DNA from: Burkholderiaceae bacterium
GTDB taxonomy: Bacteria > Pseudomonadota > Gammaproteobacteria > Burkholderiales > Burkholderiaceae_D
Direction: 5' to 3'
Assembly (NCBI GenBank): GCA_030158675.1
Contig: JAOASL010000026.1
Location: forward strand, 1-44,991
DNA: 44,991 nt
The notes below the pieces were generated by a model that made no database searches, had not been told where the DNA came from, and was given only the letters and a program-made list of their open reading frames with translations. Made by a program: the position numbers and the translations under genes. Within the stretch, counting starts at the first letter, position 1. The number at the start of each line of letters is the position of its first letter. Positions 1 through 44,991 of the stretch are shown here, one piece after another.

Positions 1-1
1 T

Positions 2-2110
2 GACTTCACCTCATGGTTCGACGAAGCAAATCCGATACTGATAGAGCCCTATCAATGGGAACGGGTCGACTCATCGCTGGAAAATTTCTGGTACTACGGT
101 AACGATCAAACGCTTGCTGCCTATGACCTTGGTGATGTGATCGAAGACGCAAACTGGCGCCCCGATTTCTGGTCCGAAGACTGGTTGCAGCCGAATCTCG
201 ATCCCTGGTTTTCCGGGTCCGAACAATTTTCTGATTCCTATTTTCCCGAGCCTGTCTATTACTCAGATCCCAACGGCATTTCAAATTTCGGCGACGACTA
301 TTTTTCTGATTTTGGAACGTTTTCTTACCCTGCTACGCCGCAGCATGATTTTTTCTTCAGTTATATCGACCCGCTTGTACTGAAGCTTGGTGGCGGATCT
401 GTTCACACAACCAATCTGTCCGGCTCGAAAGTGATGTTCGACATGGATGGCGACGGTGACAAGGACAAGACCGGCTGGATCACAGCCGACCAGGCGTTCC
501 TGGTCAGAGACAAGAACAACAATGGCAAGGTCGATGATGTTTCTGAAATGTTTTCAGAGCAGATGTCTGCAACGGCGAGTACCGGCTTCAGTGCGCTCGC
601 TGAACTGGATACGCGGCGCAATGGTCGTATCGATAAATACGACAAGTTCTTCGGCGAACTTCGGCTGTGGACCGATATCAATGCCAATGGCGTCACCGAC
701 GGCGGCGAGTTGCACAAGCTTTCCCGGTTTGGTATCAAATCGATTGATCTGGGCCATGTCGACATACACAACCATTACGACAACGGCAATATGGTGCTCA
801 GTACGACCAGCTATACCGCCGAGCGCAAGGGGATAACTTATATCGGCGAAGTCGCCGAAGTGCTCTTTAATTTCGGCGATCATGCGCCGGTCGCGAATGT
901 TTATCTGTCCGATCAGGCGACTGCATTGCGCACGGCCGACGGCAAAGTGATCGAGGTACTCAATGGCGCGGGTGTGCAGAAGGTAAATGCATCACTGAGT
1001 GGCGTGAACGTGTTGATCGGAAGCGTCGGTGATGTGCTCAGTGCCGGCAACGCAGGTCAGTCGCTGTTGATTGGCAATGGCGGTGCGACGCTGAACGGCA
1101 ATGGTGGCGATGTTCATTTCATCGTGAATGGCAGCCAGAATATCGTCAACACCGGTACAGGCCAGTCCGTGATCGATGTGCACGGCGATGCCAATACCAT
1201 CAATGCAACGAGAGGCGACGTCGAGCTGAACGTCGATGGCAGTCTGAACAAGCTATCGATTGGCAGCGGCGCTGACGTGGAGCTGGGCGGCGCGGCGAAT
1301 ACGCTGACCGCCGGGGCCAGAGCGAAGGACATTGACATCACCATCTCCGGAGACGGTCAGGTAGTCCATGTCAGCAACGCGACGATCGATATCGAAGCCC
1401 ATGCCAGCCTGACGCTGAACGGAAAGAACAATGACATCGCGATGGCAGGGGATGCCATGCTTTCCGGCAAGGCCAGCGGCGGGACGCTCACTGTCATCGG
1501 CGACGATAACGTAGCAACGCTTAGCGGCGCTTTCATTGCCGTCACCAAGGGGGCGGAACTCACACTCACCGGAGGCAAGCAACAGGTCGTGCTCGCGGGT
1601 GATGCGACGTTGGTCATGCTCTCCGGTGCGAAAGACTCGACCATCAACGTGTTCGGGCAGGGCAATCAACTGACCGCCAACAAAGCGATCATCAGCTTTT
1701 TCGAGGGTGCCGGACTTGAATTGACCGGTTCAGGCAGCAAAATCACGCTGACTGGTGAGGCTACTCTGGGGGCGACAGGTACCGGGCATGTGATCGATGT
1801 GTATGGCACAGGCAATGACGTGGATGTGGATCGTTCGAAAATCTATGAGCATGGTCTGGCCGACCTCGAATTGACGGGCGCAGGCAATACGCTGAAGGTT
1901 ACGAGAGACAATTCGCCCGCGGTAGTGATGGAATCGCTGGCGCTCGGGCACACCGAGCGATTACTGCAGCAGGCATGGGATCGATATGAACAAACAATCG
2001 ACAGGGTGCTCGCTGCGGACTGGAGTGCGCCACCCAATGGTGTTGAGTTGGTGAACCTGGTGGGTGTGGGTGACGCAGAGGCGATAGTGTTACCCACTGT
2101 GATTGCCTGA
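2..2110 (+). CDS. Ca-binding beta-helix-like repeat protein (5' end outside window)
   Basis: The frame is open from the first bases of the window, so the N-terminus is missing; a GTG at 137 is only an internal valine. An Asp/Trp/Tyr-rich stretch comes first. Next is a calcium-loop region at about 437-745, with acidic loops DMDGDGDKD, DKNNNGKVDD and DINANGVTDGGEL. This arrangement (acidic loop, TGW, LVxDxNxNG, LRLWTDxNxNG) is known from bacterial type I-secreted RTX-type proteins. From about 960 to 1910 the protein consists of imperfect units of roughly 50 residues built on a GxGNxxxV...GAxLxLTGxxNxIxLxGxATL pattern, suggesting a right-handed beta-helix. The C-terminal 60 residues are not repetitive. 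No catalytic motif is seen. An adhesin or surface/secreted structural role is inference. Family-level confidence is moderate and the specific function is unknown. Confidence 0.8.
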   Translation, partial: DFTSWFDEANPILIEPYQWERVDSSLENFWYYGNDQTLAAYDLGDVIEDANWRPDFWSEDWLQPNLDPWFSGSEQFSDSYFPEPVYYSDPNGISNFGDDYFSDFGTFSYPATPQHDFFFSYIDPLVLKLGGGSVHTTNLSGSKVMFDMDGDGDKDKTGWITADQAFLVRDKNNNGKVDDVSEMFSEQMSATASTGFSALAELDTRRNGRIDKYDKFFGELRLWTDINANGVTDGGELHKLSRFGIKSIDLGHVDIHNHYDNGNMVLSTTSYTAERKGITYIGEVAEVLFNFGDHAPVANVYLSDQATALRTADGKVIEVLNGAGVQKVNASLSGVNVLIGSVGDVLSAGNAGQSLLIGNGGATLNGNGGDVHFIVNGSQNIVNTGTGQSVIDVHGDANTINATRGDVELNVDGSLNKLSIGSGADVELGGAANTLTAGARAKDIDITISGDGQVVHVSNATIDIEAHASLTLNGKNNDIAMAGDAMLSGKASGGTLTVIGDDNVATLSGAFIAVTKGAELTLTGGKQQVVLAGDATLVMLSGAKDSTINVFGQGNQLTANKAIISFFEGAGLELTGSGSKITLTGEATLGATGTGHVIDVYGTGNDVDVDRSKIYEHGLADLELTGAGNTLKVTRDNSPAVVMESLALGHTERLLQQAWDRYEQTIDRVLAADWSAPPNGVELVNLVGVGDAEAIVLPTVIA

Positions 2111-2177
2111 GTCAGGCTGAACCGGACGGGTATCCGGGGGTGGGTGATCTTCTGTCCTTCTGTCTTTCTGTCGCAGA

Positions 2178-2201
2178 CGGGCGGTTCCTTGGAGCCGCCC
2201 G
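2178..2201. terminator. GC hairpin between convergent genes
   Basis: The arms CGGGCGG (2178-2184) and CCGCCCG (2195-2201) form a 7-bp stem with a 10-nt loop. It lies between the stop of the repeat protein (2110) and the stop of queC (2209), which are convergent. Neither strand has a U-tract after the stem, so a terminator role is only suggested by position. Confidence 0.3.
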
Positions 2202-2208
2202 GACTGCA

Positions 2209-2907
2209 CTAGCCAGCCTGCCGGTAAGTACGGTATCCGTTCGCCCGCAATACGCAGGCCGGGCATTTGCCACAGCCATAGCCCCAGTCATGCAGTTCGC
2301 CGCGCTCGCCGAGATAGCAGGTATGCGTGCCGCTGCGAATCACGTCGACCAGCGACGCGCCACCGAGCGTCTCGGCCAGCTTCCAGGTTTCTGCTTTGTC
2401 GAGCCACATCAGCGGCGTGTCTATCGTGACGTCGGTCGCCATGCCTAGCCGCAGTGCGGACTGTAAGGCTAGCATTGTGTCTTTGCGGCAGTCCGGATAG
2501 CCGGAATAATCGGTCTCGCACATGCCGCCGACCAGTACGTCAATATGGCGTCGGTACGCCAGTGCGGCGGCCAGAGTAATGAACAGCAAGTTGCGGCCCG
2601 GAACAAAGGTATTCGGCAATCCATTCGACTGCATCGTGATCGCCGCATCGCTCGTCAGTGCCGTGTCGGAAATGCTGCCGAGCACGGACAGGTCGAGCAG
2701 ATGATCCGTGCCGAGCCGCGATGTCCATTCAGGCTTCAGTGTGCGCATGGCATCGAGCAGCGCGGGCCGAACCGACAGCTCGATCGCATGCCGCTGACCG
2801 TAGTCGAAGCCGACTGTTTCCACGCGGTCGAAGCGCTCGAGCGCCCAGGCAAGGCAAGTGGCTGAATCCTGGCCGCCCGAGAACAGCACCAGCGCGGCAT
2901 CGCTCAT
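2209..2907 (-). CDS. queC: 7-cyano-7-deazaguanine synthase QueC
   Basis: QueC converts 7-carboxy-7-deazaguanine to preQ0 using ATP and ammonia, in the queuosine tRNA-modification pathway. Visible support: the PP-loop FSGGQDS near the N-terminus, the central VPGRNLLF segment, and a C-terminal zinc site of four cysteines (THTC, then GCGKCPAC). The ATG at 2907 is chosen because the protein then begins just before the PP-loop as usual, and because it overlaps the stop of the upstream DUF3108 gene by four bases (ATGA), implying translational coupling. A start further upstream (2985) would add 26 residues that overlap the neighbour and do not look like QueC. The link of queC to the DUF3108 genes is by operon only. 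Confidence 0.95.
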
Positions 2908-3683
2908 TTGCGCTTCACCGATTCCAGCGTCTGGTCGACATAGTCGCCGTTCGGTTCGGAGAAGCGAATGCGCACCGGGAACCATTCCTGCGAAGGTGCG
3001 AACCAGACATCGACCCGGGTTTTGGAGGAGCCATCTTCCGGTGCGTGGGCCAGATGCAGCGTATCAATCTCGCCGAAGGCCGAGCGCAGCCGCTCGCGTT
3101 CTTTAACCTCGAAGGTCCAATGGTCACCGCCACGATGGCCGGCGACGAAGAAAGTCCAGCGTGAGCCCGGCGCGAATTCCTCTGTTCGTGCGCGGATCAT
3201 CGAAGCCAGTTGCCAAAGCACGCTGACACGGTCTTGCTCGCCGCCCTGCAAGGTGTGCGACGGGCCGTTGCCGGCGAAATCTATTTCGCCTTTTGTGCGA
3301 TCAAAGCGCGCGACCGCCCGCCCTTTGGCGAGACGGCGTGCCGAATAATTGTCCGGGGCAAGGCCGTGATTGTCGAAATGGCCCTCGCTGCTGTCGGAGA
3401 GCAGCACGCCGGTCAGTAACGTACGGGTTTCCAGCGACAACCGATATTGTCTGTCGCTCCAGTTCCAGTCGATCCGGCTATCGCCATCGACCGACAGTCC
3501 GCGGATGTCCGCACGCGCCTTGTATTGGAGCACGGCGGCCGGCGGCGGTTTGATCGCGATGCTCGCTTCTGGCGTCGGCGCATGGGCGGCTGCGGCGGCG
3601 CCCTGGGCGAACGCGAGCGGCGCGGCAGTCAGCGATGCCAGCAGCATGGCGCCAGCGAGTGTCTTGTTCAGTTCAACCTTCAT
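2904..3683 (-). CDS. DUF3108 domain periplasmic protein (second copy)
   Basis: This 259-residue protein has a clear signal peptide ([20 protein letters not shown]... cleaved near AFAQG). A DUF3108-type beta-rich body follows, with a [20 protein letters not shown] segment and [20 protein letters not shown] near the C-terminus. DUF3108 proteins are exported beta-sandwich proteins of unknown role in Proteobacteria. It is a paralog of the protein encoded immediately upstream: the two share the pattern of SEG/GEQDR, W(Q)xAS and LAP(D/S)xxWxPVRxRxxxxNG. It starts 11 bases before the upstream gene's stop and ends in an ATGA overlap with queC, so the three genes are almost certainly cotranscribed. 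The molecular function is not recognised. Confidence 0.85.
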
Positions 3684-4803
3684 TTTTTATCCGGACCTTT
3701 GTCAATTGCATTTCGATGCTGTTGCCGTTCTTGTCCTCATGCCGCAGGCGCACCGGATACCAGTTGCGGTCCGGCGCGAGCCACAGGTCGAACTGTTTTT
3801 CGAAGCTCTCTGCGCCAGGAATGACGGACAGCCGCCATGCTGACACGCTGCCTTCGGGTAGCAGGACATTTTCACGTCCGTTTACATAGAGCCGCCAGGC
3901 GTCCACCGACTTGTTGCCGGCTACGTTCATTTCAAACACCAGGCCGGGTTCAAATTTGTCGGGATCGCCGCGCCCGAGCGAGGCCACTTGCCAGATCCAG
4001 CTGCCGCGATCTTGTTCGCCGCCGCGTACCGGCGCAATTTTGGTCGACGCCGAGAAACTGATCTGTTGCCGCTCACGATGAAAATGTGTGTTTGTTTCCG
4101 AGCGGCCGACGCGCTTTTCCGCATACAGCTCCGGTGCGACGCCCAGCTTGCCGAGCTCGCCCTCGCTGCGGTAGGTGAGCAGGGTAAAGAACAGCACCCC
4201 AATGTCAACAGTCAGCTTGTACTGTTGGCCGTTATGTCGCCAGCTCATGCTGCCATTGCCGGCAGTTCGGACGCCCTTGCGGACGGCAACGACATCGAAG
4301 CTCAGCTCTACCGGCGGCGGCGGGCTGACGCGCGTAAACAGCGCCGGCACCGAGGTGTCTGTGGCGGCCTCGCTTGTCGCCGGGGTGGCCGTGGTGTCGG
4401 TGGCCGCAGGCGGTGATGAGACGGGAGCAGCGGATGCAGCCGCAGGTGCGTCAGAGATGGCGACCGGTGTGCCGCTTTCTGCCACGGCGGGTGGCGGCGA
4501 GGGCTCTTGTGTGGCTGGTGGTGTAACCGGCACGGCGGCTACCGGCTCGCGGATTTCGGCAGGTGTGGGTGTCGGAACGGCTTTCGGCAGCGGTTCCGGC
4601 GTAACGGGCGGCGTTTGCTGCAGTGTCACGCTGACGGTCGGGTCGTCGTCCTCGTCACTGCCGAGAGTGATCTGCTGCAGCTCGTTCTGTAGCCATTCGA
4701 TCACGGCGAGGTGCGCAAGCACGGTCAGCAGCAGCATCGCGACGACGATGCCCAGCCGGCGGTTCGTGGAAGGGTGACGGGTAAAAGCGGAAAGCAGACG
4801 CAT
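3673..4803 (-). CDS. Membrane-anchored DUF3108 protein with Pro/Ala-rich stalk
   Basis: The protein is about 376 residues from the ATG at 4803 (MRLLSAFTRHPS). An upstream in-frame start (4848) would add 15 residues and is less likely. A single hydrophobic segment near residues 19-36 (GIVVAMLLLTVLAHLAVI) anchors it in the inner membrane. About 110 residues of Pro/Ala/Thr-rich, TonB-like low-complexity stalk come next, then a DUF3108 domain (SFDVVAVRKGVRTAGNGSMS, then GGEQDRGSWIWQVAS, then DLWLAPDRNWYPVRLRHEDK). The periplasm-spanning stalk suggests the domain is displayed near the outer membrane or peptidoglycan (inference). It overlaps the next DUF3108 gene by 11 bp. The gene is divergent from phaM, with about 130 bp between them. 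Confidence 0.85.
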   Translation of the reverse strand: MRLLSAFTRHPSTNRRLGIVVAMLLLTVLAHLAVIEWLQNELQQITLGSDEDDDPTVSVTLQQTPPVTPEPLPKAVPTPTPAEIREPVAAVPVTPPATQEPSPPPAVAESGTPVAISDAPAAASAAPVSSPPAATDTTATPATSEAATDTSVPALFTRVSPPPPVELSFDVVAVRKGVRTAGNGSMSWRHNGQQYKLTVDIGVLFFTLLTYRSEGELGKLGVAPELYAEKRVGRSETNTHFHRERQQISFSASTKIAPVRGGEQDRGSWIWQVASLGRGDPDKFEPGLVFEMNVAGNKSVDAWRLYVNGRENVLLPEGSVSAWRLSVIPGAESFEKQFDLWLAPDRNWYPVRLRHEDKNGNSIEMQLTKVRIKNEG

Positions 4804-4932
4804 GCCGCTAGTGTAAAGCTTTGCCGGGGCCGCGCATGGATTGAGCAAACTCGCCGCGCCCGACAGAACACATGGCCTGCCGGGTGTGATCTGCTACCCT
4901 AGGTTCATTCAGTCCCGGTTTCGGAGGAAATC

Positions 4933-5544
4933 ATGTCAGGCAATGAAGCGCACGGTATGCCCGGCGCAAACGCGATGGGCGACACGATGGAGTTCGTCAA
5001 GAACCTGTGGGGGTCAATGAAGCTGCCTGGCATGAACGTGCCCTCGCTGTCGCCGGAAGATATCGACAAGCAGATCACTGACCTGAAGGCTGTCGAATCC
5101 TGGCTGCAGATGAACATGAACATGTTGCGCAGCTCGATACAGGCACTCGAAGTACAGAGCGCAACGCTGAATGCCCTGCGCTCGATGGGGCAGAGTTTCA
5201 CGAATGCAGCGAATTCGGTGCACACGGCCGCTTCGTCACCGGCCGATGGCAAGCCGGGCTTCGAGTCGCCGTTCGACAAGCCCGCCAGTCCGGCGGGCGC
5301 CTTCCCCGCAGCGGGAGAGGCGGAAACTGCAAGTGCTTTTCCGGACCCTGCGACCATAGCCGCGCAGTTTGCCAGTCCGGCGGCCTGGTGGAATACCGTG
5401 CAGGAGCAATTCTCGACTGCGGTCGGGCAGGCGCTGACGCCGCCGGAGAAAAAGGCGAACAAGCGCAGCGGCGCGGCAAAGTCAAAGGCCACGCCGGCAG
5501 CCAAGACCACCAGCCCGCGCAAGCGCGCGCCGAAAGCCAGATAA
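4933..5544 (+). CDS. phaM: PhaM-type polyhydroxyalkanoate granule protein
   Basis: This 203-residue protein begins with a segment containing MEFVKNLWGSM and SLSPEDIDKQITDLKAVESW, followed by a helix with heptad-like spacing (LQMNMNMLRSSIQALEVQSA). The middle is Ala/Pro/Ser-rich, and the C-terminus is a basic Lys/Ala/Pro tail (KKANKRSGAAKSKATPAAKT), like histone H1-type tails. That combination is the PhaM family, described in Ralstonia eutropha as binding the PHB synthase and DNA and linking granules to the nucleoid. The ATG at 4933 has a good ribosome-binding site (GGAGG about 6 nt upstream). No other PHA gene is in the window, so PHA synthesis by this organism is inferred from this gene alone. 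Confidence 0.88.
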   Translation: MSGNEAHGMPGANAMGDTMEFVKNLWGSMKLPGMNVPSLSPEDIDKQITDLKAVESWLQMNMNMLRSSIQALEVQSATLNALRSMGQSFTNAANSVHTAASSPADGKPGFESPFDKPASPAGAFPAAGEAETASAFPDPATIAAQFASPAAWWNTVQEQFSTAVGQALTPPEKKANKRSGAAKSKATPAAKTTSPRKRAPKAR

Positions 5545-5570
5545 GCTGATTCAGTTGCCCTGATTCAGCT
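5544..5570. terminator. Shared hairpin between convergent phaM and SnoaL-like gene
   Basis: The arms AGCTGATTCAG (5544-5554) and CTGATTCAGCT (5560-5570) pair in 10 of 11 positions around a 5-nt loop. The hairpin spans the 20-bp gap between two convergent stop codons and includes part of the SnoaL-like stop. It also contains the direct repeat CTGATTCAG. No clear U-tract follows, so a bidirectional terminator function is tentative. Confidence 0.35.
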
Positions 5571-5996
5571 GCGCGCAGCGCGTTTGAGTGCGCGCATCAG
5601 CGCGCCCAGCACGGGCAGCTTCTCGTACAGTTCTTCGGCCGTATCCCAATAGTCGCGGTGGAATGCAGCGCGTCCGTCGGCGGCGAAACGCAGGTGGCTC
5701 GCCCCGCGTATGCATTGCTCGTCGCGTGCGAAGCGCTTCATGCGAAAGCGGAAATCCCAGGTCACGAATGCCTGATCGCCCTGCAGCACGCTGCCGGTGA
5801 TCTCGAAGCGCGGTGCGTCAAGCTGCTCGAACATGTGCGCGAAGATGCGCGTGACTGCGGGCAGGCCCTGTACTTCATTGAACGGATCCTTGAAGCAGAC
5901 GTCCTCCGTGTAGATATCGGACAGCCGGTGCAAGCTGTGCGGCGCGATGGACTCGAAGCAGTCGGTCAGCCGCGCAAGGCTGGCGTCATGATTCAT
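5565..5996 (-). CDS. SnoaL/NTF2-like small protein
   Basis: The protein has 143 residues from the ATG at 5996, which overlaps the stop of the upstream SDR gene (ATGA). The sequence fits an NTF2-like cone fold: an N-terminal helix, the DIYTEDVCFKDPFNEVQG turn, a central FEQLD...ITGSVLQGDQAFVTWDFRF strand pair, and a C-terminal RDYWDTAEELYEKLP segment common in SnoaL-like family members. Such proteins are either small isomerases/hydrolases or ligand binders; the substrate here is unknown. It is the last gene of the eight-gene lipid operon. A longer frame upstream exists but lies inside the SDR gene. Confidence 0.85.
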   Translation of the reverse strand: MNHDASLARLTDCFESIAPHSLHRLSDIYTEDVCFKDPFNEVQGLPAVTRIFAHMFEQLDAPRFEITGSVLQGDQAFVTWDFRFRMKRFARDEQCIRGASHLRFAADGRAAFHRDYWDTAEELYEKLPVLGALMRALKRAARS

Positions 5997-6841
5997 AGTC
6001 CGGTCACTTTGTGAATCAGCGGGAAATACAGGCGATAGGGTAACAGCCGCGCAAAGCGCAGCCAGTTCGTGAAGCGCTTCGGGAAATGAATATGGAAGCG
6101 GCCACGCTCGACACCGGAGACGATTTCCTGCGCCGCGCGCTGTGCACTGATCAGTCCGGGCATCGCGAAATCGTTTTGCGCCGTCGCCGGGGTCGAGACA
6201 AAGCCCGGGTTGATCAGATAGACGCCGATGCCGCGCGGATGCAGGTCGAAATACAGTGACTCTGACAGATTGATCAGTGCCGCCTTGGTAGGGCCGTAGG
6301 CCAGCGCCTTCGGCAGTCCTGAATAGCCCGCCACCGAAGATACGATGCCGATACCGCCGCTGCCCTGTGCCAGCAGCGTTGGCAGTACCGCATCCAGGCA
6401 ACGGAACACGGCGCGCAAATTCAGGTCCAGCAGATGGTCGACCATATCGAGGTCAATGCCATCGGCACGCATTTCACCGTATGCGCCTGCGACCAGCAGC
6501 ACCAGATCGACGCCCTGCCATTCGGCCAGCAGGCGGTCGCGCGCCTGCAGCACTTGCGCTGGCGCGGTCACATCCATCGGCAGGGGCAGTGCCTGCGGAT
6601 GGCCCTGCACCAATGCTTGCAGCACCGTCTCGCGCCGCGCGGACAGCGCCACGCGAGCGCCTTTTTTCAGCAGCAGCTGTGCGGTCTCGGCGCCAATGCC
6701 GGTCGATGCGCCGATCACCCAGACGCGCTTGCCGCGCCAGTCGCGGATACGCGGATTCATCGACCAGCCACTGAGCGTTGTCCTGTCCGCAGGTGCGAGG
6801 TGTGCCGGCTGCACAGGCGGCGGTTGCAGTGACATCTTCAC
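5993..6841 (-). CDS. Short-chain dehydrogenase/reductase
   Basis: This is a Rossmann-fold NAD(P)-dependent oxidoreductase. It shows a GASTGIGAE nucleotide-binding motif, LLVAGAYG in the position of NNAG, and the catalytic Ser-Tyr-Lys (GIVSSVAGYSG, then AYGPTKAAL). A PGFVSTPAT segment follows, and the length is typical of classical SDRs. The start is ambiguous. The GTG at 6841 overlaps the upstream stop (GTGA) and an ATG follows two codons later, but both add about 27 unusual Pro-rich residues. The ATG at 6760 gives the standard SDR N-terminus (MNPRIRDWRGKRVWVIGAS). I list the longest form because the operon otherwise has overlapping junctions. Membership in the lipid operon suggests a hydrophobic or acyl substrate (inference). 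Confidence 0.88.
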   Translation of the reverse strand: MKMSLQPPPVQPAHLAPADRTTLSGWSMNPRIRDWRGKRVWVIGASTGIGAETAQLLLKKGARVALSARRETVLQALVQGHPQALPLPMDVTAPAQVLQARDRLLAEWQGVDLVLLVAGAYGEMRADGIDLDMVDHLLDLNLRAVFRCLDAVLPTLLAQGSGGIGIVSSVAGYSGLPKALAYGPTKAALINLSESLYFDLHPRGIGVYLINPGFVSTPATAQNDFAMPGLISAQRAAQEIVSGVERGRFHIHFPKRFTNWLRFARLLPYRLYFPLIHKVTGL

Positions 6842-7380
6842 TGAGGTCTCTTGCGGAAAGACAGCGTGACCTCGCCCAAGCGGAAGCCAAACTTGCTCAT
6901 GACGGCGCGGTTCAGCATCACGTTCTCGTCTATCAGGAACATCCAGTCATCGAAATTGACGTGATAGACGCGACCGTCGACCGGTAGCGCCATCGTGTAT
7001 TTCCAGTTGAACGTATTTCCGCCGCTCTCGCCGGTGGCTTCGCCGATCACATCCGATGCCGTACCGACATAGCGGCCATCACCGACTTTTTTCAGGGTCC
7101 ATACGCGCCGCTGTGTCGTGCCGTCCGAATAGGTGAAATGTTCGTCGAGCACACCGGTGTCGCCATCCCAGTGGCAGTCCATCACCACGGTGAAACGCTT
7201 GAGGACCTTGCCGGAGCGGTCCTGGAACACGCCCCATGCATCAATCGTGCCGCTGAAGTAGCGCTGCAGGTCGAGCCTGGGCTGCTCCGTCGCGTAATCA
7301 GCGGGTCGCATCGTCGCTCCGCATCCGCATAACAGCAATACGAACGCCAGTGCCAAGGCGCGCCATCGGGGTTTGCTCAT
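6838..7380 (-). CDS. DUF3833 lipoprotein
   Basis: The protein has 180 residues starting at the ATG at 7380 (MSKPRWRALALAF). A signal peptide ends in a lipobox (LLLCGC), so the mature protein is probably a lipoprotein. The body matches the DUF3833 pattern, with RYFSGTIDAWGVFQDRSGKV, then DGTTQRRVW, and near the end WMFLIDENVMLNRAVMSKFG and GEVTLSFRK. In other proteobacteria DUF3833 genes often lie beside cfa/DUF1365/amine-oxidase genes, and that is the case here. The function is unknown; binding or transfer of a modified lipid in the envelope is a guess. Confidence 0.87.
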   Translation of the reverse strand: MSKPRWRALALAFVLLLCGCGATMRPADYATEQPRLDLQRYFSGTIDAWGVFQDRSGKVLKRFTVVMDCHWDGDTGVLDEHFTYSDGTTQRRVWTLKKVGDGRYVGTASDVIGEATGESGGNTFNWKYTMALPVDGRVYHVNFDDWMFLIDENVMLNRAVMSKFGFRLGEVTLSFRKRPQ

Positions 7381-7394
7381 GATGATTTTTCCTT

Positions 7395-8645
7395 TTAAAC
7401 ATCGCGTAGCGGTGCCTTCCAAAGCAGCAGTGCGGCGCCGGCCTTCAGCACGCAGGGCAGCAGTGCATAGGCCACTGTGAGTGCCACCAGCCCGGCAGGT
7501 TCGGCAGCGCCCGGTACATAGTCCAGCCATTCCAGCAACGGCAGTGCAATGCCGGCCGCCAGCGCCAGGTTCATCTTCGTCATCCAGCTCCACAGTCCGA
7601 AGTAACTGCCCTCGCGGCCGCCGGCGTGGCCGGCATCGCCGATGACGCCGGCCAGCAGTGCCGGCGGCAGCGCGAGGTCGGCGCCGAGGGTGGCGCCGGT
7701 TGCCACGCAGACCAGCGCGAATGGCAGCATGTCGCCCGCGCCGAGCGCAGCCGTCCATGCGAAGGCGACCACCCCCAGCAGCATGGCGCCCAGCCAGGCG
7801 CGGGCTTCGCCGATGCGGGCCGCTATCCGCGACCACAGCGGCAGCGTCAGTGCTGCCGCACCGAAGTACAGCAGCAGGAACGTGCTGGCGTGCTGCGGCA
7901 GTTGCAATCGATCCGACGCGAAAAACAGAAACAGTGTCGCCGGTATGGCGGCAGCGATGCCGTTCATGGCAAACACAGCGAACAGCCAGCGGAAACGGCG
8001 ACCCGCCAGAGGCGCCAGCCAGTGCGTATCGGCGTCGGCCAATGCCGCAGTCTGCTCAACCGCAAGTACGGCACGCGGTGCGCGTTGCCACAGCAGTCCG
8101 GCCGTCGCCAGCAGCAATACCGCAAATGCCACCGACAACGCGGTCAGGCCGCCGAGCGTCGGCAGGATCGCCGCCAGCACCACGCCGGCCAGCGCGCAGC
8201 CCTCGCGCACCGCAGTCAGGCGTGCGCGTTCGCCGCGTCGTTGCGTGAGGCTCGCGCCCCAGCTGTTGTGCGCGATCGTGGCAATCGAATAGCCGAGATA
8301 GACCATCACCAGACTCGCGCCGAACCAGCCGATCAATGCATTCCCGCTCAGGCCGGGCGGATGAAACAGTGCGACAAAGCCGGCCAGCAGCGGCGGCAGC
8401 GCCAGCAGCACGAAGCCCGCATGGCCGCGTCCATGCGGTGCGCGATCGATCCAGCGTCCGAGCAACGGATCGATGAACGCATCCAGCACCCGCGCTGCCA
8501 GCAGCACCGCGCCGACCGTCGCCAGCGGCATGCCGAGATTGATGGCGTACAGCTGCGGCACCATCACATAGACCGGCAGCGCCACCAGCGCCAGCGGCAG
8601 GCCGAACAGGCCGTAAGCGAGCAACTGTCTGGCCGTGTACGTCAT
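7395..8645 (-). CDS. MFS transporter of the GPH (melibiose-carrier-like) type
   Basis: The protein has 416 residues with about 12 predicted membrane segments. The N-terminal half has the signature DAFIDPLLGRWIDRA and a conserved-looking HNSWGASLTQRRGERARLTA loop, typical of glycoside-pentoside-hexuronide (GPH) family carriers, which are cation symporters. Its place inside a fatty-acid/lipid operon makes a sugar substrate doubtful; a lipid or lipid-precursor role is inference. The ATG at 8645 overlaps the stop of the chalcone-isomerase-like gene (ATGA). The gap to the following lipoprotein gene is 14 bp. Confidence 0.88.
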   Translation of the reverse strand: MTYTARQLLAYGLFGLPLALVALPVYVMVPQLYAINLGMPLATVGAVLLAARVLDAFIDPLLGRWIDRAPHGRGHAGFVLLALPPLLAGFVALFHPPGLSGNALIGWFGASLVMVYLGYSIATIAHNSWGASLTQRRGERARLTAVREGCALAGVVLAAILPTLGGLTALSVAFAVLLLATAGLLWQRAPRAVLAVEQTAALADADTHWLAPLAGRRFRWLFAVFAMNGIAAAIPATLFLFFASDRLQLPQHASTFLLLYFGAAALTLPLWSRIAARIGEARAWLGAMLLGVVAFAWTAALGAGDMLPFALVCVATGATLGADLALPPALLAGVIGDAGHAGGREGSYFGLWSWMTKMNLALAAGIALPLLEWLDYVPGAAEPAGLVALTVAYALLPCVLKAGAALLLWKAPLRDV

Positions 8646-9181
8646 GGCTTGCCCAGCAAGGCCGCGCGCAGCTTCGGTGCGCTGGTGTGCGGATGCAGCC
8701 AGATGCCGAAGAACGCCGGACCAAACTCGGGATCGGCGATCTCACCGATTGCAACGCCGTCTCGGAAAAAGCGCGTCGGCTGGCCCGGCTGATACAGACC
8801 CACCAGCTGCGTGCCTTCTTCCACATTCGGGAACATTTGTTTCATCGCATCCAGCCAGGCGCGCTGCTGGGCGGCCGTGCCGATGCCGAGTTTTTTCATC
8901 TCATCGCTACTGGCCTCCGCAATGCGGGTGCCATACAGGTTGCGGGAATAGGTCAGCTCGAGGGCGAGCGGCGTGCGCATCCAGTCCTCCGTACTCACGC
9001 TGCGTTTCCTGGACCACAGCCGCGCGTCGTACAGCTTTAAACCGAACCAGCGAAAGGAGCCGCTGCCAAGTGGCACGGCATCCGGCAGCAGCTCACGCAC
9101 CGGGGACGCCTGCGCTGATGCCGCAAGCAGAACGAACAGGCAGGTGATGGAAAACAGCCAGCGGCAGAGTGCGTGCTTCAT
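8642..9181 (-). CDS. Chalcone-isomerase-like exported protein
   Basis: The protein has 179 residues. The ATG at 9181 (MKHALCRWLFSITCLFVLLA) gives a clear signal peptide cleaved near AQASP. The mature part contains GSGSFRWFGLKLYDARLW, LELTYSRNLYGTRIAEAS and FFGIWLHPHTSAPKLRAALL, the pattern of the chalcone-isomerase-like family in bacteria. Related folds bind fatty acids, which fits the neighbouring cyclopropane-fatty-acid synthase; ligand binding rather than catalysis is plausible but not shown. It overlaps the MFS gene by four bases and follows cfa after 10 bp. Confidence 0.88.
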   Translation of the reverse strand: MKHALCRWLFSITCLFVLLAASAQASPVRELLPDAVPLGSGSFRWFGLKLYDARLWSRKRSVSTEDWMRTPLALELTYSRNLYGTRIAEASSDEMKKLGIGTAAQQRAWLDAMKQMFPNVEEGTQLVGLYQPGQPTRFFRDGVAIGEIADPEFGPAFFGIWLHPHTSAPKLRAALLGKP

Positions 9182-9191
9182 GGTGTCTGGT

Positions 9192-10436
9192 TCAGTCTTT
9201 TTGCAGCGTGAACTGGTACAAGTCGATGCTGCCGGCACGGAAGCCCGCCTCGCAGTACGCGAGATAGAACGACCAGGTCCGGATGAATCGATCGTCAAAC
9301 CCCTGTGCCCGTACCGCGGGCAGTTGCCGGTTGAATGACTGGTGCCAATCGGCCAGCGTGCGCGCGTAATCGGTGCCGAACGCCAGTTCGTCCACTACCG
9401 CCAGGCCATGCCGCTGCGCATGCGCACAGAACGCGGCCGGCGACGGCAGCATGCCGCCGGGAAAAATGTACTGCTGGATGAAATCGCTGCCCTTGCGGTA
9501 GCGGTCGAACAGTTCGTCAGCGATGGTGATGGTCTGGATGCATGCACGACCGCCGGACTTCAGCCGGCGCGCCACGCACGCGAAATAGTCGTCCCAGTAG
9601 GCCTCGCCGACGGCTTCGAACATTTCGATCGATGCGATCGCGTCAAACTCGCCGACGACATCGCGGTAATCCTGCAGCCGCAGGTCGGCTTGCGCGGCAA
9701 GACCGGCCTGCTGCAGCCGCTGCTGCGCGAAATCCAGCTGCTCGGTCGACAGTGTCAGTCCTGTCACCTGCGCGCCGTTTTGCGCCGCCAGCTCGGCGAA
9801 ACCGCCCCAGCCACAGCCGATCTCAAGGACGCGGCCGCCGCGCGCAAGACGCAACTGCTCGAGCAGGCGCGTGTACTTCGCCTGCTGCGCCTGTTCGAGC
9901 GTCAGCTCGGGCGAGGTGAACAGCGCGCTCGAGTAGGTCATCGACGGATCCAGCCACAGCCGGTAAAAGCGGTTGCCGATATCGTAGTGCGCATGAATGT
10001 TGCGGCGGCTGCCGGCCTTCGAGTTGCGATTGAAGACATGCCGCAGCCGGTACAGCAGACCACCCCACCAGCTGCCGTAAATCGCCGACTCCAGCCGGTC
10101 GCGGTTATGGATAAACAGTCGCAGCAATTCCGCCAGATCGTCGGTCTGCCAGTCACCATCAATGAAGCTTTCGGCGAAGCCGATGTCGCCTGAACGCATG
10201 GCGGCGATGCACGGCTTCCAGTTCTTCAGGCGGATCATCGCCGTTGCCGTGCCGCTGCCAAATGACAGCACACTGCCGTCAGGACAGGTAACACGCAGCG
10301 TGCCGTGTTCAAGACGGCGCAGCATCTGCAGCATGACGCGCGCCTGCGCGGGCATGGTCGCGGGAAATCGGTTCGTCGCGTGGTCGGTACTGGCCGCGCG
10401 GTCGAGGTCGAGGCCGGCGGAGGCGGTTTTGTTCAT
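9192..10436 (-). CDS. cfa: Cyclopropane-fatty-acyl-phospholipid synthase family methyltransferase
   Basis: This is an SAM-dependent enzyme that modifies double bonds of membrane phospholipid acyl chains. At 414 residues it has the full length of the family. Visible features are an N-terminal acyl-lipid domain (FAESFIDGDW), HYDIGNRFYRLWLDPSMTYS and the SAM site VLEIGCGWGGFAE. These are followed by SIEMFEAVGEAYW, FIQQYIFPGGMLPS and a late W..SFYLAYCEAGF. The gene overlaps DUF1365 by four bases and lies in the conserved order amine oxidase-DUF1365-cfa. In Rhodobacter sphaeroides a comparable set belongs to the RpoE/ChrR singlet-oxygen response. Whether the product is a cyclopropane or another methylated acyl chain cannot be told from sequence. 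Confidence 0.93.
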   Translation of the reverse strand: MNKTASAGLDLDRAASTDHATNRFPATMPAQARVMLQMLRRLEHGTLRVTCPDGSVLSFGSGTATAMIRLKNWKPCIAAMRSGDIGFAESFIDGDWQTDDLAELLRLFIHNRDRLESAIYGSWWGGLLYRLRHVFNRNSKAGSRRNIHAHYDIGNRFYRLWLDPSMTYSSALFTSPELTLEQAQQAKYTRLLEQLRLARGGRVLEIGCGWGGFAELAAQNGAQVTGLTLSTEQLDFAQQRLQQAGLAAQADLRLQDYRDVVGEFDAIASIEMFEAVGEAYWDDYFACVARRLKSGGRACIQTITIADELFDRYRKGSDFIQQYIFPGGMLPSPAAFCAHAQRHGLAVVDELAFGTDYARTLADWHQSFNRQLPAVRAQGFDDRFIRTWSFYLAYCEAGFRAGSIDLYQFTLQKD

Positions 10437-11248
10437 CGACTCAGAGCTTTCGAGGGAGGCAGGGGTTTGCGGAAGAAGGGCACGCGCTTGGCGAACAACT
10501 TCAGGGCCTGCCAGTGGATGCGGGTAATCACGCCCAGCGTCATCATCGGGTGGCGCAGGAAGGCTAGCAGTGCGGTGGCGTCGTTCAGCGGATGCAGCTC
10601 GCCGGACACGCTGGTCAGCAACAACGGTCCGTCGTCATCGTGGTAATCAATGCGCGCCACAATGCGCTCGACTTCGCGCTCACTCATGCCCGCGCCTTGT
10701 CGTCGCGTCGCCCGCATGAAGCGGAAGCGGTAGCTGCCTTCGACATCGCAGAACGGCGAGACATGAAAGACCTTGGTCGCTGACAGCGTCTCGCCCCAAT
10801 GGAGCGAGCGACCCTTGTCCAGCAGGTAGCAGTGGCGCTCGCCAAAGGTGTTGTTCACCTCGCAGACGACCGCGCGCAGACTGCCGTCGCGGCGGTGGCA
10901 GAACCAGAAAGAGACCGGATTGAACACATAGCCGAGCACGCGCGGAAAAGTCTGCAGCCAGACTTCGCCGTCGGCATCGCGAATGCCTTCAGCCGCCAGC
11001 AAACGGTCAATCCATTGCAAAGGCGGTGTCTGTCCGTCACCGTGGTCATGGTCATGGAAAGACAGCAGGTTGAAGCGATTGCGCGAGCACAGGCGACTAG
11101 TGAGCGGAGCGTCACCGAGCGAACGCAGCGGCAACAGCAAGGTGAAGACACCGTAGCTGAATGCATTGCGGGCCGGTCGCAGTCGTTCGTGCCGGACCTT
11201 GCCCATGCTCAGCAGCGGGTGGTGCGTGCGGGTGCTCGTCGCTGTCAT
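10433..11248 (-). CDS. DUF1365 family protein
   Basis: The protein has 271 residues beginning MTATSTRTHHPLLSMGKVRH. DUF1365 features are visible: GKVRHERLRPARNAFSYGVF, then a long FNLLSFHDHDHGDG loop, then PRVLGYVFNPVSFWFCH and HVSPFCDVEGSYRFRF. The family is almost always next to an FAD amine-oxidase-like gene and a cfa-like gene, as here, and its biochemical role is unresolved. It follows the oxidase after 23 bp and overlaps cfa by 4 bp (ATGA). The numerous conserved His/Cys/Asp residues would allow metal binding, but no known metal motif is complete. Confidence 0.9.
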   Translation of the reverse strand: MTATSTRTHHPLLSMGKVRHERLRPARNAFSYGVFTLLLPLRSLGDAPLTSRLCSRNRFNLLSFHDHDHGDGQTPPLQWIDRLLAAEGIRDADGEVWLQTFPRVLGYVFNPVSFWFCHRRDGSLRAVVCEVNNTFGERHCYLLDKGRSLHWGETLSATKVFHVSPFCDVEGSYRFRFMRATRRQGAGMSEREVERIVARIDYHDDDGPLLLTSVSGELHPLNDATALLAFLRHPMMTLGVITRIHWQALKLFAKRVPFFRKPLPPSKALSR

Positions 11249-11271
11249 CGGTGCGCGGGTTCCTCAGTTGC

Positions 11272-12573
11272 TTACGCGGCGCGCAGCGCCTGCGGTTCGC
11301 CCAGTTGCATAATCGCGGCGGCCACCGACAGGCCTGACTTCAGGCCATCCTCATGGAAGCCGTAGCCGGTCCAGGCGCCGGCGAACCAGACATTGCGCGT
11401 GCCCTGCAACGCCGGCAGGTTGTGCTGCGCCGCGATCGCGGCGCCGTCGAACACCGGGTGTGCGTAGTCGAATTCACCGAGCACGGTCGACGGATCCGGT
11501 TCACGGATCGGGTTCAGCGATACGATTACTGGCGTGTCCACTGGCAGCGGCTGCAGCTTGTTCAGCAGGTAGTGTACGCAGACACGCGGCTCAGCTTCGC
11601 CTGCGCTCTCGTAGTTCCACGCCGACCAGGTCGTGCGTCGCGCCGGCAGGCAGCTGGCGTCGGTGTGCAATACCGCCCGGTTCGGCTGGTAGCTCACCGC
11701 GGCAAGCACGCTGCGTTCGGCCTCGACGGCGTCATGCAGCAGGGCCGCCGCCTGGTCGCTATGGGTGGCGAGCACCGCATGGTCGAACAGTTGTGCGCCG
11801 TGTGAAGATTCAATGCGTACCTGCCGCAGTCCGCCGGCATCGACGCGCGTTACTGATTTCACCGGCGTATTCAGGTACTTGTTCGCGATCGTTGCGAGCA
11901 TTTTCTGAACATAGTGGCGCGAGCCGCCGCTGACTGTGCGCCATTGCGGACGGTCGCTGACCTGAATCAGCCCGTGGTTAAGACAGAAACGAACGAAGGT
12001 GGCGAGCGGGAAGGCAAGCATCTGCTCCGTCGGGCAAGACCAGATACACCCCGCCATTGGCAGCAAATACCAGTCGCGGAATTCGCTGCTGTAACCATTC
12101 GCGTCAAGAAAGTCGCCGAGCGGCGTCTCTTCCAGTGCACCGGGTGTTTGCGCCATCCGCGTGGTCTCGCGGTTAAAGCGCAGAATGTCTCGCAGCATGC
12201 GCCAGAAAGACAGGCTGAACAGATTGCTCGTTTGCGCGAACACCGTGCCGAGGTTCGCGCCCGCCCATTCGAGCGTGCGCAGGCCGCTGCCGCGAGCCAC
12301 TGGCATCTTCACCGAGAACGACATCTCACTCGCGCTGGTGTGCACATCCAGCTCGTCGAATACGCGCACCAGGTTCGGATAGGTACGATGGTTAAAAACC
12401 AGGAAGCCGGTGTCCACACCGAAGCGCTTGCCGTCGATCTCGATATCGACCGTATTCGCGTGGCCGCCAAAATAGGCGCCCGCTTCGAACAGCGATACTT
12501 CATGCCCTGCGCGCGACAGCTGCCACGCTGCCGACAGCCCGGAGATGCCTGCGCCGATTACTGCAATCTTCAT
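11272..12573 (-). CDS. FAD-dependent amine-oxidase-like oxidoreductase
   Basis: The protein has 433 residues from the ATG at 12573 (MKIAVIGAGISGLSAAWQLS), chosen because it puts the dinucleotide-binding GxGxxG at the very N-terminus as in the family. The longer frame upstream would run through the intergenic hairpin. Next come FEAGAYFGGHANT and DTGFLVFNHRTYPNL, and the C-terminus is NVWFAGAWTGYGFHEDGLKS, typical of NAD(P)/FAD-binding amine-oxidase-like proteins (COG2907 type). The partners in the operon (DUF1365, cfa) suggest it oxidises or desaturates a lipid-linked substrate (inference). It is the first gene of the operon. The leader between 12574 and 12816 is discussed separately. Confidence 0.92.
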   Translation of the reverse strand: MKIAVIGAGISGLSAAWQLSRAGHEVSLFEAGAYFGGHANTVDIEIDGKRFGVDTGFLVFNHRTYPNLVRVFDELDVHTSASEMSFSVKMPVARGSGLRTLEWAGANLGTVFAQTSNLFSLSFWRMLRDILRFNRETTRMAQTPGALEETPLGDFLDANGYSSEFRDWYLLPMAGCIWSCPTEQMLAFPLATFVRFCLNHGLIQVSDRPQWRTVSGGSRHYVQKMLATIANKYLNTPVKSVTRVDAGGLRQVRIESSHGAQLFDHAVLATHSDQAAALLHDAVEAERSVLAAVSYQPNRAVLHTDASCLPARRTTWSAWNYESAGEAEPRVCVHYLLNKLQPLPVDTPVIVSLNPIREPDPSTVLGEFDYAHPVFDGAAIAAQHNLPALQGTRNVWFAGAWTGYGFHEDGLKSGLSVAAAIMQLGEPQALRAA

Positions 12574-12594
12574 CACACGCCTTGTCGGTCGGAA

Positions 12595-12683
12595 TAAAAA
12601 TCTGCGATGCCCGTCGGGGAGAAATACGGGTTGGGGGAAGATCACCCCGACATGCCGCCGGTATGTACCGGGAGGCATCGCAG
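12595..12683 (-). ncRNA. Long structured leader/terminator (possible three-way junction)
   Basis: Read on the minus strand, a perfect 10-bp closing stem (CTGCGATGCC at 12683-12674 with GGCATCGCAG at 12611-12602) encloses two further elements. One is a palindromic hairpin CCGGTACATACCGG (12671-12658). The other is a 7-bp stem GTCGGGG/CCCCGAC (12651-12645 with 12619-12613) with a 25-nt loop. The outer stem is followed by A-UUUUU-AUU, then 22 nt to the start codon of the FAD oxidoreductase. It could be the rho-independent terminator of the glutathione peroxidase gene, an attenuator, or a regulatory RNA in the lipid operon leader. It matches no riboswitch class I can name. The pairing is directly visible; the function is open. 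Confidence 0.5.
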
Positions 12684-12816
12684 TAAAAAACTCATCAGTG
12701 CCGGGCAACCCCCTGTCAACCTGGCCAGCAGGATTCCCAGGTAAGCCCGCGTTTGGCCCGTCACTCGACCGCAACTGCGGCGATGCGGCTTGCCAGCCAG
12801 CGGGCGGCCTGGATTG
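12684..12816. other. Intergenic region downstream of gpx, no gene seen
   Basis: These 133 bp lie between the gpx stop and the structured element. They contain no convincing reading frame. A minus-strand TTGACA (12719-12714) is present without a good -10 box at 16-18 nt, so I do not call a promoter. Confidence 0.5.
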
Positions 12817-13407
12817 TCACGGTGTGCCCAGCGCTTTTTCGATGGTGGCTACAAATTCTTTGTCGTCGGGGCGCGTCATGCTGCCGTAGCCGCCAGCCAG
12901 CTTGCCGTCGCGGCTGATCAGGTACTTGTGAAAATTCCAGCCGGGCTCTTTCGCGCCTGCTTTCTTTAGCGCAGAAAACAGCGAATTGGCCTGCTTACCC
13001 TTCACGGATGTCTTGGAAAACATCGGGAATTTCACCCCGTAGGTGTTGTAGCAAAAATCCGCAATCTTTTTGTTCTCTTCCGGCTCCTGCGAAAAGTCGT
13101 TCGACGGAAAGCCGAGAACCACCAGGCCGCGACCCTGATATTTTGCATACAGCTTCTCCAGTCCTTCGTACTGGGAAGTGAAGCCGCAATAACTGGCGGT
13201 GTTTACCACCAGCACCACTTTGCCCGCGTACTGGCATAAATCTTGTGGCGCTTCATCCTGCAATCGGTTGAATTGATGGTTCAGCATCGCCGGGCATTCC
13301 GATGCGAAGCTGATGCGAGGCAGCGCCGCCAGCAGTGTGACCAGGCCGAGCAGGCCGGCCAGCAGCCACGGGGAAGATTTTCTTGAGGCTATTGTGGTCG
13401 GCTTCAT
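12817..13407 (-). CDS. Exported glutathione-peroxidase family protein
   Basis: The thiol peroxidase domain includes NTASYCGFTSQYEGLEKLY with the peroxidatic cysteine, and GWNFHKYLISRDG carrying the conserved Trp and Asn. The usual FPCNQF motif reads FPSNDF, so the catalytic Gln position is Asp and the local resolving-Cys position is Ser; another Cys (ADFCYNTYG) could substitute. The N-terminus has positive residues and a hydrophobic run (WLLAGLLGLVTLLAAL), so it is exported to the periplasm, which is unusual for cytosolic Gpx. The start is ATG 13407 (MKPTTIAS); an in-frame ATG at 13422 adds five residues. It is divergent from the photolyase gene, with 172 bp between the starts. Confidence 0.9.
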   Translation of the reverse strand: MKPTTIASRKSSPWLLAGLLGLVTLLAALPRISFASECPAMLNHQFNRLQDEAPQDLCQYAGKVVLVVNTASYCGFTSQYEGLEKLYAKYQGRGLVVLGFPSNDFSQEPEENKKIADFCYNTYGVKFPMFSKTSVKGKQANSLFSALKKAGAKEPGWNFHKYLISRDGKLAGGYGSMTRPDDKEFVATIEKALGTP

Positions 13408-13539
13408 CGCTGGAATACCCATAGGTTTTAATTTAGACTGGACAGTCAGTTTAGCGCATTCGCAGAAATTTTGTGACGATACATACGAGCAAGTATTTGC
13501 CTGACTTCAGTTGTTTCATTGTAGTAAATATGCGAGCGC

Positions 13540-13570
13540 TTGCTTTCGTAAAAACCTCTAAATTTATAAT
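13540..13570 (+). promoter_or_regulatory. Putative promoter of the photolyase gene, near-leaderless
   Basis: A perfect TATAAT (13565-13570) lies only 9 nt before the photolyase ATG at 13580. A TTGCTT sits at 13540-13545, but with a long 19-nt spacer. Transcription from this -10 would start at about 13576-13578, giving a 5' leader of a few bases. There is no Shine-Dalgarno sequence, and an in-frame TAA at 13559 excludes a longer protein. The -10 is visible; leaderless translation is inference. Confidence 0.5.
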
Positions 13571-13579
13571 CTGACACGA

Positions 13580-15115
13580 ATGCGTAACCTGATACTCGTG
13601 CTGGGCGACCAGCTGACGTTGTCCAGCCCTGCGCTGACCGGCTTTGATCCGGAGCAGGATGTCGTGCTGATGATTGAAGCGCCCGGTGAGGCGACGCTCG
13701 TCTGGTCGCACAAGGCGCGGATTGCGCTGTTCCTGTCGGCAATGCGGCATTTTGCACAAGGAATAGCTGAGCGCGGCTGGCCGCTGGATTACGTCCCGGT
13801 CGATGCCGACGCGCCGCCGGCTTTCAGCGATCGGCTGCGCGCTGCGTTGCAGCGCCATCGGCCACGCGCGTTGAAGCTGCTCGAGGCCGGCGAACTGCGC
13901 ATGCAGCAGGCGATTGCTTCGGTCAGCGAGGCCGAAGGGGTGGCGCTGCAATGGGTCGATGACACGCATTTCCTCTGCAGTCGCACGGAGTTCGCGCACT
14001 GGGCACAGGGCAAGCGCGAGCTGCGTATGGAATTTTTCTACCGCGAGATGCGCCGCAAGCACCGCGTACTGATGGAGGGCAGCGAGCCGGCTGGCGGTCA
14101 ATGGAATTTCGACACCGACAATCGCAGTCCCTACCCGAAGCGCAGCGGCCCGGGCACGATTCCCGCGCCAGCCGGTTTTGCGCCGGATGTGCTGACGCAG
14201 CAGGTATTCGCCCTGGTTGAACGGCAATTCGCCGGTCATCCGGGATCGCTGTCGCAATTTCGCTGGCCGGTCACGCGCGATCAGGCACTGCATGCGCTGC
14301 AGGTCTTCATCGACACCCGGCTCGTCCAGTTTGGCAAATATCAGGACGCCATGTGGACAGATACGCCCACGGGCTGGCATTCATTGCTGTCAGCGGCGCT
14401 GAATCTGCATCTGCTCGATCCGCGCGAAGTGATTGCCGCTGCCGAGGCCGCTTGCCTCAGCGGTCGCGCGTCGCTCGCGGACGCCGAGGGCTTCATTCGA
14501 CAGGTGCTGGGATGGCGCGAATTCATTCGCGGTGTGTACTGGCTCGACATGCCGGCAATGCGCGAGGCGAATCATTATGCGCATCTGCGCGACCTGCCCG
14601 CGTGGTTCTGGAGCGGCGACACGCAGATGGCCTGCCTGCGCGACTGTCTGAAGCAGACCCTGGACTATGGCTATGCACATCACATCCAGCGCCTGATGGT
14701 AACCGGCAATTTCGCGCTTCTGGCGCAGCTCTCGCCGCAACAAGTAGAAGACTGGTATCTCGCGGTTTATGTCGATGCGATCGAATGGGTCGAATTGCCA
14801 AATACTGCCGGCATGGCCTTGCATGCCTGCGGTCCGCGCTTTACCAGCAAGCCTTACATCGCCAGCGGCGCGTATATCCGGCGGCAGAGTAATTACTGCA
14901 GCGGCTGCCGATATGACCCGTCAAAGCGCACGGGCGAGACCGCCTGTCCGTTCACGACGCTGTACTGGCATTTCATCGACCGTCATCAGCGTGCGCTGGC
15001 CGCCAGCCCGCGCACGGCGCTGATGGCAAAGAACCTGGAAAAACTGGGCGATGACGAAAGGGTGGCGATACGTCTGCGGGCAGCCGATTTGCTCAACGAC
15101 CTGGAATCACTTTGA
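13580..15115 (+). CDS. FeS cryptochrome/photolyase (PhrB-like, (6-4) photolyase type)
   Basis: The protein has 511 residues starting MRNLILVLGDQLTLSSPAL, the typical N-terminus of the FeS-BCP (COG3046) branch of the photolyase/cryptochrome family. That branch repairs UV (6-4) photoproducts in Agrobacterium PhrB. Further features are FLSAMRHFAQ and RMEFFYREMRRKHRVLM, then WREFIRGVYW, IQRLMVTGNFALLAQLSPQQ and EWVELPNTAGMALHACGPR. Four C-terminal cysteines (HAC, CSGC, TACPF) match the 4Fe-4S ligands of this class. It binds FAD and probably a lumazine antenna by family analogy. Its position beside gpx and the lipid operon suggests a light-damage response. No ribosome-binding site is visible (see promoter entry). 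Confidence 0.93.
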   Translation: MRNLILVLGDQLTLSSPALTGFDPEQDVVLMIEAPGEATLVWSHKARIALFLSAMRHFAQGIAERGWPLDYVPVDADAPPAFSDRLRAALQRHRPRALKLLEAGELRMQQAIASVSEAEGVALQWVDDTHFLCSRTEFAHWAQGKRELRMEFFYREMRRKHRVLMEGSEPAGGQWNFDTDNRSPYPKRSGPGTIPAPAGFAPDVLTQQVFALVERQFAGHPGSLSQFRWPVTRDQALHALQVFIDTRLVQFGKYQDAMWTDTPTGWHSLLSAALNLHLLDPREVIAAAEAACLSGRASLADAEGFIRQVLGWREFIRGVYWLDMPAMREANHYAHLRDLPAWFWSGDTQMACLRDCLKQTLDYGYAHHIQRLMVTGNFALLAQLSPQQVEDWYLAVYVDAIEWVELPNTAGMALHACGPRFTSKPYIASGAYIRRQSNYCSGCRYDPSKRTGETACPFTTLYWHFIDRHQRALAASPRTALMAKNLEKLGDDERVAIRLRAADLLNDLESL

Positions 15116-15182
15116 TAACGCGCAGCGAAGAAGGCAAGGGCTTGCCATGAAAATAAGTTTGTTCGTTCATTGGCTTGTCATC

Positions 15183-15210
15183 TTGGTCTGCGACCCTTTG
15201 TTGATAAAAT
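15183..15210 (+). promoter_or_regulatory. Putative sigma-70-type promoter of the ferritin-like gene
   Basis: TTGGTC (15183-15188), 16 nt spacer, TAAAAT (15205-15210), about 34 nt before the ATG at 15244. This is a fair match to a housekeeping promoter. It implies the ferritin-like gene has its own promoter rather than depending on the photolyase transcript. Confidence 0.35.
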
Positions 15211-15243
15211 CCAGAGGTTTTCGATCATTAGCGGAATAATCCC

Positions 15244-16089
15244 ATGCTGTATCCCGAACTTTTCCGATCGCTTGAGCAAGTACGCTGGAACATGGAAACC
15301 GACATTCCGTGGGATCAGTTCGACGGCACAAAGCTGACCGACGAGCAGGCACGTACGATCAAGATGAACGCGATCACCGAATGGGCTGCGTTGCCGGCGA
15401 CCGAGATGTTTTTGCGCGATAACCGCGATGACAGCGATTTTTCCGCGTTCATGTCGGTCTGGTTCTTCGAAGAGCAAAAGCACGCGCTGGTGCTGATGGA
15501 GTATCTGCGCCGCTTCCGCCCGGAGCTGGTGCCGACCGAAGAGGAATTGCATAACGTGCGGTTCGAGTTCGATCCGGCGCCGGCGCTGGAAACCCTGATG
15601 CTGCATTTCTGCGGTGAGATCCGTCTGAACCACTGGTACCGCTGTGCGGCCGACTGGCATACCGAGCCGGTGATCAGGCAGATCTATAAGATCATCAGCC
15701 AGGATGAAGCGCGCCACGGCGGCGCTTACCTGCGCTACATGAAGAAGGCGCTAGGCCAGTTCGGCGATAAGGCACGCGCCGCGTTTTCGAAGATCGGCGT
15801 GTTGATGGCGTCGGCGCGTCGCACCGACAAGCCGCTGCATCCGACCAACCTGCATGTCAACCAGTCGCTATTCCCTAACGATACGGTGCAAAGCCGCCTG
15901 CCGGACCCGGCGTGGCTCGAGGCGTGGCTCGATAAGCAGATCCGCTTTGACGATACGTGGGAAAAAAAGGTCGTCGACCGTATCCTGCACAATCTGTCGC
16001 TGCTGTTTGAGCGTAGCTTTGGTACGGTGCAGGAACTGAACCGCTACCGGAAGGAAGCGGTGGCGCGGCTGGAACCGACAGCGACCTGA
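15244..16089 (+). CDS. Diiron ferritin-like / acyl-ACP-desaturase-like protein
   Basis: The protein has 281 residues. Candidate diiron ligands follow the four-helix pattern E46 (or E54), E77-x-x-H80 (EEQKH), E125 (GEIRLNHW) and E155-x-x-H158 (DEARH). Two ExxH pairs spaced by about 78 residues with intervening single Glu residues are characteristic of ferritin-like oxidases including acyl-ACP desaturases and R2-like proteins. Tyr/Trp-rich surroundings (WFFEEQKH, HWYRCAADW) support an oxygen-activating site rather than iron storage. It sits downstream of the photolyase and near the cfa operon, so an acyl-chain oxidation or desaturation role is plausible inference. No membrane segments are seen. 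Confidence 0.85.
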   Translation: MLYPELFRSLEQVRWNMETDIPWDQFDGTKLTDEQARTIKMNAITEWAALPATEMFLRDNRDDSDFSAFMSVWFFEEQKHALVLMEYLRRFRPELVPTEEELHNVRFEFDPAPALETLMLHFCGEIRLNHWYRCAADWHTEPVIRQIYKIISQDEARHGGAYLRYMKKALGQFGDKARAAFSKIGVLMASARRTDKPLHPTNLHVNQSLFPNDTVQSRLPDPAWLEAWLDKQIRFDDTWEKKVVDRILHNLSLLFERSFGTVQELNRYRKEAVARLEPTAT

Positions 16090-16109
16090 GCCAGCGTCTC
16101 GCAGGAAGC

Positions 16110-16131
16110 GCCTGCCACTCCGCCGGCAGGC
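16110..16131. terminator. GC hairpin between convergent ferritin-like and copper-chaperone genes
   Basis: The stem GCCTGCC/GGCAGGC (16110-16116 with 16125-16131, 8-nt loop) starts 20 bp after the ferritin-like stop. No U-tract follows. The remaining bases to 16246 contain no gene. Termination is inferred from position only. Confidence 0.3.
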
Positions 16132-16246
16132 ACTCCGCCAGGTTCCCGGCGGCATGCCGCGAATGATTTATTACCAGAGCAAACGCTGCCTGCCCGATGA
16201 CTTGGCGCGACTGATGCGCCGGTCCATGACAATCTCGCCTTGCTTG

Positions 16247-16750
16247 TCAGTCGTGATGATGGTGATGATGCATGTCGCCGTCATCATCCTTCTTCTTCAT
16301 CGGCATGCCCATGTCGGCCACTTCGACGGTCGCGTCGAGCTTGCCTGCCTTGCGGAAATTCAGTGTCAGTGGAAATTTGTCGCCGGCGACCAAGGGCTTC
16401 TTCAGACCCATCAGCATGATATGCACGCCGCCGCCCGGCTTCATCTCAAGTTTTTGTCCTGATTTCAATTTCAGTTGTGGCAGCGCGCGCATCTTCATCA
16501 CATCGCCTTCCATCGACATCGTGTGAATTTCGACTTTGCCCGCTATCGGCGAGCTGGCCGACAGCAAGGTATCGTCCGCGCCTTTGTTCTCGATTTGCAG
16601 GAAGGCGGCGCCATGGGTCTGCTTGCCGACAGTGGCGCGCGCTACCGCCTTGTCGATCTGCACGGGTTTTGTGTCCTCTGCGTGTAACAGTCCGGCGGAC
16701 AGCAACAGCGCAAGGGCGAGGTAACGGGCAGGGGAGCGGCGCAGAGTCAT
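16247..16750 (-). CDS. PCu(A)C periplasmic copper chaperone with His-rich tail
   Basis: The protein has 167 residues from the ATG at 16750 (MTLRRSPARYLALALLLSAG), with a signal peptide ending near LHAED. The Cu(I) site of the family is visible: EIHTMSMEGDVMKM, then after about 20 residues GGVHIMLMGL, giving the His/Met set. PCu(A)C proteins deliver copper to the CuA centre or to Sco proteins of cytochrome oxidase; the cox locus lies about 3 kb downstream on the other strand. The tail is exceptional: MGMPMKKKDDDGDM followed by six histidines and Asp, likely an extra metal-binding arm. It follows trmL by 43 bp on the same strand. Confidence 0.92.
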   Translation of the reverse strand: MTLRRSPARYLALALLLSAGLLHAEDTKPVQIDKAVARATVGKQTHGAAFLQIENKGADDTLLSASSPIAGKVEIHTMSMEGDVMKMRALPQLKLKSGQKLEMKPGGGVHIMLMGLKKPLVAGDKFPLTLNFRKAGKLDATVEVADMGMPMKKKDDDGDMHHHHHHD

Positions 16751-16793
16751 GAGGGTCCTCGAAAAGTGGGTGTTGACGGTCGCAATTATAGGC

Positions 16794-17264
16794 TCATGAT
16801 CCGCCGGCAAATCCCTGCTGTCGCCAGGCTTCGAATACCGTGACTGCGACTGCGTTTGACAAATTCAGGCTGCGGTTTCCGGGTCGCATCGGCAGCCGGA
16901 TTCGCTGTGGCGCCGGAAAGCTGTCGCGTAGCGCGGGATCCAGCCCCCGCGTCTCGGAGCCGAACACAAATACGTCACCGGGCGCGAAGCGCAGCTCGGC
17001 AAAGATCGACGACCCATGAGTGGTGAATGCGAACACGCGGCTCGGGTCGGGTGCGAGCGCGGCGATGAACGCAGCCCAGTCCCGGTGCACCTGCATCTGC
17101 GCATATTCGTGATAGTCGAGTCCGGCGCGGCGCATGCGTGCGTCGTCCAGCGGAAAGCCCAGCGGCTCGATCAGGTGCAGCTGCGCGCCGGTGTTGGCGC
17201 ACAGCCGGATGATGTTGCCCGTATTGGGCGGTATCTCTGGCTCGACCAGTACAACGTGAAACAA
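16794..17264 (-). CDS. trmL: tRNA (cytidine(34)-2'-O)-methyltransferase TrmL
   Basis: This SPOUT methyltransferase modifies the wobble ribose of certain tRNA-Leu isoacceptors. At 156 residues it is the usual minimal length. Motifs are FHVVLVEPEIPPNTGNIIRL at the N-terminus, the SAM-binding knot VFGSETRGLD and RLPMRPGNRSLNLSNAVAVT near the C-terminus. The gene sits between comF (25 bp upstream) and the copper chaperone; the grouping looks fortuitous in function. Confidence 0.95.
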   Translation of the reverse strand: MFHVVLVEPEIPPNTGNIIRLCANTGAQLHLIEPLGFPLDDARMRRAGLDYHEYAQMQVHRDWAAFIAALAPDPSRVFAFTTHGSSIFAELRFAPGDVFVFGSETRGLDPALRDSFPAPQRIRLPMRPGNRSLNLSNAVAVTVFEAWRQQGFAGGS

Positions 17265-17288
17265 GATTTTCTCCCGGGTCAGCCGCGT

Positions 17289-18032
17289 TCATCGCAGCGG
17301 TGTTCGTGCAACTACCAGATTGGTCACGCTCGCTGCGCCATGGCGCTTCAGGCAGGCGGCGAGCGCATCGAGCGTGTGGCCGGTGGTCATGACATCGTCA
17401 ACGACCAGCACCCGCCGGCCAGCGATGGCCGGTCGGCGCATGATGGCAAAGGCGCCGCGCATATTATCCCGTCTGTCCGCCGGTGCAAGTCCGGACTGCG
17501 GTAGCGTATCGCGCACGCGCACGCAGGCGTCGCCGGCCAGCGGCAGATGCAGCGCGCGTGCGAGCGGCTTCGCGATTTCCTGCGCCTGATTGAAGCCGCG
17601 CTCAGCCAGTCGTTCGGCCGATAGCGGCACGGCGATCACCAGATCACCGATGACCCCCGGGTCTTCCGCGATCGCCTGCAGCAGTAATTCTGCGAAGGCC
17701 TGCGCCAGCGGCAGCTGGGCGCGAAACTTGAGCGCCTGCACCAGCAGGTCGACCGGCGGCGCGTAGCGGGTTGCTGCCACACTGACGTCGTACGCCGGCG
17801 GCTGAGCAAGGCAGCGGCCGCACGCGGGCGCCGGCACCGCCAGCGCGCATGCGCAGACGCGACAGCATGGGCCTGCGTTCATCGCATAACGGCGACAGCG
17901 AGCGCAGAACGGTGACGCGGCGGCGTTGCCACAGAGCGCGCAGCAACCCGGCAGCAGTCGGACGGCGAGCTGCGCGACTGCTGCGGGCAACCTGCACACG
18001 GCGCTTAGCAAGGGCAGATCAGGCAGATTCAT
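17289..18032 (-). CDS. comF: ComF family phosphoribosyltransferase-like protein
   Basis: The protein has 247 residues from the ATG at 18032 (MNLPDLPLLSAVCRL). An N-terminal zinc-ribbon-like region with CxxC pairs (CCALCGN, FCARCRR, CCRVCAC, ACGRC) is followed by a PRTase domain with VPLSAERLAERGFNQAQEIA and the PRPP loop VLVVDDVMTTGHT. ComF proteins act in DNA uptake/transformation in competent bacteria and may help replication-fork or ssDNA handling elsewhere. The open frame extends far upstream through the divergent methyltransferase gene, but nothing supports a longer protein. It is divergent from the BioC-like gene. Confidence 0.93.
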   Translation of the reverse strand: MNLPDLPLLSAVCRLPAAVAQLAVRLLPGCCALCGNAAASPFCARCRRYAMNAGPCCRVCACALAVPAPACGRCLAQPPAYDVSVAATRYAPPVDLLVQALKFRAQLPLAQAFAELLLQAIAEDPGVIGDLVIAVPLSAERLAERGFNQAQEIAKPLARALHLPLAGDACVRVRDTLPQSGLAPADRRDNMRGAFAIMRRPAIAGRRVLVVDDVMTTGHTLDALAACLKRHGAASVTNLVVARTPLR

Positions 18033-18105
18033 CAGGCGTCGTCCGAGGGGGCTTGGGGTACACTGCCGCGCATTGTTCCCATGCTCCGTGCGCCTGAGCG
18101 CTGCC

Positions 18106-19047
18106 ATGCCCGCCATTCCGAATGACCCTGATCCAGATCGCCGCATCGCACCTTTTTCCGTTGCTGCCGTGCGTCGGCTTTTTTCCCGCCCGGCGCGCTG
18201 CGCGGACTCGCAGTTCCTGCGTCGTGAAATCGCGGCGCGAATGTTCGAGCGCCTCGGGCTGATCCGGTTAGAGCCGCAACGCGTGCTTGACGGGGGTTGC
18301 GGCGAAGGTGACGACTTGCTTGGCTTGCAGCAAGCGTTCCCGTTGGCGCAGCTGATCGGCGTGGACGCGTCGCCGCAGATGCTGGCGGCCGCAGCCACTT
18401 CCGGCGCGCAGTCGCGCTCACGCGCGCAAAAGCTGATCGGCCGTTTTCTGGGCCGCCGTCCCGAGGGCATGCACACTGCGGCGCTCGCCTGCGCCGACTT
18501 CGGACAATTGCCGCTGCCGCGCGCCAGCATCGATCTGCTGTGGTCCAATCTCGCGCTGCACTGGCATCCGCAGCCGCACCGGGTCATTGCCGAATGGGCG
18601 CGCGTGTTGCGCACTGATGGCCTGCTGATGTTCAGCTGCTTTGGTCCCGATACCTTCGTTGAGCTGCGAGCGGCCTTCGCGGCCAGCGGCCTGGGCGAGC
18701 GGGCGCTGCCCTTCGTCGATCTGCACGACTACGGTGACATGCTGGTCGCCGCCGGCATGGCGACGCCGGTGATGGATATGGAAAAGCTAACGATCACCTA
18801 CGCATCGGTCGACAAGCTGCTTGCCGACGTGCGCGCGCTGGGTGGCAATCCGCTGGAGAGCCGGCCACGGGGGCTTGACGGCGCGCAGCGCTGGCAACGG
18901 CTGCGGCGCACGATCGAGTCGGCACGCGATCTACGCGGAGATATCCGGCTGACAGTCGAGGTCATTTACGGCCACGCGTTCCGGCCGGTGCCAACCACCA
19001 CAGCCCAAGGCGAGAAAATTGTCCGTTTTGAACCTCCGAAAAAATGA
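18106..19047 (+). CDS. BioC-like SAM-dependent methyltransferase
   Basis: The protein has 313 residues from the ATG at 18106 (MPAIPNDPDPDRRI). A class I SAM fold is visible: VLDGGCGEGDDLLGL for motif I, LIGVDASPQML for motif II, and LLWSNLALHWHPQPHRVIAE resembling the SNLALQW segment of BioC. Then come LLMFSCFGPDTFVELRAAF and HDYGDMLVAAG. BioC methylates malonyl-ACP at the start of biotin synthesis. No other bio gene is near, so the name is by resemblance; a paralog with a different acyl substrate is possible. In Burkholderiales this gene is commonly divergent from comF, as here. Confidence 0.85.
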   Translation: MPAIPNDPDPDRRIAPFSVAAVRRLFSRPARCADSQFLRREIAARMFERLGLIRLEPQRVLDGGCGEGDDLLGLQQAFPLAQLIGVDASPQMLAAAATSGAQSRSRAQKLIGRFLGRRPEGMHTAALACADFGQLPLPRASIDLLWSNLALHWHPQPHRVIAEWARVLRTDGLLMFSCFGPDTFVELRAAFAASGLGERALPFVDLHDYGDMLVAAGMATPVMDMEKLTITYASVDKLLADVRALGGNPLESRPRGLDGAQRWQRLRRTIESARDLRGDIRLTVEVIYGHAFRPVPTTTAQGEKIVRFEPPKK

Positions 19048-19194
19048 AGGGGGTCTTTCCATTTCTTTAATTCGCGTGCGCTTCCCTGAGATTGTTATGG
19101 TCTTTACTGGCGGCAGATATTCTTTCCCTTTATACTCCACGGGTTTTTTCCTAGGCTCGCTGCTGAACAGTACTTAGATAATTGGTATGCGCGC

Positions 19195-19659
19195 ATGGCG
19201 ACACGTGAGTGGATTTTGAAGAGGAATTGCTCGATGTCGCCGGGTCAGTTGGCCAGAGCCTATGCGGCACTGAGTGTCGCCTCCCTGCTGGTCGCAAGTT
19301 ATTTTCTGGCCCGGGGTGCGTGGCTGGTGCCGGTTTTTTCGGTGCTGGAACTGATGGCAGTTGCCGTAGCTTTCGTTTATTTCGGTCGCCATGCGACGGA
19401 TCGTGAGCATGTCGCACTGAGTGACAGCGGTATGCTGGTGGAGCTGATTCAGGCTGAGCGCGTGCATCAGTATCGGATGGACCCGCATCGTACGCGTGTG
19501 GCGCTGCCGGCCTTGCGGCACGGCCTGATCGGCCTGGAGTCGAACGGCACGCGGGTCGAAATCGGCAGGTTCCTGACCGAGCGCAGGCGGCAAGAGTTCG
19601 CACGCGAGCTGCACCAGGAACTGCTCGGTTACCGGGCGGGCCCTGGCGGTTGGCAGTAA
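19195..19659 (+). CDS. DUF2244 membrane protein
   Basis: The protein has 154 residues. The N-terminal REWILKRNCSMSPGQLARAY is the family's usual opening, so ATG 19195 is preferred even though a good ribosome-binding site (AGAGGA) precedes an internal ATG at 19234. Two hydrophobic segments follow (AALSVASLLVASYFLARGAW and VFSVLELMAVAVAFVYFG), then a basic cytoplasmic region with VEIGRFLTERRRQEFARELH. DUF2244 genes are regularly found directly before coxB. A role in oxidase assembly or regulation is inferred from that linkage only. The gap to coxB is 41 bp, consistent with one transcript. Confidence 0.88.
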   Translation: MATREWILKRNCSMSPGQLARAYAALSVASLLVASYFLARGAWLVPVFSVLELMAVAVAFVYFGRHATDREHVALSDSGMLVELIQAERVHQYRMDPHRTRVALPALRHGLIGLESNGTRVEIGRFLTERRRQEFARELHQELLGYRAGPGGWQ

Positions 19660-19700
19660 TAGAAAAATTAACAGATTTCAATCAGGCATTTGAGGACAAC

Positions 19701-20858
19701 ATGAACTACGCGAAGCGCCTAATCCACACGTTGATGGCTGCTGCCGGCTTGCTTGTCGCTGGCTCGACGTTCGCAGTCAATGACATGGTCGGCGGCCCTG
19801 CCGTGCACCAATTGAACTTCCAGGCGCCGGTGACGGCGATCGCAGCCGACATCTATCAGCTGCACGTCTGGATGATCGCCATTTGCGTGGTGATCTTTAT
19901 CGCCGTTTTCGGCGTGATGTTTTACTCCATCCTGAAGCACCGCAAGTCGCTCGGCCACAAGTCGGCCAGCTTCCACGAAAGCACCGCGGTGGAAATCGCG
20001 TGGACAATCGTGCCTCTGCTGATCGTGATACTGATGGCCCTGCCGGCCACCAAGACCGTGGTCGCGATGAAGGACACGTCGAACGCCGATATCACCATCA
20101 AGGCCACCGGCATGCAGTGGAAGTGGGGCTACGACTACATCAAGGGCGAAGGCGAAGGCATTGCCTTCCTGTCGGCCCTGTCGACGCCGCGTGAATCGAT
20201 TCAGGGCAGCGGCATCAAGCCGGACAACTACCTGCTTGAGGTCGACAACGAACTGGTCGTGCCGGTCAATAAAAAGATCCGTATCGTTACCACCGCCAAT
20301 GATGTCATCCACGCCTGGGGCGTGCCGGCATTCGGCGTGAAGCAGGATGCCATTCCGGGCTTCGTGCGCGACACCTGGTTCAAGGCGGAGAAGATCGGCA
20401 CCTATCGCGGCAACTGCTATGAATTGTGCGGTAAAGAGCATGCATTCATGCCGATCGTCGTGAGCGTCGTCAGCGATGCCGATTACGCGAAGTGGGTCGC
20501 CGAGAAGAAAAAAACCATGGCGGCAAACGCCGATGATCCGAACAAGACCTGGACGGCGACCGAACTGGCCGCACGTGGCGAGAAAGTCTATGCGGCGAAC
20601 TGCGTGGCCTGCCACCAGGCCACTGGTGCCGGCGTTCCGGGAGCATTCCCCGCGCTGGCCGGTTCGCCAATGGTCAACGGACCGCAGGACGGTCAGATCG
20701 GTATCCTGCTGAATGGCAAAAATGCGATGCCGGCATGGAAATCGACGCTGTCGGACACCGAGATCGCTGCGGTCATCACCTACACCCGCAATTCGTGGGG
20801 CAACAAGGCTGAAGACAATATCGTTCAACCCGCCGAAGTCCTGGCTGCGCGCAAGTAA
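19701..20858 (+). CDS. coxB: Cytochrome c oxidase subunit II with fused cytochrome c domain
   Basis: This subunit receives electrons at the CuA centre and passes them to subunit I. The protein has 385 residues from ATG 19701, preceded by TGAGGA; a longer frame would overlap DUF2244. A signal sequence and two membrane helices come first, including VEIAWTIVPLLIVILMAL. A periplasmic cupredoxin domain follows, with the CuA ligands (HAWGVPAFG, then YRGNCYELCGKEHAFMP: Cys, Glu, Cys, His, Met). After about residue 290 a class I cytochrome c domain carries CVACH and a later Met (NAMPAW), making this the caa3-like subunit II common in Burkholderiales. It is the first structural gene of the cox locus. 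Confidence 0.97.
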   Translation: MNYAKRLIHTLMAAAGLLVAGSTFAVNDMVGGPAVHQLNFQAPVTAIAADIYQLHVWMIAICVVIFIAVFGVMFYSILKHRKSLGHKSASFHESTAVEIAWTIVPLLIVILMALPATKTVVAMKDTSNADITIKATGMQWKWGYDYIKGEGEGIAFLSALSTPRESIQGSGIKPDNYLLEVDNELVVPVNKKIRIVTTANDVIHAWGVPAFGVKQDAIPGFVRDTWFKAEKIGTYRGNCYELCGKEHAFMPIVVSVVSDADYAKWVAEKKKTMAANADDPNKTWTATELAARGEKVYAANCVACHQATGAGVPGAFPALAGSPMVNGPQDGQIGILLNGKNAMPAWKSTLSDTEIAAVITYTRNSWGNKAEDNIVQPAEVLAARK

Positions 20859-20880
20859 CAAAGAAATCAGGGAGAACTAG

Positions 20881-22476
20881 ATGAGCACTACACTAGATCA
20901 CGCACACGGTCACGCTGACCACGCGCACGACGATCATCACCCGCACGGCTGGCGCCGTTGGCTGTATGCGACCAACCACAAGGACATCGGCACCCTGTAC
21001 CTGTGGTTCTCGTTTGTCATGCTGCTGACCGGCGGCGTGCTGGCGCTGGGTATCCGCGCCGAGTTGTTCAAGCCGGGTCTGCAACTGTTTCAGCCGGAGT
21101 TCTTTAACCAGCTGACCACCATGCACGGCCTGATCATGGTGTTCGGCGCGATCATGCCGGCCTTCGTCGGCTTCGCCAACTGGATGATCCCGCTGCAGAT
21201 CGGCGCATCCGATATGGCCTTTGCACGGATGAACAACTTCTCGTTCTGGCTGCTGCCGCCGGCGGCAATCCTGCTGGTCGGGTCGTTCCTGGTGCCGGGC
21301 GGTGCCACCGCTGCGGGCTGGACGCTGTACGCGCCGCTGACGAGCCAGATGGGTATCGGCATGGACCTGGGCATCTTTGCGATGCACATCATGGGTGCGT
21401 CGTCGATCATGGGCTCGATCAACATCGTGACCACCATCCTGAACATGCGCGCTCCGGGCATGACACTGATGAAGATGCCGATGTTCGCATGGACCTGGTT
21501 GATCACGGCCTACCTGCTGATCGCCGTGATGCCGGTGCTTGCGGGTGCGATCACGATGACCCTGACCGACCGTCATTTCGGCACCTCGTTCTTCAACGCG
21601 GCTGGCGGCGGTGATCCGGTGATGTACCAGCATATTTTCTGGTTCTTCGGTCACCCCGAGGTCTACATCATGATTTTGCCGGCCTTCGGCATCGTCTCGC
21701 AGATCATCCCGGCGTTTGCACGCAAGCCGCTGTTCGGCTATGCATCGATGGTGTACGCGACCTCTTCGATCGCAATCCTGTCGTTCATCGTCTGGGCGCA
21801 CCACATGTTTGCCACCGGTATGCCGGTGACTTCGCAGCTGTTCTTCATGTACGCGACGATGCTGATCGCTGTGCCGACCGGTGTGAAGGTGTTCAACTGG
21901 ATCGCGACGATGTGGAAAGGCTCGATGACTTTCGAGACCCCGATGCTGTTCGCAGTCGGCTTCATCTTCGTGTTCACGATGGGCGGCTTCACCGGCCTGA
22001 TCTGCGCGATCACCCCGGTGGACATCCAGCTGCAGGATACCTACTACGTCGTGGCGCACTTCCACTACGTGCTGGTCGCGGGCTCGCTGTTCGCGCTGTT
22101 TGCAGGCTTCTACTACTGGGGCCCGAAGTGGACCGGCTTCATGTACAACGAAGGCCGCGGCAAGTTCCATTTCTGGAACTCAATCATCTGGTTCAACGTG
22201 ACCTTCTTCCCGATGCACTTCGTGGGGCTGGCCGGCATGCCGCGTCGCTACGCAGACTATGCAGCGCAGTTCACGGACTTCAACATGCTCGCCACCATTG
22301 GCGCCTTCGGTTTCGGCCTGACCCAGGTGTACTTCCTGTTCGCCGTGGTCATCCCGTCTATCCGTGGCGGCAAGAAGGCGGAAGCCAAGCCGTGGGATGG
22401 TGCCGAAGGCCTCGAGTGGACTGTGCCCAGCCCGGCGCCGTTCCACACTTTCGAAGTCCCGCCGACCGTCAAATAA
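20881..22476 (+). CDS. coxA: Cytochrome c oxidase subunit I
   Basis: This is the catalytic, proton-pumping subunit of the aa3-type oxidase. At 531 residues it has 12 membrane helices. Ligands are visible: [11 protein letters not shown] (heme a), [14 protein letters not shown] (the CuB His-Tyr pair), WAHHMFATG (CuB histidines) and [11 protein letters not shown] (heme a3 and heme a). The first 22 residues are unusually His/Asp-rich ([18 protein letters not shown]), a possible metal-binding cytoplasmic tail. A ribosome-binding site (GGGAGAA) precedes the ATG, and the gap from coxB is 22 bp. Confidence 0.98.
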
Positions 22477-22529
22477 TCGGCAACTAATGCAGCAAGCCGG
22501 CGGCTGTGGCCGCCGGCGGAAACGGAAAT

Positions 22530-22637
22530 ATGTCAGACAAGAAAAACCCCGCAAATCTCCGCACCGCGCTGGTTCTGCTGTCGGTGGCCGTCGCCTTCTT
22601 CATCGGCGTGGTCATCAAGCACACTGTGTTGAAGTGA
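22530..22637 (+). CDS. Cytochrome oxidase small assembly protein (35 aa)
   Basis: This tiny gene encodes 35 residues: a polar start (MSDKKNPANLRT), one hydrophobic helix (ALVLLSVAVAFFIGVVI) and a short KHTVLK end. It sits between coxA and cox11, 53 bp after coxA and 10 bp before cox11. Burkholderiales cox operons regularly contain a single-helix protein of this size in that position, annotated as a small assembly protein. No biochemical role is established from sequence. Confidence 0.8.
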   Translation: MSDKKNPANLRTALVLLSVAVAFFIGVVIKHTVLK

Positions 22638-22647
22638 GGAAGGCGGG

Positions 22648-23214
22648 ATGAGCAGTACCGAGCCGTCGCGTGAACAGCGCCGGGCGCGTCGCAATGTCCG
22701 CATGTTGGGCAAGCTGGCCGTCATTGCGCTGCTGATGTTCGGCTTCGGCTATTCGCTGATCCCGTTGTATAAGAAGATTTGCGAAATCACCGGCATCAAC
22801 GTGCTGGCTGTCCAGGAAACGCTGGGCCCGAAGAAGGGCAACACGCAGGTGGACGCCAGCCGGACGATTACGGTGGAGTTCGATGCCAACACCAGCGGTC
22901 CGATGCGTTTCAGGCCGGCTGTGTCGAGCCTGCAGGTGCATCCGGGCGAGATGGCGCAGGTGGTGTACGACGTAGTGAACATGCAGGACCGCAGTATCGA
23001 CGTGCAGGCGATTCCGAGCTACGCGCCGCAGGAAGCGGCAAAGTACTTCGAGAAGCTGGAATGCTTCTGCTTCCGGCAGCAAACGCTGGGACCGAAAGAA
23101 GCACGCCAGATGCCGGTGAGTTTCTACATCGACCCGGCACTGCCAAAGAACGTGAAGACAATCACTTTGTCGTATACGTTCTTCGAGGTAGGGCTGAAGG
23201 GCAAATCGAACTGA
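22648..23214 (+). CDS. ctaG: Cytochrome c oxidase assembly protein Cox11 (CtaG)
   Basis: This copper chaperone inserts CuB into subunit I. The protein has 188 residues with one N-terminal membrane helix (LAVIALLMFGFGYSLIPLYK) and a periplasmic immunoglobulin-like domain. The diagnostic copper-binding CFCF is present in YFEKLECFCFRQQTLGPKE, and ARQMPVSFYIDPALP follows as in the family. It lies between the small assembly gene and DUF2970, in the usual order. Confidence 0.97.
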   Translation: MSSTEPSREQRRARRNVRMLGKLAVIALLMFGFGYSLIPLYKKICEITGINVLAVQETLGPKKGNTQVDASRTITVEFDANTSGPMRFRPAVSSLQVHPGEMAQVVYDVVNMQDRSIDVQAIPSYAPQEAAKYFEKLECFCFRQQTLGPKEARQMPVSFYIDPALPKNVKTITLSYTFFEVGLKGKSN

Positions 23215-23221
23215 GGTAGAC

Positions 23222-23434
23222 GTGGAAGATCTGAAACAGGCGTCGAAACGCAGCATGTCATTCGGCGCGACGGTGAAAGCAGTGCTGTGGTCATTTTTCG
23301 GCGTGCGCAAGAAGAGCGCGTACGAGAAAGATACTCAAGTGCTCAATCCGGTGCATGTGATCATTGCCGGCATCATCGCCGCGATGCTGTTTGTGCTGGG
23401 TCTGGTGATGTTGGTGAAGATAGTAGTCGCTTAA
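23222..23434 (+). CDS. DUF2970 small membrane protein
   Basis: The protein has 70 residues and starts at a GTG (23222) preceded by a GAGGT ribosome-binding site overlapping the cox11 stop region. A basic N-terminal half containing TVKAVLWSFFGVRKKSAYEK is followed by one membrane helix (HVIIAGIIAAMLFVLGLVML). DUF2970 proteins occur between cox11 and coxC in betaproteobacterial cox operons; the function is unknown. Confidence 0.87.
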   Translation: MEDLKQASKRSMSFGATVKAVLWSFFGVRKKSAYEKDTQVLNPVHVIIAGIIAAMLFVLGLVMLVKIVVA

Positions 23435-23466
23435 TAATTTTTATATCTCGTAATCAGGGGAAGTAG

Positions 23467-24327
23467 ATGAGTACACAACAAGGCAAAGCGCCCTACTATT
23501 TCGTGCCTGGGCCGTCCAAGTGGCCAGTGCTGATGGGTATGGCCCTGCTGGTCGTGATGGCAGGCGCATCCGCTTGGGTGAACGGCGTCAGCTGGGGCAA
23601 ACCGGCGAATATCGTCGGCATCATCGCGGCGCTGTTCGTGCTGTATCACTGGTTCGGCGACGCGATCTCCGAGTCGGAAGGCGGCATGTATAACCAGCGT
23701 ATCGATGCCTCGTATCGCTGGAGCATGGGTTGGTTCATCTTCTCCGAAGTGATGTTCTTTGGTGCGTTCTTCGGCACGCTGTTCTACGCGCGCGCCATCT
23801 CGATGCCGTGGCTCGCCGACATTGACCATAAGCTGCTGTGGCCTGATTTCAATGGCGTCTGGGGCAACCTTGGCCCGGCCGGCCTGATCGAGAAATTCGA
23901 GACCATGGGTCCGTTCCCGATCCCGACGATCAACACTGCGCTGCTGCTGACCTCGGGCGTGACGCTGACCCTCTCGCACCACGCATTGCGTGCGAACCAG
24001 CGTGGCAAGACGGCCTTCTGGCTATTCGCCACCATCGCACTCGGCGCCATCTTCATGGGCTTTCAGGCTTATGAATACATGCACGCGTACAGCGAATTGA
24101 ACCTGAAGCTGACCTCGGGCATCTACGGTTCGACCTTCTTCATGCTGACCGGCTTCCACGGTTTCCACGTGACCATGGGCGCGATCATGCTGTCGGTTGT
24201 GCTGTACCGTCTGATGAAGGGTCACTTCACGCCGGATCATCATTTCGCGTTCGAAGGCGCCGCCTGGTACTGGCACTTCGTTGACGTCGTCTGGCTCGGC
24301 CTGTACGTGGTCGTGTACTGGCTGTAA
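23467..24327 (+). CDS. coxC: Cytochrome c oxidase subunit III
   Basis: The protein has 286 residues with seven membrane helices. Recognisable segments are RWSMGWFIFSEVMFFGAFFG, NTALLLTSGVTLTLSHHALR, YMHAYSELNLKLTSGIYGST, FFMLTGFHGFHVTMGAIMLS and WYWHFVDVVWLGLYVVVYWL at the end, all typical of subunit III. The family stabilises the oxidase core and supports rapid proton uptake. A ribosome-binding site (GGGGAAG) lies just before the ATG. A strong terminator follows within 15 bp, so the structural part of the operon ends here. Confidence 0.97.
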   Translation: MSTQQGKAPYYFVPGPSKWPVLMGMALLVVMAGASAWVNGVSWGKPANIVGIIAALFVLYHWFGDAISESEGGMYNQRIDASYRWSMGWFIFSEVMFFGAFFGTLFYARAISMPWLADIDHKLLWPDFNGVWGNLGPAGLIEKFETMGPFPIPTINTALLLTSGVTLTLSHHALRANQRGKTAFWLFATIALGAIFMGFQAYEYMHAYSELNLKLTSGIYGSTFFMLTGFHGFHVTMGAIMLSVVLYRLMKGHFTPDHHFAFEGAAWYWHFVDVVWLGLYVVVYWL

Positions 24328-24341
24328 GCGCTGATACCTAA

Positions 24342-24371
24342 AAAAATGCCGCACTTCGGTGCGGCATTTTT
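24342..24371. terminator. Bidirectional intrinsic terminator after coxC
   Basis: A 13-bp perfect stem (AAAAATGCCGCAC with GTGCGGCATTTTT) closes a TTCG tetraloop. The A-run and T-run make it work on both strands. It therefore ends both the coxC transcript and the minus-strand twin-transmembrane gene. Confidence 0.92.
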
Positions 24372-24416
24372 GTTTGGCGCACGGCCTGCACGTGTGTTGC
24401 AGGCCGTTGATAAAGC

Positions 24417-24620
24417 TTAGTAAATGATACCGGTCGGCTGGATCCATCCGAGTCGGTAAGCGATGAGCAGCAGCAGGAACAACAGCACCGACAGACCGAC
24501 GCGCAGCGCCAGCGCGTTCACGGTGCGATTGGTGCGGCCCTTGTCGCGCATCATGAAGAACAGCGCGGAACCGAGGCTGGCGAGGATTAGTACGAAGGCA
24601 ATCGCCACGAGTATTTTCAT
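24417..24620 (-). CDS. Twin transmembrane protein (DUF2909-like)
   Basis: The protein has 67 residues with two hydrophobic helices (ILVAIAFVLILASLGSALFF and VGLSVLLFLLLLIAYRLGWI) joined by a short basic loop MRDKGRTNRT. Small twin-TM proteins of this kind are regularly found between coxC and SURF1 genes in Burkholderiales, on the opposite strand as here. It is divergent from SURF1 with 107 bp between starts. The function is unknown; a role in oxidase biogenesis is only suggested by position. Confidence 0.82.
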   Translation of the reverse strand: MKILVAIAFVLILASLGSALFFMMRDKGRTNRTVNALALRVGLSVLLFLLLLIAYRLGWIQPTGIIY

Positions 24621-24727
24621 CAGGGCTTCCTGGTGGGGCGGGCACTGTTTTGGTGCCGTCCGGATTTGAAATAAGCAGCGATTGTAATGCGATTGGTATG
24701 GCGACTGACAGTGCGACTGGATGAGTG

Positions 24728-25441
24728 ATGCGACTGACGTTCCGATTCCGATGGATCCCTTTCATCGCCGCTGTTGTCGTGGCGGCGGTCGGGATTTCGC
24801 TTGGCAACTGGCAGGAGCGCCGCGCCGCGCAAAAAACCGAGGTGCAGCGACAGCTTACCGGGCGCGCCGCGCTGCCGCCGCTGCAGGCGTCGACTATTGA
24901 GGCAGGCAGTCGTCCGGAGGAGTTCCGTCGCATCGTCGCCGACGGCGAATTCATCACGGATTGGCCTGTGTATCTCGAGAACCGGCCGCTCAATGGTCGT
25001 GCCGGCTTTTATCTGATAATGCCGTTCCGGCTGGTCGGCAGCCAGCAGGTGGTGCTGGTGCAGCGCGGCTGGTTTGCGCGTGACGCGCGCGACCGAACCC
25101 GTATTCCCGCCATTCCTGTGCCGGCCGGTCGACTGCAGATCAGCGGCCGCGTACGCGCTGACGCAGGGCAGGTCATGCAGCTGGGCCAAAGTGCTGCGCC
25201 GACGCCAGGCGCGATTCTGCAGAATCTCGACCTGCGTAATTTTGCGGTGGCGAGCAGGCTGCCCACACACGCTTTTATAATCGAGCAGTCCAGCGATCTC
25301 CACGACGGGCTGCAGCGCGACTGGCCGCAACCTGGCTTCGGTATCGACACCCACCACGGCTATGCTTTCCAGTGGTATGCGCTGGCTGCGGCTGCGTTGC
25401 TGTTCTTTCTCATCACCGGGTTCAAACGTGCAAGCAAGTGA
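24728..25441 (+). CDS. SURF1 family oxidase assembly protein
   Basis: SURF1 assists heme A insertion into subunit I. The protein has 237 residues from ATG 24728 (a GTG lies one codon earlier). Two terminal membrane helices flank a soluble domain: FRWIPFIAAVVVAAVGISLG at the N-terminus and FQWYALAAAALLFFLITG at the C-terminus. Family features are LGNWQERRAAQKTE, VYLENRPLNGRAGFYLI, VLVQRGWFARD and the late DTHHGYAFQWYALA. It overlaps or abuts the Sco-like gene downstream, forming the second half of the cox locus. Confidence 0.95.
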   Translation: MRLTFRFRWIPFIAAVVVAAVGISLGNWQERRAAQKTEVQRQLTGRAALPPLQASTIEAGSRPEEFRRIVADGEFITDWPVYLENRPLNGRAGFYLIMPFRLVGSQQVVLVQRGWFARDARDRTRIPAIPVPAGRLQISGRVRADAGQVMQLGQSAAPTPGAILQNLDLRNFAVASRLPTHAFIIEQSSDLHDGLQRDWPQPGFGIDTHHGYAFQWYALAAAALLFFLITGFKRASK

Positions 25442-25442
25442 A

Positions 25443-26033
25443 GTGAAACAAACCAAGTCCGCCAAACGCGGCAACTGGATGCTGTATCTGGTGATCGCGG
25501 TCTGCGTGGCACCGGTCATGCTCTCCTATCTCACCTATTACGTGATCAAGCCGGAGCGACGTAACAATTACGGCGAGCTGATCGATCCGCGCCAGTATCC
25601 GATTCCGGCGCTGGGCACCGTCGCGCTCGACGGCCAGCCCGTCGCGCTGGCAGACTATCGCGGGAAATGGCTGCTTGTGCAGGCCGATGCCGGCGCGTGC
25701 GAGAAGCGCTGCACCGACAAGCTGTACTACCAGCGGCAGCTGCGTCTGACCCAAGGCAAGGAACGCGATCGCATTGAGCGCGTCTGGCTCGTCACCGACG
25801 ATGTGCCGCTGTCGACCGTGCTGATGAAGGAGTACGACGGCACACGCATCCTGCGCGTTGACGCGAAAAAGCTTGCCGCCTGGTTGCCGGTCAATGCCGG
25901 CACCACCGTGGAAGATCATCTGTACATCATCGACCCGCTCGGCAATCTGATGATGCGTTTTCCGAAGGACCCCGACTACAACAAGGTGAAGAAGGACCTC
26001 GGCAAGTTGCTGAGGGCCTCCGGCATAGGTTGA
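25443..26033 (+). CDS. Membrane-anchored Sco/thioredoxin-like protein
   Basis: The protein has about 196 residues from a GTG at 25443; a GTG at 25428 (adding five residues and overlapping SURF1) or the ATG at 25479 are alternatives. One N-terminal helix (MLYLVIAVCVAPVMLSYLTYY) is followed by a thioredoxin-like domain. The redox/copper motif is reduced to ADAGACEKRCTDK, a Cx3C spacing as in Sco proteins but without the usual Pro. EDHLYIIDPLGNLMMRFPKD supplies the late His and strand. It lies between SURF1 and heme A synthase, a conserved place for such a protein in betaproteobacteria. A second Sco-like chaperone or a thiol-disulfide protein for CuA assembly is inference. Confidence 0.83.
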   Translation: MKQTKSAKRGNWMLYLVIAVCVAPVMLSYLTYYVIKPERRNNYGELIDPRQYPIPALGTVALDGQPVALADYRGKWLLVQADAGACEKRCTDKLYYQRQLRLTQGKERDRIERVWLVTDDVPLSTVLMKEYDGTRILRVDAKKLAAWLPVNAGTTVEDHLYIIDPLGNLMMRFPKDPDYNKVKKDLGKLLRASGIG

Positions 26034-26037
26034 CGCC

Positions 26038-27141
26038 ATGCTGATCGTACTGGCCCTGAAGGCGCTGCTGCTGGCGACGATACCGCTGACCCTGGTCTAC
26101 CTGTCGCGCGGTAGCGACCGCTACCGTAAACTCGCCTGGGCGATGGTGTTTTTTACCTTCGACCTGATTGTGTTCGGCGCCTTTACGCGGCTGACCGATT
26201 CCGGCCTCGGCTGCCCCGACTGGCCCGGCTGCTACGGCGAAGCCAATCCCTTCCTCGCGCATGAGGAAATCACGGCGGCCCAGGCGGCGATGCCGACCGG
26301 GCCGGTAACTGTGGTCAAGGCATGGATAGAGATGATCCATCGCTACCTTGCGATGGGTGTTGGTGTGCTGATCATCGCGTCGCTGGTGGTCGCCGTACGG
26401 CTATGGCGTCGCGAGCGGCTGCCGCGCTTCCATCCGGCGCTGCCGGCGCTGTTGCTGGTCTGGGTCTGCGTGCAGGGTGCATTCGGCGCATGGACAGTTA
26501 CGCTGAAGTTGCAGCCTGTGATCGTCACCATGCATTTGCTGCTTGGCATCGGCTTGCTGGCGCTGCTGGCCTGGCACGCGGCGCGACAATCGCCATTGCA
26601 GATCCAGCGCGCCGCTGCCACGTTGCGACTGCCGGCCGCCATCGCGCTGATGCTGGCGTTCGTGCAGGTAGCTCTCGGCGGCTGGGTCAGCACCAACTAT
26701 GCAGCGCTGGCCTGCGGCGGATTTCCGCTGTGCCAGGGTGCCTGGGTGCCGGAACTGGACCTTGCCCACGGCTTTTCGCTGTGGCGCGAGCTGGGCCGCA
26801 CGCACGCCGGCGATTATCTGCCGTTCAGCGCGCTGGTCACTTTGCATTGGGTGCATCGCTGCTTTGCGCTGGTGGTGGTCGCCGCCGTGGTGTTGGTGGC
26901 GTGGCGCGCGTTGCAATGGCACGGCACACAGCGGCTCGGCCGCTGGCTGCTGCTGCTGATTTTGCTGCAGTTCTGCACGGGTATCGCGACCGTCATGCTG
27001 AACTGGCCCCTGACGCTTGCGGTGCTGCACAACGCCGGTGCCGCCCTCTCGATCCTCCTGCTGACCGTGTTAAACTGCCGCCTCGCCTCTGGCGCTGCAA
27101 ACAAGGCGGCGCAGTCCCGCCAACATCCGATCCCTGCGTGA
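26038..27141 (+). CDS. ctaA: Heme A synthase (Cox15/CtaA)
   Basis: This enzyme oxidises the C8 methyl of heme O to make heme A for the oxidase. The protein has 367 residues with eight membrane helices. Motifs are FGAFTRLTDSGLGCPDWPGC with the conserved cysteine pair (CPDWPGC), WIEMIHRYLAMGVG, VTMHLLLGIGLLALLAWHA, ALACGGFPLCQGAW and TLHWVHRCFALVV with the heme-ligand His residues. It directly precedes ctaB (11 bp). Confidence 0.96.
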   Translation: MLIVLALKALLLATIPLTLVYLSRGSDRYRKLAWAMVFFTFDLIVFGAFTRLTDSGLGCPDWPGCYGEANPFLAHEEITAAQAAMPTGPVTVVKAWIEMIHRYLAMGVGVLIIASLVVAVRLWRRERLPRFHPALPALLLVWVCVQGAFGAWTVTLKLQPVIVTMHLLLGIGLLALLAWHAARQSPLQIQRAAATLRLPAAIALMLAFVQVALGGWVSTNYAALACGGFPLCQGAWVPELDLAHGFSLWRELGRTHAGDYLPFSALVTLHWVHRCFALVVVAAVVLVAWRALQWHGTQRLGRWLLLLILLQFCTGIATVMLNWPLTLAVLHNAGAALSILLLTVLNCRLASGAANKAAQSRQHPIPA

Positions 27142-27152
27142 GATAGAACATC

Positions 27153-28040
27153 ATGACAGCGCTCACTGCGCCGCCCAACCGCATCGCTCAATACTGGGCC
27201 CTGACCAAACCGCGCGTCACCCAGCTTGCCGTCTTCTGTGCCGTAATTGGTATGTTCCTCGCGACGCCGGGCCTGCCCGACTGGCGCTTGCTGATCGCCG
27301 CGACGGTCGGCATCTGGCTGCTCGCAGGCGCGGCGTTCGCGGTCAATTGTCTCGTTGAGCGCGAAATTGATTCGCGCATGGCGCGCACCGCGCGCCGGCC
27401 GCTGGCGCGCGGCGAAATTACCGTGCCGCAGACGCTGGTGTTTTCCGGCGCCATCGGCGGAGCCGGCATGTGGGTGCTGTACACCCTCGTCAATCCACTG
27501 ACGATGTGGCTGACCTTCGCCACCTTTGTCGGCTATGCAGTGATTTACACCATCGTGCTCAAGCCGGCCACGCCGCAGAACATCGTCATCGGCGGTTTGT
27601 CAGGGGCGATGCCGCCGGCGCTCGGCTGGGCGGCCATTGCCAACGATGTGCCGATGCAGGCGTGGCTGCTGGTGCTGATCATCTTCATTTGGACGCCGCC
27701 ACATTTCTGGGTGCTGGCAATGTACCGCCGCGATGACTATGCGCGTTCCGGCCTGCCGATGCTGCCTATCACGCACGGTAACGCCTTCACCGGTTTTCAT
27801 GTCTGGCTCTACACGATCGCGTTGTTCGCAACCTCGCTGCTGCCGTTCGCGGTTCGGATGAGCGGCCCGCTCTATCTGGCCGCCGCGGTGGTGCTGGGGG
27901 TGATCTATCTGCGCTACTCGTGGATGGTCTGGCGGAATTACAATGATCTGATTGCGCGCAAGTCCTTCACTTATTCGATCATCTATCTGTCGCTACTGTT
28001 TGCGGCCTTGCTGGTCGACCATTACATTCCGTATTCCTGA
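27153..28040 (+). CDS. ctaB: Protoheme IX farnesyltransferase (Cox10/CtaB)
   Basis: This UbiA-family membrane enzyme attaches the farnesyl group to heme B, giving heme O. The protein has 295 residues. Conserved features are [40 protein letters not shown] (the N-x3-D-x3-D-type prenyl diphosphate site), [20 protein letters not shown] and [20 protein letters not shown]. Its TGA overlaps the ATG of sco by one base (TGATG), implying translational coupling. Confidence 0.97.
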
Positions 28041-28645
28041 TGAACGTACGCAAGTTGTTCGCGGTGCTGAGCTGCGCGCTGGCGCTGACCCTGGCCGCCT
28101 GCGACCGTAAGCAGCCGATACCGAAGGTGTCGTTTGCCAGCACCGACATCACCGGTGTCGGTTACGGCCAGGCGCTCGAGCTGACCGACCACACCGGCCA
28201 TCGCCGTACGCTGGCAGATTACAAGGGCAAGGTGGTCGTGGTGTTCTTCGGCTACACACATTGCCCCGATGTCTGTCCGACCACGCTGGCGGAAATGGCG
28301 CAGATCCGTAAACAACTGGGGCCGCAAGGCGACAAGCTGCAAGTGCTGTTCATTACGCTGGATCCCGAGCGCGATACGCAGGAAGCGCTGGCCGGTTTCG
28401 TTCCCGCTTTCGATCCCACGTTTGTTGCCTTGCGCGGCGATGCGCCACAGACCAAAAAAGTAGCGGCCGAGTTCAAGGTGTTCATGCAGAAAGTGCAGGC
28501 CACGGGCAGCGCGGCCTACACGATCGATCATACGGCGGCGACCTACGTATTCGATCCGCAAGGGCGGGTCAGGCTGTTCATCCGTCACGGACAAGATCCA
28601 ACGGCGATGCTCAACGATATCCGCCAACTGATCGCAGGCGCCTGA
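28040..28645 (+). CDS. Sco1/SenC family copper chaperone lipoprotein
   Basis: The protein has 201 residues. A signal peptide ends in a lipobox (LTLAAC), so it is probably a membrane-tethered periplasmic lipoprotein. The Sco thioredoxin fold is clear: VVFFGYTHCPDVCPTTLAEM with the copper-binding CPDVC, FITLDPERDT and AYTIDHTAATYVFDPQGRVR with the third ligand His. It delivers copper to CuA of subunit II. It is the last gene of the locus and is followed by a terminator. Confidence 0.96.
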   Translation: MNVRKLFAVLSCALALTLAACDRKQPIPKVSFASTDITGVGYGQALELTDHTGHRRTLADYKGKVVVVFFGYTHCPDVCPTTLAEMAQIRKQLGPQGDKLQVLFITLDPERDTQEALAGFVPAFDPTFVALRGDAPQTKKVAAEFKVFMQKVQATGSAAYTIDHTAATYVFDPQGRVRLFIRHGQDPTAMLNDIRQLIAGA

Positions 28646-28689
28646 CGGCGTCGGGTGGCAGAGCCCGGCATCGGTAGCACGAAAAAAAA

Positions 28690-28714
28690 GAGCGTCCGGT
28701 CAGGACGCTCTTTT
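28690..28714. terminator. Bidirectional terminator between sco and rpoH
   Basis: The stem GAGCGTCC/GGACGCTC (28690-28697 with 28703-28710) encloses a 5-nt loop. It is flanked by eight A on the left and TTTT on the right, so it can act for both convergent genes. Confidence 0.85.
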
Positions 28715-28754
28715 GCCATCGGCAACGAATCTGTGTCCGCGCCGACCGGTCGGA

Positions 28755-29657
28755 TCAGGCGTATGCCGCCAGTGACGCTTTCATTTTCTTCATCGCGGCA
28801 CCTTCGATCTGGCGAATGCGTTCAGCTGATACACCGAACTCGGCTGCCAGTTCATGCAGCGTCGCACCGGAACCGTCATCGTTCGCCAGCCAGCGCGACT
28901 CGACGATCCGGCGTGACCGCGCATCCAGTTGGGACAGCGCGGCTTGCAGGCCTTCGGACTGCAGCCGGTCATATTGACGGGCTTCCAGCACCTTCAGCGG
29001 TTCCGAATGATCGGCTGACAGATAGGCAATCGGCGCAAATTTCGCGTCATCATCGTCATCGTTCTGACCGTCGAGCGCGATATCGCGGCCGCACATCCGC
29101 ATTTCCATCTCGATGACTTCTTCGCGCTTCACGTTCAGCGACTGAGCGAGTTCATCGACCTGCTCCGGCGTCATCGCATCGAGGCTGGTTTTATGGCTGC
29201 GCAGATTGAAGAACAGCTTGCGCTGCGCCTTCGTGGTGGCAAGCTTCACCATGCGCCAGTTGCGCAGGATGAATTCATGGATCTCCGCCTTGATCCAGTG
29301 GATCGCGTAGGAAACCAGACGCACACCCTGCTCCGGGTCGAAGCGCTTGACGGCCTTCATCAGGCCGATGTTACCTTCCTGGATCAGGTCGCTGTGCGGC
29401 AGACCGTAGCCGAGGTAGCCGCGCGCGATCGATACCACCAGTCGCAGGTGCGACATCACCAGCGCCTGCGCGGCGGCGAGATCGCCTTCGTCGCGCAGTT
29501 TGCGCGCAAGCGCGATCTCTTCTTCCTGCGACAGCAGCGCCAGACGGTTGACGGTGGAAATGTAGGCATCAAGGTTGCCGACATTCGCGGAAAAACCGGG
29601 AATGAGTGCCTGGCGACCGGCCGGCACAAGGGCAGACGATGCGGACATAGCAGTCAT
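28755..29657 (-). CDS. rpoH: RNA polymerase heat-shock sigma factor RpoH
   Basis: This sigma-70-family factor directs heat-shock transcription. The protein has 300 residues. Region 1.2/2 is present (NLDAYISTVNRLALLSQEEE, then DLIQEGNIGLMKAVKRFDPE). The RpoH box is AQRKLFFNLRSHK, and region 4 ends with the helix-turn-helix TLHELAAEFGVSAERIRQIE. ATG 29657 has an AGGAGA site close upstream; a second ATG at 29648 is possible. A perfect CIRCE operator lies 65 bp upstream of the start, so expression is probably under HrcA. It is downstream of ftsY-ftsE-ftsX but separated by 198 bp with its own control region. Confidence 0.97.
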   Translation of the reverse strand: MTAMSASSALVPAGRQALIPGFSANVGNLDAYISTVNRLALLSQEEEIALARKLRDEGDLAAAQALVMSHLRLVVSIARGYLGYGLPHSDLIQEGNIGLMKAVKRFDPEQGVRLVSYAIHWIKAEIHEFILRNWRMVKLATTKAQRKLFFNLRSHKTSLDAMTPEQVDELAQSLNVKREEVIEMEMRMCGRDIALDGQNDDDDDAKFAPIAYLSADHSEPLKVLEARQYDRLQSEGLQAALSQLDARSRRIVESRWLANDDGSGATLHELAAEFGVSAERIRQIEGAAMKKMKASLAAYA

Positions 29658-29718
29658 AGCTTCTCCTGGGTTGGACTGTGGCGGGCGCAGCCACTGACGG
29701 CAGGCCCTGACAACAGCA

Positions 29719-29727
29719 ATATTAGCA
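29719..29727 (-). promoter_or_regulatory. Putative extended -10 promoter of rpoH
   Basis: On the minus strand the sequence reads TGC-TAATAT (29727-29719), an extended -10 element. It overlaps the rpoH-proximal arm of CIRCE, so repressor binding would directly cover it. No good -35 box is found at 17 nt. Confidence 0.4.
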
Positions 29728-29748
29728 CTCTCAATGCGAGAGTGCTAA
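29722..29748. promoter_or_regulatory. CIRCE operator (HrcA binding site)
   Basis: The site is a perfect match to the CIRCE consensus: TTAGCACTC (29722-29730), 9-nt spacer, GAGTGCTAA (29740-29748). It lies between ftsX and rpoH and controls rpoH. HrcA repressor binds CIRCE in front of groESL and related genes in many bacteria; HrcA itself is not in this window. Confidence 0.95.
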
Positions 29749-29855
29749 TCGCTTACAAATGTAACACGTGCGGACAAAATGTTATAAAAAATGAAATTTT
29801 AGGAAGATGGTTGCTGACCGGCGATACGCAGGTTCGCTGGCCAGCAAGGGCAAAA

Positions 29856-30779
29856 CTAAGCGCTTGTTAGCAATGCTCGCCGGACCGACAGCGCTGCGCC
29901 CAGTATCCCCAGCGCAGTGCTTGCCGCCAGCAGCGCGGCCACCGAGGCCGGATCCAGCGGCACCAGCAGGAAGCTCGACCCATAGAGCCGGGCCAGTTCC
30001 CCGACCGAGGTGTTCAGCAGCATCAGCCCGCCGGCGACCGCCAGCAGCGCAATGCCGCCGGCGCACAAGCCGAGCAGCCCACCCGTGTAATAGAACGGAC
30101 GCGCGACGAACGCATCGGTGGCGCCGACCAGTCGCATCACGCCGATTTCCTCTTGCTGGGTGAGCACTTGCAGGCGGATCGTGTTGAACACCACCGCCAG
30201 CACCACGCCGCACAGGGTGACGGCCAGCAGCAACAGCGCGCTGCCCGCAATCTCGAGCAATGCCGCCAGACGTTTTACCCAGGCCGCGTCCAGCTGCACG
30301 GTGTCGACACCATCGAGTTTGCCGATCGCGCCGGCCAGCTGTTCGATGGTGGCCGGCGTCGCTTTCGCTTCACCGCCGCCGACCCGTACAACATAGGCAT
30401 CCGGCAGCGGGTTGCCACCCAGTGCGTCGACCACGTCACCGAGTCCGGCGCGTATCTTCATTGAGGTCAGCGCCTTTTCGCGGTCGATGAATTCCAGCCG
30501 GACCGGAATACCGGCACGCCCGGCCGCGTCGCGAATTGCGCCGCCTATCGCCTGTGCGCGCTCGCGTTCGAGGCCAGTCGCCATGAACACGCTGATCTCC
30601 GGATCGACCGCGAGGTCGCGCGACACCGGACGCAGGTTTTCCAGCAGCGTCAGACCTGCCAGCGGCAAGATCAGCGCCAGCGCGATAACGAGGACATTGA
30701 AACCGAAACTGCCGGGCGTCTTGCGGATGCGCGCGAAGGCAGCCGCCAGCGCCAGGCCATGTGCCTTCAGCCAGTTCAT
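29856..30779 (-). CDS. ftsX: Cell division protein FtsX
   Basis: This permease-like partner of FtsE transmits division signals to periplasmic peptidoglycan hydrolases. The protein has 307 residues with four membrane segments. The large periplasmic loop follows the first (FNVLVIALALILPLAGLTLL) and contains DPEISVFMATGLERERAQAI. Later segments are EIAGSALLLLAVTLCGVVLA, VLTQQEEIGVMRLVGATDAF (coupling region) and VAALLAASTALGILGAALSV. Its ATG overlaps the stop of ftsE (ATGA). Confidence 0.95.
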   Translation of the reverse strand: MNWLKAHGLALAAAFARIRKTPGSFGFNVLVIALALILPLAGLTLLENLRPVSRDLAVDPEISVFMATGLERERAQAIGGAIRDAAGRAGIPVRLEFIDREKALTSMKIRAGLGDVVDALGGNPLPDAYVVRVGGGEAKATPATIEQLAGAIGKLDGVDTVQLDAAWVKRLAALLEIAGSALLLLAVTLCGVVLAVVFNTIRLQVLTQQEEIGVMRLVGATDAFVARPFYYTGGLLGLCAGGIALLAVAGGLMLLNTSVGELARLYGSSFLLVPLDPASVAALLAASTALGILGAALSVRRALLTSA

Positions 30780-31462
30780 GCGCCCACCTCGCTCTCGGCG
30801 TCATGCATGCCGGTCACGCGGCCATGGTCGAGCTGCACGACCCGGTCGGCGTTCTGCAGCAGCCGTTCGTCATGGGTGGAGATGATGCAGGTCGCGCCTG
30901 CGGAATTGAATGCGTGCAGCATGTCGATGACGAGCTTGCCGCTTGCGCGGTCGAGATTGGCGGTAGGTTCGTCGGCCAGGATGATGCGCGGCCGATGCAC
31001 GATGGCGCGTGCGATCGATGCGCGTTGCTGCTCGCCGCCCGACAGCGCCTGTGGCGGTAGCGCGGACTTGTCGCCGAGACCGACGCGGTCGAGCGCGACG
31101 CGCGCGCGCTGTTCCGCCTCTTTCACCGACGACGCACCAACCAGCAGCGGCAGCATCACGTTCTGCAGCACGCTGCGGTCGTTCAGCAACTGGTGCTGCT
31201 GCAGGATCAGGCCGAGCTTGCGGCGCAGATAAGGCAGGGTCGCGCGGCTCAGCTTGCGCATGTCCTGCCCGCTGACCAGCAACACGCCGGCGCTCGGACG
31301 CTCGATGCCGGCGATCAGTTTCAGCAGCGTCGATTTGCCGGCGCCCGACGGGCCTGCCAGGTACACCAGCTCGCCTTCGGCGACTTCCATCGACACGTCC
31401 GACAGCGCCGTGACATTGCCGGAATATTTCTTTGCAACGTGAGAGAAAGAGATGATGGACAT
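30776..31462 (-). CDS. ftsE: Cell division ATP-binding protein FtsE
   Basis: This ABC ATPase has 228 residues: Walker A GPSGAGKST, Q-loop LILQQHQLL, signature LSGGEQQR, Walker B RIILADEPTANLD and switch STHDERLL. With FtsX it forms the FtsEX complex at the division site. It starts 11 bp after the ftsY stop and overlaps ftsX by four bases, so ftsY-ftsE-ftsX is one operon. Confidence 0.96.
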   Translation of the reverse strand: MSIISFSHVAKKYSGNVTALSDVSMEVAEGELVYLAGPSGAGKSTLLKLIAGIERPSAGVLLVSGQDMRKLSRATLPYLRRKLGLILQQHQLLNDRSVLQNVMLPLLVGASSVKEAEQRARVALDRVGLGDKSALPPQALSGGEQQRASIARAIVHRPRIILADEPTANLDRASGKLVIDMLHAFNSAGATCIISTHDERLLQNADRVVQLDHGRVTGMHDAESEVGA

Positions 31463-31473
31463 GGTTAGCGTGA

Positions 31474-32568
31474 TCAGCCGAGCAGCGCGTCGACGAATTC
31501 GGTGGCGACGAAGGGCTGCAAGTCATCAATGCCCTCGCCGACGCCGATGAAATATACGGGAATCGCCCGATGCTTGACAATCGCGGCCAGCACGCCCCCC
31601 TTGGCGGTGCCATCGAGCTTGGTGACGATCAGGCCAGACAGCTGCAGCGCATCGTCGAAAGCCCTGACTTGCGTGAGGGCGTTCTGACCGGTATTGCCGT
31701 CGATGATCAGCAATATTTCGTGCGGCGCGCCCTCCATGCCCTTGCCGATCACGCGCCGGACTTTCTTCAGCTCATCCATCAAGTGCAGCTGCGTCGGCAG
31801 GCGGCCGGCGGTGTCCACCATCACCACGTCGACGCCGCGCGCGCGGCCGGCCTGCACTGCGTCGAACGCGACGGCGGCCGGGTCGCCGGATTCCTGCGCG
31901 ATCACGGCCACGCCATTGCGCTCACCCCAGATCGTCAGCTGTTCACGCGCAGCGGCGCGGAAAGTGTCACCTGCCGCCAGCAGCACTTTCTGTCCGTGCG
32001 ACTGCATGTGCCTGGCGAGCTTGCCGATGGTGGTGGTTTTGCCGGCGCCGTTCACGCCCGCAATCATCATCACCAGCGGCTGTTCGCGGCCGAGCACCAG
32101 CGGCTTTTCCAGCGGCTTGAGCAGTCCGACCATCAATTCGCGCAGCGCGGCCTTCACTTGTGCCGCCTCGGACAGCTTGCCGGCCTTTACCTGCTTCTTC
32201 AGTTCGTCGAGCAGATACTGGGTCGCCTCGACGCCGGCATCGGCCATCAGCAGCGCCGACTCAAGCTCGTCGTACAGGTCGTCGTCGATCTTCGTGCCGG
32301 TGAACAGGGTCGCGATACTCGATGAGGTGCGCGACAGTCCCGCTTTCAGCCGATTGAGCCAGGATGTTTTTGCCTCAGGCGCGGGAGCTGGTGCCCGTTC
32401 GATGGTGGCCTCTGCCGGTACCGTCACCGCCGGCGTCACCGCTGCGGGATGCCGCGCTTCAGCGACAGGCTCGGGATGCGGCGGAGTCACCGGCGCCGGC
32501 TGTGCCGGCACGGATGCGACGGCGGGCGCGGGAGGAGCGGGCTGTTTTTTCTTGAAAAAGCTAAACAT
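31474..32568 (-). CDS. ftsY: Signal recognition particle receptor FtsY
   Basis: This SRP-receptor GTPase docks ribosome-nascent chain complexes at the membrane. The protein has 364 residues from ATG 32568 (MFSFFKKKQPAPPAPAV), with an N-terminal Pro/Ala-rich acidic-poor A domain of about 75 residues. The N domain then begins at SWLNRLKAGLSRTSSSIATL, and the G domain has GVNGAGKTTTIGKLA, DTFRAAAREQL, DTAGRLPTQ and TKLDGTAKGG. The longer open frame upstream crosses into the divergent peptidase region and is rejected. Confidence 0.97.
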   Translation of the reverse strand: MFSFFKKKQPAPPAPAVASVPAQPAPVTPPHPEPVAEARHPAAVTPAVTVPAEATIERAPAPAPEAKTSWLNRLKAGLSRTSSSIATLFTGTKIDDDLYDELESALLMADAGVEATQYLLDELKKQVKAGKLSEAAQVKAALRELMVGLLKPLEKPLVLGREQPLVMMIAGVNGAGKTTTIGKLARHMQSHGQKVLLAAGDTFRAAAREQLTIWGERNGVAVIAQESGDPAAVAFDAVQAGRARGVDVVMVDTAGRLPTQLHLMDELKKVRRVIGKGMEGAPHEILLIIDGNTGQNALTQVRAFDDALQLSGLIVTKLDGTAKGGVLAAIVKHRAIPVYFIGVGEGIDDLQPFVATEFVDALLG

Positions 32569-32689
32569 CCGGGATGGAGGTATTCGGTATTCAGGGGGTG
32601 CGCTGCGGCGGATGGCAGCAACAGATAAAATCGGGCGGCACTTTTCAGTTGTCCAACCCAAGACTGCCCATTTTAACAGAGCCGAGAAC

Positions 32690-34156
32690 ATGATCTTTCG
32701 ACTTAGTGCCTCTAGCAAAACGCTGCTGGCGTCGTTGTGCCGTCTTGTCGTACAGGTCGTATTGTCTGCGGCGCGCCTTTTGAAAGAGCGTCTCAGATGG
32801 CTGATGCTGGCCAGCGTTTTCGGCTTTTTGCCCGGCGTGGCTTCGGCCGGCGCGCTCGCGCAGGAATTCCGGCTGGCGAACGGAATGAAAGTGATCGTGC
32901 AGGAGGACCGACGCGCGCCGACGGTGGTCAGCATGGTCTGGTACCGCGCCGGCAGCGTCGATGAGCAGAACGGCACCACTGGCGTCGCCCACGTGCTCGA
33001 GCACATGATGTTCAAGGGTACGAAAAAGCTGAAGCCCGGCGACTTCAGCGCGCGCGTGGCCGAATTGGGCGGGCGCGAAAATGCGTTCACTAGCCGCGAC
33101 TACACTGCGTACCACCAGCAGGTCGAGAAGTCCCGACTGGAAAAACTGTTCGCGCTCGAGGCTGATCGCATGCAGAACCTGATCATGAGCCCGGACGAGT
33201 TCGCAAAAGAGATCAAAGTCGTGATGGAAGAGCGCCGTCTGCGTACCGAAGATGAACCGATGTCGCTGCTGATGGAAGCGCTGCATGCGACCGCGTATAT
33301 GGCGAGTCCCTACCGCAACCCGGTGGTCGGCTGGATGGACGACCTGCAGAACATGACCGCCGCCGACGCGCTCGCCTGGTACGAGCGCTGGTATGCGCCG
33401 AACAATGCGACGCTGGTGGTCGCCGGCGATGTCGACGCGCAGGCTGTGTTGCATCTGGCTGAACAGTATTTCGGCGCGATACCGCCGAAGACGCTGCCGA
33501 AGGTCAAGCCGCAGGAAGAACCGCAGCAGCGCGGTATCCGCCGCGTGACTGTCAAGGCGCCGGCCGAGAATCCCTATTTGGTCATGGCCTACAAAGTGCC
33601 GAAGCTGCTTGATGTTGAAAAAGATGACGAATCGTATGCCCTCGAGGTCTTGGCGGCGGTGCTGGATGGCTATGACAATGCGCGCCTGCCAGCGCGGCTG
33701 GTGCGCACGGATCGCATCGCCAACTCAGTCGATGCCGGTTATGACGGCACCGCGCGCGGGCCAGTGATGTTCATGCTGTCGGGCGAACCGACGCGCGATA
33801 CGCCGCTGGAAAAGCTTGAGGCCGCATTGCGCGCCGAGATCGAGCGGATTGCGAAGGACGGTGTGTCGGCCGACGAACTCAAGCGTGTCAAGACGCAGCT
33901 GATCGCCGGTCAGGTCTACAAGCGTGACTCGGTGTTCGGGCAGGCGATGGAGATCGGCACGATGGAAATGTCGGGCCTGTCGCATCGCGCTATCGACCGC
34001 ATCATCGAGCGTCTCGCGGCTGTTACGCCGGCGCAGGTGCAGGCGGCCGCGCAAAAATATTTTTCCGACGACCAGCTGACGGTCGCGACGCTGAGTCCGC
34101 TGCCGGTGACGGCACAGGCGGAGGGCAAGCCGGCCGTGCCCGGCCTGCGTCATTGA
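32690..34156 (+). CDS. M16 family zinc metallopeptidase (active-type subunit)
   Basis: The protein has 488 residues from ATG 32690 (MIFRLSASSKTLLASLCRLV). An ATG at 32804 would begin directly at a hydrophobic stretch and is the alternative. A long hydrophobic N-terminus ending near VASAGALAQ points to export. The inverted zinc motif HVLEH is present in GVAHVLEHMMFKGTKKLKPG, with the expected later Glu region (EEFAK/VVMEERR). C-terminal VTPAQVQAAAQKYFSDDQLT is typical of bacterial processing-peptidase-like proteins. It pairs with the next gene, which lacks the zinc motif, as in M16B dimers. The start is 121 bp from divergent ftsY. Confidence 0.92.
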   Translation: MIFRLSASSKTLLASLCRLVVQVVLSAARLLKERLRWLMLASVFGFLPGVASAGALAQEFRLANGMKVIVQEDRRAPTVVSMVWYRAGSVDEQNGTTGVAHVLEHMMFKGTKKLKPGDFSARVAELGGRENAFTSRDYTAYHQQVEKSRLEKLFALEADRMQNLIMSPDEFAKEIKVVMEERRLRTEDEPMSLLMEALHATAYMASPYRNPVVGWMDDLQNMTAADALAWYERWYAPNNATLVVAGDVDAQAVLHLAEQYFGAIPPKTLPKVKPQEEPQQRGIRRVTVKAPAENPYLVMAYKVPKLLDVEKDDESYALEVLAAVLDGYDNARLPARLVRTDRIANSVDAGYDGTARGPVMFMLSGEPTRDTPLEKLEAALRAEIERIAKDGVSADELKRVKTQLIAGQVYKRDSVFGQAMEIGTMEMSGLSHRAIDRIIERLAAVTPAQVQAAAQKYFSDDQLTVATLSPLPVTAQAEGKPAVPGLRH

Positions 34157-34177
34157 ATTCATGACGGAGCAACACTG

Positions 34178-35512
34178 ATGCTGAAGAAACTGATTGTCAT
34201 TGCGCTGTTCACTGCCAGCGGCATGGCGCAGGCGGCGCTGAATATCCAGCACTGGACGCTGGACAATGGTGCGCGCGTGTATTTTGTGGAGAACCACACC
34301 ATCCCGATGCTCGACGTGAATGTCGAGTTCGATGCCGGCAGCCGGCGCGATCCGGCCGGCAAATCGGGCTTGTCTTCACTCACCAACGGCTTGCTCGCAC
34401 GCGGACTGAAAGAGGCTGTACTGTCCGACGGCAGGATCGAGCCGGCGCTGTCCGAAGCCCAAATTTCCAATGCACTGGCCGACATCGCGGCCCAACGCGG
34501 CGGTGGCGCCGGCGCCGATCGTTCGGGCATGTCAGTGCGTACGCTGTCGGCCGCCGCGACACGCGATGAGGCGGTGCGGCTGCTGGCCCGCCTGTTGGCG
34601 CATCCGGATTTTCCGGAAGACTTGTTCCGGCGCGACCAGGCCCGCACCGTCGCTGCGATCCGCGATGGACTGACCCGCCCGGAGTCGATTGCCAACAAGG
34701 CGTTCTGGCGCCTCGCCTACGGCAACCATCCGTATGCTGCCGAAGCGACTGTCGAGTCGGTCGAGGCAATCACGCGCGACGAACTCGTGCAGTTCCATCG
34801 TGCGCACTATGTTGCCAACCACGCGGTGATTGCGATGATTGGTGACGTGACGCGTGCCGAAGCTGATGCGATCGCAAAAGAGCTGACGCGCCGCCTGGCG
34901 CAAGGCCAGCCACTGCCGGTGCTGCCGGCAGTCTCGCTGCCGACCGCTGTCGAAGAGCGCATGCCGCACCCGGCGTCGCAGTCGCACATCCTGGTCGGCA
35001 TGCCGGCGCTGGCGCGCAATGATCCCGACGTCTTTGCTCTGACCGTTGGTAATTACGTACTCGGCGGCGGCGGTTTCGTGTCGCGCCTGACGCACGAAGT
35101 GCGCGAGAAACGCGGACTGGCCTACAGTGCCTACAGCTACTTCAATCCGATGGCGCAGCCCGGGCCCTACCTGGCCGGGCTGCAGACACGCAAGGATCAG
35201 TCCGATGAGGCGCTGAAGGTCGTGCGCGACACCATTGAAGCTTTCCTGCGCGACGGCCCGACCGAGGCCGAACTGAAGGCGGCGAAGGACAACCTGATCG
35301 GCGGCTTCGCGCTGCGCATCGACAATAATCGCAAGATCCTCGACAACATCGCGTCGATCGGTTTCTACCGGATGCCGCTCGATTACCTGGATACCTGGAC
35401 TACCCATGTCGGGAAAGTCACCGCTGCCGACGTCCGTGCCGCATTTGCGCGCAAGCTGGCGATGGACAAGATGGTGACGGTGGTGGTCGGCAGCGAGCCG
35501 GTCAAGCCCTGA
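34178..35512 (+). CDS. M16 family peptidase-like protein (non-catalytic partner)
   Basis: The protein has 444 residues with a signal peptide (LKKLIVIALFTASGMAQAAL). It has the M16 fold but no HxxEH: the matching place reads GLSSLTNGLLARGLKE. The second half contains GGFVSRLTHEVREKRGLAYS, the conserved R/Y region of this family. It is 21 bp downstream of the zinc-motif gene. The two probably form a heterodimeric periplasmic peptidase, as known for other M16B pairs. The substrate is unknown. Confidence 0.92.
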   Translation: MLKKLIVIALFTASGMAQAALNIQHWTLDNGARVYFVENHTIPMLDVNVEFDAGSRRDPAGKSGLSSLTNGLLARGLKEAVLSDGRIEPALSEAQISNALADIAAQRGGGAGADRSGMSVRTLSAAATRDEAVRLLARLLAHPDFPEDLFRRDQARTVAAIRDGLTRPESIANKAFWRLAYGNHPYAAEATVESVEAITRDELVQFHRAHYVANHAVIAMIGDVTRAEADAIAKELTRRLAQGQPLPVLPAVSLPTAVEERMPHPASQSHILVGMPALARNDPDVFALTVGNYVLGGGGFVSRLTHEVREKRGLAYSAYSYFNPMAQPGPYLAGLQTRKDQSDEALKVVRDTIEAFLRDGPTEAELKAAKDNLIGGFALRIDNNRKILDNIASIGFYRMPLDYLDTWTTHVGKVTAADVRAAFARKLAMDKMVTVVVGSEPVKP

Positions 35513-35523
35513 AAGATCTGACA

Positions 35524-36123
35524 TTGAAGAAACAGAACGCCGTACCGCCACGGCAGGTCCGTATCATTGGCGGTGACTGGAAGCGTACGCCGCTGCCGGT
35601 GGCCACTGTCGACGGCCTGCGCCCGACCCCGGACCGCGTACGCGAGACCGTGTTCAACTGGCTTGAGCATCTGCAACTGCGGCGCTGGGACAATCGTCGC
35701 TGCCTCGACCTGTTCGCCGGCACCGGCGCGCTCGGCTTCGAGGCGGCCAGCCGCGGCGCCGCCGAGGTGCTGATGGTCGAGTCGCACCCGGCCGCGCTGC
35801 GCCATCTGCACGCGACCTGCGACAAGCTCGGCGCGACTCAGGTGACGATACGGCGTGGCGATGCGCTGGCGCAGATCAGCGCGTTTTATGGTCCGTACGA
35901 CCTCGTGTTCCTCGACCCGCCGTACGGGCTGAACCTGCTGCCGCGCCTGCTGCCCGCGTGCCGGCGCTTGCTGGCGCCGGCGGGGCTGGTCTATGCTGAG
36001 TCGGATCAGCCATTCACCGATGGCGACGCAGCCTGGCTGTCGGGATGGAACGTGGTGCGTGCCGACAAGGCCGGACAGGTACATTACGCGCTGCTTTCGC
36101 TCGCTGACAGTCCGGCGAATTAG
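35524..36123 (+). CDS. rsmD: 16S rRNA (guanine(966)-N2)-methyltransferase RsmD
   Basis: RsmD methylates G966 of 16S rRNA. The protein has 199 residues starting at a TTG (35524); no better in-frame start is near. Motifs: RIIGGDWKRTPLP at the start, RPTPDRVRETVFNWL, the SAM site CLDLFAGTGALGFEAASRGA and the catalytic LVFLDPPYGLNLL (DPPY type). It lies between the M16 pair and coaD; the rsmD-coaD order is common in proteobacteria. Confidence 0.95.
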   Translation: MKKQNAVPPRQVRIIGGDWKRTPLPVATVDGLRPTPDRVRETVFNWLEHLQLRRWDNRRCLDLFAGTGALGFEAASRGAAEVLMVESHPAALRHLHATCDKLGATQVTIRRGDALAQISAFYGPYDLVFLDPPYGLNLLPRLLPACRRLLAPAGLVYAESDQPFTDGDAAWLSGWNVVRADKAGQVHYALLSLADSPAN

Positions 36124-36190
36124 GGCATAATGCGCGTCGTTCGCGCGGGAAATCAATCACCGCGCACGCAACCCGGAAGGACAATAGCCC

Positions 36191-36989
<799 letters not shown>

Positions 36990-37035
36990 TCCTTCGCAGC
37001 GTTTTCACCCAGTGTAGATCTGAACACAACGTGCG

Positions 37036-38988
37036 TCAGCGCGCCGCTTTGCGATAGAACGGCGCGCGCAACAAGCCGCTGCGAAAATCTGTAGACGCGC
37101 TCTGGTAATACGCGATCGCCTCGTTCAACAGCGTCGGGTCGATGGCTGCCGGCGTCGCTTCCAGCGTGGCCGGATCAATGTCGAACGCCTGCACATGGCG
37201 CTTCGGCAGCAGCACCGTCAGCTTGTTGTTCCTGAGGTAGCCCAGCTCCTGATAGTTGCTGATGAAGGCGCGTTCCGGCGCTGCTTCGTCTTCGAAGAAC
37301 GAGTGCCCGAAGAACAGGTCGCCGCCGCGCTGTCCCAGCGCCCGCACCAGGCTGGGCACGATGTCGATCTGGCTGATCATGGGCTGATAGACGCCGCTCT
37401 TCAGATTGCCGGGCGAGTACATGACCAGCGGTATCCGGTAATGGCGGACCGGCAGCCGGGATTTGCCGGCGACCGACGCGCAATGATCGGCGACGAACAC
37501 GAACAGCGTGTCCTTGAACCACGGCCGGGTCTGCGCATCGCGGATGAATTTGCCGATCGCATAGTCGCTGTACTTGACCGCGCCCTTGCGTCCGCCTGGC
37601 GACGGTATGTCGATGCGGCCATCCGGGTACGTATACGGCCGATGGTTACTGGTCGTCATGACGTGCGCAAAGAACGGCCTGCTGGAGCCTGCCTGCCTGT
37701 CGAGCTGCTCAACGACGTTATCGAACAGCGCCTCGTCCGCCACGCCCCAGACGTTCTCGAACATGATGCGTTCCGGCGGAATGTCGGTGCGGTCGACGAC
37801 CCGATAGTCGTTCGCGCTGAAATACGCATTCATGTTGTCGAAGTAACCGTAGCCGCCATAGAAAAAGAAGGTGTCGTAGCCCTGATGCTCGAGTACCTCG
37901 CCCAGCGTCGTCAAATGGTCATTGCCGGGACGGCGCACGATGGCCTGGCCCGGCACGGGCGGCGTGCCCAGAGACAATGCTTCAAGCCCGCGCACGGTGC
38001 GCGTGCCAGTGGCATACACCTGCTCGAAGCGCAGTCCGTCACGCGCCAGCGCATCCAGGTTGGGCGTCAGGTTGGCGGTCGAACCATAACTGCCGACAAA
38101 GGACGCCGACAGGCTTTCCACTGACACCAGCACCAGGTTCTTCGGCGTGCGCGCGAAGTAGCGCGGCGGTGCGGCGCTATCGCTGCCTGGGCCAAGTCGC
38201 TGCATCTCCAGTGACGGCTGGCGTTTGATGCCAAGGCCGGTGAGGGTCGTCCTGACCGTGTCGGGCGGCAGCGTCTTGTAGAACTTCATGTAGTCCAGCT
38301 CATTGCGGCGTGCCGCCGCCGCCAGCGTGAACAGGCCATTGCCCGACAGTTCGTCGGCGTAGGCATTGTTGCGTCCCTCCATTTGCTCGACGCTCGCGAC
38401 TGAAAGCAGGGTCGCTGGCAGTGCCAGCGCGGCCACCAGCAGCGCCGAGCGTTGACGCAAGCTGAGCCTGGCCGCTGGTGCGCGCGTCATCCATTGCATC
38501 ATCGTCCAGCTGGTCAGCACGGCCGCGACACCAATGACGGTCAGGATCGCACCCACCGGATAGGATTCGCGGATGTTGCCGATCACTTCGCTGGTGTAGA
38601 TCAGGTAATCGAGCGCGATGAAGTTCAGCCGGTTCGAAAACTCTATCCAGAAGGTGAACTCCGACACCGCGCCGAACAGCAGCAGTGCGACCGATGCACA
38701 CAGCCAGGCAGCCCTGAGCCAGCGGTGCAGCCTGGCCGCGCGCCAGCGATTCGGCAGCATCGCTTCATAAATCAGTACGGGCGCCAGCAGCGCCGAAGCG
38801 ACGACGAGGTCGAACCAGCCACCCTTCGCGAGCACGAGCGGCCAGTCCGGCAGCGGCACCTGCACCGTGCCCGTATAGGCAAGCAGTGCCACGCGCAGTG
38901 TGCCATTCAGCGCCAGCAGGAAAAGCAGCAAAGTGAACGGCAATGAATGCAGCAGGTGCGTGATGCGTAGGCGTTGCGAAAAGATCAT
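37036..38988 (-). CDS. LtaS/MdoB-like phosphoglycerol transferase family membrane protein
   Basis: The protein has 650 residues. Five hydrophobic segments occupy roughly the first 200 residues (for example LPFTLLLFLLALNGTLRVAL). An extracytoplasmic alkaline-phosphatase-superfamily domain follows. KNLVLVSVESLSASFVGSYG gives the first metal ligands, VYATGTRTVRGLEALSLG the likely Thr nucleophile, and FVFVADHCASVAGKSRLPVR the D-H metal motif. The family includes lipoteichoic acid synthases and glucan phosphoglycerol transferases; in Gram-negatives, lipid-to-glycan head-group transfer is the likely reaction. The exact substrate cannot be assigned. It is single-standing, convergent with the ferredoxin gene. 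Confidence 0.88.
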   Translation of the reverse strand: MIFSQRLRITHLLHSLPFTLLLFLLALNGTLRVALLAYTGTVQVPLPDWPLVLAKGGWFDLVVASALLAPVLIYEAMLPNRWRAARLHRWLRAAWLCASVALLLFGAVSEFTFWIEFSNRLNFIALDYLIYTSEVIGNIRESYPVGAILTVIGVAAVLTSWTMMQWMTRAPAARLSLRQRSALLVAALALPATLLSVASVEQMEGRNNAYADELSGNGLFTLAAAARRNELDYMKFYKTLPPDTVRTTLTGLGIKRQPSLEMQRLGPGSDSAAPPRYFARTPKNLVLVSVESLSASFVGSYGSTANLTPNLDALARDGLRFEQVYATGTRTVRGLEALSLGTPPVPGQAIVRRPGNDHLTTLGEVLEHQGYDTFFFYGGYGYFDNMNAYFSANDYRVVDRTDIPPERIMFENVWGVADEALFDNVVEQLDRQAGSSRPFFAHVMTTSNHRPYTYPDGRIDIPSPGGRKGAVKYSDYAIGKFIRDAQTRPWFKDTLFVFVADHCASVAGKSRLPVRHYRIPLVMYSPGNLKSGVYQPMISQIDIVPSLVRALGQRGGDLFFGHSFFEDEAAPERAFISNYQELGYLRNNKLTVLLPKRHVQAFDIDPATLEATPAAIDPTLLNEAIAYYQSASTDFRSGLLRAPFYRKAAR

Positions 38989-39341
38989 CGGGGCAATTTC
39001 TGCATCCTTGAGATGCCGCGCATGATGCCATGGCTTGTCTGCAGACGGTTGTTGGTTTCTATGGCGTTCTCATTTTTGCAATTTGCGGGCCGCCTGTTCG
39101 GGGTGAACTGTGCAAGCCGGTGCATGTGAAGAGCGCAATTTTCAGAAAAATACCCTTCTTCTATGTATAGCGATATAGGCGGAAGTGACATAATTGCACG
39201 GTAGGTTCCGAGGAGCCCGCCCGTCCCTGCACGGCATTGATGGGGCTGGCTTCTGTCGGCAGTGGCCGGTCGGCCATGTCTCGCTGTCGCACTTTGGCGA
39301 GTTTGCCGGTACTACTGCTGCACCTATTTTTATCGGCAGGC
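38989..39341. other. Intergenic region before the repeat metalloprotease gene
   Basis: These 353 bp lie between two divergent genes. The central part (39090-39195) is AT-rich, with TATAG/CATAAT-like boxes (39189-39194 on plus) but no convincing -35. The 3' third is open in the frame of the downstream gene and could encode an N-terminal extension with a hydrophobic run (LASLPVLLLHLFLSAG), so the true start may lie here. No RNA gene is seen. Confidence 0.45.
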
Positions 39342-42300
39342 ATGCATCCAATGAAGCGAAGAAGCAGTTTTTCCACCCTCGATTCCCTGGCATTCGAGAG
39401 CCTCTCGGCAAACCTGGTGCTCAATGACAGCCTCGACCTGACGGCACCGACCGTCACGCAGTTCAGTCCGGCCGACGGCGCGTCGGCGGTGCCGACTTAC
39501 GCGAACATTGCGCTGACCTTCAGCGAGGCGATTGAGCGCGGTACAGGAACGATCCGTATCGTCGCCAGTTCGCCCACGGGCAGCGTGCGCGAATCATTCG
39601 ACGTGGCCACGAGCAGCCGGCTGACATTGAGCGGCGACACGCTGTTGATCGACCCGACGCTCAACCTGGCTGGCAACACGCGCTACTACGTGACGTTCAG
39701 CCCGGATTCGGTCAAAGACCCGTCGGGCAACGGCTACGCGGGCACGACGAGCTACGACTTCCTGACGGCGGCATCCGACACCTCGGCACCGAAGGTGCTG
39801 TCGTATTCGCCGGCGGATGGATCAACCGGCGTGGACACCGCCGCGAACATTGCACTGACCTTCAACGAGCTGATCCAGCGGGGTGCCGGCACGATCTACC
39901 TGCGATCGGGGTCGTCGAGCGGAACGATAGTGGAGAGCTTCAATGCGGCCAGCAGCGACCGGCTGTCGATCGCGGGCACGACGCTGACAGTCGATCCAAC
40001 CGCTAACCTGTCGGGGAGCACCCGGTATTACCTGACCTTCGGCTCGGGGACGGTGAAGGACCTCGCAGGCAACAATTACAGTGGCACGACCGGCTACGAT
40101 TTTCAGACCGGCGTGGCTGACCTGACGGCACCCACCATCACGCAGTTCAGTCCGGCCGACGGCACGACCGGCGTGGCGACGTACGCGAACATTGCGCTCA
40201 CCTTCAGCGAAGCGATTCGCAAGGGTACCGGGACGATCGAGCTGCGTACGGCATTGAACGAGCTGCTTGAAAGCTTCGACGTGGTCGCCAGCGATCGGGT
40301 GAGCTTGTCGGGGAACGTGCTGAAGATCGATCCGACGACCTACCTGTCTGGCGAGACCGCCTATGTGCTGACCCTGGCTGCCGGTGTGGTCGAGGATCTG
40401 TCCGGTAACGCCTCTGCGGGCAGCAGCAGTTATGGTTTTACGACCGGTGTGGCCGACACGAATGCGCCGGCGGTGGCCAGTTTTGCACCGGCCGATGGCG
40501 CGAGCGAGGTGCTGCCGGCGGCCAGCATCAAGGTGGTGTTCGACGAGGCGATCCAGCGTGGCACAGGGACGATCGCCATCCGTGCAGGCGCGGACGACGG
40601 TACGCTGCTGGAGAGCTTCAATGCCGCCAGCAGCGATCGCCTGTCGATCGCGGGAGCGACGCTGACAATCGATCCGACGGCGATGCTGGCCGGGCAGACG
40701 CAGTATTTCGTGAGCTTCGCGGCAGGCAGCATCGAGGATCTGTCGGGCAACGACTATGCGGGCAGCACGGCCTATGATTTCACGACCGGCATACCCGACC
40801 TGACGGCACCGACCGTCACGCAGTTCAGTCCGGCCGACGGCGCGTCGGCGGTGCCGACTTACGCGAACATTGCGCTGACCTTCAGCGAGGCGATTGAGCG
40901 CGGTACAGGAACGATCCGTATCGTCGCCAGTTCGCCCACGGGCAGCGTGCGCGAATCATTCGACGTGGCCACGAGCAGCCGGCTGACATTGAGCGGCGAC
41001 ACGCTGTTGATCGACCCGACGCTCAACCTGGCTGGCAACACGCGCTACTACGTGACGTTCAGCCCGGATTCGGTCAAAGACCCGTCGGGCAACGGCTACG
41101 CGGGCACGACGAGCTACGACTTCCTGACGGCGGCATCCGACACCTCGGCACCGAAGGTGCTGTCGTATTCGCCGGCGGATGGATCAACCGGCGTGGACAC
41201 CGCCGCGAACATTGCACTGACCTTCAACGAGCTGATCCAGCGGGGTGCCGGCACGATCTACCTGCGATCGGGGTCGTCGAGCGGAACGATAGTGGAGAGC
41301 TTCAATGCGGCCAGCAGCGACCGGCTGTCGATCGCGGGCACGACGCTGACAGTCGATCCAACCGCTAACCTGTCGGGGAGCACCCGGTATTACCTGACCT
41401 TCGGCTCGGGGACGGTGAAGGACCTCGCAGGCAACAATTACAGTGGCACGACCGGCTACGATTTTCAGACCGGCGTGGCTGACCTGACGGCACCCACCAT
41501 CACGCAGTTCAGTCCGGCCGACGGCACGACCGGCGTGGCAACGAATGCGAACGTGACGCTGACCTTCAGCGAGGCGATCCAGCGGGGCGCCGGCACGATT
41601 TACCTGCGCTCGGGTTCAGCGACCGGGGCGGTGGTGGAGAGCTTCGATGCGGCCGGCAGTGAGCGGCTGTCGGTTTCGGGGTCGACGCTGACGATCGATC
41701 CGACCGTCAACCTGTCGCACAGTACTCAGTATTTCGTGACCTTCGGTTCGGGGACGGTGAAGGATCTGGCGGGCAATAGTTATGCGGGCACGAGCAGCTA
41801 TGATTTTCAGACCGCGACAGACCCTTCTTCTTTTAATATCTATATCAATTTTTCGGGTGATTCCCAATACCGGTCTTATTTTGATCAGGCCGCTGCGCTG
41901 TTTGAAACGATGCTGACCCAGGATCTGCCCGACATCTATCTGAACGGGGAATGGATCGATGACCTGAAGATCGACGCCAGCACGCCTTACATCGATGGTG
42001 TCGATGGCATTCTCGGTCAGGCCGGATTCACCTATTACCGTACGAGTTCCCTGCTGCCGGTTGCCGGCATCATGAAATTCGATTCGGCGGATGTGGCGTC
42101 CATGGTCGCCGACGGCATTTTTGCGGATGTGGTCGCGCACGAAATGGCGCATGTGCTGGGATTTGGCACCCTCTGGGATGACATCGGCCTGAATTCGACG
42201 TTTGGCCGATATTCAGGAGCCCAGGCCCTGAATGAATACCGACTGCTTTCCGGCCAGCCCTCCGCCAGCTATGTGCCGCTGGAGACGGGCGGTGGATCGG

Positions 42301-42980
42301 GTACCGCCAATTCCCATTGGTCGGAGACAGTCTTTGGCAGAGAGCTGATGACGGGATATGCATCCGCGTCCGGAAATATGCCGCTCAGCCGCATGACAGT
42401 CGCCGCGTTTTCCGATCTTGGCTATCAGGTCAATTATGGTGTTGCCGAGACATACAGCCTGCCGGCGCAACTCGTATCGCTGAGCACAACGCCAAGCAAT
42501 ACGTCGCCTGAAAGCGGCATTGCATCAATCTCGGCCAATGAGCGCTACATGGTTGTCGGTGGCACCGCCAAAGATGATCAGCTGTCCGGCAGCGAGCGCA
42601 ACGATTATATGGTCGGCTTGAGCGGTCGCGATGTCATTACGACCGGCGGTGGCAACGACCGAATTCTGCTGTCGCAGATGTCATTGTCCGGCGGCGTTGA
42701 TGTCATTACAGATTTCGCACCGGGTGCCGACCAGCTGGTGCTCGATGCCGCCGTGTTTGGCGCACTAGCAGATTTTGCCGGTGCATCCAGCATCGGCAGC
42801 GGGAATTTCACGCTGGATGGCCTGGCGCACGACGCCAATGATTTCCTGCTCTATGACCAGGCAATCCACACCCTGTATTACGATGCGGATGGCATGGGTA
42901 TGGTGGTGGCCAGGCCGATCGCCGTACTCAGTCTCGAGGGCTCGCAGGTACTCTCTTATCTGGATTTTTTCGTTGCCTGA
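39342..42980 (+). CDS. Giant Ig-like repeat metalloprotease with RTX-like C-terminus
   Basis: The protein has about 1212 residues from ATG 39342; 39351 is equally possible, and in-frame starts back to 39237 exist. From about residue 32 there are seven tandem Big_5 (SbsA Ig-like) domains of about 113 residues, each opening AP.(V/I)..(F/Y)SPADG. From about residue 826 comes a metalloprotease domain of leishmanolysin-like (M8) type with HEMAHVLGFG, a third His in NSHWSETVFG, and GRELMTGY as the Met-turn. From about 1070 GGTAKDDQLSGSERNDYMVG and GGGNDRILLS resemble RTX nonapeptide repeats, followed by DVITDFAPGADQLVLD as in M10/RTX C-termini. Type I secretion is therefore likely, but no transporter genes are present here. 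The first and fifth domains (and neighbours) are identical at DNA level. Confidence 0.88.
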   Translation: MHPMKRRSSFSTLDSLAFESLSANLVLNDSLDLTAPTVTQFSPADGASAVPTYANIALTFSEAIERGTGTIRIVASSPTGSVRESFDVATSSRLTLSGDTLLIDPTLNLAGNTRYYVTFSPDSVKDPSGNGYAGTTSYDFLTAASDTSAPKVLSYSPADGSTGVDTAANIALTFNELIQRGAGTIYLRSGSSSGTIVESFNAASSDRLSIAGTTLTVDPTANLSGSTRYYLTFGSGTVKDLAGNNYSGTTGYDFQTGVADLTAPTITQFSPADGTTGVATYANIALTFSEAIRKGTGTIELRTALNELLESFDVVASDRVSLSGNVLKIDPTTYLSGETAYVLTLAAGVVEDLSGNASAGSSSYGFTTGVADTNAPAVASFAPADGASEVLPAASIKVVFDEAIQRGTGTIAIRAGADDGTLLESFNAASSDRLSIAGATLTIDPTAMLAGQTQYFVSFAAGSIEDLSGNDYAGSTAYDFTTGIPDLTAPTVTQFSPADGASAVPTYANIALTFSEAIERGTGTIRIVASSPTGSVRESFDVATSSRLTLSGDTLLIDPTLNLAGNTRYYVTFSPDSVKDPSGNGYAGTTSYDFLTAASDTSAPKVLSYSPADGSTGVDTAANIALTFNELIQRGAGTIYLRSGSSSGTIVESFNAASSDRLSIAGTTLTVDPTANLSGSTRYYLTFGSGTVKDLAGNNYSGTTGYDFQTGVADLTAPTITQFSPADGTTGVATNANVTLTFSEAIQRGAGTIYLRSGSATGAVVESFDAAGSERLSVSGSTLTIDPTVNLSHSTQYFVTFGSGTVKDLAGNSYAGTSSYDFQTATDPSSFNIYINFSGDSQYRSYFDQAAALFETMLTQDLPDIYLNGEWIDDLKIDASTPYIDGVDGILGQAGFTYYRTSSLLPVAGIMKFDSADVASMVADGIFADVVAHEMAHVLGFGTLWDDIGLNSTFGRYSGAQALNEYRLLSGQPSASYVPLETGGGSGTANSHWSETVFGRELMTGYASASGNMPLSRMTVAAFSDLGYQVNYGVAETYSLPAQLVSLSTTPSNTSPESGIASISANERYMVVGGTAKDDQLSGSERNDYMVGLSGRDVITTGGGNDRILLSQMSLSGGVDVITDFAPGADQLVLDAAVFGALADFAGASSIGSGNFTLDGLAHDANDFLLYDQAIHTLYYDADGMGMVVARPIAVLSLEGSQVLSYLDFFVA
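39434..40177 (+). repeat. 744-bp perfect direct repeat, copy 1
   Basis: This block covers Ig-like domains 1 and 2 and the start of domain 3. It is identical base for base to copy 2 (40796-41539), 1362 bp downstream. The offset is a multiple of three, so unequal crossing-over would delete or add exactly four domains in frame. Confidence 0.97.
40796..41539 (+). repeat. 744-bp perfect direct repeat, copy 2
   Basis: This is the second copy of the block at 39434-40177 and covers domains 5, 6 and the start of 7. The flanks diverge at once (C versus T before, A versus G after), and domains 3/4 and 7 differ clearly. Recent duplication or gene conversion is indicated. Confidence 0.97.
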
Positions 42981-43288
42981 TCTTGCCGCAATATTTGAAA
43001 AAAGAGAAAACCGAAAAGGTTTCGGGCTTTTGTGTACAGTCACGTGAACACTTTTCGAAGGTCTTGGTCTTGGTTTTGAGCGCCGGAATTCATAAGATCA
43101 GACGTTGAACTGAAAATTCAGTACATTCCCATCCTTCGCGTGCCTCTGGCCTGATTCCTTCGGGTGCGCTAGCTTGTGCACTTACGTACTCGTAAAAGAA
43201 ATTGCATGCCTTGCAGAGATTTTGCGAATCTATCGGGCATTTATCCATTGCGCAAAGCCAACCGCAGACGAGCATTCGCAACAAAAAA
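42981..43288. other. AT-rich intergenic region, no gene seen
   Basis: These 308 bp separate the metalloprotease gene from the CphA-like gene. Besides the weak terminator at 43011-43031, there is a small inverted repeat ACTGAA-AA-TTCAGT (43109-43122). Short reading frames here on either strand have no start context or recognisable product. Confidence 0.5.
43011..43031 (+). terminator. Weak intrinsic terminator after the metalloprotease gene
   Basis: The stem CCGAAA/TTTCGG (43011-43016 with 43020-43025) has a 3-nt loop and is followed by GCTTTT. It starts 30 bp after the stop codon. The stem is short, so confidence is limited. Confidence 0.4.
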
Positions 43289-44991
43289 ATGAACGACAAA
43301 TTTTCAACTCTGACTTTAATCAACGATCCCGAGTTTTATCCCGGGTACATGTTTGGATTCGATCAGCCATGCATCGTTTTTAAATTAAAGTTCAATGTCG
43401 CCATTGAACAGTTCTGGTTGGATTGTCGCGAAAATATCATCCAAGTTGATCAGGCGGTTCGCTCGCTCATTCGTCCGTCACAGCACACATCCTCCTATGG
43501 CAGCGAGGAAAAGCGTATTGATTACCTTGCATTCTGGATTCGCTCTTTAATTGAGCACTATGGCTATCCTATTTTTAATGAACCAAAAATTAGGCCGATT
43601 AAAATTGCGAATCAAATAATCTGGGCGATGATCTTTCCTTGCCTGGATCGCACGCCAATGCTTGCAGCCTTCCAGATCGGACTGAAAGCAATGTTGCTGG
43701 CGCATGGAATAAATAAATTGCCAGATTCGGCAAAAGCCGAACTTGCCGATTTGATGAAGGCAAAAGATTCCGAACTCAGGAGCTATGCGCTGACAGGCTT
43801 CAACATGCTGCATTTTTTGAGCGAGGCAAATAATCTCGGCATCCCATGGTTCCGATATTCATCAGATATTTTTCAATTGGGCTACGGTGCGAATTCGAGG
43901 CTTCTTCGCAGTTCGATTACGGACCGCACCTCCAATATTTCGGTGGGAATTGCAAGAGATAAACAGAAGACCAATAATCTTTTGCGTGCCGCAGGCTTAC
44001 CAGTTCCGGCCCAGGCAGTGGTTGCCTCTGCCGAGAGGGCGGTTCAGGTCGGGCGCACCATTGGCTATCCTGTGGTTGTGAAACCCGCAGACCTTGATGG
44101 CGGGGTTGGGGTTGGCGCCTTGTTGCAGGATGATGAGTCTGTCCGTGCTGCTTTCAGCCATGCCTCTGGCTTTTCCAAACACATCGTCATCGAAAAATAC
44201 ATCGAGGGTAATGACTACAGGATTCTGGTTGTCAATGACCAAGTACTCGGAGTGCTCGAGCGCGCTCATGGCGGCGTAACTGGTGACGGCAAACAATCTG
44301 TGCGGAATTTGATTGATATACAAAATCAAGAGCGAGCCAACGCGAAAGACGATCGTCGCTTTCTTCATCCGATCAAGCCTGACCATGAAGCGGAGCGAAT
44401 GCTATTGCACGCCGGATTTGCCTGGGACGATGTGCCGCCCAAAGGAAAATTTGTGCGCCTGCGTGCGGCTGCGAATGTAGCCAGTGGTGGTATTCCGACT
44501 GAAATTTTAGTGACAGAAATGCATACAGATAATTTGATGCTTGCACGAAGAGTGGCGAGGACATTGAGATTGGATGTGGCTGGGATCGATCTCTTGATGG
44601 TGGACATTCGAAAGTCATGGCTGGAATGCGGAGCCGGCATTTGCGAGGTCAATGCGCAGCCACAGATGTTTACCACGCTCCATGCCCCGATGCTACGCGC
44701 ACTCTTGCCCGACAGGTCGGGGCGCATTCCAATTGTCGTGGTTTTGACGGCCGCAGTCGATTGCGAGTTCAGTGAAAGTTTGTATCGCGGTGTGCTCAGC
44801 CTTTATCCGAATGCCGGATGGGTATCAAACAAGATGGTCAAGCTCGCGGGGCGACAAGCTGCTGCTGCAGGAGCGTCGCTATTCGATTCATCGCGTTCCT
44901 TGTTGCTCGATACTGCACTCGAGGCGCTAGTGATTTCTGTATCTGATGGCGATATCCTCTCATCCGGCTGGCCAATTGATCGCTGTGATGC
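43289..44991 (+). CDS. Cyanophycin-synthetase-like ATP-grasp protein, degenerate Mur-ligase part (3' end outside window)
   Basis: An open frame of 567 codons runs from ATG 43289 to the window end. Residues 1-210 form an N-terminal domain that I do not recognise confidently. Residues about 213-470 match the ATP-grasp domain of cyanophycin synthetase: ISVGIARDKQKTNNLLRAAG, GYPVVVKPADLDGGVGVG, IVIEKYIEGNDYRILVVNDQ, FVRLRAAANVASGGIPTEI, RLDVAGIDLLMVD and CEVNAQPQ with the Glu/Asn metal ligands. After residue 477, GRIPIVVV aligns with the start of the CphA Mur-ligase domain, but TAAVDCEF replaces the GTNGKT P-loop. DTALEALVISVSDGDILSSG then aligns with its ETARGGILREG region. It may ligate amino acids or dipeptides with only one active site, like CphA2-type enzymes (inference). 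The gene is more AT-rich than its neighbours. Confidence 0.82.
   Translation, partial: MNDKFSTLTLINDPEFYPGYMFGFDQPCIVFKLKFNVAIEQFWLDCRENIIQVDQAVRSLIRPSQHTSSYGSEEKRIDYLAFWIRSLIEHYGYPIFNEPKIRPIKIANQIIWAMIFPCLDRTPMLAAFQIGLKAMLLAHGINKLPDSAKAELADLMKAKDSELRSYALTGFNMLHFLSEANNLGIPWFRYSSDIFQLGYGANSRLLRSSITDRTSNISVGIARDKQKTNNLLRAAGLPVPAQAVVASAERAVQVGRTIGYPVVVKPADLDGGVGVGALLQDDESVRAAFSHASGFSKHIVIEKYIEGNDYRILVVNDQVLGVLERAHGGVTGDGKQSVRNLIDIQNQERANAKDDRRFLHPIKPDHEAERMLLHAGFAWDDVPPKGKFVRLRAAANVASGGIPTEILVTEMHTDNLMLARRVARTLRLDVAGIDLLMVDIRKSWLECGAGICEVNAQPQMFTTLHAPMLRALLPDRSGRIPIVVVLTAAVDCEFSESLYRGVLSLYPNAGWVSNKMVKLAGRQAAAAGASLFDSSRSLLLDTALEALVISVSDGDILSSGWPIDRCD

Follow-up and report, generated by a model that had tools for sequence, protein, structure and literature searches.

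The stretch of DNA analyzed here (the window), 44991 bases long, comprises an entire contig, and the gene of interest lies at its very end. Its product, designated P0001, and the features considered in and around the gene are as follows.

42981-43288, no strand: intergenic gap 5' of the P0001 gene; a low-GC stretch starts around here in the GC profile.
43289-44989, + strand: short CphA-like ligase gene, an open frame with 567 codons seen and the 3' end cut by the contig end at 44991.
43289-43948, + strand: divergent CphA N-like domain, residues 1-220, without HxxEH (alignment of family profile A2 to CphA1 chains).
43952-44683, + strand: ATP-grasp domain, residues 222-465 (Pfam RimK, 57 bits, and a residue map to TeCphA1).
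44720-44989, + strand: half Mur-like domain, residues 478-567, without an ATP site (tail alignment with CphA1).
44744-44767, + strand: place of the missing P-loop, with LTAAVDCE instead of TGTNGKTT (alignment with Clostridium CphA).

The upstream neighbor (39237-42980) has seven Big_5 repeats, a leishmanolysin-like M8 peptidase region and an RTX repeat. A small-ORF scan, judged by eye, recognized no precursor-like ORF in the gap between the two genes.

The order of N-domain, ATP-grasp and Mur-like domain that an earlier note had read as that of CphA is the order found, with the boundaries listed above. Pfam matches P0001 with ATP-grasp families only, from residue 222 on, while the alignments of family profile A2 to the CphA1 chains 7lgm and 7lgn begin at positions 4 and 7. 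In NCBIfam the two best matches are both cyanophycin synthetase models, PRK14016 (302 bits, cut-off 877) and TIGR02068 (273.9 bits, cut-off 850). Both scores are well under the cut-off; P0001 is itself truncated, and two complete fusion relatives, at 229 and 211 bits, are also under that of PRK14016. The third-best match is TIGR03103, N-acetylglutaminylglutamine (NAGGN) synthetase or Ngg, with 148 bits (cut-off 569). Against the PDB, P0001 alone matches CphA1 best, with 206 bits to 7lgm over residues 170-566, compared with 144 bits for 7ta5 and 137 for 8fxh, chains of 629 and 642 residues that we take to be CphA2. A 16-row family profile gives 346 bits for CphA1 versus 274 for 7ta5 and 293 for 8fxh. 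A structure prediction from an alignment of five CphA relatives gave a poor model (mean pLDDT 47, pTM 0.36).

The Mur-like tail of the short forms corresponds to the first half of the Mur core. In P0001 the segment GRIPIVVV (residues 478-485) runs directly into the altered P-loop stretch, in agreement with the earlier claim that GTNGKT is absent after it, and the downstream landmarks are indeed recognizable: SDGDIL falls at the ARGGIL of CphA1 in the alignment, and the DRCD end at the stretch that follows it. The glycine-rich loop departs from the usual type as well, with DLDGGVGVG in place of the DGNQGKGV type. P0001 is truncated by the contig end: complete relatives from its clade (clade A, below) extend 46-83 residues beyond its cut point. 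The alignment closes at a column just past the contig end of P0001, and beyond that column the complete short forms continue for 0-111 residues (50-77 in four later members). A search of the same genome for another place for the last 200 bases of the contig gave a best E value of 0.043 and no extension. Any partner genes on that side thus lie outside the window, as had been noted earlier.

We inspected an alignment of 28 short forms and 11 CphA1 sequences, from which the G187 and G422 pairs and a split G462 gene were left out, at positions whose roles in TeCphA1 are given in the excerpt of PMC9427784. P0001 retains the ATP-grasp residues K225, K265, R311, R325, D434, E453 and N455, equivalent to TeCphA1 K220, K261, R309, R323, D431, E450 and N452. 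K220, K261, D431, E450 and N452 occur in every one of the 28 short forms, and R309 and R323 in 27. The Mur site presents the opposite picture: K499 is found in one of the 28, T500 and E558 in none, versus 11 of 11 for each in CphA1. With the Mur-site residues lost almost throughout, the P-loop is missing as a feature of the short form and not through a local lesion, and the pattern bears out the prediction of one dead and one probably live site.

Two further positions concern the substrate. R458, near the alpha-carboxylate of the incoming aspartate in TeCphA1, and N394, which contacts the aspartate beta-carboxylate (both from the excerpt of PMC9427784), behave differently: R458 is absent from all 28 short forms, and from Ngg, and present in all 11 CphA1, while N394 is kept in P0001, in all 11 clade A members and in three of the 17 other short forms. 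The S396 position is alanine in P0001.

Some candidate diagnostics were considered and dropped. A pattern search found the N-domain motif HxxEH in none of the 28 short forms, but it is missing from six CphA1 rows too, and from CphA2 according to the excerpt of PMC9262961. Position 267, a histidine in TeCphA1, is Q or K in 10 of the 11 CphA1, and a simple P-loop pattern was abandoned in favor of the residue alignment because it missed GSIGKT in a CphA1-like protein of G167. Nor do we take the loss of R458 as a sign of a non-amino-acid nucleophile, since R458 is absent from Ngg as well, and Ngg joins two amino acids.

The source genome (G000; 3.0 Mb in 49 contigs) carries an ordinary pair side by side on contig C40, CphA1 with GVNGKT and CphA1' with GSEGTT. 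The CphA1' protein (L046, 447-2855) also has glycine at R323, so that both of its sites look altered. Besides P0001 there are six further short forms, in open frames that span 589-641 codons; C1 has four of them, and C2 and C30 one each. PF18921 matched only the CphA pair in this genome and missed the short forms. The GC content of the P0001 gene is 0.497 versus 0.615 for the contig upstream, and its third-position GC is 0.52 versus 0.75-0.79 in three neighboring genes; in the other six copies the GC content lies between 0.425 and 0.608, and low GC is thus not common to all. In 20 further genomes sampled from the genus, no short form was found. A search with P0001 gave matches in 18 of these 20, the CphA-like ones lying in frames of 710-882 codons except for four of 365-624, of which three touch a contig start or end. 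The clade A profile, with three candidates scored per genome, found two congener proteins above threshold, both CphA (879 and 882 codons). The simple inference is that the short form in this genome was gained by transfer.

Beyond the genus, short forms were counted by profile score and frame length; the samples overlap and three candidates were scored per genome, thus the counts are lower bounds. At least six of 399 genomes in the order sample have a short form, the source genome included (G000, G301, G167, G058, G187 and G422), as do at least six of 369 besides it in the class sample (G443, G462, G589, G656, G673 and G773). The phylum sample of 398 added at least two (G903 and G1091), with G589 and G773 recurring, and the family sample of 338 at least two more (G1335 and G1341). 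The total is at least 16 distinct genomes, a sparse group that is probably horizontally distributed. When scoring was extended to all candidates, G000 had seven copies, G301 four and G167 three; G058, G187 and G422 had two each, and G589, G673, G773, G656, G443 and G462 one each. A second match in G589 (215 bits, profile positions 186-432 only) was too weak to be counted. Near the short CphA-like genes of G058 and G589 are homologous proteins (42-43% identity; L101, 12316-14307, and L118, 11534-13732), the G589 one carrying an autotransporter beta-domain.

Viral contigs scanned with patterns from P0001 yielded no relative. Among plasmid records, 129 match one clade B protein (clade B is defined below), none covering 80% of it; of the 30 matches listed, most carry an annotation of cyanophycin synthetase, Ngg or GshAB, and one is a relative fused to CapA. 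This last protein, from the Microvirga ossetica plasmid NZ_CP016620.1 (L161, 3638-6652; annotated as CapA family protein WP_099515947.1), is CphA-like, has no P-loop by eye, and is fused to a PGA_cap (CapA) domain.

The phylogeny proposed earlier was obtained as far as placement beside CphA1 goes: the IQ-TREE tree, rooted at the midpoint, holds 41 rows, with CphA1 among them and no CphA2. P0001 falls in clade A (11 rows, support 99/97), where its sister is G1341_C50 (100/98; 38% identity), while clade B has 15 rows (100/100); an earlier 37-row tree contained the same two clades. Two long-branched sequences, G000_C1_8507 and G1091_b, group with CphA1, and the short form may therefore comprise more than one lineage. 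A long CphA1-like protein of G167 (L099 on C3, 5268-8510), with a GSIGKT P-loop and proline at R458, is encoded beside short forms and branches below the ordinary CphA1 clade.

RiPP-like neighborhoods and fusions are found with clade B and not with the clade of P0001. At five clade B loci in five genomes (G000 C2, G167, G301 C5, G773 and G462), the ligase gene has beside it an aKG-HExxH peptide beta-hydroxylase gene (75-113 bits, cut-off 40) and a conserved precursor-like small ORF of a kind that was not recognized upstream of P0001. HExxH enzymes hydroxylate RiPP precursors according to the excerpt of PMC12636437. Three of the small ORFs (L096, L123 and L120) have a common start of the type MQTVKLDPSKLFGFKI, followed by GAKIG-like repeats in L096 and L123 and by PKLGIKL in L120. 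The other two (L035 and L099) have LAPYG(S/A)L and KVGGGKG in common and lie directly 5' of the hydroxylase gene, whose mechanical start overlaps the small ORF in L035. At the G462 locus (L123, 8591-10413) the coding sequence of the short CphA-like protein is divided between two frames, although neither the hydroxylase gene nor the precursor-like ORF is interrupted. Ligases are also fused behind an adenylation domain in three cases (G301 C3, G167 and G1091), and adenylation-type genes adjoin the ligases of G301 C7 and G301 C3 and lie about 3.4 kb from that of G000 C2.

In the order sample, 11 of 399 genomes have such genes, three of these among the six with a short form (hypergeometric 3e-4, with genomes that are not independent). 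In a search of 14 short-form genomes (G1335 and G1341 not included), five have HExxH genes, six in number, of which five are beside a ligase gene. As controls we considered eight HExxH loci from genomes of the order with no detected short form, leaving out the second HExxH gene of G182, and found no CphA relative within the 7-13 kb examined. Two of these eight (G262 and G131) have an ORF of the MQTVKLDPSKLFGFKI type, and six have neither kind of ORF by the patterns used; thus the ligase is not obligatory where the same kind of precursor ORF occurs. The G262 locus (L128, 7267-8303) has two neighboring precursor-like ORFs with GAKVG repeats next to the HExxH gene, with no CphA relative in the examined stretch.

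For clade A we read the flanks of ten members besides P0001 and recognized no RiPP-like ORF. G000 C1 and G301 C4 have in common the order reductase, ligase, phosphodiesterase, glycosyltransferase (55, 43-44, 52 and 58-59% identity), the reductase of G000 C1 being a DUF1932 protein. A P450 and a protein of about 150 residues are found beside the ligase in G656, G1335 and G1341_C57, the P450 being assigned by Pfam in G656 and G1335; the roughly 150-residue proteins have no Pfam or NCBIfam match. This conserved small protein is encoded between the ligase and P450 genes (L156, 8215-8667; L157, 11363-11815; L121, near 8570-9205). The G656 locus also has a TauD-type gene, a PaaK-like AMP ligase, a methyltransferase and a glycosyltransferase, as well as a second PaaK-like AMP ligase recognized by eye only. 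A methyltransferase-like gene adjoins the ligase in five of the ten (G443, G903, G1341_C50, G1341_C52 and G000_C1_19338, the last under the Pfam cut-offs). In G1341_C50, the sister of P0001, it starts 6 bases downstream of the ligase, and by analogy our guess is that a methyltransferase may follow P0001 past the contig end.

The retained ATP-grasp chemistry, the lost Mur site, the recurring cluster context and the adenylation fusions together speak for an amide ligase that works in a single step and was recruited from CphA. On the strength of these sequence comparisons, we think it fairly probable that P0001 belongs to a CphA-derived family of single-site amide ligases used in the assembly of peptides or specialized metabolites. 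The presence of relatives among peptide- and metabolite-making genes suggests that bacteria have reused the enzyme for joining other molecules, not for nitrogen storage. The ATP-grasp domain would phosphorylate a carboxylate, and attack by an amine would give the amide, with the N-domain and the half Mur domain retained as a scaffold. Short-form enzymes would then have their role inside biosynthetic clusters and none in nitrogen storage, clade B acting on ribosomal precursor peptides or with acyl or aminoacyl adenylation domains, and clade A, including P0001, acting together with the products of methyltransferase, P450, reductase, phosphodiesterase or glycosyltransferase genes. The earlier suggestion of a different amino-acid polymer or peptide thus stands in outline, from the gene context of relatives.

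We considered whether P0001 might instead be a CphA2-like polymerase, its single ATP-grasp site repolymerizing beta-Asp-Arg or another dipeptide, which the earlier note had offered as one outcome. P0001 is in the size class of the chains that we take to be CphA2, yet CphA1 is closer than these by score. N394 is present in P0001, which is in favor of this reading, while R458 is missing throughout the short forms, but it is missing from Ngg too, in a comparison that covered CphA1 and Ngg. CphA2 likewise has a single active site (excerpt of PMC10206079) and no N-domain motif (excerpt of PMC9262961), but both excerpts describe it as cyanobacterial. Moreover, the neighbors of the relatives are tailoring and peptide-modification genes, one genome holds seven divergent copies, and the source genome already has CphA1 and CphA1', so that dipeptide polymerization is not supported and we regard it as quite improbable. 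It is also unlikely, in our view, that P0001 resembles NAGGN synthetase in making one small dipeptide or acyl-amino-acid amide, an osmolyte or signal, and no tailored natural product. The TIGR03103 match, the absence of R458 in both and the few evident partners of G1341_C50 and G1341_C52 besides one methyltransferase are consistent with such a role, but no GNAT match was found in P0001 or among those neighbors scanned, and the P450, TauD and PaaK-like genes around the G656 relative argue against it.

Two further explanations were considered. That it is a non-catalytic subunit or regulator of a CphA1 enzyme might be supposed from the CphA1 and CphA1' of the same genome, and from the long CphA1-like gene with the GSIGKT P-loop that lies about 1 kb from a short form in G167. 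The strong conservation of the ATP-grasp catalytic residues, the distance of the cphA pair from the short genes in G000 and G301, and the congeners that have cphA genes and no short form make this very unlikely. A decaying or misassembled CphA fragment would fit a gene that abuts the contig end and has a lower GC content than its contig, but the open frame has 598 codons without stops, and the same architecture occurs inside large contigs of the same genome (C2 and C30) and in other genomes; we consider this explanation very improbable.

Returning to the amide ligase reading, a more specific and more speculative version, which we offer as possible but somewhat doubtful, is that a storage-polymer synthetase has been recast as carrier-free peptide or amide ligases. 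Clade B would work on HExxH-hydroxylated ribosomal precursors or, in the adenylation-domain/CphA fusions, as an NRPS-like two-domain line without carrier proteins, and clade A would lead to methylated or P450-oxidized small peptides. If true, this would add a new class of ligases to natural-product biosynthesis, and the amide ligase reading itself, if true, would represent a route from nitrogen storage to specialized metabolism. It would also make the short CphA without a P-loop a recognizable marker for gene clusters that may escape mining rules based on known ligases. Loci that combine one ligase and one HExxH enzyme with a small precursor ORF are compact enough to be tested directly by co-expression.

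Among the matches listed from titles and abstract starts in the open PMC subset, we found no description of CphA-like ligases in RiPP or other clusters, although an earlier mention is possible; the excerpt of PMC4431377 names cyanophycin only among known peptide-ligase products. Compared with Ngg, the short forms have a related ATP-grasp domain and the same absence of R458, but Ngg carries an acetyltransferase-like part, of which no family is among the Pfam matches of P0001, and the Mur-site columns are gaps in its alignment. Graspetide and PGM1-type RiPP ATP-grasp ligases also act beside precursor peptides. These are not known to be CphA-derived, and in the short-form loci it is HExxH hydroxylase genes that go with the ligase. 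CphA2 is the known one-site CphA precedent (excerpts of PMC10206079 and PMC9262961) and has a similar length of about 600-650 residues, whereas the short forms, apart from their lower scores against its presumed chains, occur outside the cyanobacteria and among biosynthetic genes. With CphA1 (PDB 7lgm, 7wac and 7lg5), the family profile aligns over the N-domain, the ATP-grasp domain and the first half of the Mur core, and the ATP-grasp catalytic residues are the same; the short forms differ in having no Mur ATP site, no second Mur half and no R458, and in being surrounded by genes unlike those of cyanophycin metabolism.
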